Origin: an uncultured Pseudomonadota bacterium
GTDB taxonomy: Bacteria > Pseudomonadota > Gammaproteobacteria > Methylococcales > Methylomonadaceae
Direction: 5' to 3'
DNA length: 64,000 nt
Assembly (NCBI GenBank): GCA_903928965.1
Contig: CAIYSZ010000087.1
Coordinates: 1 to 64,000 of the forward strand
The notes below the pieces were generated by a model, which made no database searches, had not been told where the DNA came from, and saw only the letters and a list, made by a program, of their open reading frames with translations. The position numbers were made by a program, and so were the translations under genes. Positions 1 to 64,000 of the stretch are shown one piece after another (position 1 is the stretch's first letter; every line of letters begins with the position of its first letter).

Positions 1-100
1 GGGGTGAGTAGGTGTAATCATTATAGTTGTTAGCGCTACTTCCTTGAATTAAGTTAGTAGTCTATTTCGGTAGCTATTCAAGCAAAAGTAGAAATAACAC

Positions 101-376
101 TTAGGCCACATTTACGCTCTTCAGCACATAATTGACGATCGCGGCCGAAATACGAAATTCCGAGTTATACAAGACTGTAGAAGCGACGTGAGCCGATTGT
201 ATTAAACCTTGCCTTTTGGCTATCCCAATAATTGCGACCGTGCCAATGACACGCAAACCTTTTTCATTTGCCACCGCTCGACCGGCTCGTTCGTCCATGA
301 TTAAAAGCACTTGATCGGGGTCACTTAAACCTATGTTTATACAGTCTGTTTCTCCTGCATACAGGTCTAACTCCAA
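101..376 (-). pseudogene. C-terminal fragment of DUF3368/PIN-like (VapC-type) toxin
   Basis: ORF translation contains 'ELDLYAGETDCINIGL...LLIMDERAGRAVANEKGLRVIGTVAIIGIAKRQGLI...FRISAAIVNYVL', typical of the C-terminal half of DUF3368 proteins; the usual N-terminal PIN portion is not visible upstream. Confidence 0.65.
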
Positions 377-580
377 CTTTGGTTTTTTAAAATGCGGCCA
401 AACTGTTAACCAAGTTCACTCATTATGCATAATCCTGATATCAGTCGTTACTTAATAGTTTGCTTTAGAGCCTCTAAAGCTTTGCCAGTAGTGGGGCGGG
501 TTGTGTTGGGTTAAGCAGGCTTTTTTATCACAAGCTTGTCAACCCGGTTTGATTCAGCCTTTTTGTTTAAACTGTTTGCC

Positions 581-865
581 ATGACTAAACGGCAACTTTA
601 TCTGGCGGCGTATGATATTTCTTGCAATCGGCGGTTGCGCAAGGCGCTGCGCGTGTTGCGCGGTTATGCCTCGGGCGGGCAAAAGTCGGTGTTTGAGTGT
701 TTTTTGACCGATGCCGAGAAAACACAATTACTGGAACAAATGGCCCAAATCATAGACCCGGAGGAAGATCGTTTTATTGTGCTGCGTTTGACATCCGTTA
801 AACATATTAGGGTGTTGGGTAAGGCTGTTCCGCCGCAGGATGGTTCGTTTTATTACGTGGGGTAA
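581..865 (+). CDS. cas2: CRISPR-associated endoribonuclease Cas2 (copy A)
   Basis: MTKRQLYLAAYDISCNRRLRKALRVLRGYASGGQKSVFECFLTD... : Cas2 YDI and GGQKSVFEC motifs; start placed at the internal ATG at 581. Confidence 0.92.
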   Translation: MTKRQLYLAAYDISCNRRLRKALRVLRGYASGGQKSVFECFLTDAEKTQLLEQMAQIIDPEEDRFIVLRLTSVKHIRVLGKAVPPQDGSFYYVG

Positions 866-1825
866 TTGATGGGCAGTTTGTATTTGGATAGAAAAAATTT
901 AGGCATTAAGTTAGACGGTCAGGCGCTGGCGCTGTATGAGTCTGGCGAGCGTAAGGGTTCCGTGCCGTTGCATTTGATTGAAAGGGTGGTGTTGCGCGGT
1001 AATGTGCAACTTGAAAGCAGGGTGTTGGGGGCGTTGAGCGAGCGGAATATCGGTCTGCTGGTTTTGTCCGGGCGTAATACCGAGGCGACGGCGATGTTGG
1101 CCGGCCGGGCGCATGGTGAAAGCGCTAGGCGGATGGGTCAATATTGCGTCAGCCTAGACGATGATTTGCGCACGCCTTTGGCGCGCTGGCTAGTGTTGGT
1201 GAAGGTGCGTTCGCAGCTTGGCTTGTTAAGGCGGGCGTTGGCGGGACGGCCTGATTTACGGCTGCCATTGACTGGGGCTATTCAGTCCTTGTCCGGTGTT
1301 TTGGAGCAGTTGCGGGAGGATAAGCTTGTGATTAGCCTTGAAAGTCTGCGCGGTTATGAGGGCGCCGCCGCCGCGGCTTATTTTGGCGGGTTTACTAAGT
1401 TATTTTCACCGGCGTTGAATTTTAACGGTCGCCGCAAACGCCCGCCGCCGGACCCGGTGAATGCTTGTCTGTCGCTGGGTTATACCTTGTTGCATTATGA
1501 TGCGGTAAGGGCGTGCCATATTGTCGGGCTGGACAGCATGTTGGGTTTTTATCATGATCTTAGTTTTGGTCGAGAATCCTTGGCTTGCGATTTGATGGAG
1601 CCCTTACGGCCTGTGTTGGACGGCTGGGTGTGGCATTTGTTTCGGGAGCGTGAGTTGCGCCCGGAGCATTTTAGTGACGATAACGGACGCTGTTTGCTGA
1701 ATAAAACCGGCAGGCAGCGGTTTTACGCATTTTATGAGTCGCACGCGCCTTCCGCGCGCCGGTTGCTGCGGCGTTATGGGCATGCCTTGAGCCAGCGGTA
1801 TCAGTTGGTTTACGAGGCTCGTTAA
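866..1825 (+). CDS. cas1: CRISPR-associated endonuclease Cas1 (copy A, active-site motifs present)
   Basis: 'RGYEGAAAAAYFGGF', 'HIVGLDSMLGFYHDLSFGRESLACDLMEPLRP' match the Cas1 catalytic E / H / D-E regions; ATG directly follows the cas2 stop. Confidence 0.95.
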   Translation: MMGSLYLDRKNLGIKLDGQALALYESGERKGSVPLHLIERVVLRGNVQLESRVLGALSERNIGLLVLSGRNTEATAMLAGRAHGESARRMGQYCVSLDDDLRTPLARWLVLVKVRSQLGLLRRALAGRPDLRLPLTGAIQSLSGVLEQLREDKLVISLESLRGYEGAAAAAYFGGFTKLFSPALNFNGRRKRPPPDPVNACLSLGYTLLHYDAVRACHIVGLDSMLGFYHDLSFGRESLACDLMEPLRPVLDGWVWHLFRERELRPEHFSDDNGRCLLNKTGRQRFYAFYESHAPSARRLLRRYGHALSQRYQLVYEAR

Positions 1826-2568
1826 TGCGTCCGTTGTATATTGATGGTTCAATCGGTTGCCGGGTGGTGTGGGATGAACCGGCTCTGCGGGTTTCGGTCG
1901 CGGATAAGGCTGATCAGTTGTTTCCGGTGTCCAGGGTTTCCAGGGTAGTTTGCAAGGGGGTGGTGGAGTGGTCCATGTCTGCGCTTTTGGCGTGCGCCGA
2001 TGCAGGTATTTCGGTTTTGTTTTTAGAGAAAAACGGCGAACTCCGCGCCAGGTGGTTGGGCAAGGCCGGTGAGCGGCAATTTTTGACGCAACGTTTTGCT
2101 GATTTGCTGGCCCGTTCAGACGGTCCTGCTTTGTATGAGAATTGGACGCTGTCGATGGAAAAGCTAGCAGCGCGTAGTTTCGCGCGGCGTATCGGTTTGC
2201 CTGATTGGCGTGAAATTCCGGTGGCGTCGTTGCGCCGGCAAGTCTTTGTCAGTTTGCAGAGTGAGGGGCGGCAGCGGGCGAATATGTTGGAAAACATTTT
2301 GCACGCAGAATTGCTGGTTTGGTTGCCCGAAGCGGGTTTTGCCGGCGATGATGAGGGCTTGGCGGCTAGCGGCCCAGATTTGGCTGTATTTTTGAGTCGG
2401 TTGTTGCTGTGGGATTTTTATCCGGCTTTGTTGGATGACCAATTTAACGCCGATATGACGCCCATGCAGGCCATGGGGCAAGTGTTTCATCAGCAGGCTG
2501 ACCGCTGTTATTTGCTGTTCCGAGGAACTATCAATAAATTGCAGCAGTTTTTGCTATCGGTAAGCTGA
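1825..2568 (+). CDS. Second, shorter Cas1-like protein (Cas1'), apparently lacking canonical catalytic motifs
   Basis: Overall Cas1-like layout ('LYIDGSIGCRVVWDEPALRVSV...LFPVSRVSRVVCKGVVEWSMSALLACADAGISVLFLEKNGELRARW...MEKLAARSFARRIGL...') but no 'EG..A' or 'GfxH....DL.E' motif; start overlaps the cas1 stop (TAATG). Confidence 0.75.
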   Translation: MRPLYIDGSIGCRVVWDEPALRVSVADKADQLFPVSRVSRVVCKGVVEWSMSALLACADAGISVLFLEKNGELRARWLGKAGERQFLTQRFADLLARSDGPALYENWTLSMEKLAARSFARRIGLPDWREIPVASLRRQVFVSLQSEGRQRANMLENILHAELLVWLPEAGFAGDDEGLAASGPDLAVFLSRLLLWDFYPALLDDQFNADMTPMQAMGQVFHQQADRCYLLFRGTINKLQQFLLSVS

Positions 2569-2882
2569 TGGCGGACAACAAACCGGGATTATATTTGATC
2601 GCCTATGATATCGCCCATCCGCGGCGTTTGGGCAAGGTGCATCGCATTTTAAAGAAACAAGGCTTGCCGGTGCAGTATTCGGTTTTTACCGTGGTCATGA
2701 AACGGCCGCGCTTGCTGCGTTTGCTGGAGAGCATTGAACGGCAGATTGAAACAGCCGAGGACGATGTGCGTTGTTATAGCTTGCCGGTTAAGACTGACAT
2801 GGCGGTTTTGGGGAGGCAGTATTTTCCGGATGATGTGATGTTGTTTACCGGCGGGGTGAACAGGATTTTGGGGGGGCGTTGA
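2568..2882 (+). CDS. cas2: CRISPR-associated endoribonuclease Cas2 (copy B)
   Basis: 'LYLIAYDIAHPRRLGKVHRILKKQGLPVQYSVFTVVMKRPRLLRLLESIERQIETAEDDVRCYSLP' is a Cas2 fold signature; start overlaps the upstream stop (TGATG). Confidence 0.9.
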   Translation: MADNKPGLYLIAYDIAHPRRLGKVHRILKKQGLPVQYSVFTVVMKRPRLLRLLESIERQIETAEDDVRCYSLPVKTDMAVLGRQYFPDDVMLFTGGVNRILGGR

Positions 2883-2968
2883 TACCCGAAAATTTGATTA
2901 AAGCGGGAACTATGATACTATTTTGGCGGCATAAGCCTGATTTGCCCAACAAGTAAACCGGAGAATTT

Positions 2969-3091
2969 ATGACAGACGCACAACACATGTTAGAATATCT
3001 TGTTTTTTTAATTGGTTTTTGGAATATTGGCAAGTGGTGTTACCGTAAGTGGAAATACTTTTTCGGCAAGGAAGGTTTTGATAGCGATTAG
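2969..3091 (+). CDS. Putative 40-aa small protein
   Basis: MTDAQHMLEYLVFLIGFWNIGKWCYRKWKYFFGKEGFDSD*, preceded by a GGAG-type RBS (accggagaatttATG). Not in the supplied ORF track because it is short. Confidence 0.35.
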   Translation: MTDAQHMLEYLVFLIGFWNIGKWCYRKWKYFFGKEGFDSD

Positions 3092-3549
3092 CGGTTGGCG
3101 ATGCGCTCGTATTGCTCTATTTATCAAGTGGTTATGTAATATAATTTTAGTGCGTCGCCGCGCCTCTGGCGAGCGCTTTATATTAACCCATAATTTATAA
3201 GGCTACAATAATCTATCCTGCTAGGCTTTTAAAATAAGCACACTCACTGTGTCATTTTCGAGAGTTATGCAATGATTTTGTCACATTTCCTCATTTTAGC
3301 TTCTATTTGTCTTGCGGCATTTTTAAGCGGCGTTTATAAACAGCATTTTTTAATATAAAAGCCCTGTTTTTTAGTTGTCAGGTTTAATAACTACCAGCGG
3401 GTTTGTGCGGAGGGTTGATAGCGCCACACTGGTTTTTTCTGTTTCTCGTAACCAGCGCCGCAAGGTCTCAGCCGTACAGCCAATTTTAGCGGGACTAGAT
3501 TGAATCGCAGCCTATTGCAAAGGATATTCGCCCTAATAAAAGGAAGCGT

Positions 3550-3574
3550 AACTAGCGTGAGCGTCACGCTAGTT
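3550..3574. repeat. Perfect inverted repeat / hairpin AACTAGCGTGA-GCG-TCACGCTAGTT
   Basis: 11-bp perfect stem with 3-nt loop read directly from sequence. Confidence 0.85.
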
Positions 3575-3602
3575 TACGTTATCTAGTTTACGAAATTGAT
3601 TT

Positions 3603-3630
3603 ACGCCGGCGTAATGCCGGCGTTTTCTTT
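3603..3630 (+). terminator. Rho-independent terminator-like hairpin
   Basis: ACGCCGGC-GTAAT-GCCGGCGT followed by TTTCTTTT. Confidence 0.7.
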
Positions 3631-3826
3631 TGCTGTTCTGGTAACAGGGATTGTTTGCTGGTTGTTCCGGTTTCAGCAAGCGGTGGTCGTTACCATTAAA
3701 TTTTGGTTGGCGGATTTTTCTGCATTCGATTTTTGGTACACTTGTTGGTAATGCGGATAACTTTGCGTCTTCACTACATCATCTTCGGGTGCTTTTCTAA
3801 CGGTTGACCAAAAAATCAGATGAGAC

Positions 3827-3999
3827 ATGGATCCAATTCTTACTAAAATTCTCGATCAGCTTAACACCAGCCTTTTTGTGCTGCTGTTAGTGTTGGTAGC
3901 AATTGGTTTTTTGCTTTGGAAAGTCAGCGCCTTCATGGCAAGCGGTATCGGACAGCATTGGGGTAACTCCTATCTGGCTAGGCTTGGTTACCCCTAATG
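3827..3999 (+). CDS. Putative small single-TM protein (about 56 aa)
   Basis: MDPILTKILDQLNTSLFVLLLVLVAIGFLLWKVSAFMASGIGQHWGNSYLARLGYP*: N-terminal amphipathic start plus one strong TM segment. End coordinate approximate by a few bases. Confidence 0.35.
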
Positions 4000-4120
4000 T
4001 TACCCCTAGTTGATAGTGAATTTCAATGGTTTTCGTTGTGCTTTATTGCACAACAAATTTGCTTCAAGGCTTGAAATTTAAGGATTTTTGTACTTGGTTA
4101 GCCTTCGTTGAAAGCTAAAA

Positions 4121-4208
4121 TGGCGGAGAGAAAGGGATTCGAACCCTTGATACGTTGCCGTATACACACTTTCCAGGCGTGCGCCTTCGACCGCTCGGCC
4201 ATCTCTCC
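4121..4208 (-). tRNA. tRNA-Ser (anticodon GGA), CCA end encoded
   Basis: Reverse complement GGAGAGATGGCCGAGCGGTCGAAGGCGCACGCCTGGAAAGTGTGTATACGGCAACGTATCAAGGGTTCGAATCCCTTTCTCTCCGCCA: long variable arm, T-loop GGTTCGAATCC, 7-bp acceptor stem. Confidence 0.96.
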
Positions 4209-4291
4209 GTAATTGACCACGGCGCTTGATTTGCGCCGTAATGGAATTGACCATTATACGGTATTCACAGGTATAAGGCAATCGCTGTTTG

Positions 4292-6205
4292 TTAGTCCGG
4301 CGTCACCGGCTTTAGCAGGTCCCGCGGGTTCAGGGTGTCGCGTTGCAGGCGTTGCTGGTAGATGACGGTATAGAGCAATACCGAGGTGACGTAGTTGCGG
4401 GTTTCCTTGAACGGGATGTTTTCCAGCCAGATGTCTGCCGGTTGCGGGCCGGTTTCGGCGCGCCAGCGTTTGACGCGCGCCGGGCCGGCGTTGTAGGCGG
4501 CGGCGGCCAGCGCGGGGTGGCGGTTGAATTGCTGGTACAGCGTGCGGTAATAGTATGCGCCGTAGCGAATGTTCAGCAGCGGGTCGAATAGGCTGTCGCC
4601 GCCGCGCCAGGCTTCCTTGCGTTCGGCGGCGATTTGCTGGGCGGTTTGCGGCATCAGTTGCATGAGGCCGCGGGCGCCGGCCGGGGATTCGGCCAGTTCG
4701 TCAAACGCGCTTTCCTGCCGAATTAGCCCAAAAATCAGCGCCGGGTCGATAGCGCCGCTAGCGGCGGCTTCGGTGACCGGGTCTTGGTAGAGTATCGGAA
4801 AGCGCAGGTTGACGTCGTCCCATTCGTTGGCGCGGGCTAGGGTGAGTATGGCCAGCGACGGGCAGTGTAATTGATCGGCCAGTTTGGCGGCCACGGTGAG
4901 TTCTTGCTGTTTTAGCGGATTGACCGCAAACCACCATTGCAGCCTGGCTTCCGCCGGCCGGCCTATGGCCAGCAACTCTGCCGCTACCTTGAATTCCTGC
5001 ATTTCGGCCAGCCGGGCCAGGTCGGCGTCGGCTATTTGCAGCGGGCGGTGGTTGAGGGGCAGGGTTTGGTTTAGCAGTGCGCCGGCTAATAGGCCGTAGT
5101 AGCCGCGGTTGCGGGCTAGGGTTTGAAATTGCGGCGCGGCGGCTTCCGCGCCGTTGAGGGCGGCGTCGGTTTTGGCGCGCCAGTAACGCCATTTATCTTG
5201 TTGTTGTTGTTCCGCTGTCAAGGCGGCCAGCGCGGCGTCGGTTTGCTTCCAGTCGGTTTGCAAGAGTGCGGCGCGCACCCGCCATTCGCGGCTGGTTTCG
5301 TCGGGGTTGCTGAGTTGGCTTAGGCGCTGCACGGCGCGGCTGTCGTGTTTAAACGCCAGCTGTAAGGCCAATTGCTTTTCCATGTCGGCAATTTCGCCGG
5401 GGCCGAGACTAAAATTGGATTTTTCTTGTTCCCATTCGGCCAGCGCGGCGTTGATGTCGGTTTGCAGCCAGCGTTTCAGCGCGTGTTGAAACAAAGCAGC
5501 GGCTTGGGGGTATTCTTGTTTCCAGGGGGCCGCTTCTTTAAGCGTTTCCGGTTGTTGGTGCAGTTTCAGCCACAGGGCGGCTTCGCTTTGCCGCGCTTCC
5601 GGCAACAGCGGCGTCAGGGTTTTCGCCAGTTGCGGGTTGTTGATTTGCAAGGCGGTTTGAAAGCGTTTCCAGACCCATTCCGGAGAAAAGCCGGAGCTTT
5701 GCTGCAATAGCGTGAGCAGCGGGTCGCATTCCGGCGGCAGGGTTTTGCCCGATAGCCAGAATTGCAGGGCGTTTTGCAGCGCGGTTTCGATGAGTCCGGC
5801 GCGGTATTGCGCCAAGGCGGCGTAGCATTGCAGGTCTTGATCGCGGCTGGAGCGGTAGTAGCGTAAGAAATCCAGCCATTGCTCGCGCTTGGCTAGATCA
5901 GCCAGCCATTTTTGCCTGAGCAATTGACTGTAACGGCTGTTGGGGTAGTCTTGTAAAAAGGTTTGCACTCCCGCCGTGTCATCCAGGTGTTTTTTTAGCC
6001 ACTGGTATTGCAGATACGGGTAGAGCGGGTAATCCTTAAGCCCGGCCGCGGCTTGGGCGAATTCGGCGTCGCGGTTTTGTTCCGCGTATTGTTCGGCCAA
6101 TAAAAAGTTTTGCCGCGCGGCGAGCAAGGCCGGGTCAGGCGCGGCCGCCCTGGTTACGCAGGCAAATAAAATGCCGGGGATTAGTAGCGCAAGCTTTAGG
6201 CGCAT
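4292..6205 (-). CDS. slt: Soluble lytic murein transglycosylase
   Basis: Signal peptide, superhelical U/L domain and C-terminal 'ALIFGLIRQESAFDELAESPAGARGLMQLMPQTAQQIA...YGAYYYRTLYQQFN...AAYNAGPARVKRW' SLT motif. Confidence 0.93.
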   Translation of the reverse strand: MRLKLALLIPGILFACVTRAAAPDPALLAARQNFLLAEQYAEQNRDAEFAQAAAGLKDYPLYPYLQYQWLKKHLDDTAGVQTFLQDYPNSRYSQLLRQKWLADLAKREQWLDFLRYYRSSRDQDLQCYAALAQYRAGLIETALQNALQFWLSGKTLPPECDPLLTLLQQSSGFSPEWVWKRFQTALQINNPQLAKTLTPLLPEARQSEAALWLKLHQQPETLKEAAPWKQEYPQAAALFQHALKRWLQTDINAALAEWEQEKSNFSLGPGEIADMEKQLALQLAFKHDSRAVQRLSQLSNPDETSREWRVRAALLQTDWKQTDAALAALTAEQQQQDKWRYWRAKTDAALNGAEAAAPQFQTLARNRGYYGLLAGALLNQTLPLNHRPLQIADADLARLAEMQEFKVAAELLAIGRPAEARLQWWFAVNPLKQQELTVAAKLADQLHCPSLAILTLARANEWDDVNLRFPILYQDPVTEAAASGAIDPALIFGLIRQESAFDELAESPAGARGLMQLMPQTAQQIAAERKEAWRGGDSLFDPLLNIRYGAYYYRTLYQQFNRHPALAAAAYNAGPARVKRWRAETGPQPADIWLENIPFKETRNYVTSVLLYTVIYQQRLQRDTLNPRDLLKPVTPD

Positions 6206-6285
6206 GTCGTTCCTCTGGAATTAAAATCCGACGTCGGCCTCATTGTGCCGAGCAATACCATTATAATGCGCTTAGTTGAAATATA

Positions 6286-8115
6286 ATGCGCTTTCGTTCA
6301 GTCAGAGTGCGATTTAATCCTTTGAAACCATACTCTCCCGTCCAGCCGTATTTTACCTGGTCTTATGTTTTTTCCATCGCCTTGCGGCATAAGGGGCGCT
6401 TGGTTTCCGGTCATGTGATGGCGGTGTTGGCCACCATGCTCAGCGTGCCGGCGCCGTTGTTGATGCCGCTGCTGGTGGATGAGGTTTTGCTGCATCATCC
6501 CGGCCGCACGCTGGAGGCCTTGAATTTGGTTTTGCCGGAGGCAGGGCGGCAGCCGGAAGTCTATATCGGCATTATTTTGGCGGTCAGCATGTTGCTGCGT
6601 TTGCTGGCGTTGGGCTTGAACGTGGCGCAAACCCGGCAGTTCTCGATCATCTCCAAGGATGTGATTTTTCACGTGCGGCAGCGTTTAATCGAGCATTTGC
6701 AACATATTTCAATGGCGGAATACGAGAGCCTGGGCAACGGGGTGGTGACCGCGCATTTGGTCACCGATATGGATACCCTGGACAATTTCATCGGTTCCAC
6801 GATCAATAAATTATTGGTGGCTTGCCTCAGCATTTTCGGCACGGCGGTAATTTTGGTGTGGATGAATTGGCGTTTGGGCCTATTTATTATTTTGCTGAAT
6901 CCGTTGGTGATTTATTTAAGCAAATTGATAGGCTCCCGCATCAAGAACTTGAAAGCCAAGGAAAATCTGGCTTACGCCGAGTTTCAGCAAACCTTGAGCG
7001 AAACCCTGGAGGCTATTCATCAAATCCGCGCCAGCAACCGGGAGAAGCATTATTGCGAGCGATTGGCCGGCAGCGCGCGCCAAGTGCAAACCCATTCCGC
7101 CGCTTACGCCTGGAAGAGCGACGCCGCCGCGCGCTTGAGTTTTTTGACCTTTCTCAGCGGCATAGACATGTTTCGCGGCTGCTCGATGCTGATGGTGTTG
7201 TATTCCGATTTAAGCATAGGGCAAATGCTGGCGGTGTTCGGCTATTTATGGTTCATGATGACGCCGGTGCAGGAAATTTTGAACATCCAGCAGGCTTATT
7301 ACGCGGCCAAGGCCGCCCTGACGCGGGTTAACCAATTGTTGACCCTGAAGCGGGAGCCGCATTACCCGCATCGCTACAATCCGTTCTTGCATAATAAAAC
7401 CGTGGATGTGACGGTGGAGAATTTGCATTTTGCTTACAAGGACGAGCCGGTGTTGAACGGCATTAATCTAAAAATCAGCGCCGGGGAGAAGATCGCCTTG
7501 GTCGGGGCCAGCGGCGGCGGCAAGTCCACTTTGGCTCAGGTGTTGATCGGTTTGTACACGCCGCAGAGCGGCGCGGTGTATTTCGACGGCGCGCCGATTC
7601 AGCAAATCGGCTTGGACGTGGTGCGCGAGCATGTGGCCACGGTGTTGCAGCATCCGGCGATTTTAAACGACAGCATCCGCGCCAATCTGACCTTGGGGCG
7701 GGAGATTCCGGATCGGCAATTATGGTATGCGCTGGAACTGGCGCAATTGGCTCCCGCGGTGCATGAACTGGAGCGGGGCTTGGACACCTTGGTCGGCCGC
7801 AACGGCATGCGCTTGTCCGGCGGCCAACGGCAGCGCTTGGCCATCGCGCGCATGATCGTCAGCAATCCATCGGTGATAATTTTGGACGAAGCCACCTCGG
7901 CCCTGGACAGCGAAACCGAGTTTCGCTTGCATCAGGCCTTGCACCAGTTTTTAGACGGCAAGACCACCATCATCATTGCTCACCGGCTTAGCGCGGTAAA
8001 GCAAGCGGACCATGTCTACGTGTTTGAGCAAGGCAAGATTTGCGAGCACGGCCAGCATGCAACCTTACTGCAACAAAACGGTCTATACGCTAAATTATAC
8101 GGGGATTACCAGTAG
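6286..8115 (+). CDS. ABC transporter, fused permease/ATPase (MsbA-like)
   Basis: TM domain plus Walker A 'GASGGGKST', signature 'LSGGQRQRLAIARM', Walker B 'VIILDEATSALD'. Confidence 0.92.
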   Translation: MRFRSVRVRFNPLKPYSPVQPYFTWSYVFSIALRHKGRLVSGHVMAVLATMLSVPAPLLMPLLVDEVLLHHPGRTLEALNLVLPEAGRQPEVYIGIILAVSMLLRLLALGLNVAQTRQFSIISKDVIFHVRQRLIEHLQHISMAEYESLGNGVVTAHLVTDMDTLDNFIGSTINKLLVACLSIFGTAVILVWMNWRLGLFIILLNPLVIYLSKLIGSRIKNLKAKENLAYAEFQQTLSETLEAIHQIRASNREKHYCERLAGSARQVQTHSAAYAWKSDAAARLSFLTFLSGIDMFRGCSMLMVLYSDLSIGQMLAVFGYLWFMMTPVQEILNIQQAYYAAKAALTRVNQLLTLKREPHYPHRYNPFLHNKTVDVTVENLHFAYKDEPVLNGINLKISAGEKIALVGASGGGKSTLAQVLIGLYTPQSGAVYFDGAPIQQIGLDVVREHVATVLQHPAILNDSIRANLTLGREIPDRQLWYALELAQLAPAVHELERGLDTLVGRNGMRLSGGQRQRLAIARMIVSNPSVIILDEATSALDSETEFRLHQALHQFLDGKTTIIIAHRLSAVKQADHVYVFEQGKICEHGQHATLLQQNGLYAKLYGDYQ

Positions 8116-8945
8116 TGGCGGAACGATACGATTTGCATTGTCATTCCACCGCGTCCGACGGCTCTTTGCCGCCGGCGGCGGTGGTTGAGCGCGCCAGCCG
8201 GCAGGGCGTTACGGTGTTGGCATTGACCGACCATGATTCGGTGGCGGGGCTGGAGGAGGCGTCCCGCGCGGCAAGCGCGTGCGGGATGCGCTTGATCAAC
8301 GGCATTGAATTGTCGGCCATGTATATGAACGAGTGCGTGCACGTGGTGGGTTTAAACATTGACCCGGAGCATGCGCCCTTGCGGCGCGGTTTGGACGAGC
8401 AGCAGCGTTTGCGCGCGGAACGGGCGAAAACCATTTCCGACAAGCTGGAAAAAAGAAAAATTTTCGGCGCTTATCAAGCTGTGATGCAAGCATCCGCCGG
8501 CGGTGAAATCACCCGCTCGCATTTCGCCGATTTTTTGGTGGCCGGGCATTACGTCTCTACTCAGCAAGAAGCTTTTGACCGTTATTTGAGCAAGGGTAAA
8601 CCGGGTTACGCGCCGACCTGCTGGGCCGGATTGTCCGAGGCGACCGCTTGGATAGTCGGTTCCGGCGGGGTAGCGGTATTGGCGCATCCCTTGCGTTACC
8701 GCTTGAGCCTGAAATGGCTGCATGGCATGCTGGACGCCTTCAAGCTGGCTGGCGGCCAAGGCGTGGAGGTGGTCACCGGCCGCGCCAGCGACGAAGAAAT
8801 CCGCGTTAGCGCGCAGTTGGCGCAAAAACACGGTCTCTACGCCTCGCTGGGTTCGGATTTTCACACCCCGGAACAACCCTGGCAGGAATTGGGGCGTCTG
8901 GCGGAGTTGCCGCCGGGCTTGCCGCCGGTTTGGCGTTTATTTTAG
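8115..8945 (+). CDS. PHP-domain phosphoesterase (TrpH/RnmV-like)
   Basis: 'YDLHCHSTASDGSLPPAAVVERASRQGVTVLALTDHDSVAGLEEA' and 'GSDFHTPEQPW' PHP motifs. Confidence 0.92.
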   Translation: MAERYDLHCHSTASDGSLPPAAVVERASRQGVTVLALTDHDSVAGLEEASRAASACGMRLINGIELSAMYMNECVHVVGLNIDPEHAPLRRGLDEQQRLRAERAKTISDKLEKRKIFGAYQAVMQASAGGEITRSHFADFLVAGHYVSTQQEAFDRYLSKGKPGYAPTCWAGLSEATAWIVGSGGVAVLAHPLRYRLSLKWLHGMLDAFKLAGGQGVEVVTGRASDEEIRVSAQLAQKHGLYASLGSDFHTPEQPWQELGRLAELPPGLPPVWRLF

Positions 8946-8971
8946 CGCAGCCTTTGGAGTCCGCCGCCGTC

Positions 8972-10462
8972 ATGAATGTTTTCGCCTCGCGCTGGCTCAT
9001 CCTGGCCTTGGCCTTGACTATGGGCGCGGTGCAGAATGTGTCTTTCGCGCCCTATGGCTGGTCCTGGCTGGCGCTGCCGCCGTTGATGTTTTTATACGCC
9101 GTCTGGACGCGCGCCGCCCGCCCGCGGCTGGCGAGCTATGTTTTCGGCTTAGGCGTTTTCGGTTGCGGCGTTTGGTGGGTATATATCAGCATCCACGATT
9201 ACGGCGGCGGGGATGCGGCCGGGTCGATAGCGCTGACGGTTTTTTTCGTGATGTTTTGGGCTTTGTTTCCGTGGCTGGCGGCGGCGGCGGCGGCTTGGAT
9301 CGCTCGCCGCACTGGCGGCTTGGCGCGGGTGTGCGCGGCGGCGGCGGCGTGGGAGGCGGTGGAGTATTTTCGCGGCGATTTTTTGTTGAACGGTTTTCCG
9401 TGGTTGCAAATCGGCTATAGCCAGATCGACACGCCGTTGGCCGGTTACGCGCCGGTGCTAGGGGTTTATGGCATCGGGTTTTTATTGGCCGCGTCGGCTT
9501 TTTTATTGGTTGAACTCGGCTGGCGCCGTTTGCCGTGGCCTTACGTTTGGTTGCTGGCCTTAGTCTGGGGCGGCGGCGCGGGATTGCGGCAAATCAGCTG
9601 GAGTCAGGCGGCGGGGCCGCCATTCGAGGCGGTGCTGTTGCAAGGCAATATCAGCCAGGATTTAAAATGGCGGTCCGAGGAAAAGTTAAAAACTTTGAAA
9701 TTGTACCGGGATTTAACCGACCGGCATTGGGATGCGCGGCTGATTATTTGGCCGGAAACGGCGATACCGGCTTTTTTTTCGCAAGTAAAGGATTTTTATT
9801 TGAAGCCGTTGGCGGCGGATGCGGAGCGGCACGGCGTGGACCTGGTGGTCAGCCTGCCGTTCGAGGGCGAGGACAAGGATTATTATAATAGCGTGCTGAC
9901 CTTGGGCGCGGAGATTGCGCTTTACCACAAACATCATTTATTGCCGTTCGGTGAGTATTTGCCCTTGCAGCCGCTGTCGGGGTGGGTGTTGGGTTGGCTG
10001 AATATTCCGTTGGGCGAGTTCAGCGCCGGCGACAAGCGGCAACCGCTGTTGCAGGCGGCCGGTTATCCGTTTGTGACCACGATTTGCTATGAAGACGCCT
10101 TCGGCGCGGAAGTGGCCGTGCAAAGCGCGGAGGCGGCGTTTTTGGTCAACGTCACCAACGACGCCTGGTTCGGCGAGTCGGCGCAGCCGTTTCAACATTT
10201 GCAAATGGCGCAAATGCGCGCCTTGGAGACCGGGCGTTATCTATTACGCGCCACGAATACGGCGGTGACGGCGGTGGTAGGTCCCGACGGGCGGGTGCGG
10301 GAGCAAGCGCCGCCGTTTCAAACGGCGGCGCTGACCGCCTGGGTGACGCCCATGAGCGGCGTCACGCCTTACGCGCGGTTCGGCGATGCGCCGGCTTTCG
10401 CCGGCATGGCCGTTTTATGCGGAATTTTGCTCTGGCGGCGGCGGATAACGTCTAAAATCTAA
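8972..10462 (+). CDS. lnt: Apolipoprotein N-acyltransferase
   Basis: Polytopic N-terminus plus nitrilase-like domain ('WPETAIPAFF', 'HHLLPFGEYLPLQ', 'TTICYEDAFG', 'NVTNDAWFG'). ORF is open from 8930; start at 8972 preferred. Confidence 0.93.
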   Translation: MNVFASRWLILALALTMGAVQNVSFAPYGWSWLALPPLMFLYAVWTRAARPRLASYVFGLGVFGCGVWWVYISIHDYGGGDAAGSIALTVFFVMFWALFPWLAAAAAAWIARRTGGLARVCAAAAAWEAVEYFRGDFLLNGFPWLQIGYSQIDTPLAGYAPVLGVYGIGFLLAASAFLLVELGWRRLPWPYVWLLALVWGGGAGLRQISWSQAAGPPFEAVLLQGNISQDLKWRSEEKLKTLKLYRDLTDRHWDARLIIWPETAIPAFFSQVKDFYLKPLAADAERHGVDLVVSLPFEGEDKDYYNSVLTLGAEIALYHKHHLLPFGEYLPLQPLSGWVLGWLNIPLGEFSAGDKRQPLLQAAGYPFVTTICYEDAFGAEVAVQSAEAAFLVNVTNDAWFGESAQPFQHLQMAQMRALETGRYLLRATNTAVTAVVGPDGRVREQAPPFQTAALTAWVTPMSGVTPYARFGDAPAFAGMAVLCGILLWRRRITSKI

Positions 10463-12016
10463 ATTTGGAAAGATATCGTCCATAATCTCCAGACCGGCCA
10501 AATAATATTCGTCCAGCTGGTTTTTGCGCAAGGTATCCAGCAAATAGTTGAAACGCGACAGATAATCATAAATGCGTTCACGCGCGTACTGAGCGTGGCC
10601 GCCGGTTTTTAGGATGAACGGCCAATCCGAGGCTTGGGCCAGCAACAGCGAGCGCAAGGCCTGATTCAAGGCGCGTTCTTGCAATGGCGCAAGACGCATG
10701 AGGCGCAAATCGGCCAGCAGGCTTTCCCATTCGGTTTGCGCTTTGTAGAGCAAGGGATAAATCCAAGCGTTGCTTTCGTTCAGCCAAAATTCGGAATAGC
10801 CTTGCTCGCCCCAGCTGCTGGCGCAAGGTTGGGCGCGCGGCAACTCGCGGTTTAGCGCCAGATATTCTCCGGCGTGCGCGCAGCGCAGGTCCGGGCTTTC
10901 GGCGGCCAGGCGCAATACCTGCTCCAGCCATACCGGGCCTTCAAACCACCAGTGACCGAACAATTCCGCGTCGTAAGGGGCGACGATGATCGGTGCGACG
11001 CCGAGCGCGCCGCTCAGGTCGCGGACTTGGTTGCAGCGTTGCTCCATGAAATGGGCGGCATGCTCGCGCGCTTGCCGCCACGCGGCTTCCGGCGCATAGT
11101 ATTGCTTGGGGCCGTTTTTTTCTCCGACCCGGTAATATTTAATGCCGGTAGGCGCGCCGGCGGCGTCGGCCGGCAGCGGCAGCAGGCGTTCCGGCGGCAA
11201 GCTATAACCGATGTCGCAATGGTATTCGCGGTACGCCGGATGGCCGGGATAGCCTTCGTTGGCGCTCCACACCTGGCGGGATGAAGCCGGATCGCGGGCG
11301 AAGGCGGCGGTGCCGTTGGGGCAAATGATCGGTCGGTAAACCCCGGCGGCCGGCGTGGGGACGGTGTCCAGCAAGGCGTGGCTTTCCAGGAAAAAATAAT
11401 CGATGCCGTATTCGCGGGTGAGTTCTTCCAATCCGGGGTAATATCCGCATTCCGGCAACCAAAAGCCGCGCGGCGCGATGCCGGTGGCGTCGGTAAAATA
11501 ATCCAGTCCGGCGCGGAGTTGCATGCGCACCGCATTGGGATGCCGGTTCAACAGGGGTAAATAAGCATGGGTGGCGGCCGTGGTGAACAATTCCAGCTTG
11601 CCGCTGCGTTGATGTCTGACTAAAGCGCCGAGCAAATCGGTCAAATAATAATCGCGGTAGTAATACAAGGCGCGGCGGAAAGCGGCATAGTGCCAGTCGG
11701 CCAGTTCGCGCAGTTCGGGTTTGGCGGCGCGGGTGCGCTGGTTTTCGGCCAGTTGCGCCTGCTGCTGCAAGCGCTCGATGTAACGCTGTTGTAATAATGG
11801 GTTACGCCATTGACTAATTAAGGTCGGGGAAAGCGACATGCTAAGGCGGAAATCCACGCCGTCGGCTTGCAACCGGTCTAACATTATTATTAATGGCACA
11901 TAGCATTCGGTAATGGCCTGGAATAGCCAATTTTCTTCATGAAAATACGCATATTCAGGATGATGCACATAGGGAAGGTGGGCATGCAACACAATACAAA
12001 GATAACCGTTATTCAT
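10415..12016 (-). CDS. Glycoside hydrolase family 57 protein (1,4-alpha-glucan branching enzyme type)
   Basis: 'YLCIVLHAHLPYVHHPEY...FLEENW' type N-terminus, 'GFWLPECGYYPGLEELTREYGIDYFFLESHALL', 'PYDAELFGHWWFEGPVWLEQVLR'. Confidence 0.9.
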   Translation of the reverse strand: MNNGYLCIVLHAHLPYVHHPEYAYFHEENWLFQAITECYVPLIIMLDRLQADGVDFRLSMSLSPTLISQWRNPLLQQRYIERLQQQAQLAENQRTRAAKPELRELADWHYAAFRRALYYYRDYYLTDLLGALVRHQRSGKLELFTTAATHAYLPLLNRHPNAVRMQLRAGLDYFTDATGIAPRGFWLPECGYYPGLEELTREYGIDYFFLESHALLDTVPTPAAGVYRPIICPNGTAAFARDPASSRQVWSANEGYPGHPAYREYHCDIGYSLPPERLLPLPADAAGAPTGIKYYRVGEKNGPKQYYAPEAAWRQAREHAAHFMEQRCNQVRDLSGALGVAPIIVAPYDAELFGHWWFEGPVWLEQVLRLAAESPDLRCAHAGEYLALNRELPRAQPCASSWGEQGYSEFWLNESNAWIYPLLYKAQTEWESLLADLRLMRLAPLQERALNQALRSLLLAQASDWPFILKTGGHAQYARERIYDYLSRFNYLLDTLRKNQLDEYYLAGLEIMDDIFPNLDFRRYPPPPEQNSA

Positions 12017-12032
12017 TAATTCGCGGGATTAT

Positions 12033-12902
12033 TTAGGCGTGGGCAAGAGTAGACGAGGCGGGGGAGGCGCCATGCATGGGCATTATATACTTTGACAGCG
12101 CCAACGGCAGCAAGGTAACCGCCGGCCGGCGCGGTGCGGGGGCCGGCCCTGCCTGGAGCAGCGGGAGAAATTCCTCTCCGTTGCACCAACCCAGGCTGGC
12201 GCCGATTTGCTCGGCGTCGGCGAACGTCTCGGGCAGTTCTATGCGCGCGTGCCGCTGTTCCGCGTCCACGGTCAGATTCATAAACACGGGGCCGGCCGAT
12301 GCACTATCGCCGGGCTTGGGGGCTGTCGCCTCGGTTTGCGGGTAAATTCTTAAGGTCAAATGGGAAACGGCGCGCACGTTTTGCGATTTATCCCAATGGC
12401 GTGTATCCTGCGCCTGATGCGTTTCAGCGGCGTCAGGCGCGTGGGCGTTTCGCGCAATCTGATCAGGTTGCGGAATAGGATTATCATACAAAATTTGTGG
12501 TATTTGCTCAATGTGAGCAAATTCCGCTCCTAAAGCGAGCTCTTCGGTTTGAGCGCGTTCCGAGACTTGCAAAGATTCCGTTCCAGGGCCGCCAGTTGTA
12601 TTTATTGACCCGGACGGGTTTGCCGCGGCTTCGGTCGGAAGCCGCCAAAAAGCGTGCAGCAGACGCGGAGCAAGCGGCAAAATCACGAAATACGGCTGAC
12701 CCGCCGATTGCGCCGGCGCGAAATCGCGGCGAAGCAAGCGGGCTATGTCGATCAGCTGCGCCGCGCTTAAGGGCGGCGCGGCGTTGCCGGGGATAGGGCT
12801 ACGGTGTGTCGGGTAATGCTGTTGTTTGATCGCCGTTTGAATTTTTTGCAAATCCCGGGCGGAAAGTTCGGGGTTGATTTCGCCTGTCGTGGTTAAATTC
12901 AT
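12033..12902 (-). CDS. DUF4912 domain-containing protein
   Basis: 'YFVILPLAPRLLHAFWRLP' and 'IELPETFADAEQIGASLGWCNGEEFLPLLQ' (DUF4912 pattern); adjacent to glycogen genes. Confidence 0.6.
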   Translation of the reverse strand: MNLTTTGEINPELSARDLQKIQTAIKQQHYPTHRSPIPGNAAPPLSAAQLIDIARLLRRDFAPAQSAGQPYFVILPLAPRLLHAFWRLPTEAAANPSGSINTTGGPGTESLQVSERAQTEELALGAEFAHIEQIPQILYDNPIPQPDQIARNAHAPDAAETHQAQDTRHWDKSQNVRAVSHLTLRIYPQTEATAPKPGDSASAGPVFMNLTVDAEQRHARIELPETFADAEQIGASLGWCNGEEFLPLLQAGPAPAPRRPAVTLLPLALSKYIMPMHGASPASSTLAHA

Positions 12903-12930
12903 TATCGGTCGCGGTAAACCTGGTTAATTT

Positions 12931-13026
12931 GCGCGGGGGCGCATGTCTAGTAATGTTGCGCGGGGGCGCATGTCGATTAATTCCGCGCGGGGGCGCATGA
13001 CTATCAATCCGCGCGGCGGCGCAGGT
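12931..13026. repeat. Tandem repeat, about 27-bp unit x4 (GCGCGGGGGCGCATG core)
   Basis: Cores GCGCGGGGGCGCATG start at 12931, 12958 and 12985, with a degenerate fourth at about 13011. Confidence 0.9.
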
Positions 13027-13158
13027 AAACAGGCAAATATAATGCCTTGATAGTTTGATGTTATCATACCCGCTGCATACAATATAGAGATAATTAAGGC
13101 CTAACAAGGGCTTTTTACGCCGCTGCGAGGCCGCCATTCAGGGGGAAAACGCAATAAG

Positions 13159-15261
13159 ATGCAAAATATATACCATACCAGAACAGGAAGGGCGTTTCCG
13201 CACGGTGTCAAGGTTACGGAAAAAGGCGTTAATTTTTCCATATCCAGCCGCTACGCCACGGCGGTCGAATTATTGCTATACGCTACCGCCGAGTGTCATA
13301 CTCCATTTCAAGTCATTGAATTGCAAAGGGATAAAAACCATACTTTTTTTTCCTGGCATGTGTTTGTGGAGGGTTTGCCGGTCGGCGTTTGGTACGCATG
13401 GCGTATTGACGGCCCTTATCTGCCGCATGATCTTGGTTTGCGTTTCGACCGCCAAAAATTATTGCTGGATCCATGGGCTCGCGCCGTCAGCGATAAATTG
13501 TGGAGCCGCGCCGCCGCGTGCGTGCCGGGAGACAATAGCCAGCAAGCCATGCGCGCGGCGGTCATAGATGAAAGCGACTACGATTGGGAAGGCGATAAGC
13601 CGCTGGCCATCCGTAGCGAGAAAGTCATTATCTATGAGTTGCACGTGGGCGGTTTCACCCGCCATTCCTCGGCCAAGGTGCGCCATCCCGGCACTTTTGC
13701 CGGTTTGATCGAAAAAATTCCTTATTTGCAATACCTTGGCATTACCCACGTCGAATTGCTGCCGGTGATGGCGTTTGACGAGCAAGACGTGCCGGTGTAT
13801 ACCTCAAATCTAGGTTTGCATAATTATTGGGGCTATAGCACGCATAGTTTTTTTAGTCCGCATCCCGGCTATTGCGTTTCGCCAGAGCAGGCCACGCACA
13901 TCCGAGAATTCCGCGACATGGTCAAGGCCTTGCACAAGGCCGGCATAGGGGTGATTTTGGACGTGGTGTTTAATCATACTTCCGAAGCGGGCGTGGACGG
14001 GCCGGTCATCAACTTTAAGGGGATTACCGGCAACAGCTTTTACATCACCCAAAAACATGACAAGCAAGCTTTTCTGGATTTTACCGGTTGCGGCAACACG
14101 GTGAACGCCAACCATCCCTTGGTGACCAATTTTATTATCAGCTGTCTGGAATATTGGGTCAGGGAAATGCACGTGGACGGTTTCCGTTTCGATTTGGCCA
14201 GCGCCTTGGCGCGCGGCGAGGACGGCGAGGTGTTGCAGGACCCGCCCTTGGTGTGGGGTATAGAGCTGTCTGAACAATTGACCAAGGCTAAGCTGATCGC
14301 CGAGGCCTGGGATGCCACCGGTTTGTACCAGGTTGGAAATTTTCCCGGTTATCGTTGGGCGGAGTGGAACGGCATGTATCGCGACGCCATCCGCGGCTTT
14401 CTGCGCGGCGACAAAGGCATTATAGGCGAAGTGGCGACTCGAATTTGCGGCAGTGAGGATTTGTACGGGCATTTGAACCGTCTGCCGATCAGCGGAATTA
14501 ATTTCATTGTCTGCCATGACGGCTTTACTTTGTACGATTTGTTTAGTTACAACGAAAAGCATAACTTGGCCAACGGCGAGAATAACCGGGACGGCTGCGG
14601 GCATAATTTAAGTTACAATTACGGGGCGGAAGGGCCTACGGATGATCCGGCGGTGCTGGCGCTACGCCGCCGGCAGGTGAAAAACGCGTATGCGATTTTG
14701 CTGCTAAGCCACGGGGTGCCCATGCTGTTGGCCGGTAACGAGTTTTTGCATAGTCAGCACGGCAATAATAACGGTTATTGCCAGGACAATGAGCTAAGTT
14801 GGTTGAATTGGGAGCAATCCTTGGAAAACGCCGATATCGTGCGTTTTGTCAGGGAAATGATTTTATTCCGCAAACGCCATGCTTGCTTGATGCGCCGCAT
14901 GTTTTTGACCGGGCGGCCGCGCGCCGGCCACAGCCTGCCGGATATCGTTTGGCACGGCGCGGAACCCGGCCAGGCTCCCGATTGGCATGACCCTGAGTTG
15001 CGCGTGCTGGCGTATACGCTGGCGGCGGAGGCCGAACACGAACCGCATTTGTTTGTGGTGTTGAACATGTCCGAGGCGCCGTATCGGGCGCATCTGCCGG
15101 TATTGCCGGGCCGCGGCTGGACGTTGGCCATCAATACCGCGTTGCCGTCGCCGTTGGATATTGGCGGCGGTGAAGCGGCGGCTTACCCCGAACCGGATTA
15201 TTGGGTGCCGGAGAGAACTATTGCGGTGTTTGAAACTCTAACCCATTTTGCCGCTAATTAG
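13159..15261 (+). CDS. glgX: Glycogen debranching protein (isoamylase-type, GH13)
   Basis: 'GITHVELLPVMAFDE', 'GIGVILDVVFNHTSEA', 'VDGFRFDLASALARGEDG', 'LIAEAWDATGLYQVGNFPG', 'VCHDGFTLYDLFSYNEKHN'. Confidence 0.95.
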   Translation: MQNIYHTRTGRAFPHGVKVTEKGVNFSISSRYATAVELLLYATAECHTPFQVIELQRDKNHTFFSWHVFVEGLPVGVWYAWRIDGPYLPHDLGLRFDRQKLLLDPWARAVSDKLWSRAAACVPGDNSQQAMRAAVIDESDYDWEGDKPLAIRSEKVIIYELHVGGFTRHSSAKVRHPGTFAGLIEKIPYLQYLGITHVELLPVMAFDEQDVPVYTSNLGLHNYWGYSTHSFFSPHPGYCVSPEQATHIREFRDMVKALHKAGIGVILDVVFNHTSEAGVDGPVINFKGITGNSFYITQKHDKQAFLDFTGCGNTVNANHPLVTNFIISCLEYWVREMHVDGFRFDLASALARGEDGEVLQDPPLVWGIELSEQLTKAKLIAEAWDATGLYQVGNFPGYRWAEWNGMYRDAIRGFLRGDKGIIGEVATRICGSEDLYGHLNRLPISGINFIVCHDGFTLYDLFSYNEKHNLANGENNRDGCGHNLSYNYGAEGPTDDPAVLALRRRQVKNAYAILLLSHGVPMLLAGNEFLHSQHGNNNGYCQDNELSWLNWEQSLENADIVRFVREMILFRKRHACLMRRMFLTGRPRAGHSLPDIVWHGAEPGQAPDWHDPELRVLAYTLAAEAEHEPHLFVVLNMSEAPYRAHLPVLPGRGWTLAINTALPSPLDIGGGEAAAYPEPDYWVPERTIAVFETLTHFAAN

Positions 15262-15311
15262 CCTGTCTGTCGTCAGGCTGGCAGGCAAAACGGTAACCAT
15301 GTTCAAAGATT

Positions 15312-15863
15312 TTGTTCAACTACTTGCGCGATAGCATGAAACGCATGCCGAAAAAACAACTAACCGCCGCTGCCTTGTTGGCGTTGGCCGGCTGCGCGCC
15401 GATGCCGGTATACCGGCATGCCGGGCCATATTATGGCCCGCAACCGTCCGCGCCGTACCCGATTCCCGAGACGGCGGCGCCTTACTCATACTATGATTCG
15501 GTCCCCAGTACCTTGATTGAGCCCGTTCCTGTCCCGATTCCGGGCGGCGGGTGGGGGAGACCTTACCCATTTAGCGGGCAGGCATTCAGAGGGCAAGAGT
15601 TTAGAGGACAAGAATTTAGAGAGCCGGAATCCAGAGGGCAGGAATTCAGAGAGCAAGAGTTTAGAGGGCAAGAATTCAGGGGACAAGAGTTTAGAGGGCA
15701 AGAATTCAGGGGACAAGAGTTTAGAGGGCAGGAATCCGGAGGGCAGGAATTCAGGGGACAAGAGTTTAGAGGACCTGAATCCAGGGGCCCGGAATCCAGG
15801 GGGCCGGAGTCTAGAGGACAAGAATTCCGCGGCGGCGGTTATCGGCGTTTTGGCCGGGAATAA
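15312..15863 (+). CDS. Lipoprotein with C-terminal tandem pentapeptide repeats (RGQEF)
   Basis: Lipobox 'LALAGC' (N-terminal Met uncertain) and about 18 repeats of RGQEF/RGPES-type units. Confidence 0.7.
   Translation: MFNYLRDSMKRMPKKQLTAAALLALAGCAPMPVYRHAGPYYGPQPSAPYPIPETAAPYSYYDSVPSTLIEPVPVPIPGGGWGRPYPFSGQAFRGQEFRGQEFREPESRGQEFREQEFRGQEFRGQEFRGQEFRGQEFRGQESGGQEFRGQEFRGPESRGPESRGPESRGQEFRGGGYRRFGRE
15585..15830. repeat. 15-bp tandem repeat array (consensus AGAGGGCAAGAATTC / AGGGGACAAGAGTTT)
   Basis: Directly visible 15-nt periodicity inside the lipoprotein gene. Confidence 0.92.
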
Positions 15864-15875
15864 CAAATAAAGGCG

Positions 15876-16634
15876 GTGATTATGCGTAATATCCGATTCA
15901 TTTTAGTCATGAGTTTTTTCTTGCTTTACGGCCCGCCGGCGCGCGCCGACAATTTGCAGGACTTGACCCAGCGCGCGGAGCAGGGCGACGCCAAGGCGCA
16001 AACCGATTTAGGGGTAAAATACGTCACCGGCGATGGCGTCGCCAGTAATTATGAAGCCGCCGAGAAATGGTTCAAGGCGGCGGCGGCGCAAGGCGAACCG
16101 CTGGCCGAATACAATCTGGGTCTCATGTACTCTCGCGGCGAAGGTTTTCCGCCCAATGCGCTGGAAGCGGGTAAATGGTTTTTGAAATCCGCGGAACACG
16201 GCGACGCCGAGGCGCGCTATACCTTGGGCGTGATGTATCTGGAAGGTTACGGCGCCCCCCGCAACTACCGGCAAGCGGCGCATTGGTTGCAATTGGCGGC
16301 GGAAAAAGGCCACCACAACGCGCAAGCGTACTTGGGCTTAATGCATTTGCATGGCCTAGGGGTGGATAAACAGCCGGAAACCGCGGTGCATTGGCTGCGG
16401 TTGGCCGCCGAACAAAGCAATCCGTTGGCGCAATATGAATTAGGTTTATGCTATGAATCGGGCGAGGGCGCGCCCAAGGATCAGGAGCAAGCTTATGTTT
16501 GGTTCTCCTTGGCCGCGGCGCAAGGCGAACTGAACGCGCGCGCGGCGATGGACAAGCTGGAAACTGAATTGAGCGCCAGTCAACTTACAAAAGCGCAACA
16601 ACGAGCCGGCGAGATGCGGCAAATAAATCATTAG
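15876..16634 (+). CDS. Sel1-repeat (TPR-like) secreted protein
   Basis: Signal peptide; repeats 'AKAQTDLGVKYVTGDGVASNYEAAEKWFKAAAAQG', 'AEARYTLGVMYLEGYGAPRNYRQAAHWLQLAAEKG'. ATG at 15882 is an alternative start. Confidence 0.9.
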   Translation: MIMRNIRFILVMSFFLLYGPPARADNLQDLTQRAEQGDAKAQTDLGVKYVTGDGVASNYEAAEKWFKAAAAQGEPLAEYNLGLMYSRGEGFPPNALEAGKWFLKSAEHGDAEARYTLGVMYLEGYGAPRNYRQAAHWLQLAAEKGHHNAQAYLGLMHLHGLGVDKQPETAVHWLRLAAEQSNPLAQYELGLCYESGEGAPKDQEQAYVWFSLAAAQGELNARAAMDKLETELSASQLTKAQQRAGEMRQINH

Positions 16635-16663
16635 GTAAATATATAATTAAAATAAGGAGCAAT

Positions 16664-17152
16664 ATGCGGAAAATAAAAATAAATTCCCGGAACATTATCA
16701 ATTCCTTGGGCCTCGCGTTGATGATGGGGTTGGCCGCGTCCGCCGCGCAAGCCGAATCGGCGCCCGTGCCGGATAAGGTGCGGGCGGATATTCTGAAACG
16801 GCATCCTAGCGCGCAGGATTTGCAAGCCAGCCATGAGGTGCATTTTAAGCGTAAGCTATTGGAAGTGAGCTTCAAAGTAGAAGGCGAGGAGCAACCTTTG
16901 CTAGAGCTGTTCCGGGAAGATGGGCATTTGTTTAGTAATGAATTGTTGGTTGACGATATCAGCGAAGCGTCCACCGCGGTGAAACAGGCTTTGGACAACG
17001 CTTATCCCGGCAATCAAATTAAAAGAATCGAAATGGTCGCCAATCCCAATGGCGTCGGCGAAGAGTACGAAATTTACATCCAGGCCGGCGGCGCGAATTG
17101 GAAGGTGTCGATCAACGAAAAAGGCGAAATCGTGCAAAGAGACGGCTGGTAG
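16664..17152 (+). CDS. Periplasmic PepSY-like protein
   Basis: Signal peptide (..LMMGLAASAAQA) and PepSY-like arrangement 'VKQALDNAYPGNQIKRIEMVANPNGVGEEYEIYIQAGGANWKVSINEKGEIVQRDGW'. Confidence 0.65.
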   Translation: MRKIKINSRNIINSLGLALMMGLAASAAQAESAPVPDKVRADILKRHPSAQDLQASHEVHFKRKLLEVSFKVEGEEQPLLELFREDGHLFSNELLVDDISEASTAVKQALDNAYPGNQIKRIEMVANPNGVGEEYEIYIQAGGANWKVSINEKGEIVQRDGW

Positions 17153-17160
17153 GCCGTGAT

Positions 17161-17670
17161 TCATTTCGCATCGCCTGTTAATTTCCCGATTTCATTTTTG
17201 AGATGGTTGATTAACTCTCCGGCGATGCGATTTTGGTCTTTCAAAAGATGCGGGGCCTCGGGATTTAGGGTAAGCGCGTGATGGATGGCTTGGTAAGCTT
17301 CTTCAAATCGTTTGCTCGTTTCCAATAGCATGGCTTTAAACTGAAAATATTCGGTCTTCTCCGGCTCAAGCCGGATGGCTTCATTTAAACTTTGCAAGGC
17401 CTCGTTTAAATTTTCCTGTTTAGCCTGCAACAGGGCGAGGTTGAAAAATTCTTCCGGATCGTGGGCGCGGTAGCTTACCACTTGTTGCGCATGGCTTACC
17501 GCTTCGGCGTCGCTTTTCGCCCGGTCGCGCAATTCGCGGTATTTAGCCGCCTGCAATTGGCGGTTGGCGGCTTCCAACATTTCTAAAGACCATTCGGGAT
17601 GAGTTTCCAGTTGCCGCGCAATCAAGGTTAATACAGGGGTATAAGTTTCTAGGCATTCTTTATTTAACAT
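17161..17670 (-). CDS. Tetratricopeptide-repeat protein
   Basis: 'EEFFNLALLQAKQENLNEALQSLNEAIRLEPEKTEYFQFKAMLLETSKRFEEAYQAIHHALTLNPEAPHLL' TPR repeats. Confidence 0.75.
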   Translation of the reverse strand: MLNKECLETYTPVLTLIARQLETHPEWSLEMLEAANRQLQAAKYRELRDRAKSDAEAVSHAQQVVSYRAHDPEEFFNLALLQAKQENLNEALQSLNEAIRLEPEKTEYFQFKAMLLETSKRFEEAYQAIHHALTLNPEAPHLLKDQNRIAGELINHLKNEIGKLTGDAK

Positions 17671-17690
17671 GGTGGACGGCTCCCCGCGTA

Positions 17691-19265
17691 TTAACGGTGA
17701 TCGGTGGCTACGGTTAAAAGATCAATGATTATCTCGTTGAGCGCCGCGGCATTTTCAACCCGGAATTCCGCCATGCGTCCGACGATGGACAAAGGAGTGA
17801 TGTATTTTTCCACGAGATGATAATAAGGACGGTCTAGGTAGTCGTCAAACAAAATGATGGTTCCCGGCTTAGCGAAAATCAGGCTGACTAGAAAACAGGA
17901 AACCCGGAAGCGGCCGTCTATTAATACTAAATCCGGCGTCAGGTTTTGACTGATCAATGCCTCCCAGGGCGCTACGCAATATTTAGGCCATAAATTGGCG
18001 GAGCTTTTGTCGACCGGATTACCCCATTCCTTGGTTTCCCCGATATTGACGTAATAACAATTGATAACCGAATCCGGAAACAATTCGTCGATTTTGTCTT
18101 TAACGGCCGACAAGAAACCCTGGTCGGAATCCACGGAATGAATTTCCGGAACCCCCAGCCGGGCCATTAGCACCGAGCTTCCGCCAGCGCCGAATTCCAG
18201 AAATACTTTGGCGAATTGCGCATGCCGGGCCAATAGCTCAACGCCCTCCGGTTCCATGTGCGGGGTTTCGAGTATGTCCGATTTTGACCAGATTTTTCCG
18301 GTTGTATTGGGGGCGTCGGATTTTTGACTGTTCGGCGGGGTCAGATTTTCCGGATTAAAATCGCCGGTCGCGAGTTTTTCCTGCCAAATAGCCGAAAATT
18401 CCGGATTCGAGTAATCACATGCATCAGGATCGATGACGCATTCATTAAGTTGATATTGGTAGATTCCTTGCCGGCTGGCTTCGCTCAATTCGGTGGCGGC
18501 GTCCATGGGTTGCCGGCAAATTACCGTGTCGCCATGGCCTAGGGGAAGGCCGTAATTAGCGTAGCTGGAAATTCGGCAAGCCCCCAAGGCGACGGTTGCG
18601 CATTGTTTGATATAGTCTTGGCTGGAAGACTTAGGCTGAAAGCCAAGCAAGTTTAGCCAAGCGTAGACTAATTCGTGCGGCCGCTCGGAGTAGGGAACGC
18701 CGCGTATCACGTTCAGGTAGCAATCCACCAATGGTTGGCGCTTTTCCCAAAACCGTCTTGACAATCCGTAGCCATTACCGTGGCTCATAGGCCTGTAATC
18801 ATTGCTGCCGGCTAAGGAGTCAGCCGGCGTCGGCTTTGGAGCCCGGTGATGGGCCGAAATCATGCCTATCCGAGGGTCGTCGGCGAATTTATCGGCGAGT
18901 AAATGAATGGTTTGCAAATATCCGGGAGCGAATATGAGGTCATCTTCGCAAAAGACGGCGTAATCGTATTGTTTTTGTTGAAACAGGTAACGTTCGATAG
19001 CGTCGTAGTGCATGGCGATACCCAGGTTTGCCGATTGCACGATCTGGGTTATCGCCGGGTAATAGCGCTTGCGTAGATAGGCGGCCTCCGCGTGGCTTTT
19101 TTGTATCGTTTCGCTTTCGCCCGCCGCCAGGCCGTCTTGAAAAAGATAGAGGTCAAAAAATCGGTCTATCGATAGGCCAAGTATGCGTTGATTTAGGATG
19201 GATGGCAAAACCAGTTCCAGATAATGCGGCCTGGCGTAGGTGATGATGGCTAGCGCTTTTTTCAT
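17691..19265 (-). CDS. Glycosyltransferase (GT-A) fused to a SAM-methyltransferase-like domain
   Basis: N-terminal 'ALAIITYARPHYLELVLPSIL...VFCEDDLIFAPGYL' GT-A; C-terminal 'FLEFGAGGSSVLMARLGVPEIHSVDSDQGF...PDLVLIDGRFRVSCFL...ILFDDYLDRPYY' methyltransferase-like. Confidence 0.75.
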   Translation of the reverse strand: MKKALAIITYARPHYLELVLPSILNQRILGLSIDRFFDLYLFQDGLAAGESETIQKSHAEAAYLRKRYYPAITQIVQSANLGIAMHYDAIERYLFQQKQYDYAVFCEDDLIFAPGYLQTIHLLADKFADDPRIGMISAHHRAPKPTPADSLAGSNDYRPMSHGNGYGLSRRFWEKRQPLVDCYLNVIRGVPYSERPHELVYAWLNLLGFQPKSSSQDYIKQCATVALGACRISSYANYGLPLGHGDTVICRQPMDAATELSEASRQGIYQYQLNECVIDPDACDYSNPEFSAIWQEKLATGDFNPENLTPPNSQKSDAPNTTGKIWSKSDILETPHMEPEGVELLARHAQFAKVFLEFGAGGSSVLMARLGVPEIHSVDSDQGFLSAVKDKIDELFPDSVINCYYVNIGETKEWGNPVDKSSANLWPKYCVAPWEALISQNLTPDLVLIDGRFRVSCFLVSLIFAKPGTIILFDDYLDRPYYHLVEKYITPLSIVGRMAEFRVENAAALNEIIIDLLTVATDHR

Positions 19266-19329
19266 GGTTGACCTATTGTTTGTGCCGTGTGTGTGAGCCG
19301 TAAACTTTTTGCGCGTCAGGGTTTTTCAT

Positions 19330-20376
19330 TCAAGCGGACGCCGGCCAACACCAATGTTTCCATTTGCATAAATCCTTATACAATTCCGGCCACATAAAAT
19401 AGTCTAGCCCCGACCAAGAGTAGGCAGGAATCAATTGCACCAAAACACAGAGTATGAGTACTTTCATGGCGCTGGGGGCTGGGTTGCGTCGGTTTTGCGC
19501 GCCGATCAACACAATGGGCAGGCTAATCAGGGTGAATACGCGGGTGACGTCGGTGGTCGCTAGGGCGGCGGCGGCTAAAATCAGTAACCAAGCGAGCATC
19601 AATAGGCCGCGGCCGCGGATAGTGATCGGCGCTAACAGCAGCCAGCCGCAGAAAGGCGCGAAAGCCACCGGTGCGTAAAGCAAGTTGCGTTGAATGAATT
19701 GAGGCAGATGCGTGCGCAGATAATCCAGCCGGTCGTGATAGTCGAAACCGAGTAACAGTTTGTATAAAAAAAACACAACGGCGGCCAGGCCTAAACTGCC
19801 GAGGACGGCAAGATACTCGTGTCGGGACCATCGATGCAAGAGACAGTATTGCGCCGCTATATAGGATAGGCCGATAAAAAAGGATTGTTGCGGATGCCAC
19901 AAGCCGATCAAGAAAAAACAGGCTCCAATCACCTGTGGCTTGCGGCTGGCGCAGGCGACGACAATGAGGCTAATGACCAGTCCGTCGCCAAGGCCGATGT
20001 TTTGCACGGCGATTTTCAAGGCCGGCGTCAGGAATACGGCAATCAGGCTTAAATAGCCGATCGCCGAGGCGCTCAGTAGTAGGCCGCAAACCGGGGACAA
20101 GGCTAATAGACCAAAAACCAGCCCTATGCTGATGATGTCGCCGGGAAGTAGTTTTAACAGCAGCACTTTTAACGGGGAATCCAGGTTGTATTGTATTAAT
20201 TCGTTGAAACCTGGATTTTCAATGCTCAAGTTATTGGCTATGGCCATTAATACGGAACCGTCGCTGAAGCGGAAACCGGCGGCGAACAGCAGCAGGCCTA
20301 GGGCAAGCAGAAGTCGTGACGTCCGGATTGGCAGGTGTTGTAAAAAATGCCCGTTGGCGCTATTCATGATGGACAA
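19330..20376 (-). CDS. Polytopic inner-membrane protein of unknown function
   Basis: Many hydrophobic segments; no recognised family motif. Confidence 0.7.
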   Translation of the reverse strand: MSIMNSANGHFLQHLPIRTSRLLLALGLLLFAAGFRFSDGSVLMAIANNLSIENPGFNELIQYNLDSPLKVLLLKLLPGDIISIGLVFGLLALSPVCGLLLSASAIGYLSLIAVFLTPALKIAVQNIGLGDGLVISLIVVACASRKPQVIGACFFLIGLWHPQQSFFIGLSYIAAQYCLLHRWSRHEYLAVLGSLGLAAVVFFLYKLLLGFDYHDRLDYLRTHLPQFIQRNLLYAPVAFAPFCGWLLLAPITIRGRGLLMLAWLLILAAAALATTDVTRVFTLISLPIVLIGAQNRRNPAPSAMKVLILCVLVQLIPAYSWSGLDYFMWPELYKDLCKWKHWCWPASA

Positions 20377-20614
20377 GAAAATGAGGACAAGAAATAGTGG
20401 TCAAGAAAGCTCGGTTAACAGTTTAAGTCCAGAAAGATGCGCTGGCAACGCAAAAGGCTATTGCGTTTAGGCTGTGTTGCAAAGCTTATCTTCGCCCGAT
20501 GACTAAGGCCGTATTTTAGCGGTTGCGGGGGGGAAATGTGGGGAATATATTCGGGCGGCGGTTCCCGATCCGGGCGTTTACGCGTCCGTATCGGGAAGCC
20601 TTGGAAGAACGGGC

Positions 20615-20947
20615 TTAGTTTTTAGGGGCTTCGTGTTGGTCGTGGCGGTTGTGATGAGACTGCATTTTTTCTAAATGCTGGGCGCGCAACAACTCAAGTT
20701 GCTGGTCTTTTAGGGCTTGTTTTTTTACCGGGTCGGTTTCGGCCAGGATTTTAGTGGATAAATCATGGATGGCAAGAATATGTTCCTGCATTTTCTTCAA
20801 ATGTTCGGTGGTTTTTTCGGCATTCCATTCGCATTTTTCCAACGGTTCCGTTTTGGCTATAGGTGACGGCGCTTTGGGTTGTTGGGCCAAGGCCGCGGCG
20901 GCAAATAGCGTCGCGCCGGCTAAAAATAATATTTTAATGAGTTTCAT
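20615..20947 (-). CDS. Small secreted/periplasmic protein
   Basis: Signal peptide MKLIKILFLAGATLFAAAALA, then charged helical sequence ending in His-rich 'HHNRHDQHEAPKN'. Confidence 0.65.
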   Translation of the reverse strand: MKLIKILFLAGATLFAAAALAQQPKAPSPIAKTEPLEKCEWNAEKTTEHLKKMQEHILAIHDLSTKILAETDPVKKQALKDQQLELLRAQHLEKMQSHHNRHDQHEAPKN

Positions 20948-21057
20948 AAGATCATTCCTCGTGTTTTTTAGTGGGTATAAGCTTTGCGCTCATTTTTAAG
21001 ACGCGATTCCAGACAGTTGGTTCAGTTTAATTCAGGCAGTGGTTGTAGGGTTAAAGC

Positions 21058-21552
21058 TTATACCAGCTCTTGCAAGGTAAGCCGCAATTGGGTCCAATCC
21101 AAACGGCCGAGTTCTTTTTTAATCAAGCGGCCGTTTTTGTCGAACAGAAACCAGGTTGGCGTCAGGTTGACGCCGCCGAAGGCTTGGTTAATCTCGGCTT
21201 GCGGGTCCAAGGCCACCGCATAGGGAATGTTCTCGCGGTTGGCCAGTTCGATAATCCGGTTGGGCGGGTCATACGGCATGGCGACGGCTATGATGGCGAG
21301 CGTGGGCAGGTCTCGCCGCAAGGCCGCGAGTTGCGGAATTTCTTCTAGACACGGAAGGCAATCGCTAGCCCAAAAGTTGATCAGTACCGCTTGTCCGGTC
21401 AGATCGGCCATGTTGATGGTTTCGCCGTGTATGGTTTTGAAGCGAATGTCTCCGCCGGTTCTGATTGAGCTAAACTGACGTCGTGTTTGAGTCAGGCCAA
21501 TGACGGCGAGCAGGATTAGGATAAATAAAATAATTTTTTTCATGAATCGCAC
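21058..21552 (-). CDS. TlpA/ResA-family thioredoxin-like protein
   Basis: 'GQAVLINFWASDCLPCLEEIPQLAALRRDL', CxxC in a thioredoxin fold, 'GVNLTPTWFLFDKNGRL'. Confidence 0.88.
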   Translation of the reverse strand: MRFMKKIILFILILLAVIGLTQTRRQFSSIRTGGDIRFKTIHGETINMADLTGQAVLINFWASDCLPCLEEIPQLAALRRDLPTLAIIAVAMPYDPPNRIIELANRENIPYAVALDPQAEINQAFGGVNLTPTWFLFDKNGRLIKKELGRLDWTQLRLTLQELV

Positions 21553-21669
21553 TCACATTCAACGCGACTGATGCGGTTCGCTTTGCTCACCGGCATCCTA
21601 TGGAAAACCAGCCTACGGCTAACCTGATTATTATACAAGACGGCGCTTGGATTTGCGGGCGGCGGCGTG

Positions 21670-22233
21670 TTAGTCTTCAAGAAAATTATTAAGTTCCCCG
21701 CTATTGGCCCGCGGTAGTTTCACGGTTAGGCGGATTTTGTCGGCGAAGTCCTGGGCGACAATTTGGCCGTCTAATTTTTTCAGATGATATTCAAACGCTT
21801 GCATTTTGGCATAGTCCAGCGTAAAGCGTAGTTCGGCGTATTCGATGTATTCGGCTAGCTCGGCTTGCTCCAGGGTTAGCCGGGCGATGCCGCCATAGGC
21901 GCGGGTGAGGCCGCCTGCGCCTAATTTAACGCCGCCGAAATAACGAATGATCGCCAACGCGGCATTGATCAGCCGCTTGCCTTCCAGGTGGTGAAAAATG
22001 GGCTTGCCGGCGGTGCCGCCCGGTTCGCCGGCGTCGTGAAACCGGCAAATCAAACCGTCGGGTTCCAGAATGCGGTAGGCGTATACGATATGGCTGGCGG
22101 CGGGATGTAAGACATGCAGCTCTTGAATGAATTGTAGGGCTTGGCGTTCAGTTTGGCAGGGCCGCGCCTCGCCGATGAAACGGGATTTTTTGATGGTTTC
22201 CTCGTAGCGGGCGGCTTGTCGCACAATTTTCAC
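21670..22233 (-). CDS. YigZ/IMPACT-family protein
   Basis: 'KKSRFIGEARPCQTERQALQFIQEL...DAGEPGGTAGKPIFHHLEG...AIIRYFGGVKLGAGGLTRAYGG'; GTG start at 22233 preferred to the ORF ATG inside the upstream gene. Confidence 0.9.
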   Translation of the reverse strand: MKIVRQAARYEETIKKSRFIGEARPCQTERQALQFIQELHVLHPAASHIVYAYRILEPDGLICRFHDAGEPGGTAGKPIFHHLEGKRLINAALAIIRYFGGVKLGAGGLTRAYGGIARLTLEQAELAEYIEYAELRFTLDYAKMQAFEYHLKKLDGQIVAQDFADKIRLTVKLPRANSGELNNFLED

Positions 22234-22246
22234 GGGTCTTGGCGTC

Positions 22247-22987
22247 TTAAATGAGTTGGGCGATGGCGGGGCGGCTATCCAATAAATATTGCCGGAAGTC
22301 TTCAATAGGTTTGGGATCGTCGCGCTGCTCCGGGGACAAGGGAACCTGAATGTCGGCGCAAATCAGCATTGGCTGCGAGCTTAAAAAAATCAGCCGATCC
22401 GCCAGGGCTATGGCTTCCCGCAGGTCATGGGTGACAAACAGTACGCTGTGCGGCCGGTTTTGCCACAGCCGGTACAGTAGCCTGCGGATTTGCCGGGCGG
22501 TCGGCGCGTCCAGCGACACGAATGGTTCATCCATGAGCAACAATTCGGGATTGACGGCAAAGGCGCGGATGATGGAGGCGCGGCGTTGCATGCCCAGCGA
22601 CAAGCGTTGCGGATGCCGGTGTTGCGCCTCCAGTAATTGCATCTCGGCCAGTAATTCGTCGATCAACTGCCGCGGCGGCGGGCCGAGAAACGCCAGTTCG
22701 ATGTTTTGCCGTACGCTGCACCACGGCAGCAAGCGCGGATTTTGAAATACGTAACCGATATGGGCGGCGGCGGGCGGATGACCGCCTATGAGTATGCTGC
22801 CTTGGTAATCTTTATCCAGACCGGCGATCAAATTAAGCAGACTGGTTTTGCCGCAACCGGACGGCCCGACTAGGCACACGAATTGGTTGCTAGGTATAGT
22901 CAGATTGAACCGGCCAATGACTTGCGCGGCCGAGCCGGGGTGAAATTTTGAATGTATGTCGATTTCCACCCGATTCATCGCCGCCAA
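22247..22987 (-). CDS. ABC transporter ATP-binding protein (NitT/TauT type)
   Basis: Walker A 'GPSGCGKTSLL', signature 'LSLGMQRRASIIRAF', Walker B 'LLLMDEPFVSLD'. Confidence 0.92.
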   Translation of the reverse strand: MAAMNRVEIDIHSKFHPGSAAQVIGRFNLTIPSNQFVCLVGPSGCGKTSLLNLIAGLDKDYQGSILIGGHPPAAAHIGYVFQNPRLLPWCSVRQNIELAFLGPPPRQLIDELLAEMQLLEAQHRHPQRLSLGMQRRASIIRAFAVNPELLLMDEPFVSLDAPTARQIRRLLYRLWQNRPHSVLFVTHDLREAIALADRLIFLSSQPMLICADIQVPLSPEQRDDPKPIEDFRQYLLDSRPAIAQLI

Positions 22988-23730
22988 CTCCGCGCTCGTT
23001 TATCCAGCGGATGCAAAACCAGCCATTCCAAGGCTTGAATCACGGCGATGAAGGCCACGGTATAGGCCAGCAGACTGGCAACGTCGAACATTTGAAAAAA
23101 TAAGTGCAATTGATAGCCCATGCCGTCGCTACGGCCCAATAGTTCGACCACCAATATGATTTTCCAGATTAAAGCCAGTCCAGAGCGGGAGGCGGCCATG
23201 ACGAAGGGATGCAGTTGCGGCCAGATTACCCAGCGTAAGGTTTTGCCGGGGCTAAAACGGTAGCATTGAGCCATTTCCTGCAAGTCCTTGTCCAGGCTGC
23301 GCGCGCCTTCTCGAATGGTGACAATGACGTTGGGCAGTTTATTAATCACCACGGCCAGGATAGCGGCCCATTCCTCCAGACCAAACCAGATGTAGCAGAG
23401 AATAATCGACACCAAAGCCGGTATGTTAAGAAATATTATAAGCCACTGGTCGAAAAAAGCGTCCAGTTTGGCGTTGACGCCAAGCGCCACGCCAATGGCG
23501 CACCCGATCAGCATGGCGATGGCGAAACTAATGATTAGCCGGCGCAGGGTGGCTAGCAGGTGGTGCGGCAGTTCACCGGACTGCAAGGCTTGCCATAGCG
23601 CTTGGGCCACGCGCGCCGGCGAAGGAAGATTCGGACTATGCAGCCAGTGCGCCAGCAAATGCCACAGGCCTAGCAGTAAAGCCAGGGATAGCAGCGGCAT
23701 GATACGCCGCCGCAAACCGGTATAAATCAT
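22975..23730 (-). CDS. ABC transporter permease (NitT/TauT type)
   Basis: Polytopic; EAA-loop region 'EMAQCYRFSPGKTLRWVIWPQLHPFVMAASRSGLALIW'. Confidence 0.9.
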   Translation of the reverse strand: MIYTGLRRRIMPLLSLALLLGLWHLLAHWLHSPNLPSPARVAQALWQALQSGELPHHLLATLRRLIISFAIAMLIGCAIGVALGVNAKLDAFFDQWLIIFLNIPALVSIILCYIWFGLEEWAAILAVVINKLPNVIVTIREGARSLDKDLQEMAQCYRFSPGKTLRWVIWPQLHPFVMAASRSGLALIWKIILVVELLGRSDGMGYQLHLFFQMFDVASLLAYTVAFIAVIQALEWLVLHPLDKRARSWRR

Positions 23731-24755
23731 TGCTCCGGCGACCAGAAAGTTCCTTCGGGCAGGCTAGGCGCCTTGCCGGTGAGCGTTGGGTCCAGTTCAT
23801 GGATGATGCGGTAAAGCGCGTCGGCGGCGGCCAATTGGGCCGGCGTCCATTGGTTTAAATGGCCTTGGCAATAGCTTTGTTTAATCGCGGCCGCGGTTGG
23901 GGCGTCCTCGGCTTCGGTCAGGGCGCGGATTTGCTCCCAGGCTTGCGGGTCGTTGCACAGTCGGCCGCGAGCGGCGGCGGCGGTTTCGATAAAGCTACGC
24001 AAGGTCGCGGCGTGTTGCCGCGCCCAACTTTGTTTGAATACGTAACCCAGGCTGGGCGTTTTTTCGGTGACGCCCAATTGGCTGACGATATCCTCGCCGC
24101 TCAGTAGCTTGCGGTAGCCTTGGGCTTCCAGGCGCGCGGCCGATTGCCAGTAGGTGAGCAAGGCGTCCAGCCTTTGTTCGGTCAGTTGTTGGCTTAACAG
24201 CGGCGGCGCGGCGTAAACCGGAACCACGGACTGGCGCAAGCCGAGGCCTCGTTTTTGGCCTAACGCTTGCAATAGCAGCCAGTTTTTGTCGCGTTCGCCG
24301 CCGGCGACGCCCAGTTTTTTTCCAGACAGGCCCGCAAGGTCGCGGATAGGGCTGGCGGCGGGTACGACCAGCGCCCCGCCGCCGCTGGAAAACGGATAAA
24401 AACTGTATTCAGCGTTTTCGGCGCGCATATTGGCGACCCAAAACCAATCGGCGACAATGACATCGACCGCGCCGCCCTGCAAGGCTATTCTACCGGCTTG
24501 CTGATTGGCCAGGGTGATGCTTTCCAGTTTAAATGGCGCGGTTTCGGTCAACCCCTGTTTTTGCATGGCGGCCAGTTCCCAGGCCAAGGTGCCGCCGGCC
24601 ATGACGCCTAAGCGTATCGAGGGCCTGTCGTCGGCGCGTATGGAAAAGCAGGCGATCAGTAAACTAGCGAATAAAAAAAGCAGGATGTTCATGCTGGGAA
24701 AGGTTTTAAGGGGATCAGGCGGTGTAAATGAAATAGGTTTGGGCAAGCGTGGCAA
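23727..24755 (-). CDS. ABC transporter substrate-binding protein
   Basis: Signal peptide and SBP-like 'RLGVMAGGTLAWELAAMQKQGL...DVIVADWFWVANMRAE...LAGLSGKKLGVAGGERDKNWLLLQALG'. Confidence 0.85.
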   Translation of the reverse strand: MPRLPKPISFTPPDPLKTFPSMNILLFLFASLLIACFSIRADDRPSIRLGVMAGGTLAWELAAMQKQGLTETAPFKLESITLANQQAGRIALQGGAVDVIVADWFWVANMRAENAEYSFYPFSSGGGALVVPAASPIRDLAGLSGKKLGVAGGERDKNWLLLQALGQKRGLGLRQSVVPVYAAPPLLSQQLTEQRLDALLTYWQSAARLEAQGYRKLLSGEDIVSQLGVTEKTPSLGYVFKQSWARQHAATLRSFIETAAAARGRLCNDPQAWEQIRALTEAEDAPTAAAIKQSYCQGHLNQWTPAQLAAADALYRIIHELDPTLTGKAPSLPEGTFWSPEQ

Positions 24756-24844
24756 GGGACAGCTCAGGGTTGCGGTAAAAATAATTTTATCGCAATTTAA
24801 AGGGTTTTGCCGAATGACTGCCGGTCGGGCTGATACAATCAGGT

Positions 24845-25210
24845 TTAATAATGATATTTAACGTCGCACTCGCCGCCGACGCGACCGGTTAACGAGACTT
24901 CGGGTGCGGCGTTTTGCACCATGTTCATACCGCAATTCAAATCCACCGATTTACTTTTACGGCCTTCGGCGATCAGTTGTTGTTCTTCAGGGTTGCTAGC
25001 CGCGCGGGTTTGCCATTGGTTAGGGCTGTCGAGGGGGATTTGATTTGGCAGGGTCAAAATTAAGGGTTGCGAGGGCAAGGCCTTGGCCGGTTGGTCCGGG
25101 GCGGCGGAATCAGACTTGGCCGCGGCGGCGTGGAAGGCTATCAGGCAAAGCACGGCTACCGATGGTTTAATCGTTTTAATCAAACGTTGATGCATAAGGC
25201 ATAGATGCAC
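24845..25210 (-). CDS. Hypothetical secreted protein
   Basis: Candidate signal peptide and a single ORF with no competitor; no recognised family. Confidence 0.5.
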   Translation of the reverse strand: MHLCLMHQRLIKTIKPSVAVLCLIAFHAAAAKSDSAAPDQPAKALPSQPLILTLPNQIPLDSPNQWQTRAASNPEEQQLIAEGRKSKSVDLNCGMNMVQNAAPEVSLTGRVGGECDVKYHY

Positions 25211-25700
25211 GATTTGCTCCTGCGTTTAAATCAGGTCCGCTTTTCTGACGGAATGCCGCAAATGAATTTTGGGCTGCTGCTCATATTCGCTATATTTGCA
25301 TGTTATGTTGAAAATTTCAAGTTTGGTTTGTAAAAATTTGTCGCCGCGGTCTGTCTGATTTTAATAAATGTTAGGTTGCGGACGATGATGAATTTGCGGG
25401 TTATTTAACGGAAATAAGGAATTTTATCGCCGGGTTCGTTGTCTAAAGGATGTAATATTGTGCTTTCGGCGCTAAAGTCAAACGTGTCGCGGCCGTCTCT
25501 GAATTTGTCGCGCGCCAAGTATATTTGTTGATTAGAATATGCTAAAACTTTCGCTCATGAAGGTGGCGGGTTGTGGTCGGGCGCGGGTGCAGCCACACTT
25601 TAGTCTAATTTTGAAGTACAATGTCCGGTTGCCGCTTTCGCTTTAAGTAAAGCCGATAAGTTTGGTTTGTGTTGTAACATGTTTTTTTAGGTTAATGTAA

Positions 25701-27434
25701 ATGATTGATGCTGAACGCATATTAAAAGAAACTTATCCTGGCGTAAAACTGGGTAAACATCAAAAACTGGCGGTCAGGGCGTTAAGAAAGTTGCTGCACG
25801 AGGATGATTTTAATACTGTAATCCAAAAAAACCAGCACTTGCGCGGCTTTGCTTTTCTAGATAAGTTATTGACTTATTTTAAATTTAACTATCAGGTCAG
25901 CAATAAGTCGTTCAATAATATTCCTGCCGAGGGACGTTTGATCGTGGTGGCCAACCATCCCATCGGCACTTTAGATGGGCTGGCGCTGGTTAAATTGATC
26001 CGTACCGTGCGGCCGGATGTACGCATTGTGGCGAACCGGGTGTTGTCCTACATGGAGCCCTTGCAAACGGTTTTTTTGCCGGTGGACGTGCTTTCCGAAC
26101 ATAAGGATTTAAAAAATACTTATAAGATTATGTTGGAAGCGTTGGAAAACGAAGAGGCGATCATTATATTTCCGGCCGGCGAAGTATCACGCATTACGCC
26201 TGCCGGCATACGCGACGGCAAGTGGCAGTCCGGTTTCGTAAAATTGGCGAAAAAATCACAAGCTCCGATTTTGCCAATCTACATAAAGGCCAAAAACTCC
26301 GCGCTGTTTTATAGCGCCTCAACCTTGTACAAGCCCTTGGGCACCATGTTGCTGGTCAAGGAGATGTTCAACAAAAAAAATCAGGAAATCAAATTTAAGG
26401 TGGGCGCGCCCATCCCTTTCTCCAGCATCGCCGATTCCACTGAAACCAACAAGCAACTTAGTCAACGTTTCCGTAGGCACGTATTGAATTTGGGTAAAAG
26501 GAACAAACCTTTGCTGTTCGATACCGTGGAGACGGTGGTGCATCCAACTGATGTCAAGGCGGTGAAAAAAGCATTGTTTCAAAGTCCGTTGCTGGGTGAG
26601 ACCGCCGACGGTAAAAAGATTTTTCTTTACGAATTTCAAGACGATTGTCCGGTGATGCAGGAAATCGCCCGTCTGCGCGAGTTGACCTTCCGTTCCGTTG
26701 AGGAGGGAACTGGCGAAGCGTTTGATTTGGATAAATTTGACGTTTACTACAGCCATATCGTGTTGTGGGACGATAACGATTTAGAGATCGTGGGTTCCTA
26801 CCGCTTGGGCGAGGGTGCGAAAATTGTGCGCGAATATGGCGTGGAGGGATTTTATACCCATACCTTGTTTGATTTGTCTGGCGAGTTTGCCAAGTTGCTG
26901 CCGCAATGCGTGGAATTGGGCCGCAGCTTTGTGCAACCCCGTTATTGGGGGCAGAACAGTTTGCACTATTTGTGGTATGGCATAGGCGCGTATTTGCGCG
27001 AGCATCCGGAAGTTAAGTTTTTATTCGGCCCAGTCAGCATGAGCAATGCCTATCCGCATTTGGCTAAGGAACTGATTGTTAGTTTTTATCAGCGTCAGTT
27101 TGGCGTGGAGCACCGCTTGACTCAGGCCCGCATACCGTTTGTGCAGTCTAAGGAAAGCCGCCAATTCGCCGAACTGGAATTCAGCGCCGATTATTCGACC
27201 AGTTATAAGCTGTTGAATAGCGAGTTGAGAAAAATGGGCGTCAAGGTGCCGGCCTTGTACAAGCAGTACGCGGAGTTGTGCGATGATAAAGGTTGCCGTT
27301 TCATAGACTTTAATGTCGATCCAGCGTTTAACAATTGCGTGGATAGTTTGATTTTGGTGGAGATCGACAAGATTTCGCCTAAAAAACGCCAGAGATATAT
27401 CGAGACGGTTTTAAGCGGCGATTCCGAATCATGA
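25701..27434 (+). CDS. Bifunctional acyltransferase: PlsC-like domain + OlsB-like GNAT N-acyltransferase (OlsF-like)
   Basis: N-terminal 'VVANHPIGTLDGLALVKLI...IIIFPAGEVSR' (PlsC/LPLAT motifs) and C-terminal 'FDVYYSHIVLWDDNDLEIVGSYRLGEGAKI...ELGRSFVQPRYWGQNSLHYLWYGIGAYLREHPEVKFLFGPVSMSNAYPHLAKELIVSFY'. Confidence 0.85.
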   Translation: MIDAERILKETYPGVKLGKHQKLAVRALRKLLHEDDFNTVIQKNQHLRGFAFLDKLLTYFKFNYQVSNKSFNNIPAEGRLIVVANHPIGTLDGLALVKLIRTVRPDVRIVANRVLSYMEPLQTVFLPVDVLSEHKDLKNTYKIMLEALENEEAIIIFPAGEVSRITPAGIRDGKWQSGFVKLAKKSQAPILPIYIKAKNSALFYSASTLYKPLGTMLLVKEMFNKKNQEIKFKVGAPIPFSSIADSTETNKQLSQRFRRHVLNLGKRNKPLLFDTVETVVHPTDVKAVKKALFQSPLLGETADGKKIFLYEFQDDCPVMQEIARLRELTFRSVEEGTGEAFDLDKFDVYYSHIVLWDDNDLEIVGSYRLGEGAKIVREYGVEGFYTHTLFDLSGEFAKLLPQCVELGRSFVQPRYWGQNSLHYLWYGIGAYLREHPEVKFLFGPVSMSNAYPHLAKELIVSFYQRQFGVEHRLTQARIPFVQSKESRQFAELEFSADYSTSYKLLNSELRKMGVKVPALYKQYAELCDDKGCRFIDFNVDPAFNNCVDSLILVEIDKISPKKRQRYIETVLSGDSES

Positions 27435-28447
27435 CCCAAAATCCGTTTACGGAATTGGAGCAGCTGGAAAATCTAATCGGGCGTTTGGGAGGCCGCGCTC
27501 AGGTGGAGATTGTCGAGCGTATCCCTTATAACGACCACGAGTTTCCGATACATTGTATTGTGATGGGTTCCGCGGCCGCCGATGCGCCGGTGCTGGGTTA
27601 TTTCGGCGGCGTGCACGGTTTGGAGAAAATCGGCTCGGAAGTATTGCTGTCGTATTTGGATACTTTGCTGAACTTGCTGGATTGGGATGGCGATCTTATA
27701 CAGCGTCTGCAGCGGATGCGTTTGATTTTCATGCCCATCATTAATCCGGTAGGCGTGTATTACGGTTTGCGCAGCAACGGCAACGGCGTCGATTTAATGC
27801 GGAACGCGCCGGTGGAAGCGATGGAGTGTAATAAAATATATAGCGGCCATCGCTTGAGCAACCGTTTGCCTTGGTTTCGCGGCGATTCAGAGATTATGGA
27901 AAGAGAATCGGCGGCGTTGTGCCGGGTTATCCGGCAATATTTTTTTAACGCTCCGGTATCCATTGCGGTAGATTTGCATTCGGGTTTCGGTATTCAGGAC
28001 CGGCTTTGGTTTCCATATGCATCCAGCCGCAAGCCATTTCCGGCGCTGGCCGAAGCTTTGGCCTGGAAGCGCTTGTTTGACCGTTGTTATCCGCACCACT
28101 TTTACCGGATTGAGCCCATGAGTCAGGAGTATTTGATCAATGGCGATTTGTGGGATTATTTGTACGACGATTTCGTCAAGCAGCAAACCGAGGGGCAGGT
28201 TTTTTTGCCGTTAACGCTGGAAATGGGGTCCTGGATGTGGCTGCGAAAAAATCCCTTACATTTGTTTCAACGCTATGGATGGTTTCATCCGTTAAAGCCG
28301 CACCGTAAGCAGCGTATCCTGCGCCGGCATTTCACCCTATTTGATTTCTTGAGCCGTTGCGCTTTGTATCCCGAATCCTGGCAGTGTCCGACGGCCGAGA
28401 ATAGGCAGCGCCTCATGCAAGAAGCCTTGCAGCTTTGGTATGCTTGA
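27431..28447 (+). CDS. M14-family zinc carboxypeptidase-like protein
   Basis: 'LGYFGGVHGLEKIGSEVLLSYL...FMPIINPVGVYYGLRSNGNGVDLMRN...IAVDLHSGFG'; ATGA overlap with the upstream gene. Confidence 0.75.
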   Translation: MTQNPFTELEQLENLIGRLGGRAQVEIVERIPYNDHEFPIHCIVMGSAAADAPVLGYFGGVHGLEKIGSEVLLSYLDTLLNLLDWDGDLIQRLQRMRLIFMPIINPVGVYYGLRSNGNGVDLMRNAPVEAMECNKIYSGHRLSNRLPWFRGDSEIMERESAALCRVIRQYFFNAPVSIAVDLHSGFGIQDRLWFPYASSRKPFPALAEALAWKRLFDRCYPHHFYRIEPMSQEYLINGDLWDYLYDDFVKQQTEGQVFLPLTLEMGSWMWLRKNPLHLFQRYGWFHPLKPHRKQRILRRHFTLFDFLSRCALYPESWQCPTAENRQRLMQEALQLWYA

Positions 28448-29192
28448 GGCGGATTGGCTCTTACTGCGAGGTTTGGCCAGGGAAGCCGCTCATTGGGGTG
28501 ATTTTCCGGAACAGCTAAGAGTCCGGTTTCCGGGCGTCGCGGTGCATACTCTGGACTTACCGGGGGCTGGCGACTATTATGCGGATAAAAGCCCGGCCAG
28601 TTTGACCGGCATTATGCGGCAAGTGCGTGAGGAAGGCCGTAGGTTGAATCTATCCGCGCCGCCGCGGCTTTTGGCCTTATCTCTGGGCGGGATGGTGGCA
28701 TGGGAGTGGATGTTAAACTATCCGGATGAAATTAGCGGCGCGGTTTTGATAAATACCAGTTTACCTAGTGTGAGTCCATTTTATCGGCGCTTGCGTTGGC
28801 AAAGCTATGCGCGCTTAGCGGCGATTATAGCGGAGGACGATGTTTACCGGCGGGAGTTGGCGATCATTCGTTTGGTTTGCAACCGGCGGGACCTTGATTC
28901 CGAGCTGGCGGCAAAATGGCATGAAATTCAGTGCGTGCGTCCGGTAAATCATGCCAACTTATTTAGACAATTAAAGGCGGCCGCTAGCTATCGCCCAAGT
29001 GATAGCGTGCCGCGGCAGCCGGTATTACTGTTAAATAGCCTGGGAGACCGTTTAGTTTCGCCGCTTTGCTCCAGGCGAATTGCCGAGCGGTATGGATTTT
29101 TTTTAAAAACCCATCCATGGGCAGGCCACGACTTAGTGATTGATGATAGCGAATGGTTGCTCAATCAATTGAAAATCTGGGCCGTTCCGTAA
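28440..29192 (+). CDS. Alpha/beta hydrolase
   Basis: 'LLALSLGGMVAWEWMLNYPDEISGAVLINTSL' (nucleophile elbow) and 'HPWAGHDLVIDD' (catalytic His). Confidence 0.85.
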   Translation: MLEADWLLLRGLAREAAHWGDFPEQLRVRFPGVAVHTLDLPGAGDYYADKSPASLTGIMRQVREEGRRLNLSAPPRLLALSLGGMVAWEWMLNYPDEISGAVLINTSLPSVSPFYRRLRWQSYARLAAIIAEDDVYRRELAIIRLVCNRRDLDSELAAKWHEIQCVRPVNHANLFRQLKAAASYRPSDSVPRQPVLLLNSLGDRLVSPLCSRRIAERYGFFLKTHPWAGHDLVIDDSEWLLNQLKIWAVP

Positions 29193-29196
29193 GAAA

Positions 29197-29514
29197 TTAT
29201 TTAATTTCAAATTCGTTTTTATCACGACCGGAAGCAATCAGTTCTTGCATCCATTTCGGCGCTAAACCGCGGCCTGACCAGGTTTGCAGAGGGTCGGACG
29301 GGTTGCGGTATCTTGGAGCGACCTTAATGTTTTTACGATCAAAAAGTTTGTCGGCTTCGTGAATGTCTACGGTCGCATTGATCGAAGCGGCCAAATCTTT
29401 AATTTGAGCAATGACTTCCTTACGTTTGGAAGTAAGTCTCTCTTTCAGTGCTTTCTCAGCTTTATCGATAACTTCTTGTAATTCAGCCTCGGTTAATGAT
29501 GTTAAGTCTGTCAT
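29197..29514 (-). CDS. H-NS family nucleoid-associated protein
   Basis: C-terminal 'PRYRNPSDPLQTWSGRGLAPKWMQELIASGRDKNEFEI' H-NS DNA-binding motif. Confidence 0.93.
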   Translation of the reverse strand: MTDLTSLTEAELQEVIDKAEKALKERLTSKRKEVIAQIKDLAASINATVDIHEADKLFDRKNIKVAPRYRNPSDPLQTWSGRGLAPKWMQELIASGRDKNEFEIK

Positions 29515-30290
29515 GATTTCCTCTTGAGTTTATGGACGGAAATAATTCTACCATTAAACTTAAAAAATGCAAATTTGATTAACTATTTTTTTGTAATGCT
29601 CCATTTCAAGCATTCTAAATCCGTGCAATTGGTCTGCATTGCGGCTTCAGGTTGGTCGTGTGTCCATAAACTACGTTGCATATAGGAAGATTCAGATTTG
29701 TATTTTTACAATGTACCGCGCCAGTAAAGCCAATCGGTGAAATGATCTGAGTTTGAACTGAGTGGCGATTATTGGTTAGCGTACAGGTATTTTTTTTATG
29801 CCTCCGATAGTAATCAGCCTTTTGGGCGGTAGGGATTACATCACTCGACATAAAAATGAGAGCAGCACTTAGACGTGCGTTTCATAGGGTTTAGCTAAAG
29901 TCGGGCGTCTGGGATAAGTTGATTTTCATATAAATCTTGTTGTTTTTATGCAGTGATTTGCCGGGGGCGTTCGGTCGGCGGCGAATGTTGTTTATAAATC
30001 GTCCTTTAGAAGGGTAATCATCTTTATTTGAATATTGTTGAGCGAAAATAGTTCCGGTATATGTTAGGAGCGATAACCCAAGCCGTGACGCAACGGTTTT
30101 TAACGCCGGAAACGGATTCGCGGCGCTCTTGCCGGAACCTAGAATGGAACAATCCGATTGACCGGAACGCTGAGGGCCGCGAACGCCGCCGGGGCTGGCG
30201 CATGACGGCTTCGGCGGGCTGGAACCGATGATTAAGCGCTTGCCACTACGGCGTTTTAGCAATACTATATTGATTCACACGGTTATCAAG

Positions 30291-33137
30291 ATGGTTGATG
30301 GGATGAGTAGTTTGCGGGATTTAAAAGATTCATCCGCGTTGTACGGCGCCAATGCGGATTATCTTGAATACCTTTATGAACAATACCTTAGCGATCCCGA
30401 TGCGATAACGGAAAGTTGGCGCCTACGCTTTGAGGGCATTCATGGCGGGTCGCGCGAGGATACGCCGCATAGCGTGATCGTGGAGCGATTCGAGAAACTG
30501 GCCAAGGCCGAGCCAGGCCGCTTGGCGCGGATGCAAGGATTTACCGAACAAAGCGTCAAAAAGCAATCGGCGGTGGCGCGGTTGATCAATCAATACCGGG
30601 TCAAGGGCCATCAAATCGCCGAAAATAATCCCTTGGGCCGCAACACCAGTTTGCCGGCTGATCTGGAACCCATATATTATGGTTTGACGGAAGCCGATAT
30701 GAGCACGGTGTTCGACACCGGCGGTTTATGCGGCGTGGAACGCATGCCTTTGCGCGACATTTTGCGCGCTTTGCAAAGAATTTATTGCGGCAGCGTCGGC
30801 AGTGAATTCATGCATATTGTGGATTCGGAGTCCAAGTGCTGGATTAAGAGCAAACTCGAAGGGGCGCGCACCGATTACGCCAGTCATCCGGAAAAACGTC
30901 TTTGGCTATTAAAGTTGTTAATCTCGGCCGAAAGCCTGGAACGCTTTTTACATCGTAAGTACGTCGGCCAAAAACGATTTTCGCTGGAGGGAAGCGAATC
31001 GCTGATCTTAATTCTGGACGAGATTATTCAGCGCGCCGGCGAGCGTAAGGTGCGTGAAGTAGTCTTGGGCATGGCGCACCGCGGTCGCCTGAACGTGCTG
31101 GTGAATATCCTGGGCAAAAGTCCGGCGGCGCTGTTCGGCGAGTTCGAGGGCACGCATACCTCCATTCCGGGAGCGATTACCGGCGACGTGAAGTACCATA
31201 TGGGGTTCTCGTCGAATATTTCTACTCCGGGCGGTCCTATTCATTTGACCTTGGCTTTTAATCCCTCGCATTTGGAAATTATTAATCCGGTGGTCGAGGG
31301 CTCGGTGAAGGCGCGGCAGGACAGACATGGCGAAAACGGCGCGGACGCTATCGTGCCGGTGCTGATTCACGGCGATGCCTCGTTCGCCGGCCAAGGCATT
31401 GTCATGGAAACCTTAAACATGTCGGAGACCAGGGCGTTTAATACCGGCGGCACCGTGCATATCGTGATTAATAACCAGATTGGTTTTACCACCAGCAATC
31501 CGTTCGACGCCCGTTCAACCTTGTATTGCACCGACGTGGCGAATATGGTGCAAGCGCCGGTATTTCACGTCAACGGCGACGATCCGGAAGCCGTGGCCTA
31601 CATTACCCGCATCGCGTTGGATTACCGCATGAAATTCAATAAGGACGTGGTAATCGATATGATTTGTTATCGGCGCTTGGGGCATAACGAAGCCGACGAG
31701 CCGGCGGCGACGCAACCGATGATGTACAAAAAAATTCACGCCTTGCCTGGGGTGCGGCAAATTTACGCGCAAAAATTGCAGGCCGAAGGCGTCATAAACG
31801 CCCAGCAAGTCACGGTGATGGAACAGACCTATTTGCAATTGCTGCATGAAGGTAAAGTCGTGTCCCGCCCCATCATCGAAAATAAAAATTACTCTTATTC
31901 ATCGCGTTGGAATAAATATCTCAACAAGAATTGGGACGTTCAGACGGATACGGCGGTTAGTCTGGAGCGAATTCAATTTTGCGGCGAACGGTTGCTGGAT
32001 TTGCCTTCCGGTTTTGAATTGCATCCGCAAGTGGCCAAGGTCATGGAGGCGCGCCGCAAAATGACAGCCGGCGAGCAGCCGTTGGATTGGGGGTTCGCGG
32101 AGAATCTTGCCTACGCGACCTTGCTTTTAGAAGGGTTTGATTTGCGTTTGACCGGGCAGGATATCGGGCGCGGCACTTTTTCACATCGGCATGCGATATT
32201 GTTGAATCAATTGAATGGCGATAACTATATTCCTTTGCAGTTTTTGAGCCCGGATCAGGCGCGGCCGTATATTTATAATTCCTTGCTGTCCGAGGCCGGG
32301 GTGTTGGGCTTTGAATACGGATACAGTTCCACCATGCCGGATAAGTTGGTGATTTGGGAGGCGCAATTCGGCGATTTCGCCAATGGCGCGCAAGTGGTGA
32401 TTGATCAATTCATCAGTTCCGGCGAAACTAAGTGGGGTAAACTTAGCGGTTTGGTCATGCTGTTGCCGCATGGATTGGAAGGACAAGGGCCGGAGCATTC
32501 CTCCGCGCGTCTGGAACGGTTTTTACAATTGTGCGCCGATCAAAACATGCAAGTATGCGTGCCCACCACGCCGGCGCAAATTTTCCATTTATTGCGCCGG
32601 CAAATGTTGCGCGAATATCGTAAGCCGCTGATCGTTATGAGCCCGAAAAGCTTGTTGCGGCATAGATTGGCGGTGTCCAGCCTGAATGATCTGACCGGAG
32701 GCGAATTCCAGGCGGTGATCGGCGAAATTGATGTTATAGCTCCGGAACGGGTGGAGCGAGTGGTGTTATGCAGCGGCAAGGTGTATTTCGATTTGCTGGA
32801 GGCGAGGCGGCAAGAGCAATTGGAGCATATCGCCATTATCCGCATCGAGCAGTTGTATCCGTTTCCGGCGCGGCAATTCAAGGCCGAATTGGCAAAATAT
32901 CCGAGCGTCAAACTGCTGGTGTGGTGCCAGGAGGAGCCTGAAAATCAGGGCGCTTGGTTTCAAAGCCGGCATTTTTTTCACAAGCATTGTGAATGGAAAG
33001 TGCCTATAGTATATGCTGGCCGTCCTGCTTCCGCCGCGCCCGCGGTCGGCAGCTATAAAACGCATTTGTTGGAACAAAAAGCCGTGGTGCAAGCAGCCTT
33101 GCATTCCGGGATGGAAGGAAATGATTATGAATTTTGA
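30291..33137 (+). CDS. sucA: 2-oxoglutarate dehydrogenase E1 component
   Basis: '[18 protein letters not shown]', '[11 protein letters not shown]', '[26 protein letters not shown]', '[40 protein letters not shown]'. Start 30291 or 30303. Confidence 0.96.
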
Positions 33138-34338
33138 AATCCTAGCGCCGGTATTGCCGGAATCTGTCAGCGACGCCACCTTGGTGCTATGGCATAAGCA
33201 GCCCGGTGAAAAAGTGGCGGAAGGCGAGAACTTGGCTGATTTGGAAACCGATAAGATTATTTTAGAAGTTCCCGCGCCCAGAGCCGGAGTTTTAAAGGAT
33301 ATTTTAAAATTCGGCGGCGATACGGTATTGGGCGGAGAAATTATAGCCTTGCTCGAATCTGATGAAACCGCCGCGGCCCAATCTTCCCCGGCTGAGGATG
33401 CGGTCGCCGCCGCGCCGTCTTTGAGTCCGGGTGTGCGGCGTCTGGTGGCGGAAACAGAGGTCGACGCCGGCGCGATTAACGGTTCCGGCAAGCATGGGCG
33501 GATTTTGAAAAGCGACGTGATTGAGTATTTGCAAACCCAGGCCGAGCAGCAACCCGCCGTGCCCGCGGCGAGGCCGGCTCCGGTTGCCGTGGACCTTCCC
33601 GCGCCTTCGGCTGCCGCGGTTTCCGCCATTGCCAGCTTGCGACCCGAGCAACGGGTGCCGATGACCAGACTGCGGGCCAAGATTGCCGAGCGTTTACTGC
33701 AAGCGCAGCAGAATGCGGCGATGCTGACCACGTTTAATGAAGTCAATTTGAAGGCCGTGATTGAATTGCGCAATCAATACAAAGCCCGCTTCGAGGAAAA
33801 ACACGCTATTAAATTGGGGTTTATGTCGTTCTTCGTGAAGGCCGCCATCGAAGCCTTGAAACGCTATCCGGCTATCAATGCTTCAATTGACGGCAACGAT
33901 ATTATTTACCATGGTTATTACGATATCGGCATCGCCGTGTCCACTCAACGCGGCCTGATTGTGCCGATTTTGCGCGACGCCGACCAATTGGATTTCGCCG
34001 GCATCGAAAAAGGCATTGCCGATTTTAGCCAAAAGGCGAAAAAAGGATCGATTAGCGTCGAGGATTTAAGCGGCGGTACTTTCACCATTACCAATGGCGG
34101 TATTTTCGGCTCCATGCTGTCCACGCCGATTTTAAATCCGCCGCAAAGTGCGATCTTAGGCATGCACGCCATCAAGGACCGGCCGGTGGTGGAAAACGGA
34201 GAAATCGTGATTCGGCCCATTATGTATTTGGCTTTGTCCTATGATCACCGCTTGGTGGACGGCAAGGATGCGGTTCAATTCCTAGGCCTGATCAAGGAAT
34301 GCCTGGAAGCGCCGGCGCATTTATTGTTAAATATTTAG
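33127..34338 (+). CDS. sucB: Dihydrolipoyllysine-residue succinyltransferase (E2)
   Basis: Lipoyl domain '[24 protein letters not shown]'; catalytic '[16 protein letters not shown]'. Start 33121/33127. Confidence 0.95.
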
Positions 34339-34359
34339 TCAGAGCCCCAATCCGGAATC

Positions 34360-35013
34360 ATGTTGCATTTTTCCATTACTCCGGTGACTCCCTACCGGCA
34401 AAATTGCACCTTGCTGATCTGTGGGCGAAGCAAGAAAGCGGCGGTGATCGATCCGGGCGGCGATGTTGAATTATTGCTGGACTGGGTGCGGCGCGAGGAG
34501 GCCCAAGTGGAGGCGGTGTTGTTGACGCATGGGCATTTGGACCATGTCGGCGGCGCGGCGGAACTGGCGGCTGCCTTGGGCGCGCCGATATGGGGGCCGC
34601 GGCAAGAAGATGATTTTCTATTGCAAGGGTTGCCGGAGCAAGCTCGATATTTCGGTTTTCCGTATCATCCGCCCTTGACTCCCGACCGTTGGCTCAATGA
34701 TGGCGAAACCGTCACCATCGGAGATTTGAGCTTGCAGGTCTTGCATTGTCCAGGCCATACGCCCGGGCACGTGGTGTTTTTTAGCGCGGAAGAGCAATTG
34801 GCGCTGGTTGGAGACGTATTGTTCAAAGGTTCCATCGGTCGCACCGATTTTCCGCGCGGCGATCATCAAACCTTATTGCATTCGATCACCCGAAAATTAT
34901 GGCCCTTGGGCCAGGATGTCAGGTTCATACCGGGGCATGGTCCTATGTCGACGTTCGGCTATGAGATGCGGAACAATCCGTTCCTTGGCGCCGCCCGCGC
35001 CGTCAACGGGTAA
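34360..35013 (+). CDS. MBL-fold metallo-hydrolase (glyoxalase II-like)
   Basis: 'LLTHGHLDHVGGAAELA', 'LHCPGHTPGHVVFF', 'LVGDVLFKGSIGRTDFP'. Confidence 0.93.
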   Translation: MLHFSITPVTPYRQNCTLLICGRSKKAAVIDPGGDVELLLDWVRREEAQVEAVLLTHGHLDHVGGAAELAAALGAPIWGPRQEDDFLLQGLPEQARYFGFPYHPPLTPDRWLNDGETVTIGDLSLQVLHCPGHTPGHVVFFSAEEQLALVGDVLFKGSIGRTDFPRGDHQTLLHSITRKLWPLGQDVRFIPGHGPMSTFGYEMRNNPFLGAARAVNG

Positions 35014-35025
35014 GGCGCGGCGGAT

Positions 35026-36153
35026 TTGGCCCAAGCTAAGTGCATGCTCGGGCTGCGATTTTTCGTCCTTACGCTGGGGTTGTCGCTAGCGCCGCCTATC
35101 GCCATGGCCGGCGAATTGTCCGTACACGCCAGTCCTGCCCTGTTGAAATTGGTTACCGTGGCGGAACTGCAACCGCAGGCCTTGGATTCGGTCTTGGATC
35201 TCCCGGCGCGCGTAGTGCTTGACCAATCCAGGGTGGCGCGCATCGGCGCCACGGTGACTGGCAGGGTCACTGAAATTCATGCGGTACTGGGCCAATCCGT
35301 AAAAAAAGGCGAACGCCTGGCTCAATTGAACAGCACCGAATTGAGTTTGGCGCAGTCGGATTATTTGAAGGCCAGTTCCCATGTCAATTTACGGCGGATT
35401 ACCGTGCAACGCGCCGAGCGCTTATTTAGCGACGGCATTTTGGCCGAGGCGGAATTGCAGGAGCGGCAAGCTGTACTCAACGAGGCGGAAGTGGATTTGC
35501 GCGCCGCCGAGGATAGACTACGAGTTTTGGGCATGAGTGAGGCCGATTTGGAGCGTTTGGCCAAGCAACGCACGATTTATTCCTACTCCCCGGTGACCGC
35601 CAGTATAGAAGGGGTGGTGATTGAGACTCATATCGCGGTCGGTCAAGTGGTGCAACCGGCCGACGCATTATACACGGTGGCTGATTTGTCCCAGCTGTGG
35701 CTGGTGGCGGAAGCGCCGGAACAACAAGCGCATTGGGCCCGGCAAGGCGACCGGGCCTTTGCCGAGGTGCCCGCGCTGCCTGGGGTAGAGGTCAGCGGCA
35801 AACTGATTTACGTGGCGGATTTGGTGAATCCGGAGACCCGCACCGTCACTTTGCGCATGGCCTTGGCCAATCCGAAGCGCTGGTTCAAACCGGAAATGCT
35901 GGCAACCTTGAAAATCAGCAAACCTGGAGCCCCGGCGCTGTCGGCTCCGAATCAGGCTTTGATTCGGGAAAACCAATCGGATTATGTTTATGTGGAAACC
36001 GCGCCGGGCGTGTTTAGCTTGCGTCAAGTGAAACTGGGCGAGGAGCTGGGGGAGCGGCGCGTGTTGCTGGAAGGGGTGCGCGCCGGCGAGCGCATTGTGG
36101 TTGACGGCGCTTTTCATGTCAATAATGAGCGCATGCGTAGCGCGGCGCAATAG
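35026..36153 (+). CDS. RND efflux periplasmic adaptor (CusB/CzcB-like)
   Basis: 'ARIGATVTGRVTEIHAVLGQSVKKGERLAQLNSTELSLAQSDYLKA...GVVIETHIAVGQVVQPADALYTVADLSQLWLVAEAPE'. ATG at 35044 is an alternative start. Confidence 0.92.
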   Translation: MAQAKCMLGLRFFVLTLGLSLAPPIAMAGELSVHASPALLKLVTVAELQPQALDSVLDLPARVVLDQSRVARIGATVTGRVTEIHAVLGQSVKKGERLAQLNSTELSLAQSDYLKASSHVNLRRITVQRAERLFSDGILAEAELQERQAVLNEAEVDLRAAEDRLRVLGMSEADLERLAKQRTIYSYSPVTASIEGVVIETHIAVGQVVQPADALYTVADLSQLWLVAEAPEQQAHWARQGDRAFAEVPALPGVEVSGKLIYVADLVNPETRTVTLRMALANPKRWFKPEMLATLKISKPGAPALSAPNQALIRENQSDYVYVETAPGVFSLRQVKLGEELGERRVLLEGVRAGERIVVDGAFHVNNERMRSAAQ

Positions 36154-36161
36154 GAGGCAGG

Positions 36162-39100
36162 TTGGTAAACGAGCTAATCCGCATGGCCTTGCGGCAGCGC
36201 ATTTTGGTGCTGACGGCGGCGGCGTTGGCTTTAATCCTGGGCTGGCGCGCCATAACGGAATTATCCGTTGACGCCTTTCCGGACGTAACCAATATTCAGG
36301 TGCAGGTCGCCACTGAGGTGTTTAGCCGTTCGCCGGATGAGGTTGAACGTTTGGTGACCATTCCATTGGAGACAGCCTTGGCCGGCTTGCCCGGTTTGGA
36401 GGATATGCGCTCGCTGAATAAAAACGGTTTGTCATTGATTACCTTGGTGTTTACCGAGGATACCGATATCTACTTCGCCCGGCAGCTGGTCATGGAGCGT
36501 TTGATTGAAGTAGCTCGAATGATGCCGGCTGATGTTTCTCCATTACTAGGGCCGGTGTCCTCGGGTTTGGGTGAGGTGTATCAATATATCTTGCGCCGCG
36601 ACGGCGACGCCGGCCAGCTTAGCGAACAGGAATTGCAGTTTAGGCGGGAAATTCAGGACTGGGTGGTGCGTCCGCTATTACGCACCATCGCCGGAGTGAC
36701 GGAAGTCAACTCCCAAGGCGGATTCGTCAAACAATTTCAGGTGTTAATCGATCCGGATCGGCTATACCATTACCGTATCAGCCTGCAAGATGTGTTCAAT
36801 GCTTTGAAGTTGAATAACGCCAACAGCGGCGGCGGCGTACTGCAGCATTACGCCGAACAATATTTGATCCGCGGCGTGGGTTTGATTAAGGACGTGGAGG
36901 ATATTGGCGATATCGTATTAAAAGAAGAAAACTCGGTACCGTTGCATGTAAATGACATCGCCGAAATCCGAATCGGACACGAAACGCGCTCCGGCGCGGT
37001 ATTGCAGGATGGTGACAGCGAGGCGGTGGGCGGCATTGTTTTAATGCTGCGTGGAGCGAACGCCAAGGAGGTCGTGCAACGAGTCAAGGCCAGGGTATTT
37101 GAAATAAACCAAAAAGGGATTTTGCCGGATGGCCTGAAAATCGTGCCTTACTACGACCGTAGCGATTTGGTGGATACCGCCTTACGTACCGTGACCAAAG
37201 TGCTGCTGGAAGGCGTGGTGTTGGTGGTGTTGGTGTTATTCATTTTCCTAGGCGACGTGCGCTCCAGTTTAATTGTCGTCTGCACCTTATTGCTGACCCC
37301 GCTGCTAACTTTTATGGCCATGAACTATCTGCATATGTCGGCCAATTTAATGTCGCTGGGCGGTTTGGCGATTGCCATCGGTTTGATGGTGGACGGTTCG
37401 GTGGTGGTGGTGGAAAACGCTTTCCGCTTGTTGTCGCTTGGCAAGAACGGCGGCAAAACCCGGTTGAAAGTGGTGGAAGCCGCAGCGCAAGAGGTGGCGA
37501 CGCCGGTATTGTTCGGCGTGGGCATCATTATTTTGGTGTTCATGCCATTGATGACATTGCAAGGCATGGAAGGCAAATTGTTCGCGCCCTTGGCGCATAG
37601 TATTGCCATTGCCTTGCTGATTTCCCTGGCTTTGTCGCTGACGCTGTCTCCGGTATTGTGTTCACTGGGTTTGGAAGGGCGCATCGGCGAGCATGACACG
37701 CGGCCGATAGCGTTTTTAAAGCGGCGCTATCTAGGCTTATTGGATTGGGCCCTGGCTAATGGCGGCAAGGTAGCGGTGGCGGCCTCGTGTCTATTGGCGC
37801 TGACCTTAGGGTTGTTTCCGTTCTTGGGCGTGTCGTTTATTCCGGTTATGAAGGAGGGCTCCATCGTAGCCGGCATCATTCGGCCGCCGAACATTTCCTT
37901 GGAAGAGTCAATTAAAATAGAGCGGCAGGCCATGCGGCTAATGCTGCAAACGCCCGGCGTCGTTAGCGTGGTTTCCAATATAGGCCGCGGCGAAAGTCCG
38001 GCCGATCCGCAAGGGCAAAATGAGTCCACGCCGATAGCGACTTTGTCCCCTAAAAGCGAATGGCCCAAGGATTGGACTCAGGATACGATAGCCGACGCAC
38101 TTTCCGCGCGTTTGAAACAAAACATTCCCGGCGTGGAAATTGTGATGTCGCAACCCATCGCCGCCAAGGTGGATGAAATGGTGACCGGGGTGCGTTCCGA
38201 CGTGGCGGTTAAAGTGTTCGGCGACGACTTGGAACGTTTAAAACATCTGGCCGAGCAAGTGGCGGTGTTGGCGAACGAGGTCAATGGCGCGCGCGACGTC
38301 CGGGTGGAACGGGTCAGCGGCCAACAATATCTCAACATCAACATCGACCGGCAGGCCATCGCCAGGCATGGTTTGAACGTCAGCGATATTCACGATGTCA
38401 TTGAATCCGCCATCGCCGGCAAAAAAGCCACCGAAATTTATCAAGGAGAGCGCAGATTTAGCGCCGGGGTGCGCTTGCCGGAGGAATTCAGGAATAACGT
38501 CAACGTGATTGAGAATTTTATGCTCACTTCGCCGCACGGGGCGCGGGTGCGTTTAGGCGACGTGGCTAAATTCAGCATAGACGATGGTCCGGCGCAGATC
38601 AGCCGGGAAATGGGCAAGCGGCGAGTGGTGGCGGCCATCAACGTGCGCGGCCGCGATTTGGGCGGGTTCGTGCAGGAATTGCGGCAAAGCGTGGAGCAAA
38701 ATTTACATTTGCCAGAAGGTTATTATTTGCAATGGGGCGGGCAATTTCAGAATATGCAGCGCGCCATGCATCATTTGCAATTGATTGTACCGATTACCGT
38801 GGCGGCGATATTTTTTTTATTGTTTATGTTGTTCAAATCGTTACGCTTCGCCGCGCTGATTATTCTGGTATTGCCGTTTGCTTCCATGGGCGGTGTGGTG
38901 ACCCTGTATATTAGCGGCGAATATTTGTCGGTGCCGGCTTCGGTGGGCTTTATCGCCTTATGGGGCATTGCCGTGCTGAACGGGGTAGTGTTGATTTCAT
39001 ATCTGCAAAAAATCCAGGATAGCGGTTTGCCTTTATTGCAGGCGGTGCGGCTGGGCTGCGAGCAACGGTTTCGGCCGGTGATGATGACGGCCACGGTGGC

Positions 39101-39266
39101 GATGCTGGGTCTGTTGCCGTTTTTGTTCTCTAGCGATCCGGGCTCCGAGGTGCAAAAACCGTTGGCTATTGTGGTGATCGGCGGTTTGATCAGCTCCACC
39201 TTGCTGACTTTATTGGTGTTGCCGGTGTTATACGTCTGGCTGTTGCGGCGGCAGGGCGCTAGTTAA
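36162..39266 (+). CDS. RND heavy-metal-type efflux pump inner membrane protein (CzcA/CusA family)
   Basis: ~1034 aa; 'DAFPDVTNIQVQVATEVFSRSPDEVERLVTIPLETALAGLPGLE', 'GGLAIAIGLMVDGSVVVVENAFR', 'PVMMTATVAMLGLLPF'. TTG start likely. Confidence 0.95.
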   Translation: MVNELIRMALRQRILVLTAAALALILGWRAITELSVDAFPDVTNIQVQVATEVFSRSPDEVERLVTIPLETALAGLPGLEDMRSLNKNGLSLITLVFTEDTDIYFARQLVMERLIEVARMMPADVSPLLGPVSSGLGEVYQYILRRDGDAGQLSEQELQFRREIQDWVVRPLLRTIAGVTEVNSQGGFVKQFQVLIDPDRLYHYRISLQDVFNALKLNNANSGGGVLQHYAEQYLIRGVGLIKDVEDIGDIVLKEENSVPLHVNDIAEIRIGHETRSGAVLQDGDSEAVGGIVLMLRGANAKEVVQRVKARVFEINQKGILPDGLKIVPYYDRSDLVDTALRTVTKVLLEGVVLVVLVLFIFLGDVRSSLIVVCTLLLTPLLTFMAMNYLHMSANLMSLGGLAIAIGLMVDGSVVVVENAFRLLSLGKNGGKTRLKVVEAAAQEVATPVLFGVGIIILVFMPLMTLQGMEGKLFAPLAHSIAIALLISLALSLTLSPVLCSLGLEGRIGEHDTRPIAFLKRRYLGLLDWALANGGKVAVAASCLLALTLGLFPFLGVSFIPVMKEGSIVAGIIRPPNISLEESIKIERQAMRLMLQTPGVVSVVSNIGRGESPADPQGQNESTPIATLSPKSEWPKDWTQDTIADALSARLKQNIPGVEIVMSQPIAAKVDEMVTGVRSDVAVKVFGDDLERLKHLAEQVAVLANEVNGARDVRVERVSGQQYLNINIDRQAIARHGLNVSDIHDVIESAIAGKKATEIYQGERRFSAGVRLPEEFRNNVNVIENFMLTSPHGARVRLGDVAKFSIDDGPAQISREMGKRRVVAAINVRGRDLGGFVQELRQSVEQNLHLPEGYYLQWGGQFQNMQRAMHHLQLIVPITVAAIFFLLFMLFKSLRFAALIILVLPFASMGGVVTLYISGEYLSVPASVGFIALWGIAVLNGVVLISYLQKIQDSGLPLLQAVRLGCEQRFRPVMMTATVAMLGLLPFLFSSDPGSEVQKPLAIVVIGGLISSTLLTLLVLPVLYVWLLRRQGAS

Positions 39267-39288
39267 CCCCGCCTGATCGCGGCGGGGT
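39266..39288. terminator. Hairpin between convergent genes
   Basis: ACCCCGCC-TGATCGC-GGCGGGGT perfect 8-bp stem between the RND pump and carbonic anhydrase genes; no clear T tract. Confidence 0.55.
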
Positions 39289-39300
39289 CAGGCTAGATAC

Positions 39301-39879
39301 TTAACGCGGTTTGCCGGCGGCGGTGGCGGCTTCTACTTCCAACAAGCGGCCGGTTTTAACGTCGTAGATGTATCCGTATACCGGAACATAGGACGGAACC
39401 AGTGGATGGCCGGCGATGCGTTTTACATCTTCCAGCACGCTGTCGGCTTGATTGCTGATGGTCAACCAATCAATGTAGTTAGCTTCGGCGGAACCTGGGC
39501 CGGGGCCGACGTCGCGCCAGCCGTCGGCGCTGAGTTCGGCGGTGTCCAAACTGCTGGCCAGCAAATCGCGCATGATGTTGTCGGTGAAGGTTTCCATGCC
39601 GCAATCGGTATGGTGAATCACAAACCATTCCTGGGTGCCCAGCAGTTTATGTGAAATCACTAGCGAGCGGATGGCGTCGTCGCTGGCGCGGCCGCCGGCG
39701 TTGCGGATGACGTGGGCGTCGCCTTCAGATAGGCCCGCGTATTTGGCCGGGTCCAGGCGGGCGTCCATGCAGGTCAGAATGGCGAATTGGCGCGCCGGCG
39801 GCATGGCTAAATGGCCTTTGTCGAAATGCGCGGCGTACTCGCGGTTGGCCAGTAAAACTTCGTTGTGAACCTTGCTCAT
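39301..39879 (-). CDS. Beta-class carbonic anhydrase
   Basis: '[64 protein letters not shown]': zinc-ligand CxD and HxxC motifs. Confidence 0.93.
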
Positions 39880-39958
39880 ATTGTTTCCTTGTTTTGTATT
39901 AATTGTCTGCTTATTGTACGCTTAGGGCTGGACTTTGTATCAAGTCCAAGGTTTAAGA

Positions 39959-39981
39959 ATTATAAACTCAAGGTTTATAAT
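39959..39981. promoter_or_regulatory. Palindromic putative operator ATTATAAAC-TCAAG-GTTTATAAT
   Basis: Perfect 9-bp arms about 80 bp upstream of the carbonic anhydrase start; arms shared with the site at 41925-41943. Confidence 0.6.
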
Positions 39982-40299
39982 GTTCTCTGGTTGCTTATTA
40001 ATTAAGCGCTTATTGCATGGGTGGCCGGGTGTATAGGAATAGCTGCTTACATAATCACTAATAGCCTAAAATTAAAGCGGCTACTTTCGAGTTAGGCGTC
40101 TAATTTGCGCGGAATACCGGGAGCTTAGCGAATTAAGTAACAAACGCCGTGTAAAAAACCTGACATCCCCGATTGGCTAGCCTGCGTAGGTGCGAATGCG
40201 AAGCTTAATCGCACGCAGGAGCGCCTTTCGTTCACCGTCACTTTACGGGCTTGCAACAGCGCGACGATTCCTATCGCCGCGCTGTCCAAGGCCTAGGGC

Positions 40300-41661
40300 T
40301 TATTTCAGCACTACAAAATACCCGTCGCCGCCGCGTTGCAGATTAATCAGCAACGGCGCTTGCGGATTGGATACTTGTTTGAATTCGTCCAGGTTTTTGA
40401 TGCGGTAGCGGTTGGCCGAGACTATGATGTCGCCGGGACGCAAACCCGTTTTCCAGGCCGGGGATTTAGGGTCCAGCTTTTCTATCAGCACGCCTTCCAC
40501 TTGATCCTTAGGCGTAGGTCCGAGCAGAGCGCCGGCTAGGGCGGGGTGTATTTTGTCGCCGGCCAATTCCGGACGTTTGGGTTTGCCGATAACGGCTTGC
40601 AGGGATTTACGCTCTTCGCCGCGCAAAATGTCTATGTTGGCAGTATCGCCGATCTGCAGCAAGCCGATCAGGGTGCGGATTTGGCTGCTGCCGTTTTTGA
40701 TTTCATCCCCGTTGATGGCGACAATCACGTCGCCCGGCTCCATGCCGGCTTTTTCGGCCGGCGAACCGGTTTCCACCCGGCTGACCACGGCCCCGTGTTG
40801 GCTTTTCAAGGAGAAGGCCTTGATCAGTTCCGGCGTTAAGTCTTGGGTGGTGACGCCCAGCAGGCCGCGGCGCACTTCACCGTGTTGGATCAGTGAATCC
40901 ATGATGCGCAAAGCCATGTTGGACGGAATGGCAAAGCCGATGCCGACATTGCCGCCGCTAGGCGCTAGTATGGCGGTGTTCATGCCGACGAATTCGCCGC
41001 GCAGGTTGACCAGTGCGCCGCCGGAGTTGCCGGGGTTGATGGAGGCGTCGGTTTGGATGAAATCTTCCAGGCCCTCAATGCCTAAGCCGGAGCGGCCCAA
41101 GGCGCTGACGATGCCGGAGGTGACGGTTTGTCCCAGGCCGAACGGGTTGCCGATGGCGACCACGAAATCGCCTACTTTAAGCTGGTTGGAGTCGGCTACC
41201 TTGAGTTCGGTCAAATGGTCGGCCGGAATTTGCACCACCGCGACGTCGGCTTCCGGGTCCGCGCCGATCAATTTGGCGTTAAGCTGGCGGCCGTCGCTCA
41301 AGGTGATGGTGATTTTGTCGGCCTTGTCGATAACGTGATTGTTGGTCAGTACATAACCCTCTTCCTTGTTAATAATCACGCCGGAGCCCAAGCTGTTGCG
41401 CTGTTGCTGGCGCTGATTATTCGGGACATTGAAAAAGCGACGGAAAATCGGGTCGTTCATTAACGGATTTTCCTGTATTCTGACATTGGTTGAGGTGGAA
41501 ATGTTGACCACCGCCGGCATGCTGTTTTCCAGCATGGGGGCCAATGAAGGCAATGGCGCGCCTTCCACTTGCAAAGGCAGCGTCGCATGGGCGGGCGAGC
41601 CGATTAATCCAATTAAGGCCAAGGCCAGTATATATTTATGTTTCGTCATTGTTACGCTCAT
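40300..41661 (-). CDS. DegQ/DegP-family periplasmic serine endoprotease
   Basis: 'GSGVIINKEEGYVLTNNHVIDKADKI', 'DVAVVQIP', 'FIQTDASINPGNSGGALVNLRGEFVGMN' plus two PDZ domains. Confidence 0.95.
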   Translation of the reverse strand: MSVTMTKHKYILALALIGLIGSPAHATLPLQVEGAPLPSLAPMLENSMPAVVNISTSTNVRIQENPLMNDPIFRRFFNVPNNQRQQQRNSLGSGVIINKEEGYVLTNNHVIDKADKITITLSDGRQLNAKLIGADPEADVAVVQIPADHLTELKVADSNQLKVGDFVVAIGNPFGLGQTVTSGIVSALGRSGLGIEGLEDFIQTDASINPGNSGGALVNLRGEFVGMNTAILAPSGGNVGIGFAIPSNMALRIMDSLIQHGEVRRGLLGVTTQDLTPELIKAFSLKSQHGAVVSRVETGSPAEKAGMEPGDVIVAINGDEIKNGSSQIRTLIGLLQIGDTANIDILRGEERKSLQAVIGKPKRPELAGDKIHPALAGALLGPTPKDQVEGVLIEKLDPKSPAWKTGLRPGDIIVSANRYRIKNLDEFKQVSNPQAPLLINLQRGGDGYFVVLK

Positions 41662-41924
41662 CTAACCGTGAAAGTACCGCATTATGACTAGCGGGCCGAA
41701 GAAATGTTTCCAATTCGGAGCGGAAAAAACCGAATTCGCATCGTGATTGTATAAAATTTAAAGATAGCGGCGGTAAAACGTGTTTTCAAGGGGGGAGGAG
41801 ATGAGTATGCGCGATGGAGGAAAAACGTCTGGGCTGATTGCCAGCGCCAGACGAAAAGAACTATCTCCATGAATTATTTTACTTATTTCTCTTGCTGATT
41901 TAAACCGTAGAAAAGTTTAAAGTG

Positions 41925-41943
41925 TATAAACTTTATGTTTATA
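41925..41943. promoter_or_regulatory. Palindromic putative operator TATAAAC-TTTAT-GTTTATA
   Basis: Perfect 7-bp arms, 29 bp upstream of the LysR start, same arms and spacing as the site at 39961-39979. Confidence 0.6.
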
Positions 41944-41971
41944 AAAAAGGTTTGCAGGAACATTAACCCGA

Positions 41972-42856
41972 ATGGATAAGTTTAATCACATGCGAGTCTT
42001 TTGCCGGATAGTCGAACTAGGCTCATTTTCCGCCGCGGCCAAGGAAATGCAATGTTCGAGCATGATGGTCAGCAAGTATATGCAACAATTGGAGGCTTCG
42101 TTGGGGGTGGTGTTATTGAACCGCACCACGCGCTCCTTGAGTCTGACCGGAGCGGGCGAGGCTTATTATTTGCGCGGCAAGCAGTTGTTGGAGGACCTGG
42201 CCGATTTGGAGGCCGCCACTGCGCAGATGAGTGAGCAAGTGAAAGGCGAATTGAAAATCAACGCGCCTATCGATTTTGGCGGCATGTATTTGCCGGCCGT
42301 GATTTGCCGGTTTACAAGCCAATATCCGGAAGTCAGGATTTCTTTAAGTCTGGACAACAAACCCTTAAATTTGCGCTCTGGTGCATTCGATCTGTCGATT
42401 TTAGTGACCGACACGCTGGACCCCGGCGTGGTGGCGCGTAAAATAGCGGTCACCGAGCTTGGAATCTACGCCGCGCCGGCTTATTTGGCGGAACACGGCT
42501 GTCCGCAAACGCTGGATGAGCTTAGCGGCTGTCGCTGTTTACATTACGCCGACACCCCGCATGGCGATTATTGGGTGTTCAATCTGGAAGACGGCGGCAA
42601 AAAAATTCGCAATGAATGGGTTTTTTCTTCCAATAATGGCCGGGTGCTGTGTCAGGCGGCGGCTTTGGGATTGGGGATCGTGCGTGCGCCCAAATTATCG
42701 GCCGCGCCTTTCTTGGCGAACGGCGAACTGGTGGAGATCATGCGGGATTTTAGGCGGCCGGATTTGGCGGTTTACGCCACTTATTTGCAACGGCGTTATT
42801 ATCCGGCTAAATTAACCGCCTTTGTCGAGTTTTTGTTGCAGTATTTCGAGAAATAA
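41972..42856 (+). CDS. LysR-family transcriptional regulator
   Basis: 'MRVFCRIVELGSFSAAAKEMQCSSMMVSKYMQQLEASLGVVLLNRTTRSLSLTGAGEAYY' HTH. Confidence 0.95.
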   Translation: MDKFNHMRVFCRIVELGSFSAAAKEMQCSSMMVSKYMQQLEASLGVVLLNRTTRSLSLTGAGEAYYLRGKQLLEDLADLEAATAQMSEQVKGELKINAPIDFGGMYLPAVICRFTSQYPEVRISLSLDNKPLNLRSGAFDLSILVTDTLDPGVVARKIAVTELGIYAAPAYLAEHGCPQTLDELSGCRCLHYADTPHGDYWVFNLEDGGKKIRNEWVFSSNNGRVLCQAAALGLGIVRAPKLSAAPFLANGELVEIMRDFRRPDLAVYATYLQRRYYPAKLTAFVEFLLQYFEK

Positions 42857-42930
42857 ACACCGCAAATCGCGGGGTTGAGCCATGCATAACACCCATTTAA
42901 TAAGCTACGAGTTTTAAAGGAGAAGCGACT

Positions 42931-43536
42931 ATGTTCAGCAAACCGGCGCAAACCAGTCAACCATTGCACTCATTAATACAAAACCGTTGGAGCCCGCGCG
43001 CTTTCGACCCGGATCAGCCGGTAAGCGAGCCGGCCTTGATCGCGGTGTTGGAAGCAGCGCGCTGGGCTCCGTCGTGCATGAATGAGCAACCGTGGCGCTT
43101 TGTCGCCTGCGACCGGCAACGGCAGGCCGAAGCCTGGAGTGAGTTGTTGGCTTGCTTGGCCGAAAAAAACCGGGAATGGGCGCAACACGCGCCGGTGTTG
43201 ATATTGGCGGCGGCGCAAGAGCATTTTGCGCAAAACGGCAAACCTAATCGCTGGGCGGCCTATGATCTTGGAGCCGCAAGTATGAGTATAGTTTTACAAG
43301 CCGCCGCGGAGGGTTTGGTCGCCCACCAAATGGGCGGCTTCGATCCGGAACGGGCTAAACAGAAATTTGGCTTGCCGGAGGGGTTTGCGCCTTACGCGGT
43401 GATTGTCATTGGTTTTCAAGCAGACCCGGAAACTTTAAGCGAGGAATTTAAGCAACGTGAGCTGGCGGAGCGCTCGCGCGCGGATTTAGTGGAGCGGGTT
43501 GGATTTGGGGCGTGGGGAGCCGGGGCTAAAGAGTAG
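42931..43536 (+). CDS. Nitroreductase-family protein
   Basis: 'QNRWSPRAFDPDQPV...LEAARWAPSCMNEQPWRFVA...AAAEGLVAHQMGGFDPERAKQKFGLPEGFAPYAVIVIG'. Confidence 0.92.
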   Translation: MFSKPAQTSQPLHSLIQNRWSPRAFDPDQPVSEPALIAVLEAARWAPSCMNEQPWRFVACDRQRQAEAWSELLACLAEKNREWAQHAPVLILAAAQEHFAQNGKPNRWAAYDLGAASMSIVLQAAAEGLVAHQMGGFDPERAKQKFGLPEGFAPYAVIVIGFQADPETLSEEFKQRELAERSRADLVERVGFGAWGAGAKE

Positions 43537-43607
43537 TCGAAAAAAACGGCTACCCGGTCAAAGCCTGGCTACTTTTTGCTCTTAAACAAACTTCGGAGTG
43601 ACGCCAT

Positions 43608-43706
43608 ATGCCATCTTTTATGTTGATGGAGCCCGCCAACCAAAGCTTTCAAGAACTCATAGCCAACGGCATCAAATACCGCGTTCCGCGTTTTCAGCGC
43701 GATTAG
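43608..43706 (+). pseudogene. N-terminal fragment of DUF262 (GmrSD-like) protein, ending at a nonsense codon
   Basis: MPSFMLMEPANQSFQELIANGIKYRVPRFQRD-TAG-AWD: the DUF262 'Y.VPrfQRdYaWd' motif, with Tyr replaced by TAG and homology lost right after. Confidence 0.75.
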
Positions 43707-43776
43707 GCCTGGGATAAGCGGCGTGGAATTTATATGGTAATAACTCCACGCCAATTATATGCGCCGTTAAACCTCG

Positions 43777-44415
43777 CTACACAAGCTTTTGCTTGCTGTT
43801 TTTAATCAATCCAAGTCCAGCTAAAACCGATCCGAATAACCAAAAACTGGATGGAATCGGCATGGCGGAAATTACAGACCAATCCGCCGTATTATATTCT
43901 AGAGTTTCCGGCGTAGTGATCGTTGAATTGATTTGATAAAAAAGAGCAGTCTCATTCGCTCCATTAAAAAAGTTTTTTGAGAATTCTATAAAATCGCCAT
44001 ATCTTGCGGTATTGCTGGCCACAAACTCCGCGTTTGGAATAGCGGAACCAAAACCGCCAGCTATATCAACAAATATTGCATTGTTTTGCAATCCATCGAA
44101 CGATAGTTGGGCATTCCCTAGTTGATATACTCCATTTTGCAAGGAAGCATTATACATGGAGCCAGAACTATCTGTAGGAATGGCGGTGCCATCCAAATAC
44201 AAAGTAATATCCGATAAATTGGTAATTAGATCACCATTAGCTGTTCCGGAGAAGTAACCTGAAATAATATCATTAGTATCAGTAAATTTATAACTAAATT
44301 CAAAAACATTAGCCTGAGTCATAGAGGTGAAGAACAAAGACAAGAATGCCGTGGATGTTAAGCGAAAATTCATTTTTAATTGCTCCATAAAACAATTCAA
44401 ATAATCAGTCGCCAT
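43777..44415 (-). CDS. Secreted protein with VPLPA/PEP-CTERM-type sorting signal
   Basis: Signal peptide 'FRLTSTAFLSLFFTSMTQA'; C-terminus 'MPIPSSFWLFGSVLAGLGLIKNSKQKLV'. ATG at 44373 is the more likely start. Confidence 0.8.
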   Translation of the reverse strand: MATDYLNCFMEQLKMNFRLTSTAFLSLFFTSMTQANVFEFSYKFTDTNDIISGYFSGTANGDLITNLSDITLYLDGTAIPTDSSGSMYNASLQNGVYQLGNAQLSFDGLQNNAIFVDIAGGFGSAIPNAEFVASNTARYGDFIEFSKNFFNGANETALFYQINSTITTPETLEYNTADWSVISAMPIPSSFWLFGSVLAGLGLIKNSKQKLV

Positions 44416-44660
44416 CTTAACTAAACCAAAACGACGATTGAGCCAAAAACCATCATCCGATAACTAAATCCTTGCTGTAAATATATATTTAAATACAATT
44501 AAAATATTGATTCATATCAAAAAAATGTATAAAAATTAAATTCTAAGTAAGAGTGCGCAACCATTTTTAAATTTGCCTTATGTGAAGAACGCCGTCAACC
44601 AAAATCTCAATGCGCTGTTGATGTGGCGTTATTTAAAAACGGTTACACGCTTTTACTTAG

Positions 44661-44785
44661 TTTAACAGGCTGTTGACTTTCTTAAGTTTGTCAGACTTGA
44701 CCAATATTTAGTGAATTGAAGTCGTTTTGACACAATATGTTGTGGTGATTTTTTGACAAAATGAATTTTTCAACAGCCTGTTAAA
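44661..44785. mobile_element. MITE-like element with 16-bp terminal inverted repeats
   Basis: TTTAACAGGCTGTTGA ... TCAACAGCCTGTTAAA perfect TIRs about 125 bp end to end, AT-rich non-coding interior. Confidence 0.65.
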
Positions 44786-44929
44786 TGTGGGTCGAATTTG
44801 CTGCGTGCTGTGAATAAAGCTTGCCCGCCAAAACCTCAAGTGGCTGGTGACTTTAGAGTTTTTCCGGCTTAGATTGGTAGCCTGGAGAAGTGATTGCGGC
44901 GAAGCCGGACGCTTGCGCCGCTGTTAGAT

Positions 44930-45706
44930 TTATTCGGCGCGGGTTTCACCGATCACGATTTGGCCGGTAAACAATTTGCCAGCGATATTGGCGTTATTGA
45001 AGTTGATGTTCACGGCTTGGGTGCTGATACTGACCGGGGTGTCCTCGCAGCCAACTGAGCCGATGGTGCAAGAAATCAATAGCTCAACGAGTTGGTTGTT
45101 CAGCGTGATGGTTAAGTCAGGGCTGGAATACAATGGGTAATTGACGTCGGGACTGCCGGAGTAGCTCACCGGAGCGCTGGATGTACCCGCGATTAATTGC
45201 CCGCTTACGGTTATGTTGCCGAAACTGGCGGCGCCCGCCGTGGTAATAAAACTTGGGAATACGAGGTCGTAGCTGGATGAAGTTTGCAGTTTGCTGACAT
45301 CAATCTGCAATAAAGTGGTTTCGTGGTTATTGGCGTCGGTGACGGTGAGTTTTAGGTTTAATTTTGCGACGTTGGTATTGCCGGTGGCGGCGATGGCATC
45401 CACGGTGATACCGTTTGAGATGATTTGTTCGTTAATGCCGCTGGCGGCGGCGCTTAGTTTTAGCGCCTGAGCGCCGCTGGAAAGATACAGGTTTTTATTG
45501 TAAGCGGCGATGACCAATTTTTGGTTGTATGGCGCGGGGCGGGCGTTCGACAAACGGGCTTGCACCGGCAGGTTAAAACTGTGTCCGTTGCTGATGAGTT
45601 GCGCGCTCAATAAGCCGGCGTTACTGTTGCCGGCGGCTTTTACCGGACTGTAAGCAAAAAACATAGCCAGTGAAATGATGGTTCCGATAATGCGAGTCGT
45701 TGGCAT
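44930..45706 (-). CDS. Hypothetical secreted protein
   Basis: Signal peptide 'IIGTIISLAMFFAYSPVKA'; beta-rich Ser/Thr/Asn-rich sequence, no recognised family. Confidence 0.65.
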   Translation of the reverse strand: MPTTRIIGTIISLAMFFAYSPVKAAGNSNAGLLSAQLISNGHSFNLPVQARLSNARPAPYNQKLVIAAYNKNLYLSSGAQALKLSAAASGINEQIISNGITVDAIAATGNTNVAKLNLKLTVTDANNHETTLLQIDVSKLQTSSSYDLVFPSFITTAGAASFGNITVSGQLIAGTSSAPVSYSGSPDVNYPLYSSPDLTITLNNQLVELLISCTIGSVGCEDTPVSISTQAVNINFNNANIAGKLFTGQIVIGETRAE

Positions 45707-45847
45707 TAATATTTCCTTAGTTAGAGGGTAATGAGAGCCTAAATGGCGCGCGGTTTTGAACGCTAGTCAAGGATTTGTCGGCATTTTATACACATAACAT
45801 CAACATATCAAGTAAAAGTATTGCTTATTCGATTGCAAAATTTAAGC

Positions 45848-46582
45848 TTAATAGTTTTGCAGGCCTTTAAATAGCAAGTCGGTATCCAGGATAAAAGGGA
45901 TTTCCAATTTCTCGGCGATCAGCCCGGCGTCGCCGCCGGTCAGAATTAGGCGGCCAGGGTGCGCCAGGCGGCGGTAAGCGGTTTCTATAAAGCCGGCGGC
46001 GGCGTATAGCGCGCCGTTGTGCAGCGCGGCGGCGGTGTCGGCCGCCAAAAGTGCGTCGTTCGCCCGCGGCGCTATGTTTAGCGCGGCGGTGTTGGCGGCC
46101 AAGGCTTGCCGCATGACGCGCAGGCCGGGGCAAATCAAGCCGCCCAAATGTCCACCCTCGGCATCCAGGGCGTCGAAGGTGACGGCGGTGCCGCAATCGG
46201 CTATGCAGCAGGAGCCAGGGTAGTGTCGTCGAGCCGCGATCAAGCCCAACCAACGGTCTACGCCTAGGGTTTCCGGTTCCGCGTAGGCGTTGCGCACTCC
46301 GTACGCCTCGGCTTCCGCGCGCACTTGCCGGCACGCAGTCTGCGGCCATAAATTGTGCAAAATGCCGAACAAGCTTTGCTTGACCTCAACCGCGGCCACG
46401 CTGGCGCAAACGATGGACTCCGGTGTTTCAAGAGCCCGCCAGTCTTCAAACAAGGGCGCGGCCGCCAATATTTCGGCATGGGAAACGCTGTGCGGCTCGC
46501 CGAGCCCTGCCGTGCCGGCCAAGCGCCATTTCAAACGGCTATTGCCGAGGTCGATCAGCAATTTCTTAGAGCTCTGATTCAT
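45848..46582 (-). CDS. coaX: Type III pantothenate kinase
   Basis: 'LLIDLGNSRLKWRL', 'TLGVDRWLGLIAAR', 'CIADCGTAVTFDAL', 'GGLICPGLRVMRQAL', 'LTGGDA'. Confidence 0.93.
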   Translation of the reverse strand: MNQSSKKLLIDLGNSRLKWRLAGTAGLGEPHSVSHAEILAAAPLFEDWRALETPESIVCASVAAVEVKQSLFGILHNLWPQTACRQVRAEAEAYGVRNAYAEPETLGVDRWLGLIAARRHYPGSCCIADCGTAVTFDALDAEGGHLGGLICPGLRVMRQALAANTAALNIAPRANDALLAADTAAALHNGALYAAAGFIETAYRRLAHPGRLILTGGDAGLIAEKLEIPFILDTDLLFKGLQNY

Positions 46583-47571
46583 AGCGCTCTGACGCTGACT
46601 TCGCCGGATGCATAGGCGCGGCGCTGGCCGTCGGCTTGTTCCAGCAATAATAGGCCATGATCGTCAATGCCGGCGGCTATCCCTTGCAAGCGTTGTTCGC
46701 CGATTTGCAATTGCACCGGCAAACCCAGTAGGCAATCGTATTGGCGCCAGGCGTTTAAGGTTTCGGGCAGGCGCGCCGCGCTGAATTCCGACATAGCGCC
46801 GTGCAGGCGGTTCAGCAGGGCCGCCGCCAGCCGATTCCGGCTTAGGTAGGCCTCCGCGCCGAGTATGCGGCTTAAATCGGTCCAGGGCTGGTCGATGCCG
46901 GCGGCTTGCTCGGCGGTTAATTGTAGATTCAGACCCACACCCGCCACGGCATGGCAAGGGCCGTTGGTTTCGCCGGAAACCTCCACCAAAATGCCGCCGA
47001 GCTTTTTTCCGCGGTGCTGAATGTCATTCGGCCATTTCAAATCGATTTCGGTGGCGCCTATGTCGTGCAGCGCTTGGGTCACCGCCACGCCGGCGGCCAA
47101 ACTCAGGCCGGCGATGGCGGCCGGGCCGTCCGGGTAACGCCAGAGCATGGACAGGTAGATGTTTTGCCCGAACGGTGAAGTCCATTGCCGGCCGCGCCGG
47201 CCCCGGCCGGCGGTTTGATATTCGCTGAGATAAGTTAAGCCGCCGGGGGTGTCGGGTTCGGCTTGCCGCATCAGTTGGCTATTGGTGGAGTCCAGCGCGT
47301 CGAAAATTTCAATGCGTAAATCGCGCTTGGCCGGCGGGCCGAGCAGGGTTTGAATACGCTCTAATTCCAGCAATTGCAATGGCGGATGCAGCCGATAGCC
47401 CTTGCCGGTGATGGCGCGGATGCGCAGGCCATAGACGGAAAGGGCTTGCAAATGCTTCCATACCGCGCCGCGGTTAAGCAGGCCGGTGGCTTGAGCCAGA
47501 CTGGCGCCGGGGTGGAATTTACCGTCGGCGAGTAAACACAACAGTTGTTTTTGCAAAGGCGGTATGTGCAT
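46579..47571 (-). CDS. birA: Bifunctional biotin-[acetyl-CoA-carboxylase] ligase / biotin operon repressor
   Basis: 'LTYLSEYQTAGRGRRGRQWTSPFGQNIYLSMLWRY', 'IDLKWPNDIQHRGKKLGGILVEVSGE', N-terminal HTH. Confidence 0.94.
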   Translation of the reverse strand: MHIPPLQKQLLCLLADGKFHPGASLAQATGLLNRGAVWKHLQALSVYGLRIRAITGKGYRLHPPLQLLELERIQTLLGPPAKRDLRIEIFDALDSTNSQLMRQAEPDTPGGLTYLSEYQTAGRGRRGRQWTSPFGQNIYLSMLWRYPDGPAAIAGLSLAAGVAVTQALHDIGATEIDLKWPNDIQHRGKKLGGILVEVSGETNGPCHAVAGVGLNLQLTAEQAAGIDQPWTDLSRILGAEAYLSRNRLAAALLNRLHGAMSEFSAARLPETLNAWRQYDCLLGLPVQLQIGEQRLQGIAAGIDDHGLLLLEQADGQRRAYASGEVSVRAL

Positions 47572-47588
47572 GGCGCTACGCGGTAGGG

Positions 47589-47945
47589 TTAATCGTTGAT
47601 GATCAGGTCAAAGTCTTGCAGAAAGGCGGCGATTTGCGCGCGTGGCATGCGCCGCGCCGGCAGCAGCGGCGATGCTAGGTCGAGTCCGCGTTCGCTTAGG
47701 GATTCGGCTTCCACGAATATTTCCTCCACGCCGTAAAATTGCATGGCCGGCAGCAAGGCGGCGGTGTTTTTTAATTGCAGCGCCGCCGCTTGTTGGCCGG
47801 GATGCAGTTGGTAGACGCCGTCATCTAAAAACAGCACGCCGACGGATTGATCGAAAGCGGCGGCGGTCAGCAGCTGGTCTAGGGTTTCGGCCAACCGCAG
47901 GCCTTGGTGCGGGGGGTGGCGCATCAGAAATAGTATGTTTTTCAT
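47589..47945 (-). CDS. tusC: Sulfur relay protein TusC/DsrF
   Basis: 'MKNILFLMRHPPHQGLRLAETLDQLLTAAAFDQSVGVLFLDDGVYQL...QFYGVEEIFVEAESLSERGL'. Confidence 0.85.
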   Translation of the reverse strand: MKNILFLMRHPPHQGLRLAETLDQLLTAAAFDQSVGVLFLDDGVYQLHPGQQAAALQLKNTAALLPAMQFYGVEEIFVEAESLSERGLDLASPLLPARRMPRAQIAAFLQDFDLIIND

Positions 47946-47953
47946 GGCTAGGG

Positions 47954-48343
47954 TCAATCGAAGATCAGGTGGCGATCCGCTTCCAGCAAGGCTTCCAGCC
48001 ACAGCCCCAAGCCGGCGATGCGAAATCCTGGAGCTAGATCGTCATCAAGCTTGCCTTGGCGGCGGGCCTCGTCCGGGCCAAGCAAGCCGCGCCGTTGCGC
48101 GGCGGATATGCAGACCGCCAAATCGATGTGATGTTCGGCGGCCAGTTGCGCCCATTGCCGCTGGTAAACGGGTTCGTCATCCGGCGGCGTGGCGTAGCGC
48201 AGAGCGTGGTAAACGCCTTCGCGGTAAAAAAAAATCCGGTTGATGCGGTGGCCCGCGTTCAGCGCGGCCAGCGCGAAGCGGTAGGCGTCTAGCCCGGCAT
48301 GGTCGGCGTAAGGGCTGGCGTTGATTTGCAAGGCGTATATCAT
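47954..48343 (-). CDS. tusD: Sulfur relay protein TusD/DsrE
   Basis: 'YALQINASPY...ALAALNAGHRINRIFFYREGVYHAL...HIDLAVCISAAQRRGLL' with conserved Cys. Confidence 0.88.
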   Translation of the reverse strand: MIYALQINASPYADHAGLDAYRFALAALNAGHRINRIFFYREGVYHALRYATPPDDEPVYQRQWAQLAAEHHIDLAVCISAAQRRGLLGPDEARRQGKLDDDLAPGFRIAGLGLWLEALLEADRHLIFD

Positions 48344-48598
48344 GATAAATTTTAAATTTTTACTATTTTACCTAAATTATGCTGCGCGGGCCATGACGAG
48401 ACTCAATGTACGGCATGGAATGCAAAGCCATAAAAATGAGCATTCCGGGCGTGAAGTTTTTAAATACTGATAACTTTTTCACGTTAGGCTTTCCCTGGAA
48501 CATGAAGCGCGATAGAATCCGATATTGAAATGTCAGCCGCCAGCTTAAGCCGATACAATCGCTTTGGCAATGCTAAAGTCTTTTGGCGCTAAGCCGGC

Positions 48599-48667
48599 CT
48601 TGGCTGCCGGGGCCGATAGTCGGGACGCCGCCACTATGTCAATCGCCTATCGTCCCCGGTCGCCAAG
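48599..48667. repeat. Imperfect long inverted repeat (dispersed palindromic element, copy A)
   Basis: CTTGGCTGCCGGGGCCGATAGTCG ... CGCCTATCGTCCCCGGTCGCCAAG; related to the element at 58022-58232. Confidence 0.65.
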
Positions 48668-48721
48668 CCCTTAAGTGATTGGCTGGCTTGATGTAAGTCT
48701 CGGCTTAGACCGGATGGAGCT

Positions 48722-50053
48722 ATGAAATTAAAATTAAGCTATCAAAACGAACATGGCGAACATTGCGCGGTGGTGATTTGCGAGCAAGGCGGTACCATCG
48801 GCCGTAGCGCGGATCGTACCTTGGTTTTGAAAGAACCGAGTATTTCGCGCGAGCACGCCGAGATTTTCTATCAATCCGGTCAATTTTGGATTAAGGATAC
48901 CAGCCGGGCTGGAACTTATATAATCAATAAGCAGCTTAAATTGACGCATAATGAAAGCGCCGCTCTGGAGCATCACGATTTAATTGCTATCGGCGGGCTA
49001 CAGATTAGCGCTGAATTGCTCGAAGCTGAATCCGCGGCTTTTCATTCGCCGTTTGGAGCCGCCATGCCCGCTCCCCCCACTACGCCGACGCCGCCGGCCG
49101 CCCCGGCGCCGGTTATTCCGCCGCCCGCCGCGCCCGCCTGGGAGCCGGCCCCGGTCGAGGCCGCTTTTCCGTTTCCGTCCGCGCCGCCGGTGGCAGCGCC
49201 GATGCCGGCGGCCGCGCCCAGTTTTTTAGCCGCCGCGCCGCCAGCAGCCGAGCCGCCGCCAGCTCAGGCCGCCGCTCCTTTTTTGGCTCCGGAGTCGAAT
49301 CCGCCTTTGGCCGCGCCGTTTTTCGGCGATGCGTTTAAAGCGTCGAGTCCGGGGTTCCAAAGCCCGTTCGCCGCGGCTCCGGAAACCGCGGCGGAGTTCC
49401 CGGCCGCGCATCCGGGGCCGGGTTTTTCTGCGTCGCCCGCGGCGGGTTTTAGCTTGGCTTCCGGCGGCGCGGATTTTCCGCAAGCATCCGGCGGTCAGTT
49501 CGCCGGTGATGTGTTGCGCCCGTTTTTAATCGGCGCCGGTTTATCGGGGGAAGCGGGAATTAGGCCGGAACAGACGGAAGCCACTTTAACCCTGATCGGG
49601 GCTGTTTTTAGACTGATGGTGACCGGTTTAATGGAAACTTTGCGCGCGCGTTCGGAAATCAAATACGATTTGGGGGTCGGCGGCACCACCATCCAAGGGA
49701 TGGATAATAACCCGATCAAATTTCTGCACGATGTGGATGCATTGATCATGAGTTTGATCAAACCGGATAATCCGGGTTTTTTGCCGCCGCAAGAGGCGGT
49801 GAATCAAGCTTTCCGGGACGCCATGCTGCATCAAATCGCCATGATGGCTGGGGTGCAGGCGGCCGTTTATCAGGTTATTGAACGCTTTGATCCCAAACAT
49901 ATCGAGGAACAGGTGGGCGAGGGCGTGTTTAAGAAATCCAAATGTTGGGAAGAGTATTGCCAAAAGTTTCCGGAACTGAGAAACTCGGCCGTGGAGCATT
50001 TTTTTGGCGAGGCTTTTGCAATGGCCTACGAAAAGAAATTAAAATCCTCGTAA
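48722..50053 (+). CDS. T6SS-associated FHA-domain protein (TagH/Fha type) with Pro/Ala-rich linker
   Basis: N-terminal FHA 'GGTIGRSADRTLVLKEPSISREHAEIFYQSGQFWIKDTSRAGTYI'; C-terminal 'DPKHIEEQVGEGVFKKSKCWEEYCQKFPEL...FFGEAFAMAYEKKL' typical of T6SS FHA proteins. Confidence 0.92.
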   Translation: MKLKLSYQNEHGEHCAVVICEQGGTIGRSADRTLVLKEPSISREHAEIFYQSGQFWIKDTSRAGTYIINKQLKLTHNESAALEHHDLIAIGGLQISAELLEAESAAFHSPFGAAMPAPPTTPTPPAAPAPVIPPPAAPAWEPAPVEAAFPFPSAPPVAAPMPAAAPSFLAAAPPAAEPPPAQAAAPFLAPESNPPLAAPFFGDAFKASSPGFQSPFAAAPETAAEFPAAHPGPGFSASPAAGFSLASGGADFPQASGGQFAGDVLRPFLIGAGLSGEAGIRPEQTEATLTLIGAVFRLMVTGLMETLRARSEIKYDLGVGGTTIQGMDNNPIKFLHDVDALIMSLIKPDNPGFLPPQEAVNQAFRDAMLHQIAMMAGVQAAVYQVIERFDPKHIEEQVGEGVFKKSKCWEEYCQKFPELRNSAVEHFFGEAFAMAYEKKLKSS

Positions 50054-50209
50054 AGTTTACAAAATATGGCTATGTTAATGAAATACAGAAGGTCTTTTGT
50101 TTACAAGACCGTATGCCAGCGATTACCATACACATAACCATACACCTAGAGAATTGTTGTTTATAGCTTATAACTGATTGTTTTGTAATTCATAACTTAT
50201 AAAAAAAAT

Positions 50210-51562
50210 ATGTCGGCGAAAAATCGAGTCATCTGGTCCGAAGGGATGTTTTTACGGCCACAGCACTTTCAGCAGCACGATAGGTTTATAGAAAGCCGCA
50301 TCAATGGCCGAGCGCGCGGTTTAAAAGCCCACGATTGGGGTTTTAGCCTACTGGAAATCGACCAGCAGCAATTATTGGCCGGCAAATTGGTTATTTTAAG
50401 AGCGTGCGGAATTTTTAGCGACGGCACGCCGTTTAATATTCCACAGGATGATCAAGTCACCTTGGCGCTGGATTTGGAGCCGGGGCTGATCAATACCACG
50501 ATTAAATTGGCGTTGCCGATTTTCCGGCATAATGCGGCGGAAATCGACAGCGAACACGCCCCCGACGCCATGGCCCGCTACCGGATACGCAACGAGGACG
50601 TCAGCGATCATCTTTCCGACGCGGATAGCCGCTATACTTTACAAACAGCTTGCATCCAGCCGCGGCTGGTTTTGGGCGACAAGGAGTTGTCGGGTTACCA
50701 TTGCCTGAACGTGGCGCACGTGATTGAGGTAAGCAACGATAAGGCGGTTCGTTTGGACAAGGAATTCATTCCCGTCATTTTGCAATCTTCCGTCAGCGAG
50801 GTGTTAAGCGGCTGGTTGCAGGAATTAAAAGGCATGCTGCGGGTCAGGGGGGACAGTTTGGCGCAGAGTCTTTCCGAATCCTCTTCCAAAGGCGGAGCCG
50901 AGCATTTTATTTATTTGCAGAGCGTCAATCGCTATGAACCCTTGATCGGGCATTTGGCCGCCATGGGTCACGCTCACCCGGAGGACGTATATCAGCTCAT
51001 GCTGCTGATGCTGGGCGACTTCGCCATTTTCGATAAAAAAGACGGCGGCGAGACGCGCGTGCGCAAGCGGCCGAAAATCGACGCGGATTACCGGCACGAG
51101 GATTTGCGATTCTCCTTTTCCAAAGTGATTGAGGAACTGCGCCGGGTGTTGAGCGATATGTTGCGCTCGCCGGCCGAACGCGTGCCGTTGCAAGTGCACC
51201 AAGGGGTGTACCACTATTCGGACCCGCAGAAAAAATTGCCGTTCTTGGAGACCGGCCGCTTCATTTTGGCCGCCAAGGCCAATGTGGACCCTAGCCAGTT
51301 GATTCGGGATTTCGCCGGTCAGGCCATCATAGCCTCCGGCAATCAGATCAACGATCTGGTCAAGGCCGGCGTACGCGGCGTGGATTTAAAATCCTTGCCG
51401 CTGATGCCGCCGGAAATTCCCTACCATGACGGTTTTTGTTATTTCGAGTTGATTAAGTCCGGGTCTTATTGGCAGAACTTGCAGCAAGGCGGCGGTATCG
51501 TTTTTTACGTGGCCGGCAAGTTCCCGGGATTGGAGCTTGAATTATGGGCCATTCAAACTTGA
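50210..51562 (+). CDS. tssK: T6SS baseplate subunit TssK
   Basis: 'VIWSEGMFLRPQHFQQHDRFIESRINGRARGLKAHDWGFSLLEID' and the TssK C-terminal domain. Confidence 0.95.
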   Translation: MSAKNRVIWSEGMFLRPQHFQQHDRFIESRINGRARGLKAHDWGFSLLEIDQQQLLAGKLVILRACGIFSDGTPFNIPQDDQVTLALDLEPGLINTTIKLALPIFRHNAAEIDSEHAPDAMARYRIRNEDVSDHLSDADSRYTLQTACIQPRLVLGDKELSGYHCLNVAHVIEVSNDKAVRLDKEFIPVILQSSVSEVLSGWLQELKGMLRVRGDSLAQSLSESSSKGGAEHFIYLQSVNRYEPLIGHLAAMGHAHPEDVYQLMLLMLGDFAIFDKKDGGETRVRKRPKIDADYRHEDLRFSFSKVIEELRRVLSDMLRSPAERVPLQVHQGVYHYSDPQKKLPFLETGRFILAAKANVDPSQLIRDFAGQAIIASGNQINDLVKAGVRGVDLKSLPLMPPEIPYHDGFCYFELIKSGSYWQNLQQGGGIVFYVAGKFPGLELELWAIQT

Positions 51563-51576
51563 CAGGTGATTAAATT

Positions 51577-52878
51577 ATGGCGCAAGGACCTTTCGGAAAC
51601 ACTACCTTCGGCAATACGGTATTGCCGACTCCCGGCGGCGTAGGTTCGGCGGGACCCGCTTTCGTGAATCCTCCGGAGCCGGCGTTTACGCCGCCGCGTT
51701 CCGAATTCAAACCTTTATACGAAGTGTCGCGAGCTTCCTTGCTGGAACTGGCCGCGCCCTTGCTGTCCTTGGCGTTTCGATTGAAAAATTCCTTGAGTTA
51801 CGCCAATATTGATGAATTAAAAAAACGGTTGGCGGCCGAAATCAAACTATTTCAAAGCAAATCCGGCAGCCTGGGGCTGACCGCCGAGCAAATCAACGTC
51901 GCCAGTTTCGGCTTGTGTTGCTATTTGGACGAAACCATTCAAAACACGCCCTGGGGGCACCAGCACCATTGGTGGCGGGAAAACTTGCTGATCCAATTTC
52001 ACGGCGTCGCCGACGGCGGCGAGATGTTTTTCAGGAACATCGAATATCTGGTCAAGCAACCGTCGGAGCAGTTGCGCTTGATTCAATTGTATTATGTATT
52101 GCTGAGTCTCGGTTTTAAAGGCAAATATGGCTTGAGCGCCGACTCCGCCGGCCAGTTGGATAAAATCCGCACCGAGTTGTACCACTTGAACCAAAGTTTC
52201 GCCACCGACCCCGCCAATGAGCTTTCGATAGACTGGATGGGGCAAAAAGCCGGCGGCAACCGCTTCGTCGCTCAGGTGCCGGCTTGGGTGTTCGCTTCGG
52301 TGGCGCTAGGTTTATTGCTGTTTATCTACCTGGGGTTTTATTACGCCATCAACGGTTATTCGACGCCGGTTTACCGGGATTTGCTTATGTTGTCCGGCGA
52401 GCGCTTGCTGGAGCCGACATCCAACAATAGTTCCGCGGCTCCGGCCCAGCCGGCGGCGGCGGAGCCCAAATCCCTGGAGCGGTTTAAGGTTCTGCTGCGT
52501 GACGAAATCGCCGCCAATATGGTCGAGGTGGTGGATGACAACATTATCCGCGTCAGAAATTCCTTTCTTTCCGGCAGTGACCAGATCAAACCCGAATTCA
52601 TGCCGATGTTGAAAAAAATCGCCAAGGAACTGGAAAATCATCAAGATTCCATCGTCGTCACCGGCCATACCGATGACAAGCCGATTATTTCCGCCCGTTT
52701 TCCTTCGAATTGGCAATTATCGGTGGCTAGAGCCAATAACGTGCTGAATATATTACGTGACTCCGGCCGCTTCGGGGCGGCGCGGGCGGAAGGTTTAGGA
52801 GACGGCCAGCCTTTGGCGCCGAATGACAGCGCCGAGCATCGCGCGCTTAACCGCAGAGTGGACATTTTTGTCAAGTGA
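51577..52878 (+). CDS. tssL: T6SS membrane protein TssL (DotU) with C-terminal OmpA domain
   Basis: DotU region 'LLELAAPLLSLAFRLKN...FGLCCYLDETIQNTPWGHQHHWWRENLLIQFHG', TM, then OmpA 'SIVVTGHTDDKPIISARFPSNWQLSVARANNVLNIL'. Confidence 0.95.
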   Translation: MAQGPFGNTTFGNTVLPTPGGVGSAGPAFVNPPEPAFTPPRSEFKPLYEVSRASLLELAAPLLSLAFRLKNSLSYANIDELKKRLAAEIKLFQSKSGSLGLTAEQINVASFGLCCYLDETIQNTPWGHQHHWWRENLLIQFHGVADGGEMFFRNIEYLVKQPSEQLRLIQLYYVLLSLGFKGKYGLSADSAGQLDKIRTELYHLNQSFATDPANELSIDWMGQKAGGNRFVAQVPAWVFASVALGLLLFIYLGFYYAINGYSTPVYRDLLMLSGERLLEPTSNNSSAAPAQPAAAEPKSLERFKVLLRDEIAANMVEVVDDNIIRVRNSFLSGSDQIKPEFMPMLKKIAKELENHQDSIVVTGHTDDKPIISARFPSNWQLSVARANNVLNILRDSGRFGAARAEGLGDGQPLAPNDSAEHRALNRRVDIFVK

Positions 52879-52888
52879 GTGATAGATC

Positions 52889-55800
52889 GTGAAACCATTG
52901 CTTAACTTTTTGCAGAAAAAATGGGTCCTGGAACTGATAGCCGTATTGGTGCTATGCCTGTTGATCGTTTTTATCGGTCCATTAATCGCCATAGCCGGCG
53001 ACGTGTTGCTTGAATCCTGGATTAGCAGGCTGCTGGCGGTCGCCGTGGTATTCGGCGTGTGGTTGACTTACCGCTTGGTCAATTATTGGCTATTGAAAAA
53101 GAAGGAACGCTCATTATTCGCCGATCTGTCCGCCGGGCAAGGCGAGGGCGGCGCGGTGTCCGAGGAGTTGTTGACCTTAAAGCGCAAATTCGAGGATGCG
53201 CTGAAATTATTGGAAGCCACGCCGGGGCGTAAACGCGGCGGCGGTCATTTTCTGTATCAATTGCCGTGGTATGTCATCATCGGCGCGCCGGGAGCGGGCA
53301 AAACCACGGCCTTGCTCAATTCCGGCCTGAATTTTCCGTTAAAAGATCAACTAGGGGCCAAAATACAAGGCGTTAGCGGCACCCGCAATTGCGATTGGTG
53401 GTTTTCCGATCAAGCGGTGTTGCTGGACACCGCCGGGCGTTATAGCACCCAGGACAGCGACCGGGAAGCCGACGCCGGAGCGTGGCACGGTTTTTTGCAA
53501 TTGCTAAAAAAACACCGGCCGCGGCGGCCGTTGAACGGCATTTTCCTGGCGGTCAGCATTACCGACGTGTTGCAGCAGTCCGAGGAGAAGCTGGCCGAAT
53601 TCGCCCGCGTCATGCGCATGCGCATCAAGGAGTTGAACGGGCAATTGGGCGTGAATTTGCCGGTGTACGTGTTGTTTACCAAAATGGACATGTTGTCGGG
53701 CTTTAATGAGTTTTTCGCCGATTTGACCGAGACCGAGCGGCAACAAGTGTGGGGCAAAACCTTCGCCTGGTCCGATAAAGCATCTCCGGCCGAGTTGGCG
53801 GAACATTTCAGTCAGGATTATACCGCCTTGGTCGAGCGCTTGAACGTCAGAAGGTTCAAACGCTTGCAGGACGAACGCGACGCGCAGCGGCGCGCCTTGA
53901 TCTTTGATTTCTCGCAACAACTGACCTTGTTGAAACCGGATATTCTCTGTTTTATAAAGGAAACCTTCGCCACTAACATTTACGAGACGCCGTTTATTTT
54001 CCGCGGTGTTTATTTCACCAGCGGTACGCAGGAAGGCACCCCGTTCGACAAAATCATGTCCGCCTTGACCGAGTCCTTTGATTTGCGCGACAGGCAAGCG
54101 CTGTCGCCGATTGCGGTGAAGGGCAAAAGCTATTTTTTGACCAAATTATTGCGCGACGTCGTCATTCCTGAAGGCGAATTGGTCGGCGTCAACCAAGCAG
54201 CGGAGCGCCGCCACCAGTTGGTGAAATTGGGTTCCTATATTTCCGTGGCGCTGCTAGTGGTGTTGGGCGCGGCGGGTTGGACCTTCAGTTTTACCGGCAA
54301 TAAAATGGCCATCTCTGAAATTGAACAACAGGTGGAAAAGTTTAAAGCCAATCGTCTGGTCGCCAGCGATATTAGAAACGATTTGCTGACCTTAAGCGCC
54401 AAAATGGACGCCTTGTTGGCGGCGCGCAATGTTTACCGCGAGTCGCCTATGTTTACCGGCCTGGGTTTGTCCCAGCAAGACAAGTTGGAAAACGGCGCGC
54501 GCATTGCCTATGAAAGAGTGTTGCGCGAATCGTTCGCGCCTTTGCTGAGCTGGCGCTTGAAGGAGCGCATGCAAGGCGCTGAAGGGCAGCAGTTGGATAA
54601 TTTGTATCAGCTGCTGACGGTTTATCTGATGTTATCCGAGCCGGCGCGGATGGATAAAAAAGTCGCCGCGCCTTGGATCGGCGCGGATTGGCAAAGCTTG
54701 TTCCTGACCGACCCGGCCGTGCAAGCCAGTTTGCAAACCCATTTGGTTAATTTGCTGGATTTGAGCCTGGACCCGTTGCCGGCGGATTACAACTTCGTCA
54801 ACGCGGCGCGCGTCAAACTGACGCAAATTCCGCAGGCGGCCCAGGTGTACTCCGTATTCAAAAGCGAGGGCTTGTACGATCACGAACACGATTTAGTTTT
54901 GGCCAAGGCTTTGGCGCCGAACGGCGAGCGGGTTTATGTCACCAAGAACGGCGCTTCCCTGCAAACCTTGGTAGTGCCGGGATTATTCACGGGTTACGGT
55001 TTTACCGAGATATTCCTGAAAAAAGGCATGGATTACGTCAAACAGGCCAACGAGCAAAACTGGGTGCTGGGCGTTGACGGCAAGGATACCGACGTCAACA
55101 CCGATCGTTTGTACAGTGATTTGAAGCGCCTGTATCTGGCGGATTACCAGAAAATTTGGCTGGACGACGTATTGGCGCTGAATTTGAAACCGCAAGCCAA
55201 TAACAACCAATTGATAGACACGCTGGATGTTTTGTCGCGCCCCGATTCGCCGTTGAAATTGCTGTTGCAGACCGTGGAAAAGAATACCGCTTTGAGCAAA
55301 TTGTCCGCCGACGCGGCGGCGGCGTTGACCAAAACCGGCGAAACGGCCTTGGCCGCCGCCGCGCCCAAGGCCATGCAAAAATTCCTGCCCAAGCCGGCGC
55401 TGAACGTAACCGGGCAAGATCCGATCGTCCAGTTCGAGGAGGCGTTCGAGCCGTATAATTCGCAAGTCCGTTCGCCGGAAGCCTTGAACCGGTCATTGGA
55501 GAGCATCAAAAACGCGCATGACCGCTTATTGATGGCCAGCGGGCAAAACAATAGCGGCGCCGGCTTGGATGCGCTCTTGGCCTTGCAAAGCGAGGCCTCC
55601 GCGCTGCCGGACAAGGTGGCGGCCCCGTTGAAAAAAGTAGTTAGGGAAGCCCGCGCCGGCAGTCTGGGCGACGCCAAGCAGGAATTGAACAAGGCGCTGG
55701 CGGTGGAAGTGAGCCAGCCTTGCCGCAATTTGCTGGCCGGGCGCTATCCATTCGCCCCCGGCGCGTCGCAAGACGTATTGTTGGCGGATTTCGGCAAGGT

Positions 55801-56374
55801 GTTCGGCGGCAACGGCATACTGGATCAATATTTCAATAATCATTTGAAAATTCTCGTCGATACCACGACTAAAACCTGGTCGGAAATGAATTCGGAGAAA
55901 TCGCTGGGCTTGTCGAGCGCTGCGTTGGCGCAATTTCAAATTGCCGCGCATATCCGTAACGCATTCTTTGCCGGCGGCGGCGTGCCGCAATTGCAATTCG
56001 ATTTGAAACCGATCGAGCTGGACGACCGCATCGGCACTTTCCGCTTGAATATAGAGGGCCAGGAACTAGTGTACCGGCACGGACCGGAGCAGATCACCAG
56101 CTTCAAATGGCCGGGCGTCGCCGTCAACGCAGGCGTGCGGGTGGTGTTTGAAACCTTGGACGGCAAGCAGGTCAGCCGGCAAAAAGAAGGGGCCTGGGCC
56201 TTGTTTAGAATGCTGGATCAATTTCATATTGAACCGACCAATTTACCTGAGCGCTTTATTTTGACCGTGACTGTCGACGACTATAAGGCGCGCTTTGAAC
56301 TGCGCGCCGCCAGTGTGGATAATCCGTTCAAGATGACGGACTTTCAAAATTTTCATTGTCCGGATGCGTTATAG
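52889..56374 (+). CDS. tssM: T6SS membrane protein TssM (IcmF)
   Basis: TMs, Walker A 'GAPGAGKTTALLNSGLNFPL', 'CDWWFSDQAVLLDTAGRY', long IcmF periplasmic domain. Confidence 0.96.
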   Translation: MKPLLNFLQKKWVLELIAVLVLCLLIVFIGPLIAIAGDVLLESWISRLLAVAVVFGVWLTYRLVNYWLLKKKERSLFADLSAGQGEGGAVSEELLTLKRKFEDALKLLEATPGRKRGGGHFLYQLPWYVIIGAPGAGKTTALLNSGLNFPLKDQLGAKIQGVSGTRNCDWWFSDQAVLLDTAGRYSTQDSDREADAGAWHGFLQLLKKHRPRRPLNGIFLAVSITDVLQQSEEKLAEFARVMRMRIKELNGQLGVNLPVYVLFTKMDMLSGFNEFFADLTETERQQVWGKTFAWSDKASPAELAEHFSQDYTALVERLNVRRFKRLQDERDAQRRALIFDFSQQLTLLKPDILCFIKETFATNIYETPFIFRGVYFTSGTQEGTPFDKIMSALTESFDLRDRQALSPIAVKGKSYFLTKLLRDVVIPEGELVGVNQAAERRHQLVKLGSYISVALLVVLGAAGWTFSFTGNKMAISEIEQQVEKFKANRLVASDIRNDLLTLSAKMDALLAARNVYRESPMFTGLGLSQQDKLENGARIAYERVLRESFAPLLSWRLKERMQGAEGQQLDNLYQLLTVYLMLSEPARMDKKVAAPWIGADWQSLFLTDPAVQASLQTHLVNLLDLSLDPLPADYNFVNAARVKLTQIPQAAQVYSVFKSEGLYDHEHDLVLAKALAPNGERVYVTKNGASLQTLVVPGLFTGYGFTEIFLKKGMDYVKQANEQNWVLGVDGKDTDVNTDRLYSDLKRLYLADYQKIWLDDVLALNLKPQANNNQLIDTLDVLSRPDSPLKLLLQTVEKNTALSKLSADAAAALTKTGETALAAAAPKAMQKFLPKPALNVTGQDPIVQFEEAFEPYNSQVRSPEALNRSLESIKNAHDRLLMASGQNNSGAGLDALLALQSEASALPDKVAAPLKKVVREARAGSLGDAKQELNKALAVEVSQPCRNLLAGRYPFAPGASQDVLLADFGKVFGGNGILDQYFNNHLKILVDTTTKTWSEMNSEKSLGLSSAALAQFQIAAHIRNAFFAGGGVPQLQFDLKPIELDDRIGTFRLNIEGQELVYRHGPEQITSFKWPGVAVNAGVRVVFETLDGKQVSRQKEGAWALFRMLDQFHIEPTNLPERFILTVTVDDYKARFELRAASVDNPFKMTDFQNFHCPDAL

Positions 56375-56392
56375 GCAGGGGAGGATAGCATC

Positions 56393-57967
56393 ATGCTGAA
56401 AACAAAAGGCGTGGGTTTTTTCGGCAAGCTTCCGGCATTGGGCGATTTTGTCTCCCGGCGTCTGAGTCCGCAATTCGTGAAATGCTGGGACGATTGGTTG
56501 CACGAGTCTCTACTCGCCAGCCGTGGACAATTGGGAGATACTTGGCTGGACAGTTTTTTAATCAGTCCGGTGTGGCGGTTTTTTTTGGGTCCCGGCATTT
56601 GCGGCGATCAAGCCTGGGTCGGCATCATGATGCCGAGCGTGGATCGGGTGGGCCGTTATTTTCCGTTAACCTTGGCGCAAAACGTGGACCCGGTTCAACT
56701 GCCGGCGATCTATTGCGAACAAGAGCGCTTTGATGCGCTGGAAAGCTTGGCCTTAAGCGTGCTGACGCCGGATTTTGCATTCGATCAATTCGATCTAGCC
56801 TTGGCGGCGGCCACGTTGACGCCAGCGGCGGAGATGCCGTCCGCGCCAAGTTTGATCGACGAGGATAAATTGGGCTATAAATTGGATGGCTTGCATCAAT
56901 TGCCATTGTTGAATGCCTTGTTGTTGCAGCGTTTGTTGGGCGAAGCCGGAGTCAAGAGCTTTAGTCTGTGGTTGGCGAAAAATACGCATGAGGGCAAGTC
57001 GCAATTTTATTGCTTCGATGGTTTGCCCAAGCCGGATGAATTCAGTTTTTTGTTGCTGGGCAGACGGGCTGAAGCGCCGGCCGCCGTGAATAAGCCGGTT
57101 GAAGCGCCCGGTTTTTTTAATCCGGCCCAGGATGCCAAGCCCGGCGATTTCTTGGAGTCCGGGAATGCGTCCACGGTCTTTCCTTTCGTTTCGGCGATTG
57201 ATCCGCCGCCGGCGGAAACTTTTTTTCCGGATTTGGAATTAAACCATAAACGGGTGGCGGGCTATGGTAAAACCGTTGTAGGCAATGTGCGCAAGCATAA
57301 CGAGGACTCTATGCTATTGTTGCCGGAATGCGGCGTTTGGCTGGTGGCCGACGGCATGGGCGGCGGCATGGCGGGCGATTACGCCAGCCAATCGGTGGTG
57401 GAGGCGGTTGCTTCGGTGGCGAAGCAAGACACTGTGGATTTGCAAATAGAGGCAGTGGCCGCCCGCTTGCAGAAGGTTAACGCGGATTTATTCGACTATG
57501 CCGCCAAGCTTAGCGCCGGCGGCGTGGTTGGTTCCACGGTTGTGATATTATTAATAAAGGGCGAGGAATGCGGCGCTATTTGGGCCGGCGATAGCCGTTT
57601 ATACCGTTATCGGCAAGGACAGTTGACGCAATTGACCAGAGACCATTCCGCCATCCGGGATTATATGGATTTGCATAACATCAGTTTTGATCAGGCGGCC
57701 ACGGTGGTGAATGCGAACGTCATTACCCGAGCCATCGGCGCGGACCGGAAAGTCGATTTGGACACTATGCGTTTCACCGCGCAAGCGGGCGACCGTTTTC
57801 TGTTATGCAGCGATGGCCTGGATAAGGAGTTGCGGGATGAGGAGATCGAACAATTGATGCGGCAAGGCGATTGTCAGGCAACGGTGGAAAATTTGATTGC
57901 GCAGGCTTTGCAAAATAAAGGGCGCGATAACATCACTGCTATCGTGGTTGATTTTAACGAAGCGTGA
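56393..57967 (+). CDS. TagF-PppA fusion (T6SS post-translational regulator fused to PP2C phosphatase)
   Basis: N-terminal TagF 'GFFGKLPALGDFVSRRLSPQFVKCWDDWLHESL'; C-terminal PP2C 'NVRKHNEDSMLLLPECGVWLVADGMGGGMAGDYAS...AIWAGDSRLYRYRQGQLTQLTRDHS...LLCSDGL'. Confidence 0.93.
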   Translation: MLKTKGVGFFGKLPALGDFVSRRLSPQFVKCWDDWLHESLLASRGQLGDTWLDSFLISPVWRFFLGPGICGDQAWVGIMMPSVDRVGRYFPLTLAQNVDPVQLPAIYCEQERFDALESLALSVLTPDFAFDQFDLALAAATLTPAAEMPSAPSLIDEDKLGYKLDGLHQLPLLNALLLQRLLGEAGVKSFSLWLAKNTHEGKSQFYCFDGLPKPDEFSFLLLGRRAEAPAAVNKPVEAPGFFNPAQDAKPGDFLESGNASTVFPFVSAIDPPPAETFFPDLELNHKRVAGYGKTVVGNVRKHNEDSMLLLPECGVWLVADGMGGGMAGDYASQSVVEAVASVAKQDTVDLQIEAVAARLQKVNADLFDYAAKLSAGGVVGSTVVILLIKGEECGAIWAGDSRLYRYRQGQLTQLTRDHSAIRDYMDLHNISFDQAATVVNANVITRAIGADRKVDLDTMRFTAQAGDRFLLCSDGLDKELRDEEIEQLMRQGDCQATVENLIAQALQNKGRDNITAIVVDFNEA

Positions 57968-58021
57968 ATTTATTCGGGGTCATCACGGTAAGGACGCAAA
58001 AGACTATTGGTTGAGCGCCGG

Positions 58022-58232
58022 CCTTGGCGGCCGGGAGTAATTGTCGGGGGACGCCGTGAATACGTCCATGTAGGCTTGGGGTCGGCATCCATGCCTCCCA
58101 CACCCCCGCCAATTACTCCGCCGCCAAGGCCTCGGGTGATTGGGGGGCGCAAGTCTTTCACCAAATTACTTCCGTTTGCCAAGACCTTGGGTGATTGGGG
58201 GCAAGTCTTCCGCCAATCACTTATCAAAATTT
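58022..58232. repeat. Composite dispersed palindromic element (copy B), about 27-bp imperfect stem plus duplicated tail
   Basis: CCTTGGCGGCCGGGAGTAATTGTCGGGGG ... CCCCCGCCAATTACTCCGCCGCCAAGG, then 'GCCAAGGCCTCGGGTGATTGGGGGGCGCAAGTCTTTCACCAA' repeated as 'GCCAAGACCTTGGGTGATTGGGGGCAAGTCTTCCGCCAA'. Confidence 0.8.
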
Positions 58233-58311
58233 ATTAATCGTCGTCTTTAAGCTCTAAGTTTCGGCTGATGGATGGTTAGTGTGTTGAATCTATTATGAAT
58301 GGGAGGTAGGA

Positions 58312-58896
58312 ATGCTAGGCAAATCTATTCTGATTGCGGCGGGAATGCTATGTTCCCTGTTAGTTCGGGCGGATGAAAACGGCTGTGACGCTGGGAAAAA
58401 AGTGTTATCCAAACAATATTTTCTGGATTGCATGGGGCAAGGGGAACAGTCGCGCGGTATTTCGCAATCCGATGCGGGTCCGGACCGTAGCTTGGGCGAG
58501 CAAAAGGTCAAATTGGCCGCGCCGTCTGTTAAACAGAGCGCGCGCCATGCCAAGCAGCTGGCGGGGAAACCTATTAATATCGAACTGTTGTTTGATTTCA
58601 ATTCCGCGGAGTTAAGCGACGAGGCCAAGCGGCAATTGGCCGGCTTCGGCGAGGCGTTTAGCGAAGTAGGCAAGCATTTGCTGGTGGAAGGTCATACCGA
58701 CGCCACCGGCGCGCCGGGCTATAATTTAAGTTTATCGGAACGCCGAGCTCAGGCGGTCAAGGATTATTTAAGTCAGACCTATGCCGTGAAGGGCGATAAA
58801 ATTAAGGCGGTAGGCAAGGGCGTGGCGAATTTAGCCAATCCTCAGCATCCGGACGCCGAGGAAAATCGGCGGGTTGTGTTTTATCTGAGCGAGTGA
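58312..58896 (+). CDS. OmpA-family periplasmic protein (T6SS-linked, copy 1)
   Basis: Signal peptide; 'NIELLFDFNSAELSDEAKRQLAGFGEAF...LLVEGHTDATGAPGYNLSLSERRAQAVKDYL'. Confidence 0.92.
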   Translation: MLGKSILIAAGMLCSLLVRADENGCDAGKKVLSKQYFLDCMGQGEQSRGISQSDAGPDRSLGEQKVKLAAPSVKQSARHAKQLAGKPINIELLFDFNSAELSDEAKRQLAGFGEAFSEVGKHLLVEGHTDATGAPGYNLSLSERRAQAVKDYLSQTYAVKGDKIKAVGKGVANLANPQHPDAEENRRVVFYLSE

Positions 58897-58920
58897 TTCC
58901 GGAAGAATTAATAATTACAA

Positions 58921-59580
58921 ATGACATCCGAGGTTGTTATGAATATTCATAGAATTAAACATTGCTCTCTTATTCTGGGTCTGTTGCTAGGCGTTAATGC
59001 CTGGGCGGAAGATGTGGATTGCAACGGTGGCAAGGAAGTTAAGTCGGCGGAATGGTTTTCTAAATGCATGCATTCCGCGGAATCTCAAGCTCCCGCCGGA
59101 AGCAGCGGTCCGGCGGCGGGAAAAAGAAGTTTGAGTTTTGAGGAAGCCGGCGGAGAAGAAACGCGCAGCCTGGGCGAGAAAAAGTTGGATGCCGCGGTTC
59201 CGCCGGTTAAGGAAGTTGCAAAACAAAGAGCCAAGGAAACGCCGACCAGTATTTCGCTGGAATTGTTGTTCGACTATAACTCCGCTAATTTAACCGCGGC
59301 CGCCAAGGAGCAGTTGAAAGGATTCGCGCAGGCGTTTTTGAAGGAGCCGGATAAAAAATTGACCATCGAAGGGCATACCGATGCGGTAGGCAGCGACAGT
59401 TATAATCAATCGCTGTCGCAACAACGGGCGGAAGCGGTTAAAAAATTCCTGACCGAAGCCTATTCGATTCCGCCTTCGCAAATCAGATCGGAAGGCAAGG
59501 GAAAAAATAACTTAGCCAAGCCGAATGATCCGGCCGCCGAGGAAAATCGGCGCGTGATATTTTTTGTAAGTCATAAATGA
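58921..59580 (+). CDS. OmpA-family periplasmic protein (T6SS-linked, copy 2)
   Basis: Signal peptide (probable start 58939); 'SLELLFDYNSANLTAAAKEQLKGFAQAF...LTIEGHTDAVGSDSYNQSLSQQRAEAVKKFL'. Confidence 0.92.
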   Translation: MTSEVVMNIHRIKHCSLILGLLLGVNAWAEDVDCNGGKEVKSAEWFSKCMHSAESQAPAGSSGPAAGKRSLSFEEAGGEETRSLGEKKLDAAVPPVKEVAKQRAKETPTSISLELLFDYNSANLTAAAKEQLKGFAQAFLKEPDKKLTIEGHTDAVGSDSYNQSLSQQRAEAVKKFLTEAYSIPPSQIRSEGKGKNNLAKPNDPAAEENRRVIFFVSHK

Positions 59581-59629
59581 TCCGCTTAATCGATCCGCCT
59601 AATTGGCGACTGTGTAAATAAAAACCATC

Positions 59630-62125
59630 ATGACAAATCCGGATCAAGAAAAAAACAACGCCGACAGCGGGGAAACCATTCCGCCAAGACCGGATGCTAA
59701 ACCCGTGGTTGCGACGGCTGACGCGGATACCGGGTTCGTATCCGGGCCGTTTACCGAACAGACGAGCAATGAACGCCAAGTTCAACCGGAGCATGCTTCT
59801 GCCTCGGCGGCGGGGGAACCTACCGGCCTTGGGCCGGAACCCGCGGCCTGGACTCCCGCTAACGCTTCGCCATTCGGCGATTCGCCGTTCACGCAAACCT
59901 CTGCTTCTAGCGGCGGCGAGGCGTTGTTATCCAATCCGGAAGCGGCTCCCGAAATTTCCGCCGCTGAAATTCCTGCCGCGGAGGCGGAAGTTGTCTTGGC
60001 GGCGCGCCCAGCGGGCGGCGAGGAAACTTCTCTTCCCGGCGGGATTGAAAATCCGCCGTCTGATACTCAGGTTAAGCCGGGCGGCGAAGAAACCTTTTTT
60101 GCCGCCGCGGATGAAAAAACCGTGCTTCCGGCCGCGGTGGAACAATCGCGTTTCGAGGCGCGCGCGCCGCGCGGGGATGAAACCGTGCTGCCAGGCCAGG
60201 AGGAAAAAACCGTGATTACTCCTCCGGCGGCGGCGATTACCGGAATAGCACCATCCGCCGCGGCGGCGGATTTGAATAGCGAAACGCTAATTGTACAACC
60301 CGAGCCGCGCCCTGCCAACCAGGGTCAAACCCGCGCCGAGCCCGCCCCGGCGGGTGCGGCCGAGCAGCCAAAACCGCTGGATGAACGGTCTAGAAACAAC
60401 AAGCTTTATGAAGGCGACGTGCTGGGCAACTTCCGCGTGGTCAGGCAGTTGGGCAAGGGCGGCATGGGCTCGGTTTACATGGCGGAGGATATCAATTTAA
60501 AAAACCGGGGTTTTAAGCCTAAGCAATATTTGCGGGCGATCAAGGTGTTGAGTAAGAATCTGCCTTCTTACGAAATCATGAAGCAAGCCTTTGATCGTGA
60601 ATATAGCATTACCCTGGATTTGCAACATGCCAATATCATACGCGTGTTCGATCCGATGGAAGCCTCGATCAATAACAACGGCCGGGATTATTTTAATTTT
60701 TATTCCATGGATTTTTTATCCGGCCGCTCGCTTTCGGATTATATTGATGAATACCGTTTGGCCGGCGGCGTTAGCATGCAGGAAGCATGGCCCATCGTCA
60801 AGCAATTGGGCGAGGCCTTGCATTATGTACATCAAAAGGGTTATGTACACCGCGATTTGAAGCCGGATAATGTATTCTTGGCGGACGACGGCGTGATTAA
60901 ACTGTTGGATTTCGGTATCGCGCAACGCGCCGGCGCGATTATCAACGCCGACGATCACTCGGACGCCACCCAATTGGTGGGCAAGGCCATTTCCCGCCCG
61001 TGGGCGGCGTTGGAGCAGCTTAAATCGTTTTCCGACGTGGATATCCGGGATGATATTTACGCGTTTTCGCACATAGTTTACGAATTGTTGACCGGCAAAC
61101 GCCCTTATGAGGGCAAAAGCGCCGACGAAGTGGAGACCTTAAAATTTCAATCCAAAACCGGCATTGAGCTATTCCGGCCCGCGGCTAAGTTTAGCGACCG
61201 GCAGTGGAAGGTGTTAAAAGCCGGTCTGGAGATTTACCGCAAGGATAGGCCGGCGGATATTCAGTATTGGTTGCAAGAGTTTGCCGCCATTACCAAGCCG
61301 CAAGCCGGCTCCAAGGGAAAAACCTTGCCATATGCTCTCGCCGCGGCCGGCGCATTCGGCGTCGCCGCAGCCGCTTTTTTTCTTTGGCCGCGGTCCGAAC
61401 AACCCGCGCCGCCAAGCCCGGGGCCTGAAACAAGCGCTGCCGCCAATGTAGCGCCGCCAGCGGTAACGCCGGCGGCGCTGAAGGCCGCGGCTTGCTGTAG
61501 CGGCACCGCTAAATTAGGCAAGCCGGTGCGCCTGAGCGGCAAGGCCGCCCAAGGCGGGGACGGGGTTTTAAATTATTATTGGCGGTTTAGCAACATTCCG
61601 GAGGCCAGCCGGGTGGCGCTGGAGCATTACAATATGCCGCAAGCCCAATTTACTCCGGACCTTCCCGGCGAATACGCCATTCAATTGCGCTTGCAAGACG
61701 AGCAAGGCCATGAATCCGCCGACGAGGTGTCGATCAAGGTAGAGGCGTTTCCGGTGGTCTTGGATTTGCCCAACCGCTTTAAAATCAACGAACGCTTCAA
61801 TTTTGATTATAAGGTGGAAAAAACCGGCTATATTCGGCTAGTTTATTACGATAATAATAAAGAGTTCGACGAAATAGTGCCGAACGACTTGCAAGACAGT
61901 TTGGTTCAAGCCAATCAGGTATACCATTTTCCGGAAAGTTCGCGCAAACCTTTGTATGTGCTGCCGCCGGAAGGCAAAACCAGTATCTTTGTCTTTTTTG
62001 GCGCGTCGCCGTTGCCGGCATTGCGCGATTTGATGGATAAAAATGGCATAAAACCCGACATTCTGCGCGACGAGAATATAGATACGTTTGTGAAAACATT
62101 TGACGTGGTCGCCGCGAACCGTTAG
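59630..62125 (+). CDS. T6SS-associated Ser/Thr protein kinase (PpkA type)
   Basis: Kinase 'LGKGGMGSVYMAED...YVHRDLKPDNVFLADDGVIKLLDFGIAQ', TM 'LPYALAAAGAFGVAAAAFFLWP', then PKD-like and DUF4384-like C-terminal domains. Confidence 0.92.
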   Translation: MTNPDQEKNNADSGETIPPRPDAKPVVATADADTGFVSGPFTEQTSNERQVQPEHASASAAGEPTGLGPEPAAWTPANASPFGDSPFTQTSASSGGEALLSNPEAAPEISAAEIPAAEAEVVLAARPAGGEETSLPGGIENPPSDTQVKPGGEETFFAAADEKTVLPAAVEQSRFEARAPRGDETVLPGQEEKTVITPPAAAITGIAPSAAAADLNSETLIVQPEPRPANQGQTRAEPAPAGAAEQPKPLDERSRNNKLYEGDVLGNFRVVRQLGKGGMGSVYMAEDINLKNRGFKPKQYLRAIKVLSKNLPSYEIMKQAFDREYSITLDLQHANIIRVFDPMEASINNNGRDYFNFYSMDFLSGRSLSDYIDEYRLAGGVSMQEAWPIVKQLGEALHYVHQKGYVHRDLKPDNVFLADDGVIKLLDFGIAQRAGAIINADDHSDATQLVGKAISRPWAALEQLKSFSDVDIRDDIYAFSHIVYELLTGKRPYEGKSADEVETLKFQSKTGIELFRPAAKFSDRQWKVLKAGLEIYRKDRPADIQYWLQEFAAITKPQAGSKGKTLPYALAAAGAFGVAAAAFFLWPRSEQPAPPSPGPETSAAANVAPPAVTPAALKAAACCSGTAKLGKPVRLSGKAAQGGDGVLNYYWRFSNIPEASRVALEHYNMPQAQFTPDLPGEYAIQLRLQDEQGHESADEVSIKVEAFPVVLDLPNRFKINERFNFDYKVEKTGYIRLVYYDNNKEFDEIVPNDLQDSLVQANQVYHFPESSRKPLYVLPPEGKTSIFVFFGASPLPALRDLMDKNGIKPDILRDENIDTFVKTFDVVAANR

Positions 62126-62651
62126 CGTTGAAGTTTAATGCGGGCCGTTGCGGCGCTGACACTGGGAATCAGAATAAATCAAGATGTTAAACTGATTTTG
62201 CAAGAAAAATTGTTCAGGAACGCCTTTGGGATTCTAAGTTTTTAGTTTAACGGGTTGCCGTATTCCGGAAATGTGCTAATATCCCACAAGTATAATAGAT
62301 GTTTTTGGATTCGCACTAAGCGCTTGTCATGATAAACCAAGCCTTAAATGACATTAAGTTATTGATTTTTAATGACGCGAATCTCGGAAAGCTTATGTAT
62401 TAAGTACTTAGGCGCTGTCAAATAAGCCGCTAACCATGACGATACGCATAGAGGCTTGGTGTTAACGGCTTAACTAAGGGGTTTAATAGGCCCGAGTGAT
62501 TTGGGTTTTCAATGGCTTTGCCGCGGCTAGTCGGGCGCTTGCCGGAAGACCGTTATTTGTTGTATATCCGCTAGTTTGCCGATAATCGTGCTTGCCGGGC
62601 TTTTTCATTTTTTATACCGGCTGGAATAAAAGAGAAACAGAGGAAGATAAT

Positions 62652-64000
62652 ATGTCCAAAAAGACCCAAACCGTTGTTAGCGGCATTACCTATGCCGCGG
62701 TGGAGAACAACGCCAATCTGATAATTTCCAGCATTGTTAAACATGGAACATTAGTACACGGAAGCGGGGTGGATAATATCGCGCAGACCAGCGGCGGCGT
62801 GGTGGTGGCTGGCGGCGGATACGAATATGTTAAACCGCCCGTACACGGTCATCCTCAAAACAAGAGCGAAAATATCGTTATCTCCAGCGGCGGGACGGAA
62901 ATAGTTTCCAGCGGCGGTTCCGCCTACAATACCTTTGTTTCCTTGGGCGGGGTCGAAAACGTATCCTCCGGCGCTTACTCTTATAACGCGGTGACTTATA
63001 ACAGCGGCGTGGTCAACATTTCCGCCGGCGCGGTTGGAATCCATACCTATATCTCTAGCGGCGGGCAGGAAAATATCGGCGCTAACGGGCTGGAAAATTT
63101 TGCCGTCGTGGCCAGCGGCGGAGAATTGAACATAGCCAGCGGCGGCACGACGAATTCAGTCGATGTTTTAACCAGCGGCGTGATAAATCTAGCGTCCGGC
63201 GCGGTGGCCAATATCACGGTGCTGTCCGGCGGCACGGAGAATATCTCCGGCGGCGTGGAAGACGGCGCGCAAATTTATAGCGGCGGCGTGGAAAACGTCT
63301 ATTCCGCCGGTGTGACCAACAATGTCACGCTATTCGCGCAAGGTCTGCAAGCCGTGTTCAGCGGCGGCGCGGCCAGCGGAACCACCGTCGATAGCGGCGG
63401 GTCGGAAGTCGTAAGCCTAGGCGGTTTGGCGTCCAAAACCGCGGTCAACAGCGGCGGCACGGAAACCGTTTACGGCAGTTCGGTTAGCGCCACGCTGAGC
63501 GCCGGCGGCGCGTTGAACGTGGAAAACGGCGGCGCGGCCAGCGCGACTACCTTAAATGGCGGCGCGGAAATAGTTTTGTCCGGCGGCGTGGCCGGCGGCG
63601 ACACGGTGAATAGCGGCGGCGTGGTGAGCGTGTACGGCGCGGTCAGCGGCGTCAGCGTGAATAGCGGCGGCGAGGTGCTGGTTTATGCGGTCAATGGGGG
63701 GGGGATTCCAACACCAGTACCACCACCAACACCAGTACCACCACCAACACCAGTACCACCACCAACACCAGTACCAGTACCAGTACCAGTACCAGTACCA
63801 CCAGTAGCAACACTGACAATCATTTCACCTATTTCAATATTGGCTGTAAGCGGGGCCGCAACCCTCGGCTCCGAAGGCGGAGCTTTTAATACGACCGTCA
63901 ATAACGGCGGCGTGGAGGCGGTGCTTTCCGGCGGTCTTGTCAGCGGCGCGGCGGTCAACAGCGGCGGTTTGGAGATCGTTTCCAGCGGCGGCTGGGAGAC
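62652..64000 (+). CDS. AIDA-repeat adhesin/autotransporter-like protein, N-terminal part (runs off window)
   Basis: ATG at 62652 after AGGA RBS; uninterrupted frame to the window end with 'SGGTEIVSSGGSAYNTFVSLGGVENVSSGA' type repeats. Missing from the ORF track because no stop lies in the window. Confidence 0.88.
   Translation, partial: MSKKTQTVVSGITYAAVENNANLIISSIVKHGTLVHGSGVDNIAQTSGGVVVAGGGYEYVKPPVHGHPQNKSENIVISSGGTEIVSSGGSAYNTFVSLGGVENVSSGAYSYNAVTYNSGVVNISAGAVGIHTYISSGGQENIGANGLENFAVVASGGELNIASGGTTNSVDVLTSGVINLASGAVANITVLSGGTENISGGVEDGAQIYSGGVENVYSAGVTNNVTLFAQGLQAVFSGGAASGTTVDSGGSEVVSLGGLASKTAVNSGGTETVYGSSVSATLSAGGALNVENGGAASATTLNGGAEIVLSGGVAGGDTVNSGGVVSVYGAVSGVSVNSGGEVLVYAVNGGGIPTPVPPPTPVPPPTPVPPPTPVPVPVPVPVPPVATLTIISPISILAVSGAATLGSEGGAFNTTVNNGGVEAVLSGGLVSGAAVNSGGLEIVSSGGWE
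63696..63704. repeat. Homopolymer G9 tract inside the adhesin reading frame
   Basis: 'gtcaatGGGGGGGGGattcca'; starts exactly on a codon boundary (63696-62652=1044, divisible by 3). Confidence 0.9.
63707..63810. repeat. Microsatellite coding a Pro/Thr/Val linker (18-nt CCAACACCAGTACCACCA units, then 6-nt CCAGTA units)
   Basis: PTPVPP x3 followed by (PV)n, read directly. Confidence 0.9.

What the first reader, a model, noticed from the sequence alone, without database searches (positions are those of the whole stretch)
581..2882. Double adaptation module: cas2-cas1-cas1'-cas2' with two different Cas2 and an apparently catalytically dead second Cas1
Seen in sequence: four directly abutting or overlapping genes (stop/start at 865/866, TAATG at 1825, TGATG at 2568), suggesting translational coupling. 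Cas2A and Cas2B are clearly different sequences. Cas1A keeps E ('RGYEGAAA'), H ('GFYHD') and acidic ('LACDLMEP') motifs; Cas1' is shorter (247 aa) and keeps the Cas1 layout but lacks recognisable catalytic motifs. Established knowledge: canonical Cas1-Cas2 integrase is Cas1(4)-Cas2(2) from one gene each. Inference: the two pairs may form a heteromeric integrase in which Cas1' is structural or selects orientation, prespacer or PAM, or Cas2B bridges a separate complex. I cannot establish novelty without a search.
Basis: partly seen in the sequence, partly recalled or inferred. Interest (0 to 1): 0.88.

Follow-up and report, generated by a model that had tools for sequence, protein, structure and literature searches.

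The report
CRISPR integrase with a dead partner
Methane-oxidising and many other proteobacteria store CRISPR memories with a conserved four-gene set that holds one working integrase subunit (Cas1), a second Cas1 that has lost its catalytic residues but is kept by selection, and two different Cas2 proteins, which suggests a built-in asymmetric memory-writing machine that apparently nobody has studied.

Summary
Window 581-2882 encodes cas2A-cas1-cas1'-cas2B, tightly packed. It is the adaptation module of a type III-A (Csm) system whose effector operon lies on another contig of the same genome. The same four genes recur in about 46 loci examined across Pseudomonadota, always in this order where contigs allow (one rearrangement), next to either Csm (III-A) or Cmr (III-B) effectors. 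Cas1 keeps E, H and D in 42 of 42 loci. Cas1' has a confident Cas1 fold but lacks the glutamate helix, and no acidic residue or histidine is conserved across 42 sequences. Yet it is under purifying selection and co-diversifies with Cas1 (r=0.94). It is not decay and not unique. PADLOC already holds a model, 'Cas1, diverged variant, second in the loci', matching all 24 Cas1' scanned, so the protein is catalogued; I found no paper on it or on the dual-Cas2 module. 'Two pairs' is too simple: cas2A-cas1-cas2B without Cas1' occurs (Aeromonas, Sphaerotilus, a relic), nested in the four-gene clade, so Cas1' was lost secondarily. Best reading: a heteromeric integrase in which Cas1' fills the non-catalytic Cas1 position. 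The assembly itself is inferred, not shown.

The parts
581..865 (+). cas2A, 94 aa Cas2, first gene of the module; GGQKSVFEC motif and C-terminal YVG conserved
   Evidence: PF09827 1.8e-15; alignment A3 of 16 relatives
869..1825 (+). cas1, catalytic Cas1 (frame opens with TTG at 866; ATG at 869 matches relatives); E165, H230, D242, E245 counted from 866
   Evidence: PF01867 5.7e-72; E/H/D kept in 42/42 module Cas1; AF2 model pLDDT 85.5, Foldseek best hits I-C Cas1
1825..2568 (+). cas1', 247 aa catalytically dead Cas1 paralogue: N-terminal beta domain plus shortened helical domain
   Evidence: PF01867 1.4e-7 over the N-domain; PADLOC PDLC01185 in 24/24 members; AF2 pLDDT 89.3, pTM 0.86; Foldseek top hits are Cas1/casposase, prob 1.00; no conserved acid or His in 42 sequences; dN/dS 0.07-0.21
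2568..2882 (+). cas2B, 104 aa Cas2, last gene of the module, different from Cas2A
   Evidence: PF09827 1.1e-14; alignment A4; profile-profile A3 vs A4 98.9%

Best explanation
This is the spacer-acquisition module of a type III CRISPR-Cas system. Cas1 supplies the catalytic sites. Cas1' is an ancient, non-catalytic Cas1 paralogue that keeps the N-terminal dimerisation-type domain. It most likely takes the place of the two 'non-catalytic' Cas1 protomers of the standard (Cas1)2-(Cas2)2-(Cas1)2 integrase, so that each Cas1-Cas1' heterodimer has one working active site per prespacer end. Cas2A and Cas2B probably form the central bridge as a heterodimer. The fixed division of labour would make the integrase asymmetric, which could help define prespacer length or orientation. 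Shown: gene content, order, spread, loss of catalytic residues, selection, co-diversification, effector context. Inferred: heteromer formation, stoichiometry, functional benefit.
For: Four-gene order conserved in 42 complete loci (39 by automatic count; 2 of the other 3 are artefacts of open-frame limits; 1 real rearrangement, L029) and in 4 more cut by contig ends. 22 of 369 sampled genomes of the class, 15 families, plus 4 genomes outside the class. Cas1' never found without Cas1 and at least one Cas2 where the contig allows. Cas1 E/H/D 42/42; Cas1' none. Cas1' fold: pLDDT 89, Cas1 hits prob 1.0; 12 of 16 conserved positions lie in residues 3-57. Purifying selection; Mantel r 0.936 Cas1-Cas1', 0.87-0.92 Cas1' with the Cas2s. 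Arrays beside intact modules are long with nearly all spacers distinct (121, 82, 63 repeats). Published: each Cas1 dimer in integrases has a catalytic and a noncatalytic monomer (PMC6977970), and a non-catalytic Cas1 contacts the repeat (PMC6895254).
Against: No complex was modelled or measured. Cas1' is absent from three loci nested inside the four-gene clade, one of them (Aeromonas pMC64A) with complete III-B effectors and an array of at least 25 repeats, so it is not universally needed. Both Cas2 remain there, so Cas2B is not tied to Cas1'. The tree position of Aeromonas is weak. dS is near saturation. Mantel values show joint inheritance, which any operon would give.
Confidence: 0.55

Rival explanations
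1. Cas1' is an accessory subunit outside the core: Cas1 with Cas2A/Cas2B forms an ordinary integrase, and Cas1' (alone or on Cas2B) helps with prespacer capture, trimming, leader recognition or handing over to the type III effector.
For: cas2A-cas1-cas2B without Cas1' exists with intact effectors and an array. Both Cas2 are the more constant feature and occur also in cas2-cas2-cas1-RT loci. Cas1' evolves faster than the other three (mean distance 0.70 vs 0.46-0.56).
Against: Cas1' keeps the dimerisation-type N-terminal domain as its most conserved part, and is retained in nearly all lineages with both effector types.
Confidence: 0.25
2. Cas1' or Cas1'-Cas2B is a brake: a dead integrase that competes with Cas1 and limits spacer acquisition or self-targeting.
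For: Dead paralogues of multimeric enzymes can act dominantly (general knowledge); all four genes are closely packed or overlapping, suggesting a fixed dose.
Against: No direct evidence. Arrays next to intact modules are long and diverse, and the relic with truncated cas1' has one repeat, not a longer array.
Confidence: 0.1
3. Cas1' is a decaying duplicate of Cas1 with no function.
For: Catalytic residues lost; cas1' reduced to a remnant in G210; faster evolution.
Against: dN/dS 0.07-0.21; open frame in tens of genomes of many families; confident compact fold; a curated family profile exists.
Confidence: 0.02
4. Cas1' has a new, different active site.
For: Some acidic positions (D185, D/E197) are kept within Methylococcales and near relatives.
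Against: Across 42 sequences no position is at least 90% acidic and no His is conserved.
Confidence: 0.03

Closest known systems
PADLOC PDLC01185 'Cas1, diverged variant, second in the loci'
   Same: Same protein family: all 24 Cas1' scanned match it, best 6.7e-20; the description names exactly this position in the locus.
   Different: Only a profile; no function, no mention of two Cas2 or of lost catalysis in what I could read.
Canonical Cas1-Cas2 integrase (E. coli I-E, E. faecalis II-A, I-C Cas4-Cas1-Cas2)
   Same: Cas1 and Cas2 folds; in known complexes only two of four Cas1 act catalytically (PMC6977970).
   Different: There the catalytic and non-catalytic protomers are the same protein and the two Cas2 are identical.
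Type III-A and III-B adaptation modules
   Same: Located with cas6, NE0113/Csm6 ring nuclease, cas10, csm or cmr genes, CARF effectors and an array.
   Different: Usual modules have one cas1 and one cas2, sometimes RT-Cas1 (general knowledge).
cas2-cas2-cas1-RT loci (G424 contig 368, G075)
   Same: Two different Cas2 beside one Cas1.
   Different: A reverse-transcriptase frame follows cas1 in G424 and there is no Cas1'; Cas1 belongs to a separate clade.

Membership tests
Cas1 (PF01867) | Cas1 fold: N-terminal beta domain plus C-terminal helical domain | tested here: met
   Cas1' AF2 pLDDT 89.3 and PDB Cas1 hits at prob 1.00; PF01867 above cut-off
Cas1 (PF01867) | Catalytic Glu-His-Asp/Glu residues | tested here: not met
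   Cas1' lacks the Glu in all 24 aligned and has no conserved His there; no conserved acid or His in 42; adjacent Cas1 keeps E/H/D 42/42. Cas1' is therefore a Cas1 homologue, not a Cas1 enzyme
Cas2 (PF09827) | Match over the curated cut-off | tested here: met
   Both Cas2A (57.3 bits) and Cas2B (54.8 bits) exceed 23.8
Type III-A CRISPR-Cas | cas10/csm1, csm2, csm3, csm4, csm5 in the locus | tested here: met
   Own genome contig C80 carries them, ending in leader plus one repeat. The link to the window contig is inferred from synteny with G026; in L024 all lie on one contig
PDLC01185 diverged second Cas1 | Profile match and position second after cas1 | tested here: met
   24/24 match, position after cas1. 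For the window protein the margin over ordinary Cas1 models is small (33.9 vs 32.5 bits)
Heteromeric Cas1-Cas1'-Cas2A-Cas2B integrase | Physical complex | not testable with these tools
   No multimer prediction available

The most novel reading that the evidence does not exclude
An obligately heteromeric, asymmetric CRISPR integrase (Cas1, Cas1', Cas2A, Cas2B), in which a dead Cas1 and a Cas2 heterodimer fix which end of the prespacer goes where, giving type III systems spacer orientation without PAM or Cas4.
Probability: 0.2. Interest if true: 0.82.

Novelty: new variant of a known kind. Interest (0 to 1): 0.62.

Why it matters
Cas1-Cas2 is treated as one symmetric machine built from one gene each, although only half of its Cas1 subunits act. 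Here evolution seems to have split the acting and non-acting subunits into two genes and split Cas2 as well, in many families and with two effector types. That gives a natural tool to ask what the non-catalytic Cas1 does, and how type III systems orient spacers.

Tried and rejected
Pseudogene: rejected by dN/dS, conservation and fold. Alternative active site: no conserved acids or His in 42 sequences. Two matched pairs: rejected because Cas2B persists without Cas1'. Mobile or viral origin: no Cas1' relative in plasmids or viral contigs. Using Foldseek scores to decide whether Cas1' resembles the catalytic or non-catalytic conformer: scores differ between chains of one complex, but a monomer prediction cannot settle this and I could not map chains to roles. 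Alignment of the D/E positions in Cas1' depends on the method, so I rely on lack of conservation. Some A1 hits (L073-L080) are ordinary Cas1, not Cas1', and were excluded. Paper searches found no description of this module; two phrase hits for 'diverged cas1' in the 2025 classification paper turned out to be 'diverged Cas10'. A PNAS 2018 paper that may be the source of the PADLOC profile (recalled, not checked) is not held, so the novelty claim is limited to the open-access library. Phyla beyond Pseudomonadota were not scanned for Cas1', apart from the plasmid and viral collections.

Full report
The observation. Pfam, NCBIfam and PADLOC confirm Cas2, Cas1, a Cas1-like protein matched only over its N-terminal domain, and Cas2.

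Context. The window is the start of contig C87 of a draft genome. The same genome has one Cas10 gene, on contig C80. That contig carries cas6 (by position and similarity to relatives; no NCBIfam hit), an NE0113/Csm6 ring nuclease, cas10/csm1, csm2-csm5, a TIGR02710 CARF protein, a CARF-adenosine deaminase and a CARF-nuclease-like protein (the last named by eye), and ends in a leader with one repeat. In the relative G026 the same effector genes run through the same leader into an 82-repeat array and then into cas2A-cas1-cas1'-cas2B. In L024 array, four genes and csm operon lie on one contig. So the window module belongs to a type III-A system split by an unassembled array; that join is inferred from synteny.

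Conservation. Thirteen genome loci, all named as Methylococcales, Methylococcaceae, Methylobacter or Crenothrix MAGs, and 14 of 61 near relatives carry Cas1'. A profile scan of 369 genomes of the class gave 26 matches; 22 (15 families, own genome included) are true Cas1' loci and the rest are ordinary Cas1. A phylum sample gave four more outside the class. Of 46 loci collected, 42 hold all four genes and the other four are cut by contig ends. The order is cas2A-cas1-cas1'-cas2B in 39 by automatic count; two others (L060, L067) look different only because open frames were taken stop to stop; L029 is a real swap of cas1 and cas2A. Effectors beside the module are Csm in Methylococcales, G128, G258 and G355, and Cmr in G182, G209, G183, G250, G413, G332, G424, G180 and G526.

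Dead Cas1'. Module Cas1 keeps Glu, His and Asp in 42 of 42 loci. In joint alignments the glutamate has no counterpart in any of 24 Cas1'. In 42 Cas1' no position is 90% acidic and no His is conserved; 12 of 16 conserved positions lie in residues 3-57. The AlphaFold model is confident (pLDDT 89.3, pTM 0.86), and Foldseek returns Cas1 and casposase at probability 1.00. Compared with the Cas1 model the helical domain is shorter. Purifying selection is clear (dN/dS 0.07-0.21, dS near saturation). The four proteins co-diversify (Mantel r 0.85-0.94), as genes inherited together should.

Exceptions that matter. Module Cas1 forms a distinct score class (at least 325 bits for complete genes in the class sample, against 207 and below for others; the Aeromonas one scores 300). 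Three members lack Cas1': an Aeromonas media plasmid with complete III-B genes and an array of at least 25 repeats, a Sphaerotilus plasmid with only a short array, and G210, where cas1' is cut to about 21 codons and only one repeat is left. All keep both Cas2 types, and all fall inside the four-gene clade of the Cas1 tree, Sphaerotilus within a subclade of 99% support, Aeromonas weakly placed. Hence Cas1' was probably present at the base of the clade and lost a few times. A separate Cas1 lineage has cas2-cas2-cas1, followed in G424 by a reverse-transcriptase frame (RT recognised by its FADD motif by eye).

Mechanism. In known integrases each Cas1 dimer has a catalytic and a noncatalytic monomer (PMC6977970), and the noncatalytic Cas1 contacts the repeat (PMC6895254). 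A Cas1 paralogue that lost catalysis but kept its N-terminal domain fits the noncatalytic seat. I therefore favour a Cas1-Cas1' heterodimer on each side of a Cas2 pair, probably Cas2A-Cas2B. None of this assembly was tested. The main rival is an accessory role outside the core, favoured by the Cas1'-less loci.

Known or new. PADLOC model PDLC01185, 'Cas1, diverged variant, second in the loci', matches all 24 Cas1' scanned, so the protein was noticed before. I found no paper describing its loss of catalysis, the paired Cas2, or a named subtype, within an open-access library only. I file it as a new variant of a known kind.

Noticed in passing
L026 1356-2147, L025 3930-4715; L027 has a similar gap (Crenothrix and other Methylococcales MAGs): A histidine kinase gene (HisKA plus HATPase_c) lies between cas1 and cas1' on the same strand; a sensor kinase inside an adaptation module is unexpected.
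   Followed up: partly
L128 (G424 contig 368) 1000-3662; L133 (G075) 1318-3055: A related layout cas2-cas2-cas1, with a reverse-transcriptase frame after cas1 and an array in G424: two different Cas2 but no Cas1'.
   Followed up: partly
L129 13260-14291 (Aeromonas media pMC64A): A toprim-domain gene lies between a cas2-cas1-cas2 module and a complete III-B operon on a plasmid.
   Followed up: no
window 101-376, minus strand: Short DUF3368 reading frame upstream of cas2A, near the contig end.
   Followed up: no
L040/L003 (G000 contig 48) 1-1491: The same genome has a second array with a GAAACACCCCCACGGGCGTGGGGAAGAC repeat and a separate Cas1 hit nearby, probably another CRISPR type.
   Followed up: no
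window 15540-15847: Tandem array of 15-base units (14 overlapping copies in register).
   Followed up: no
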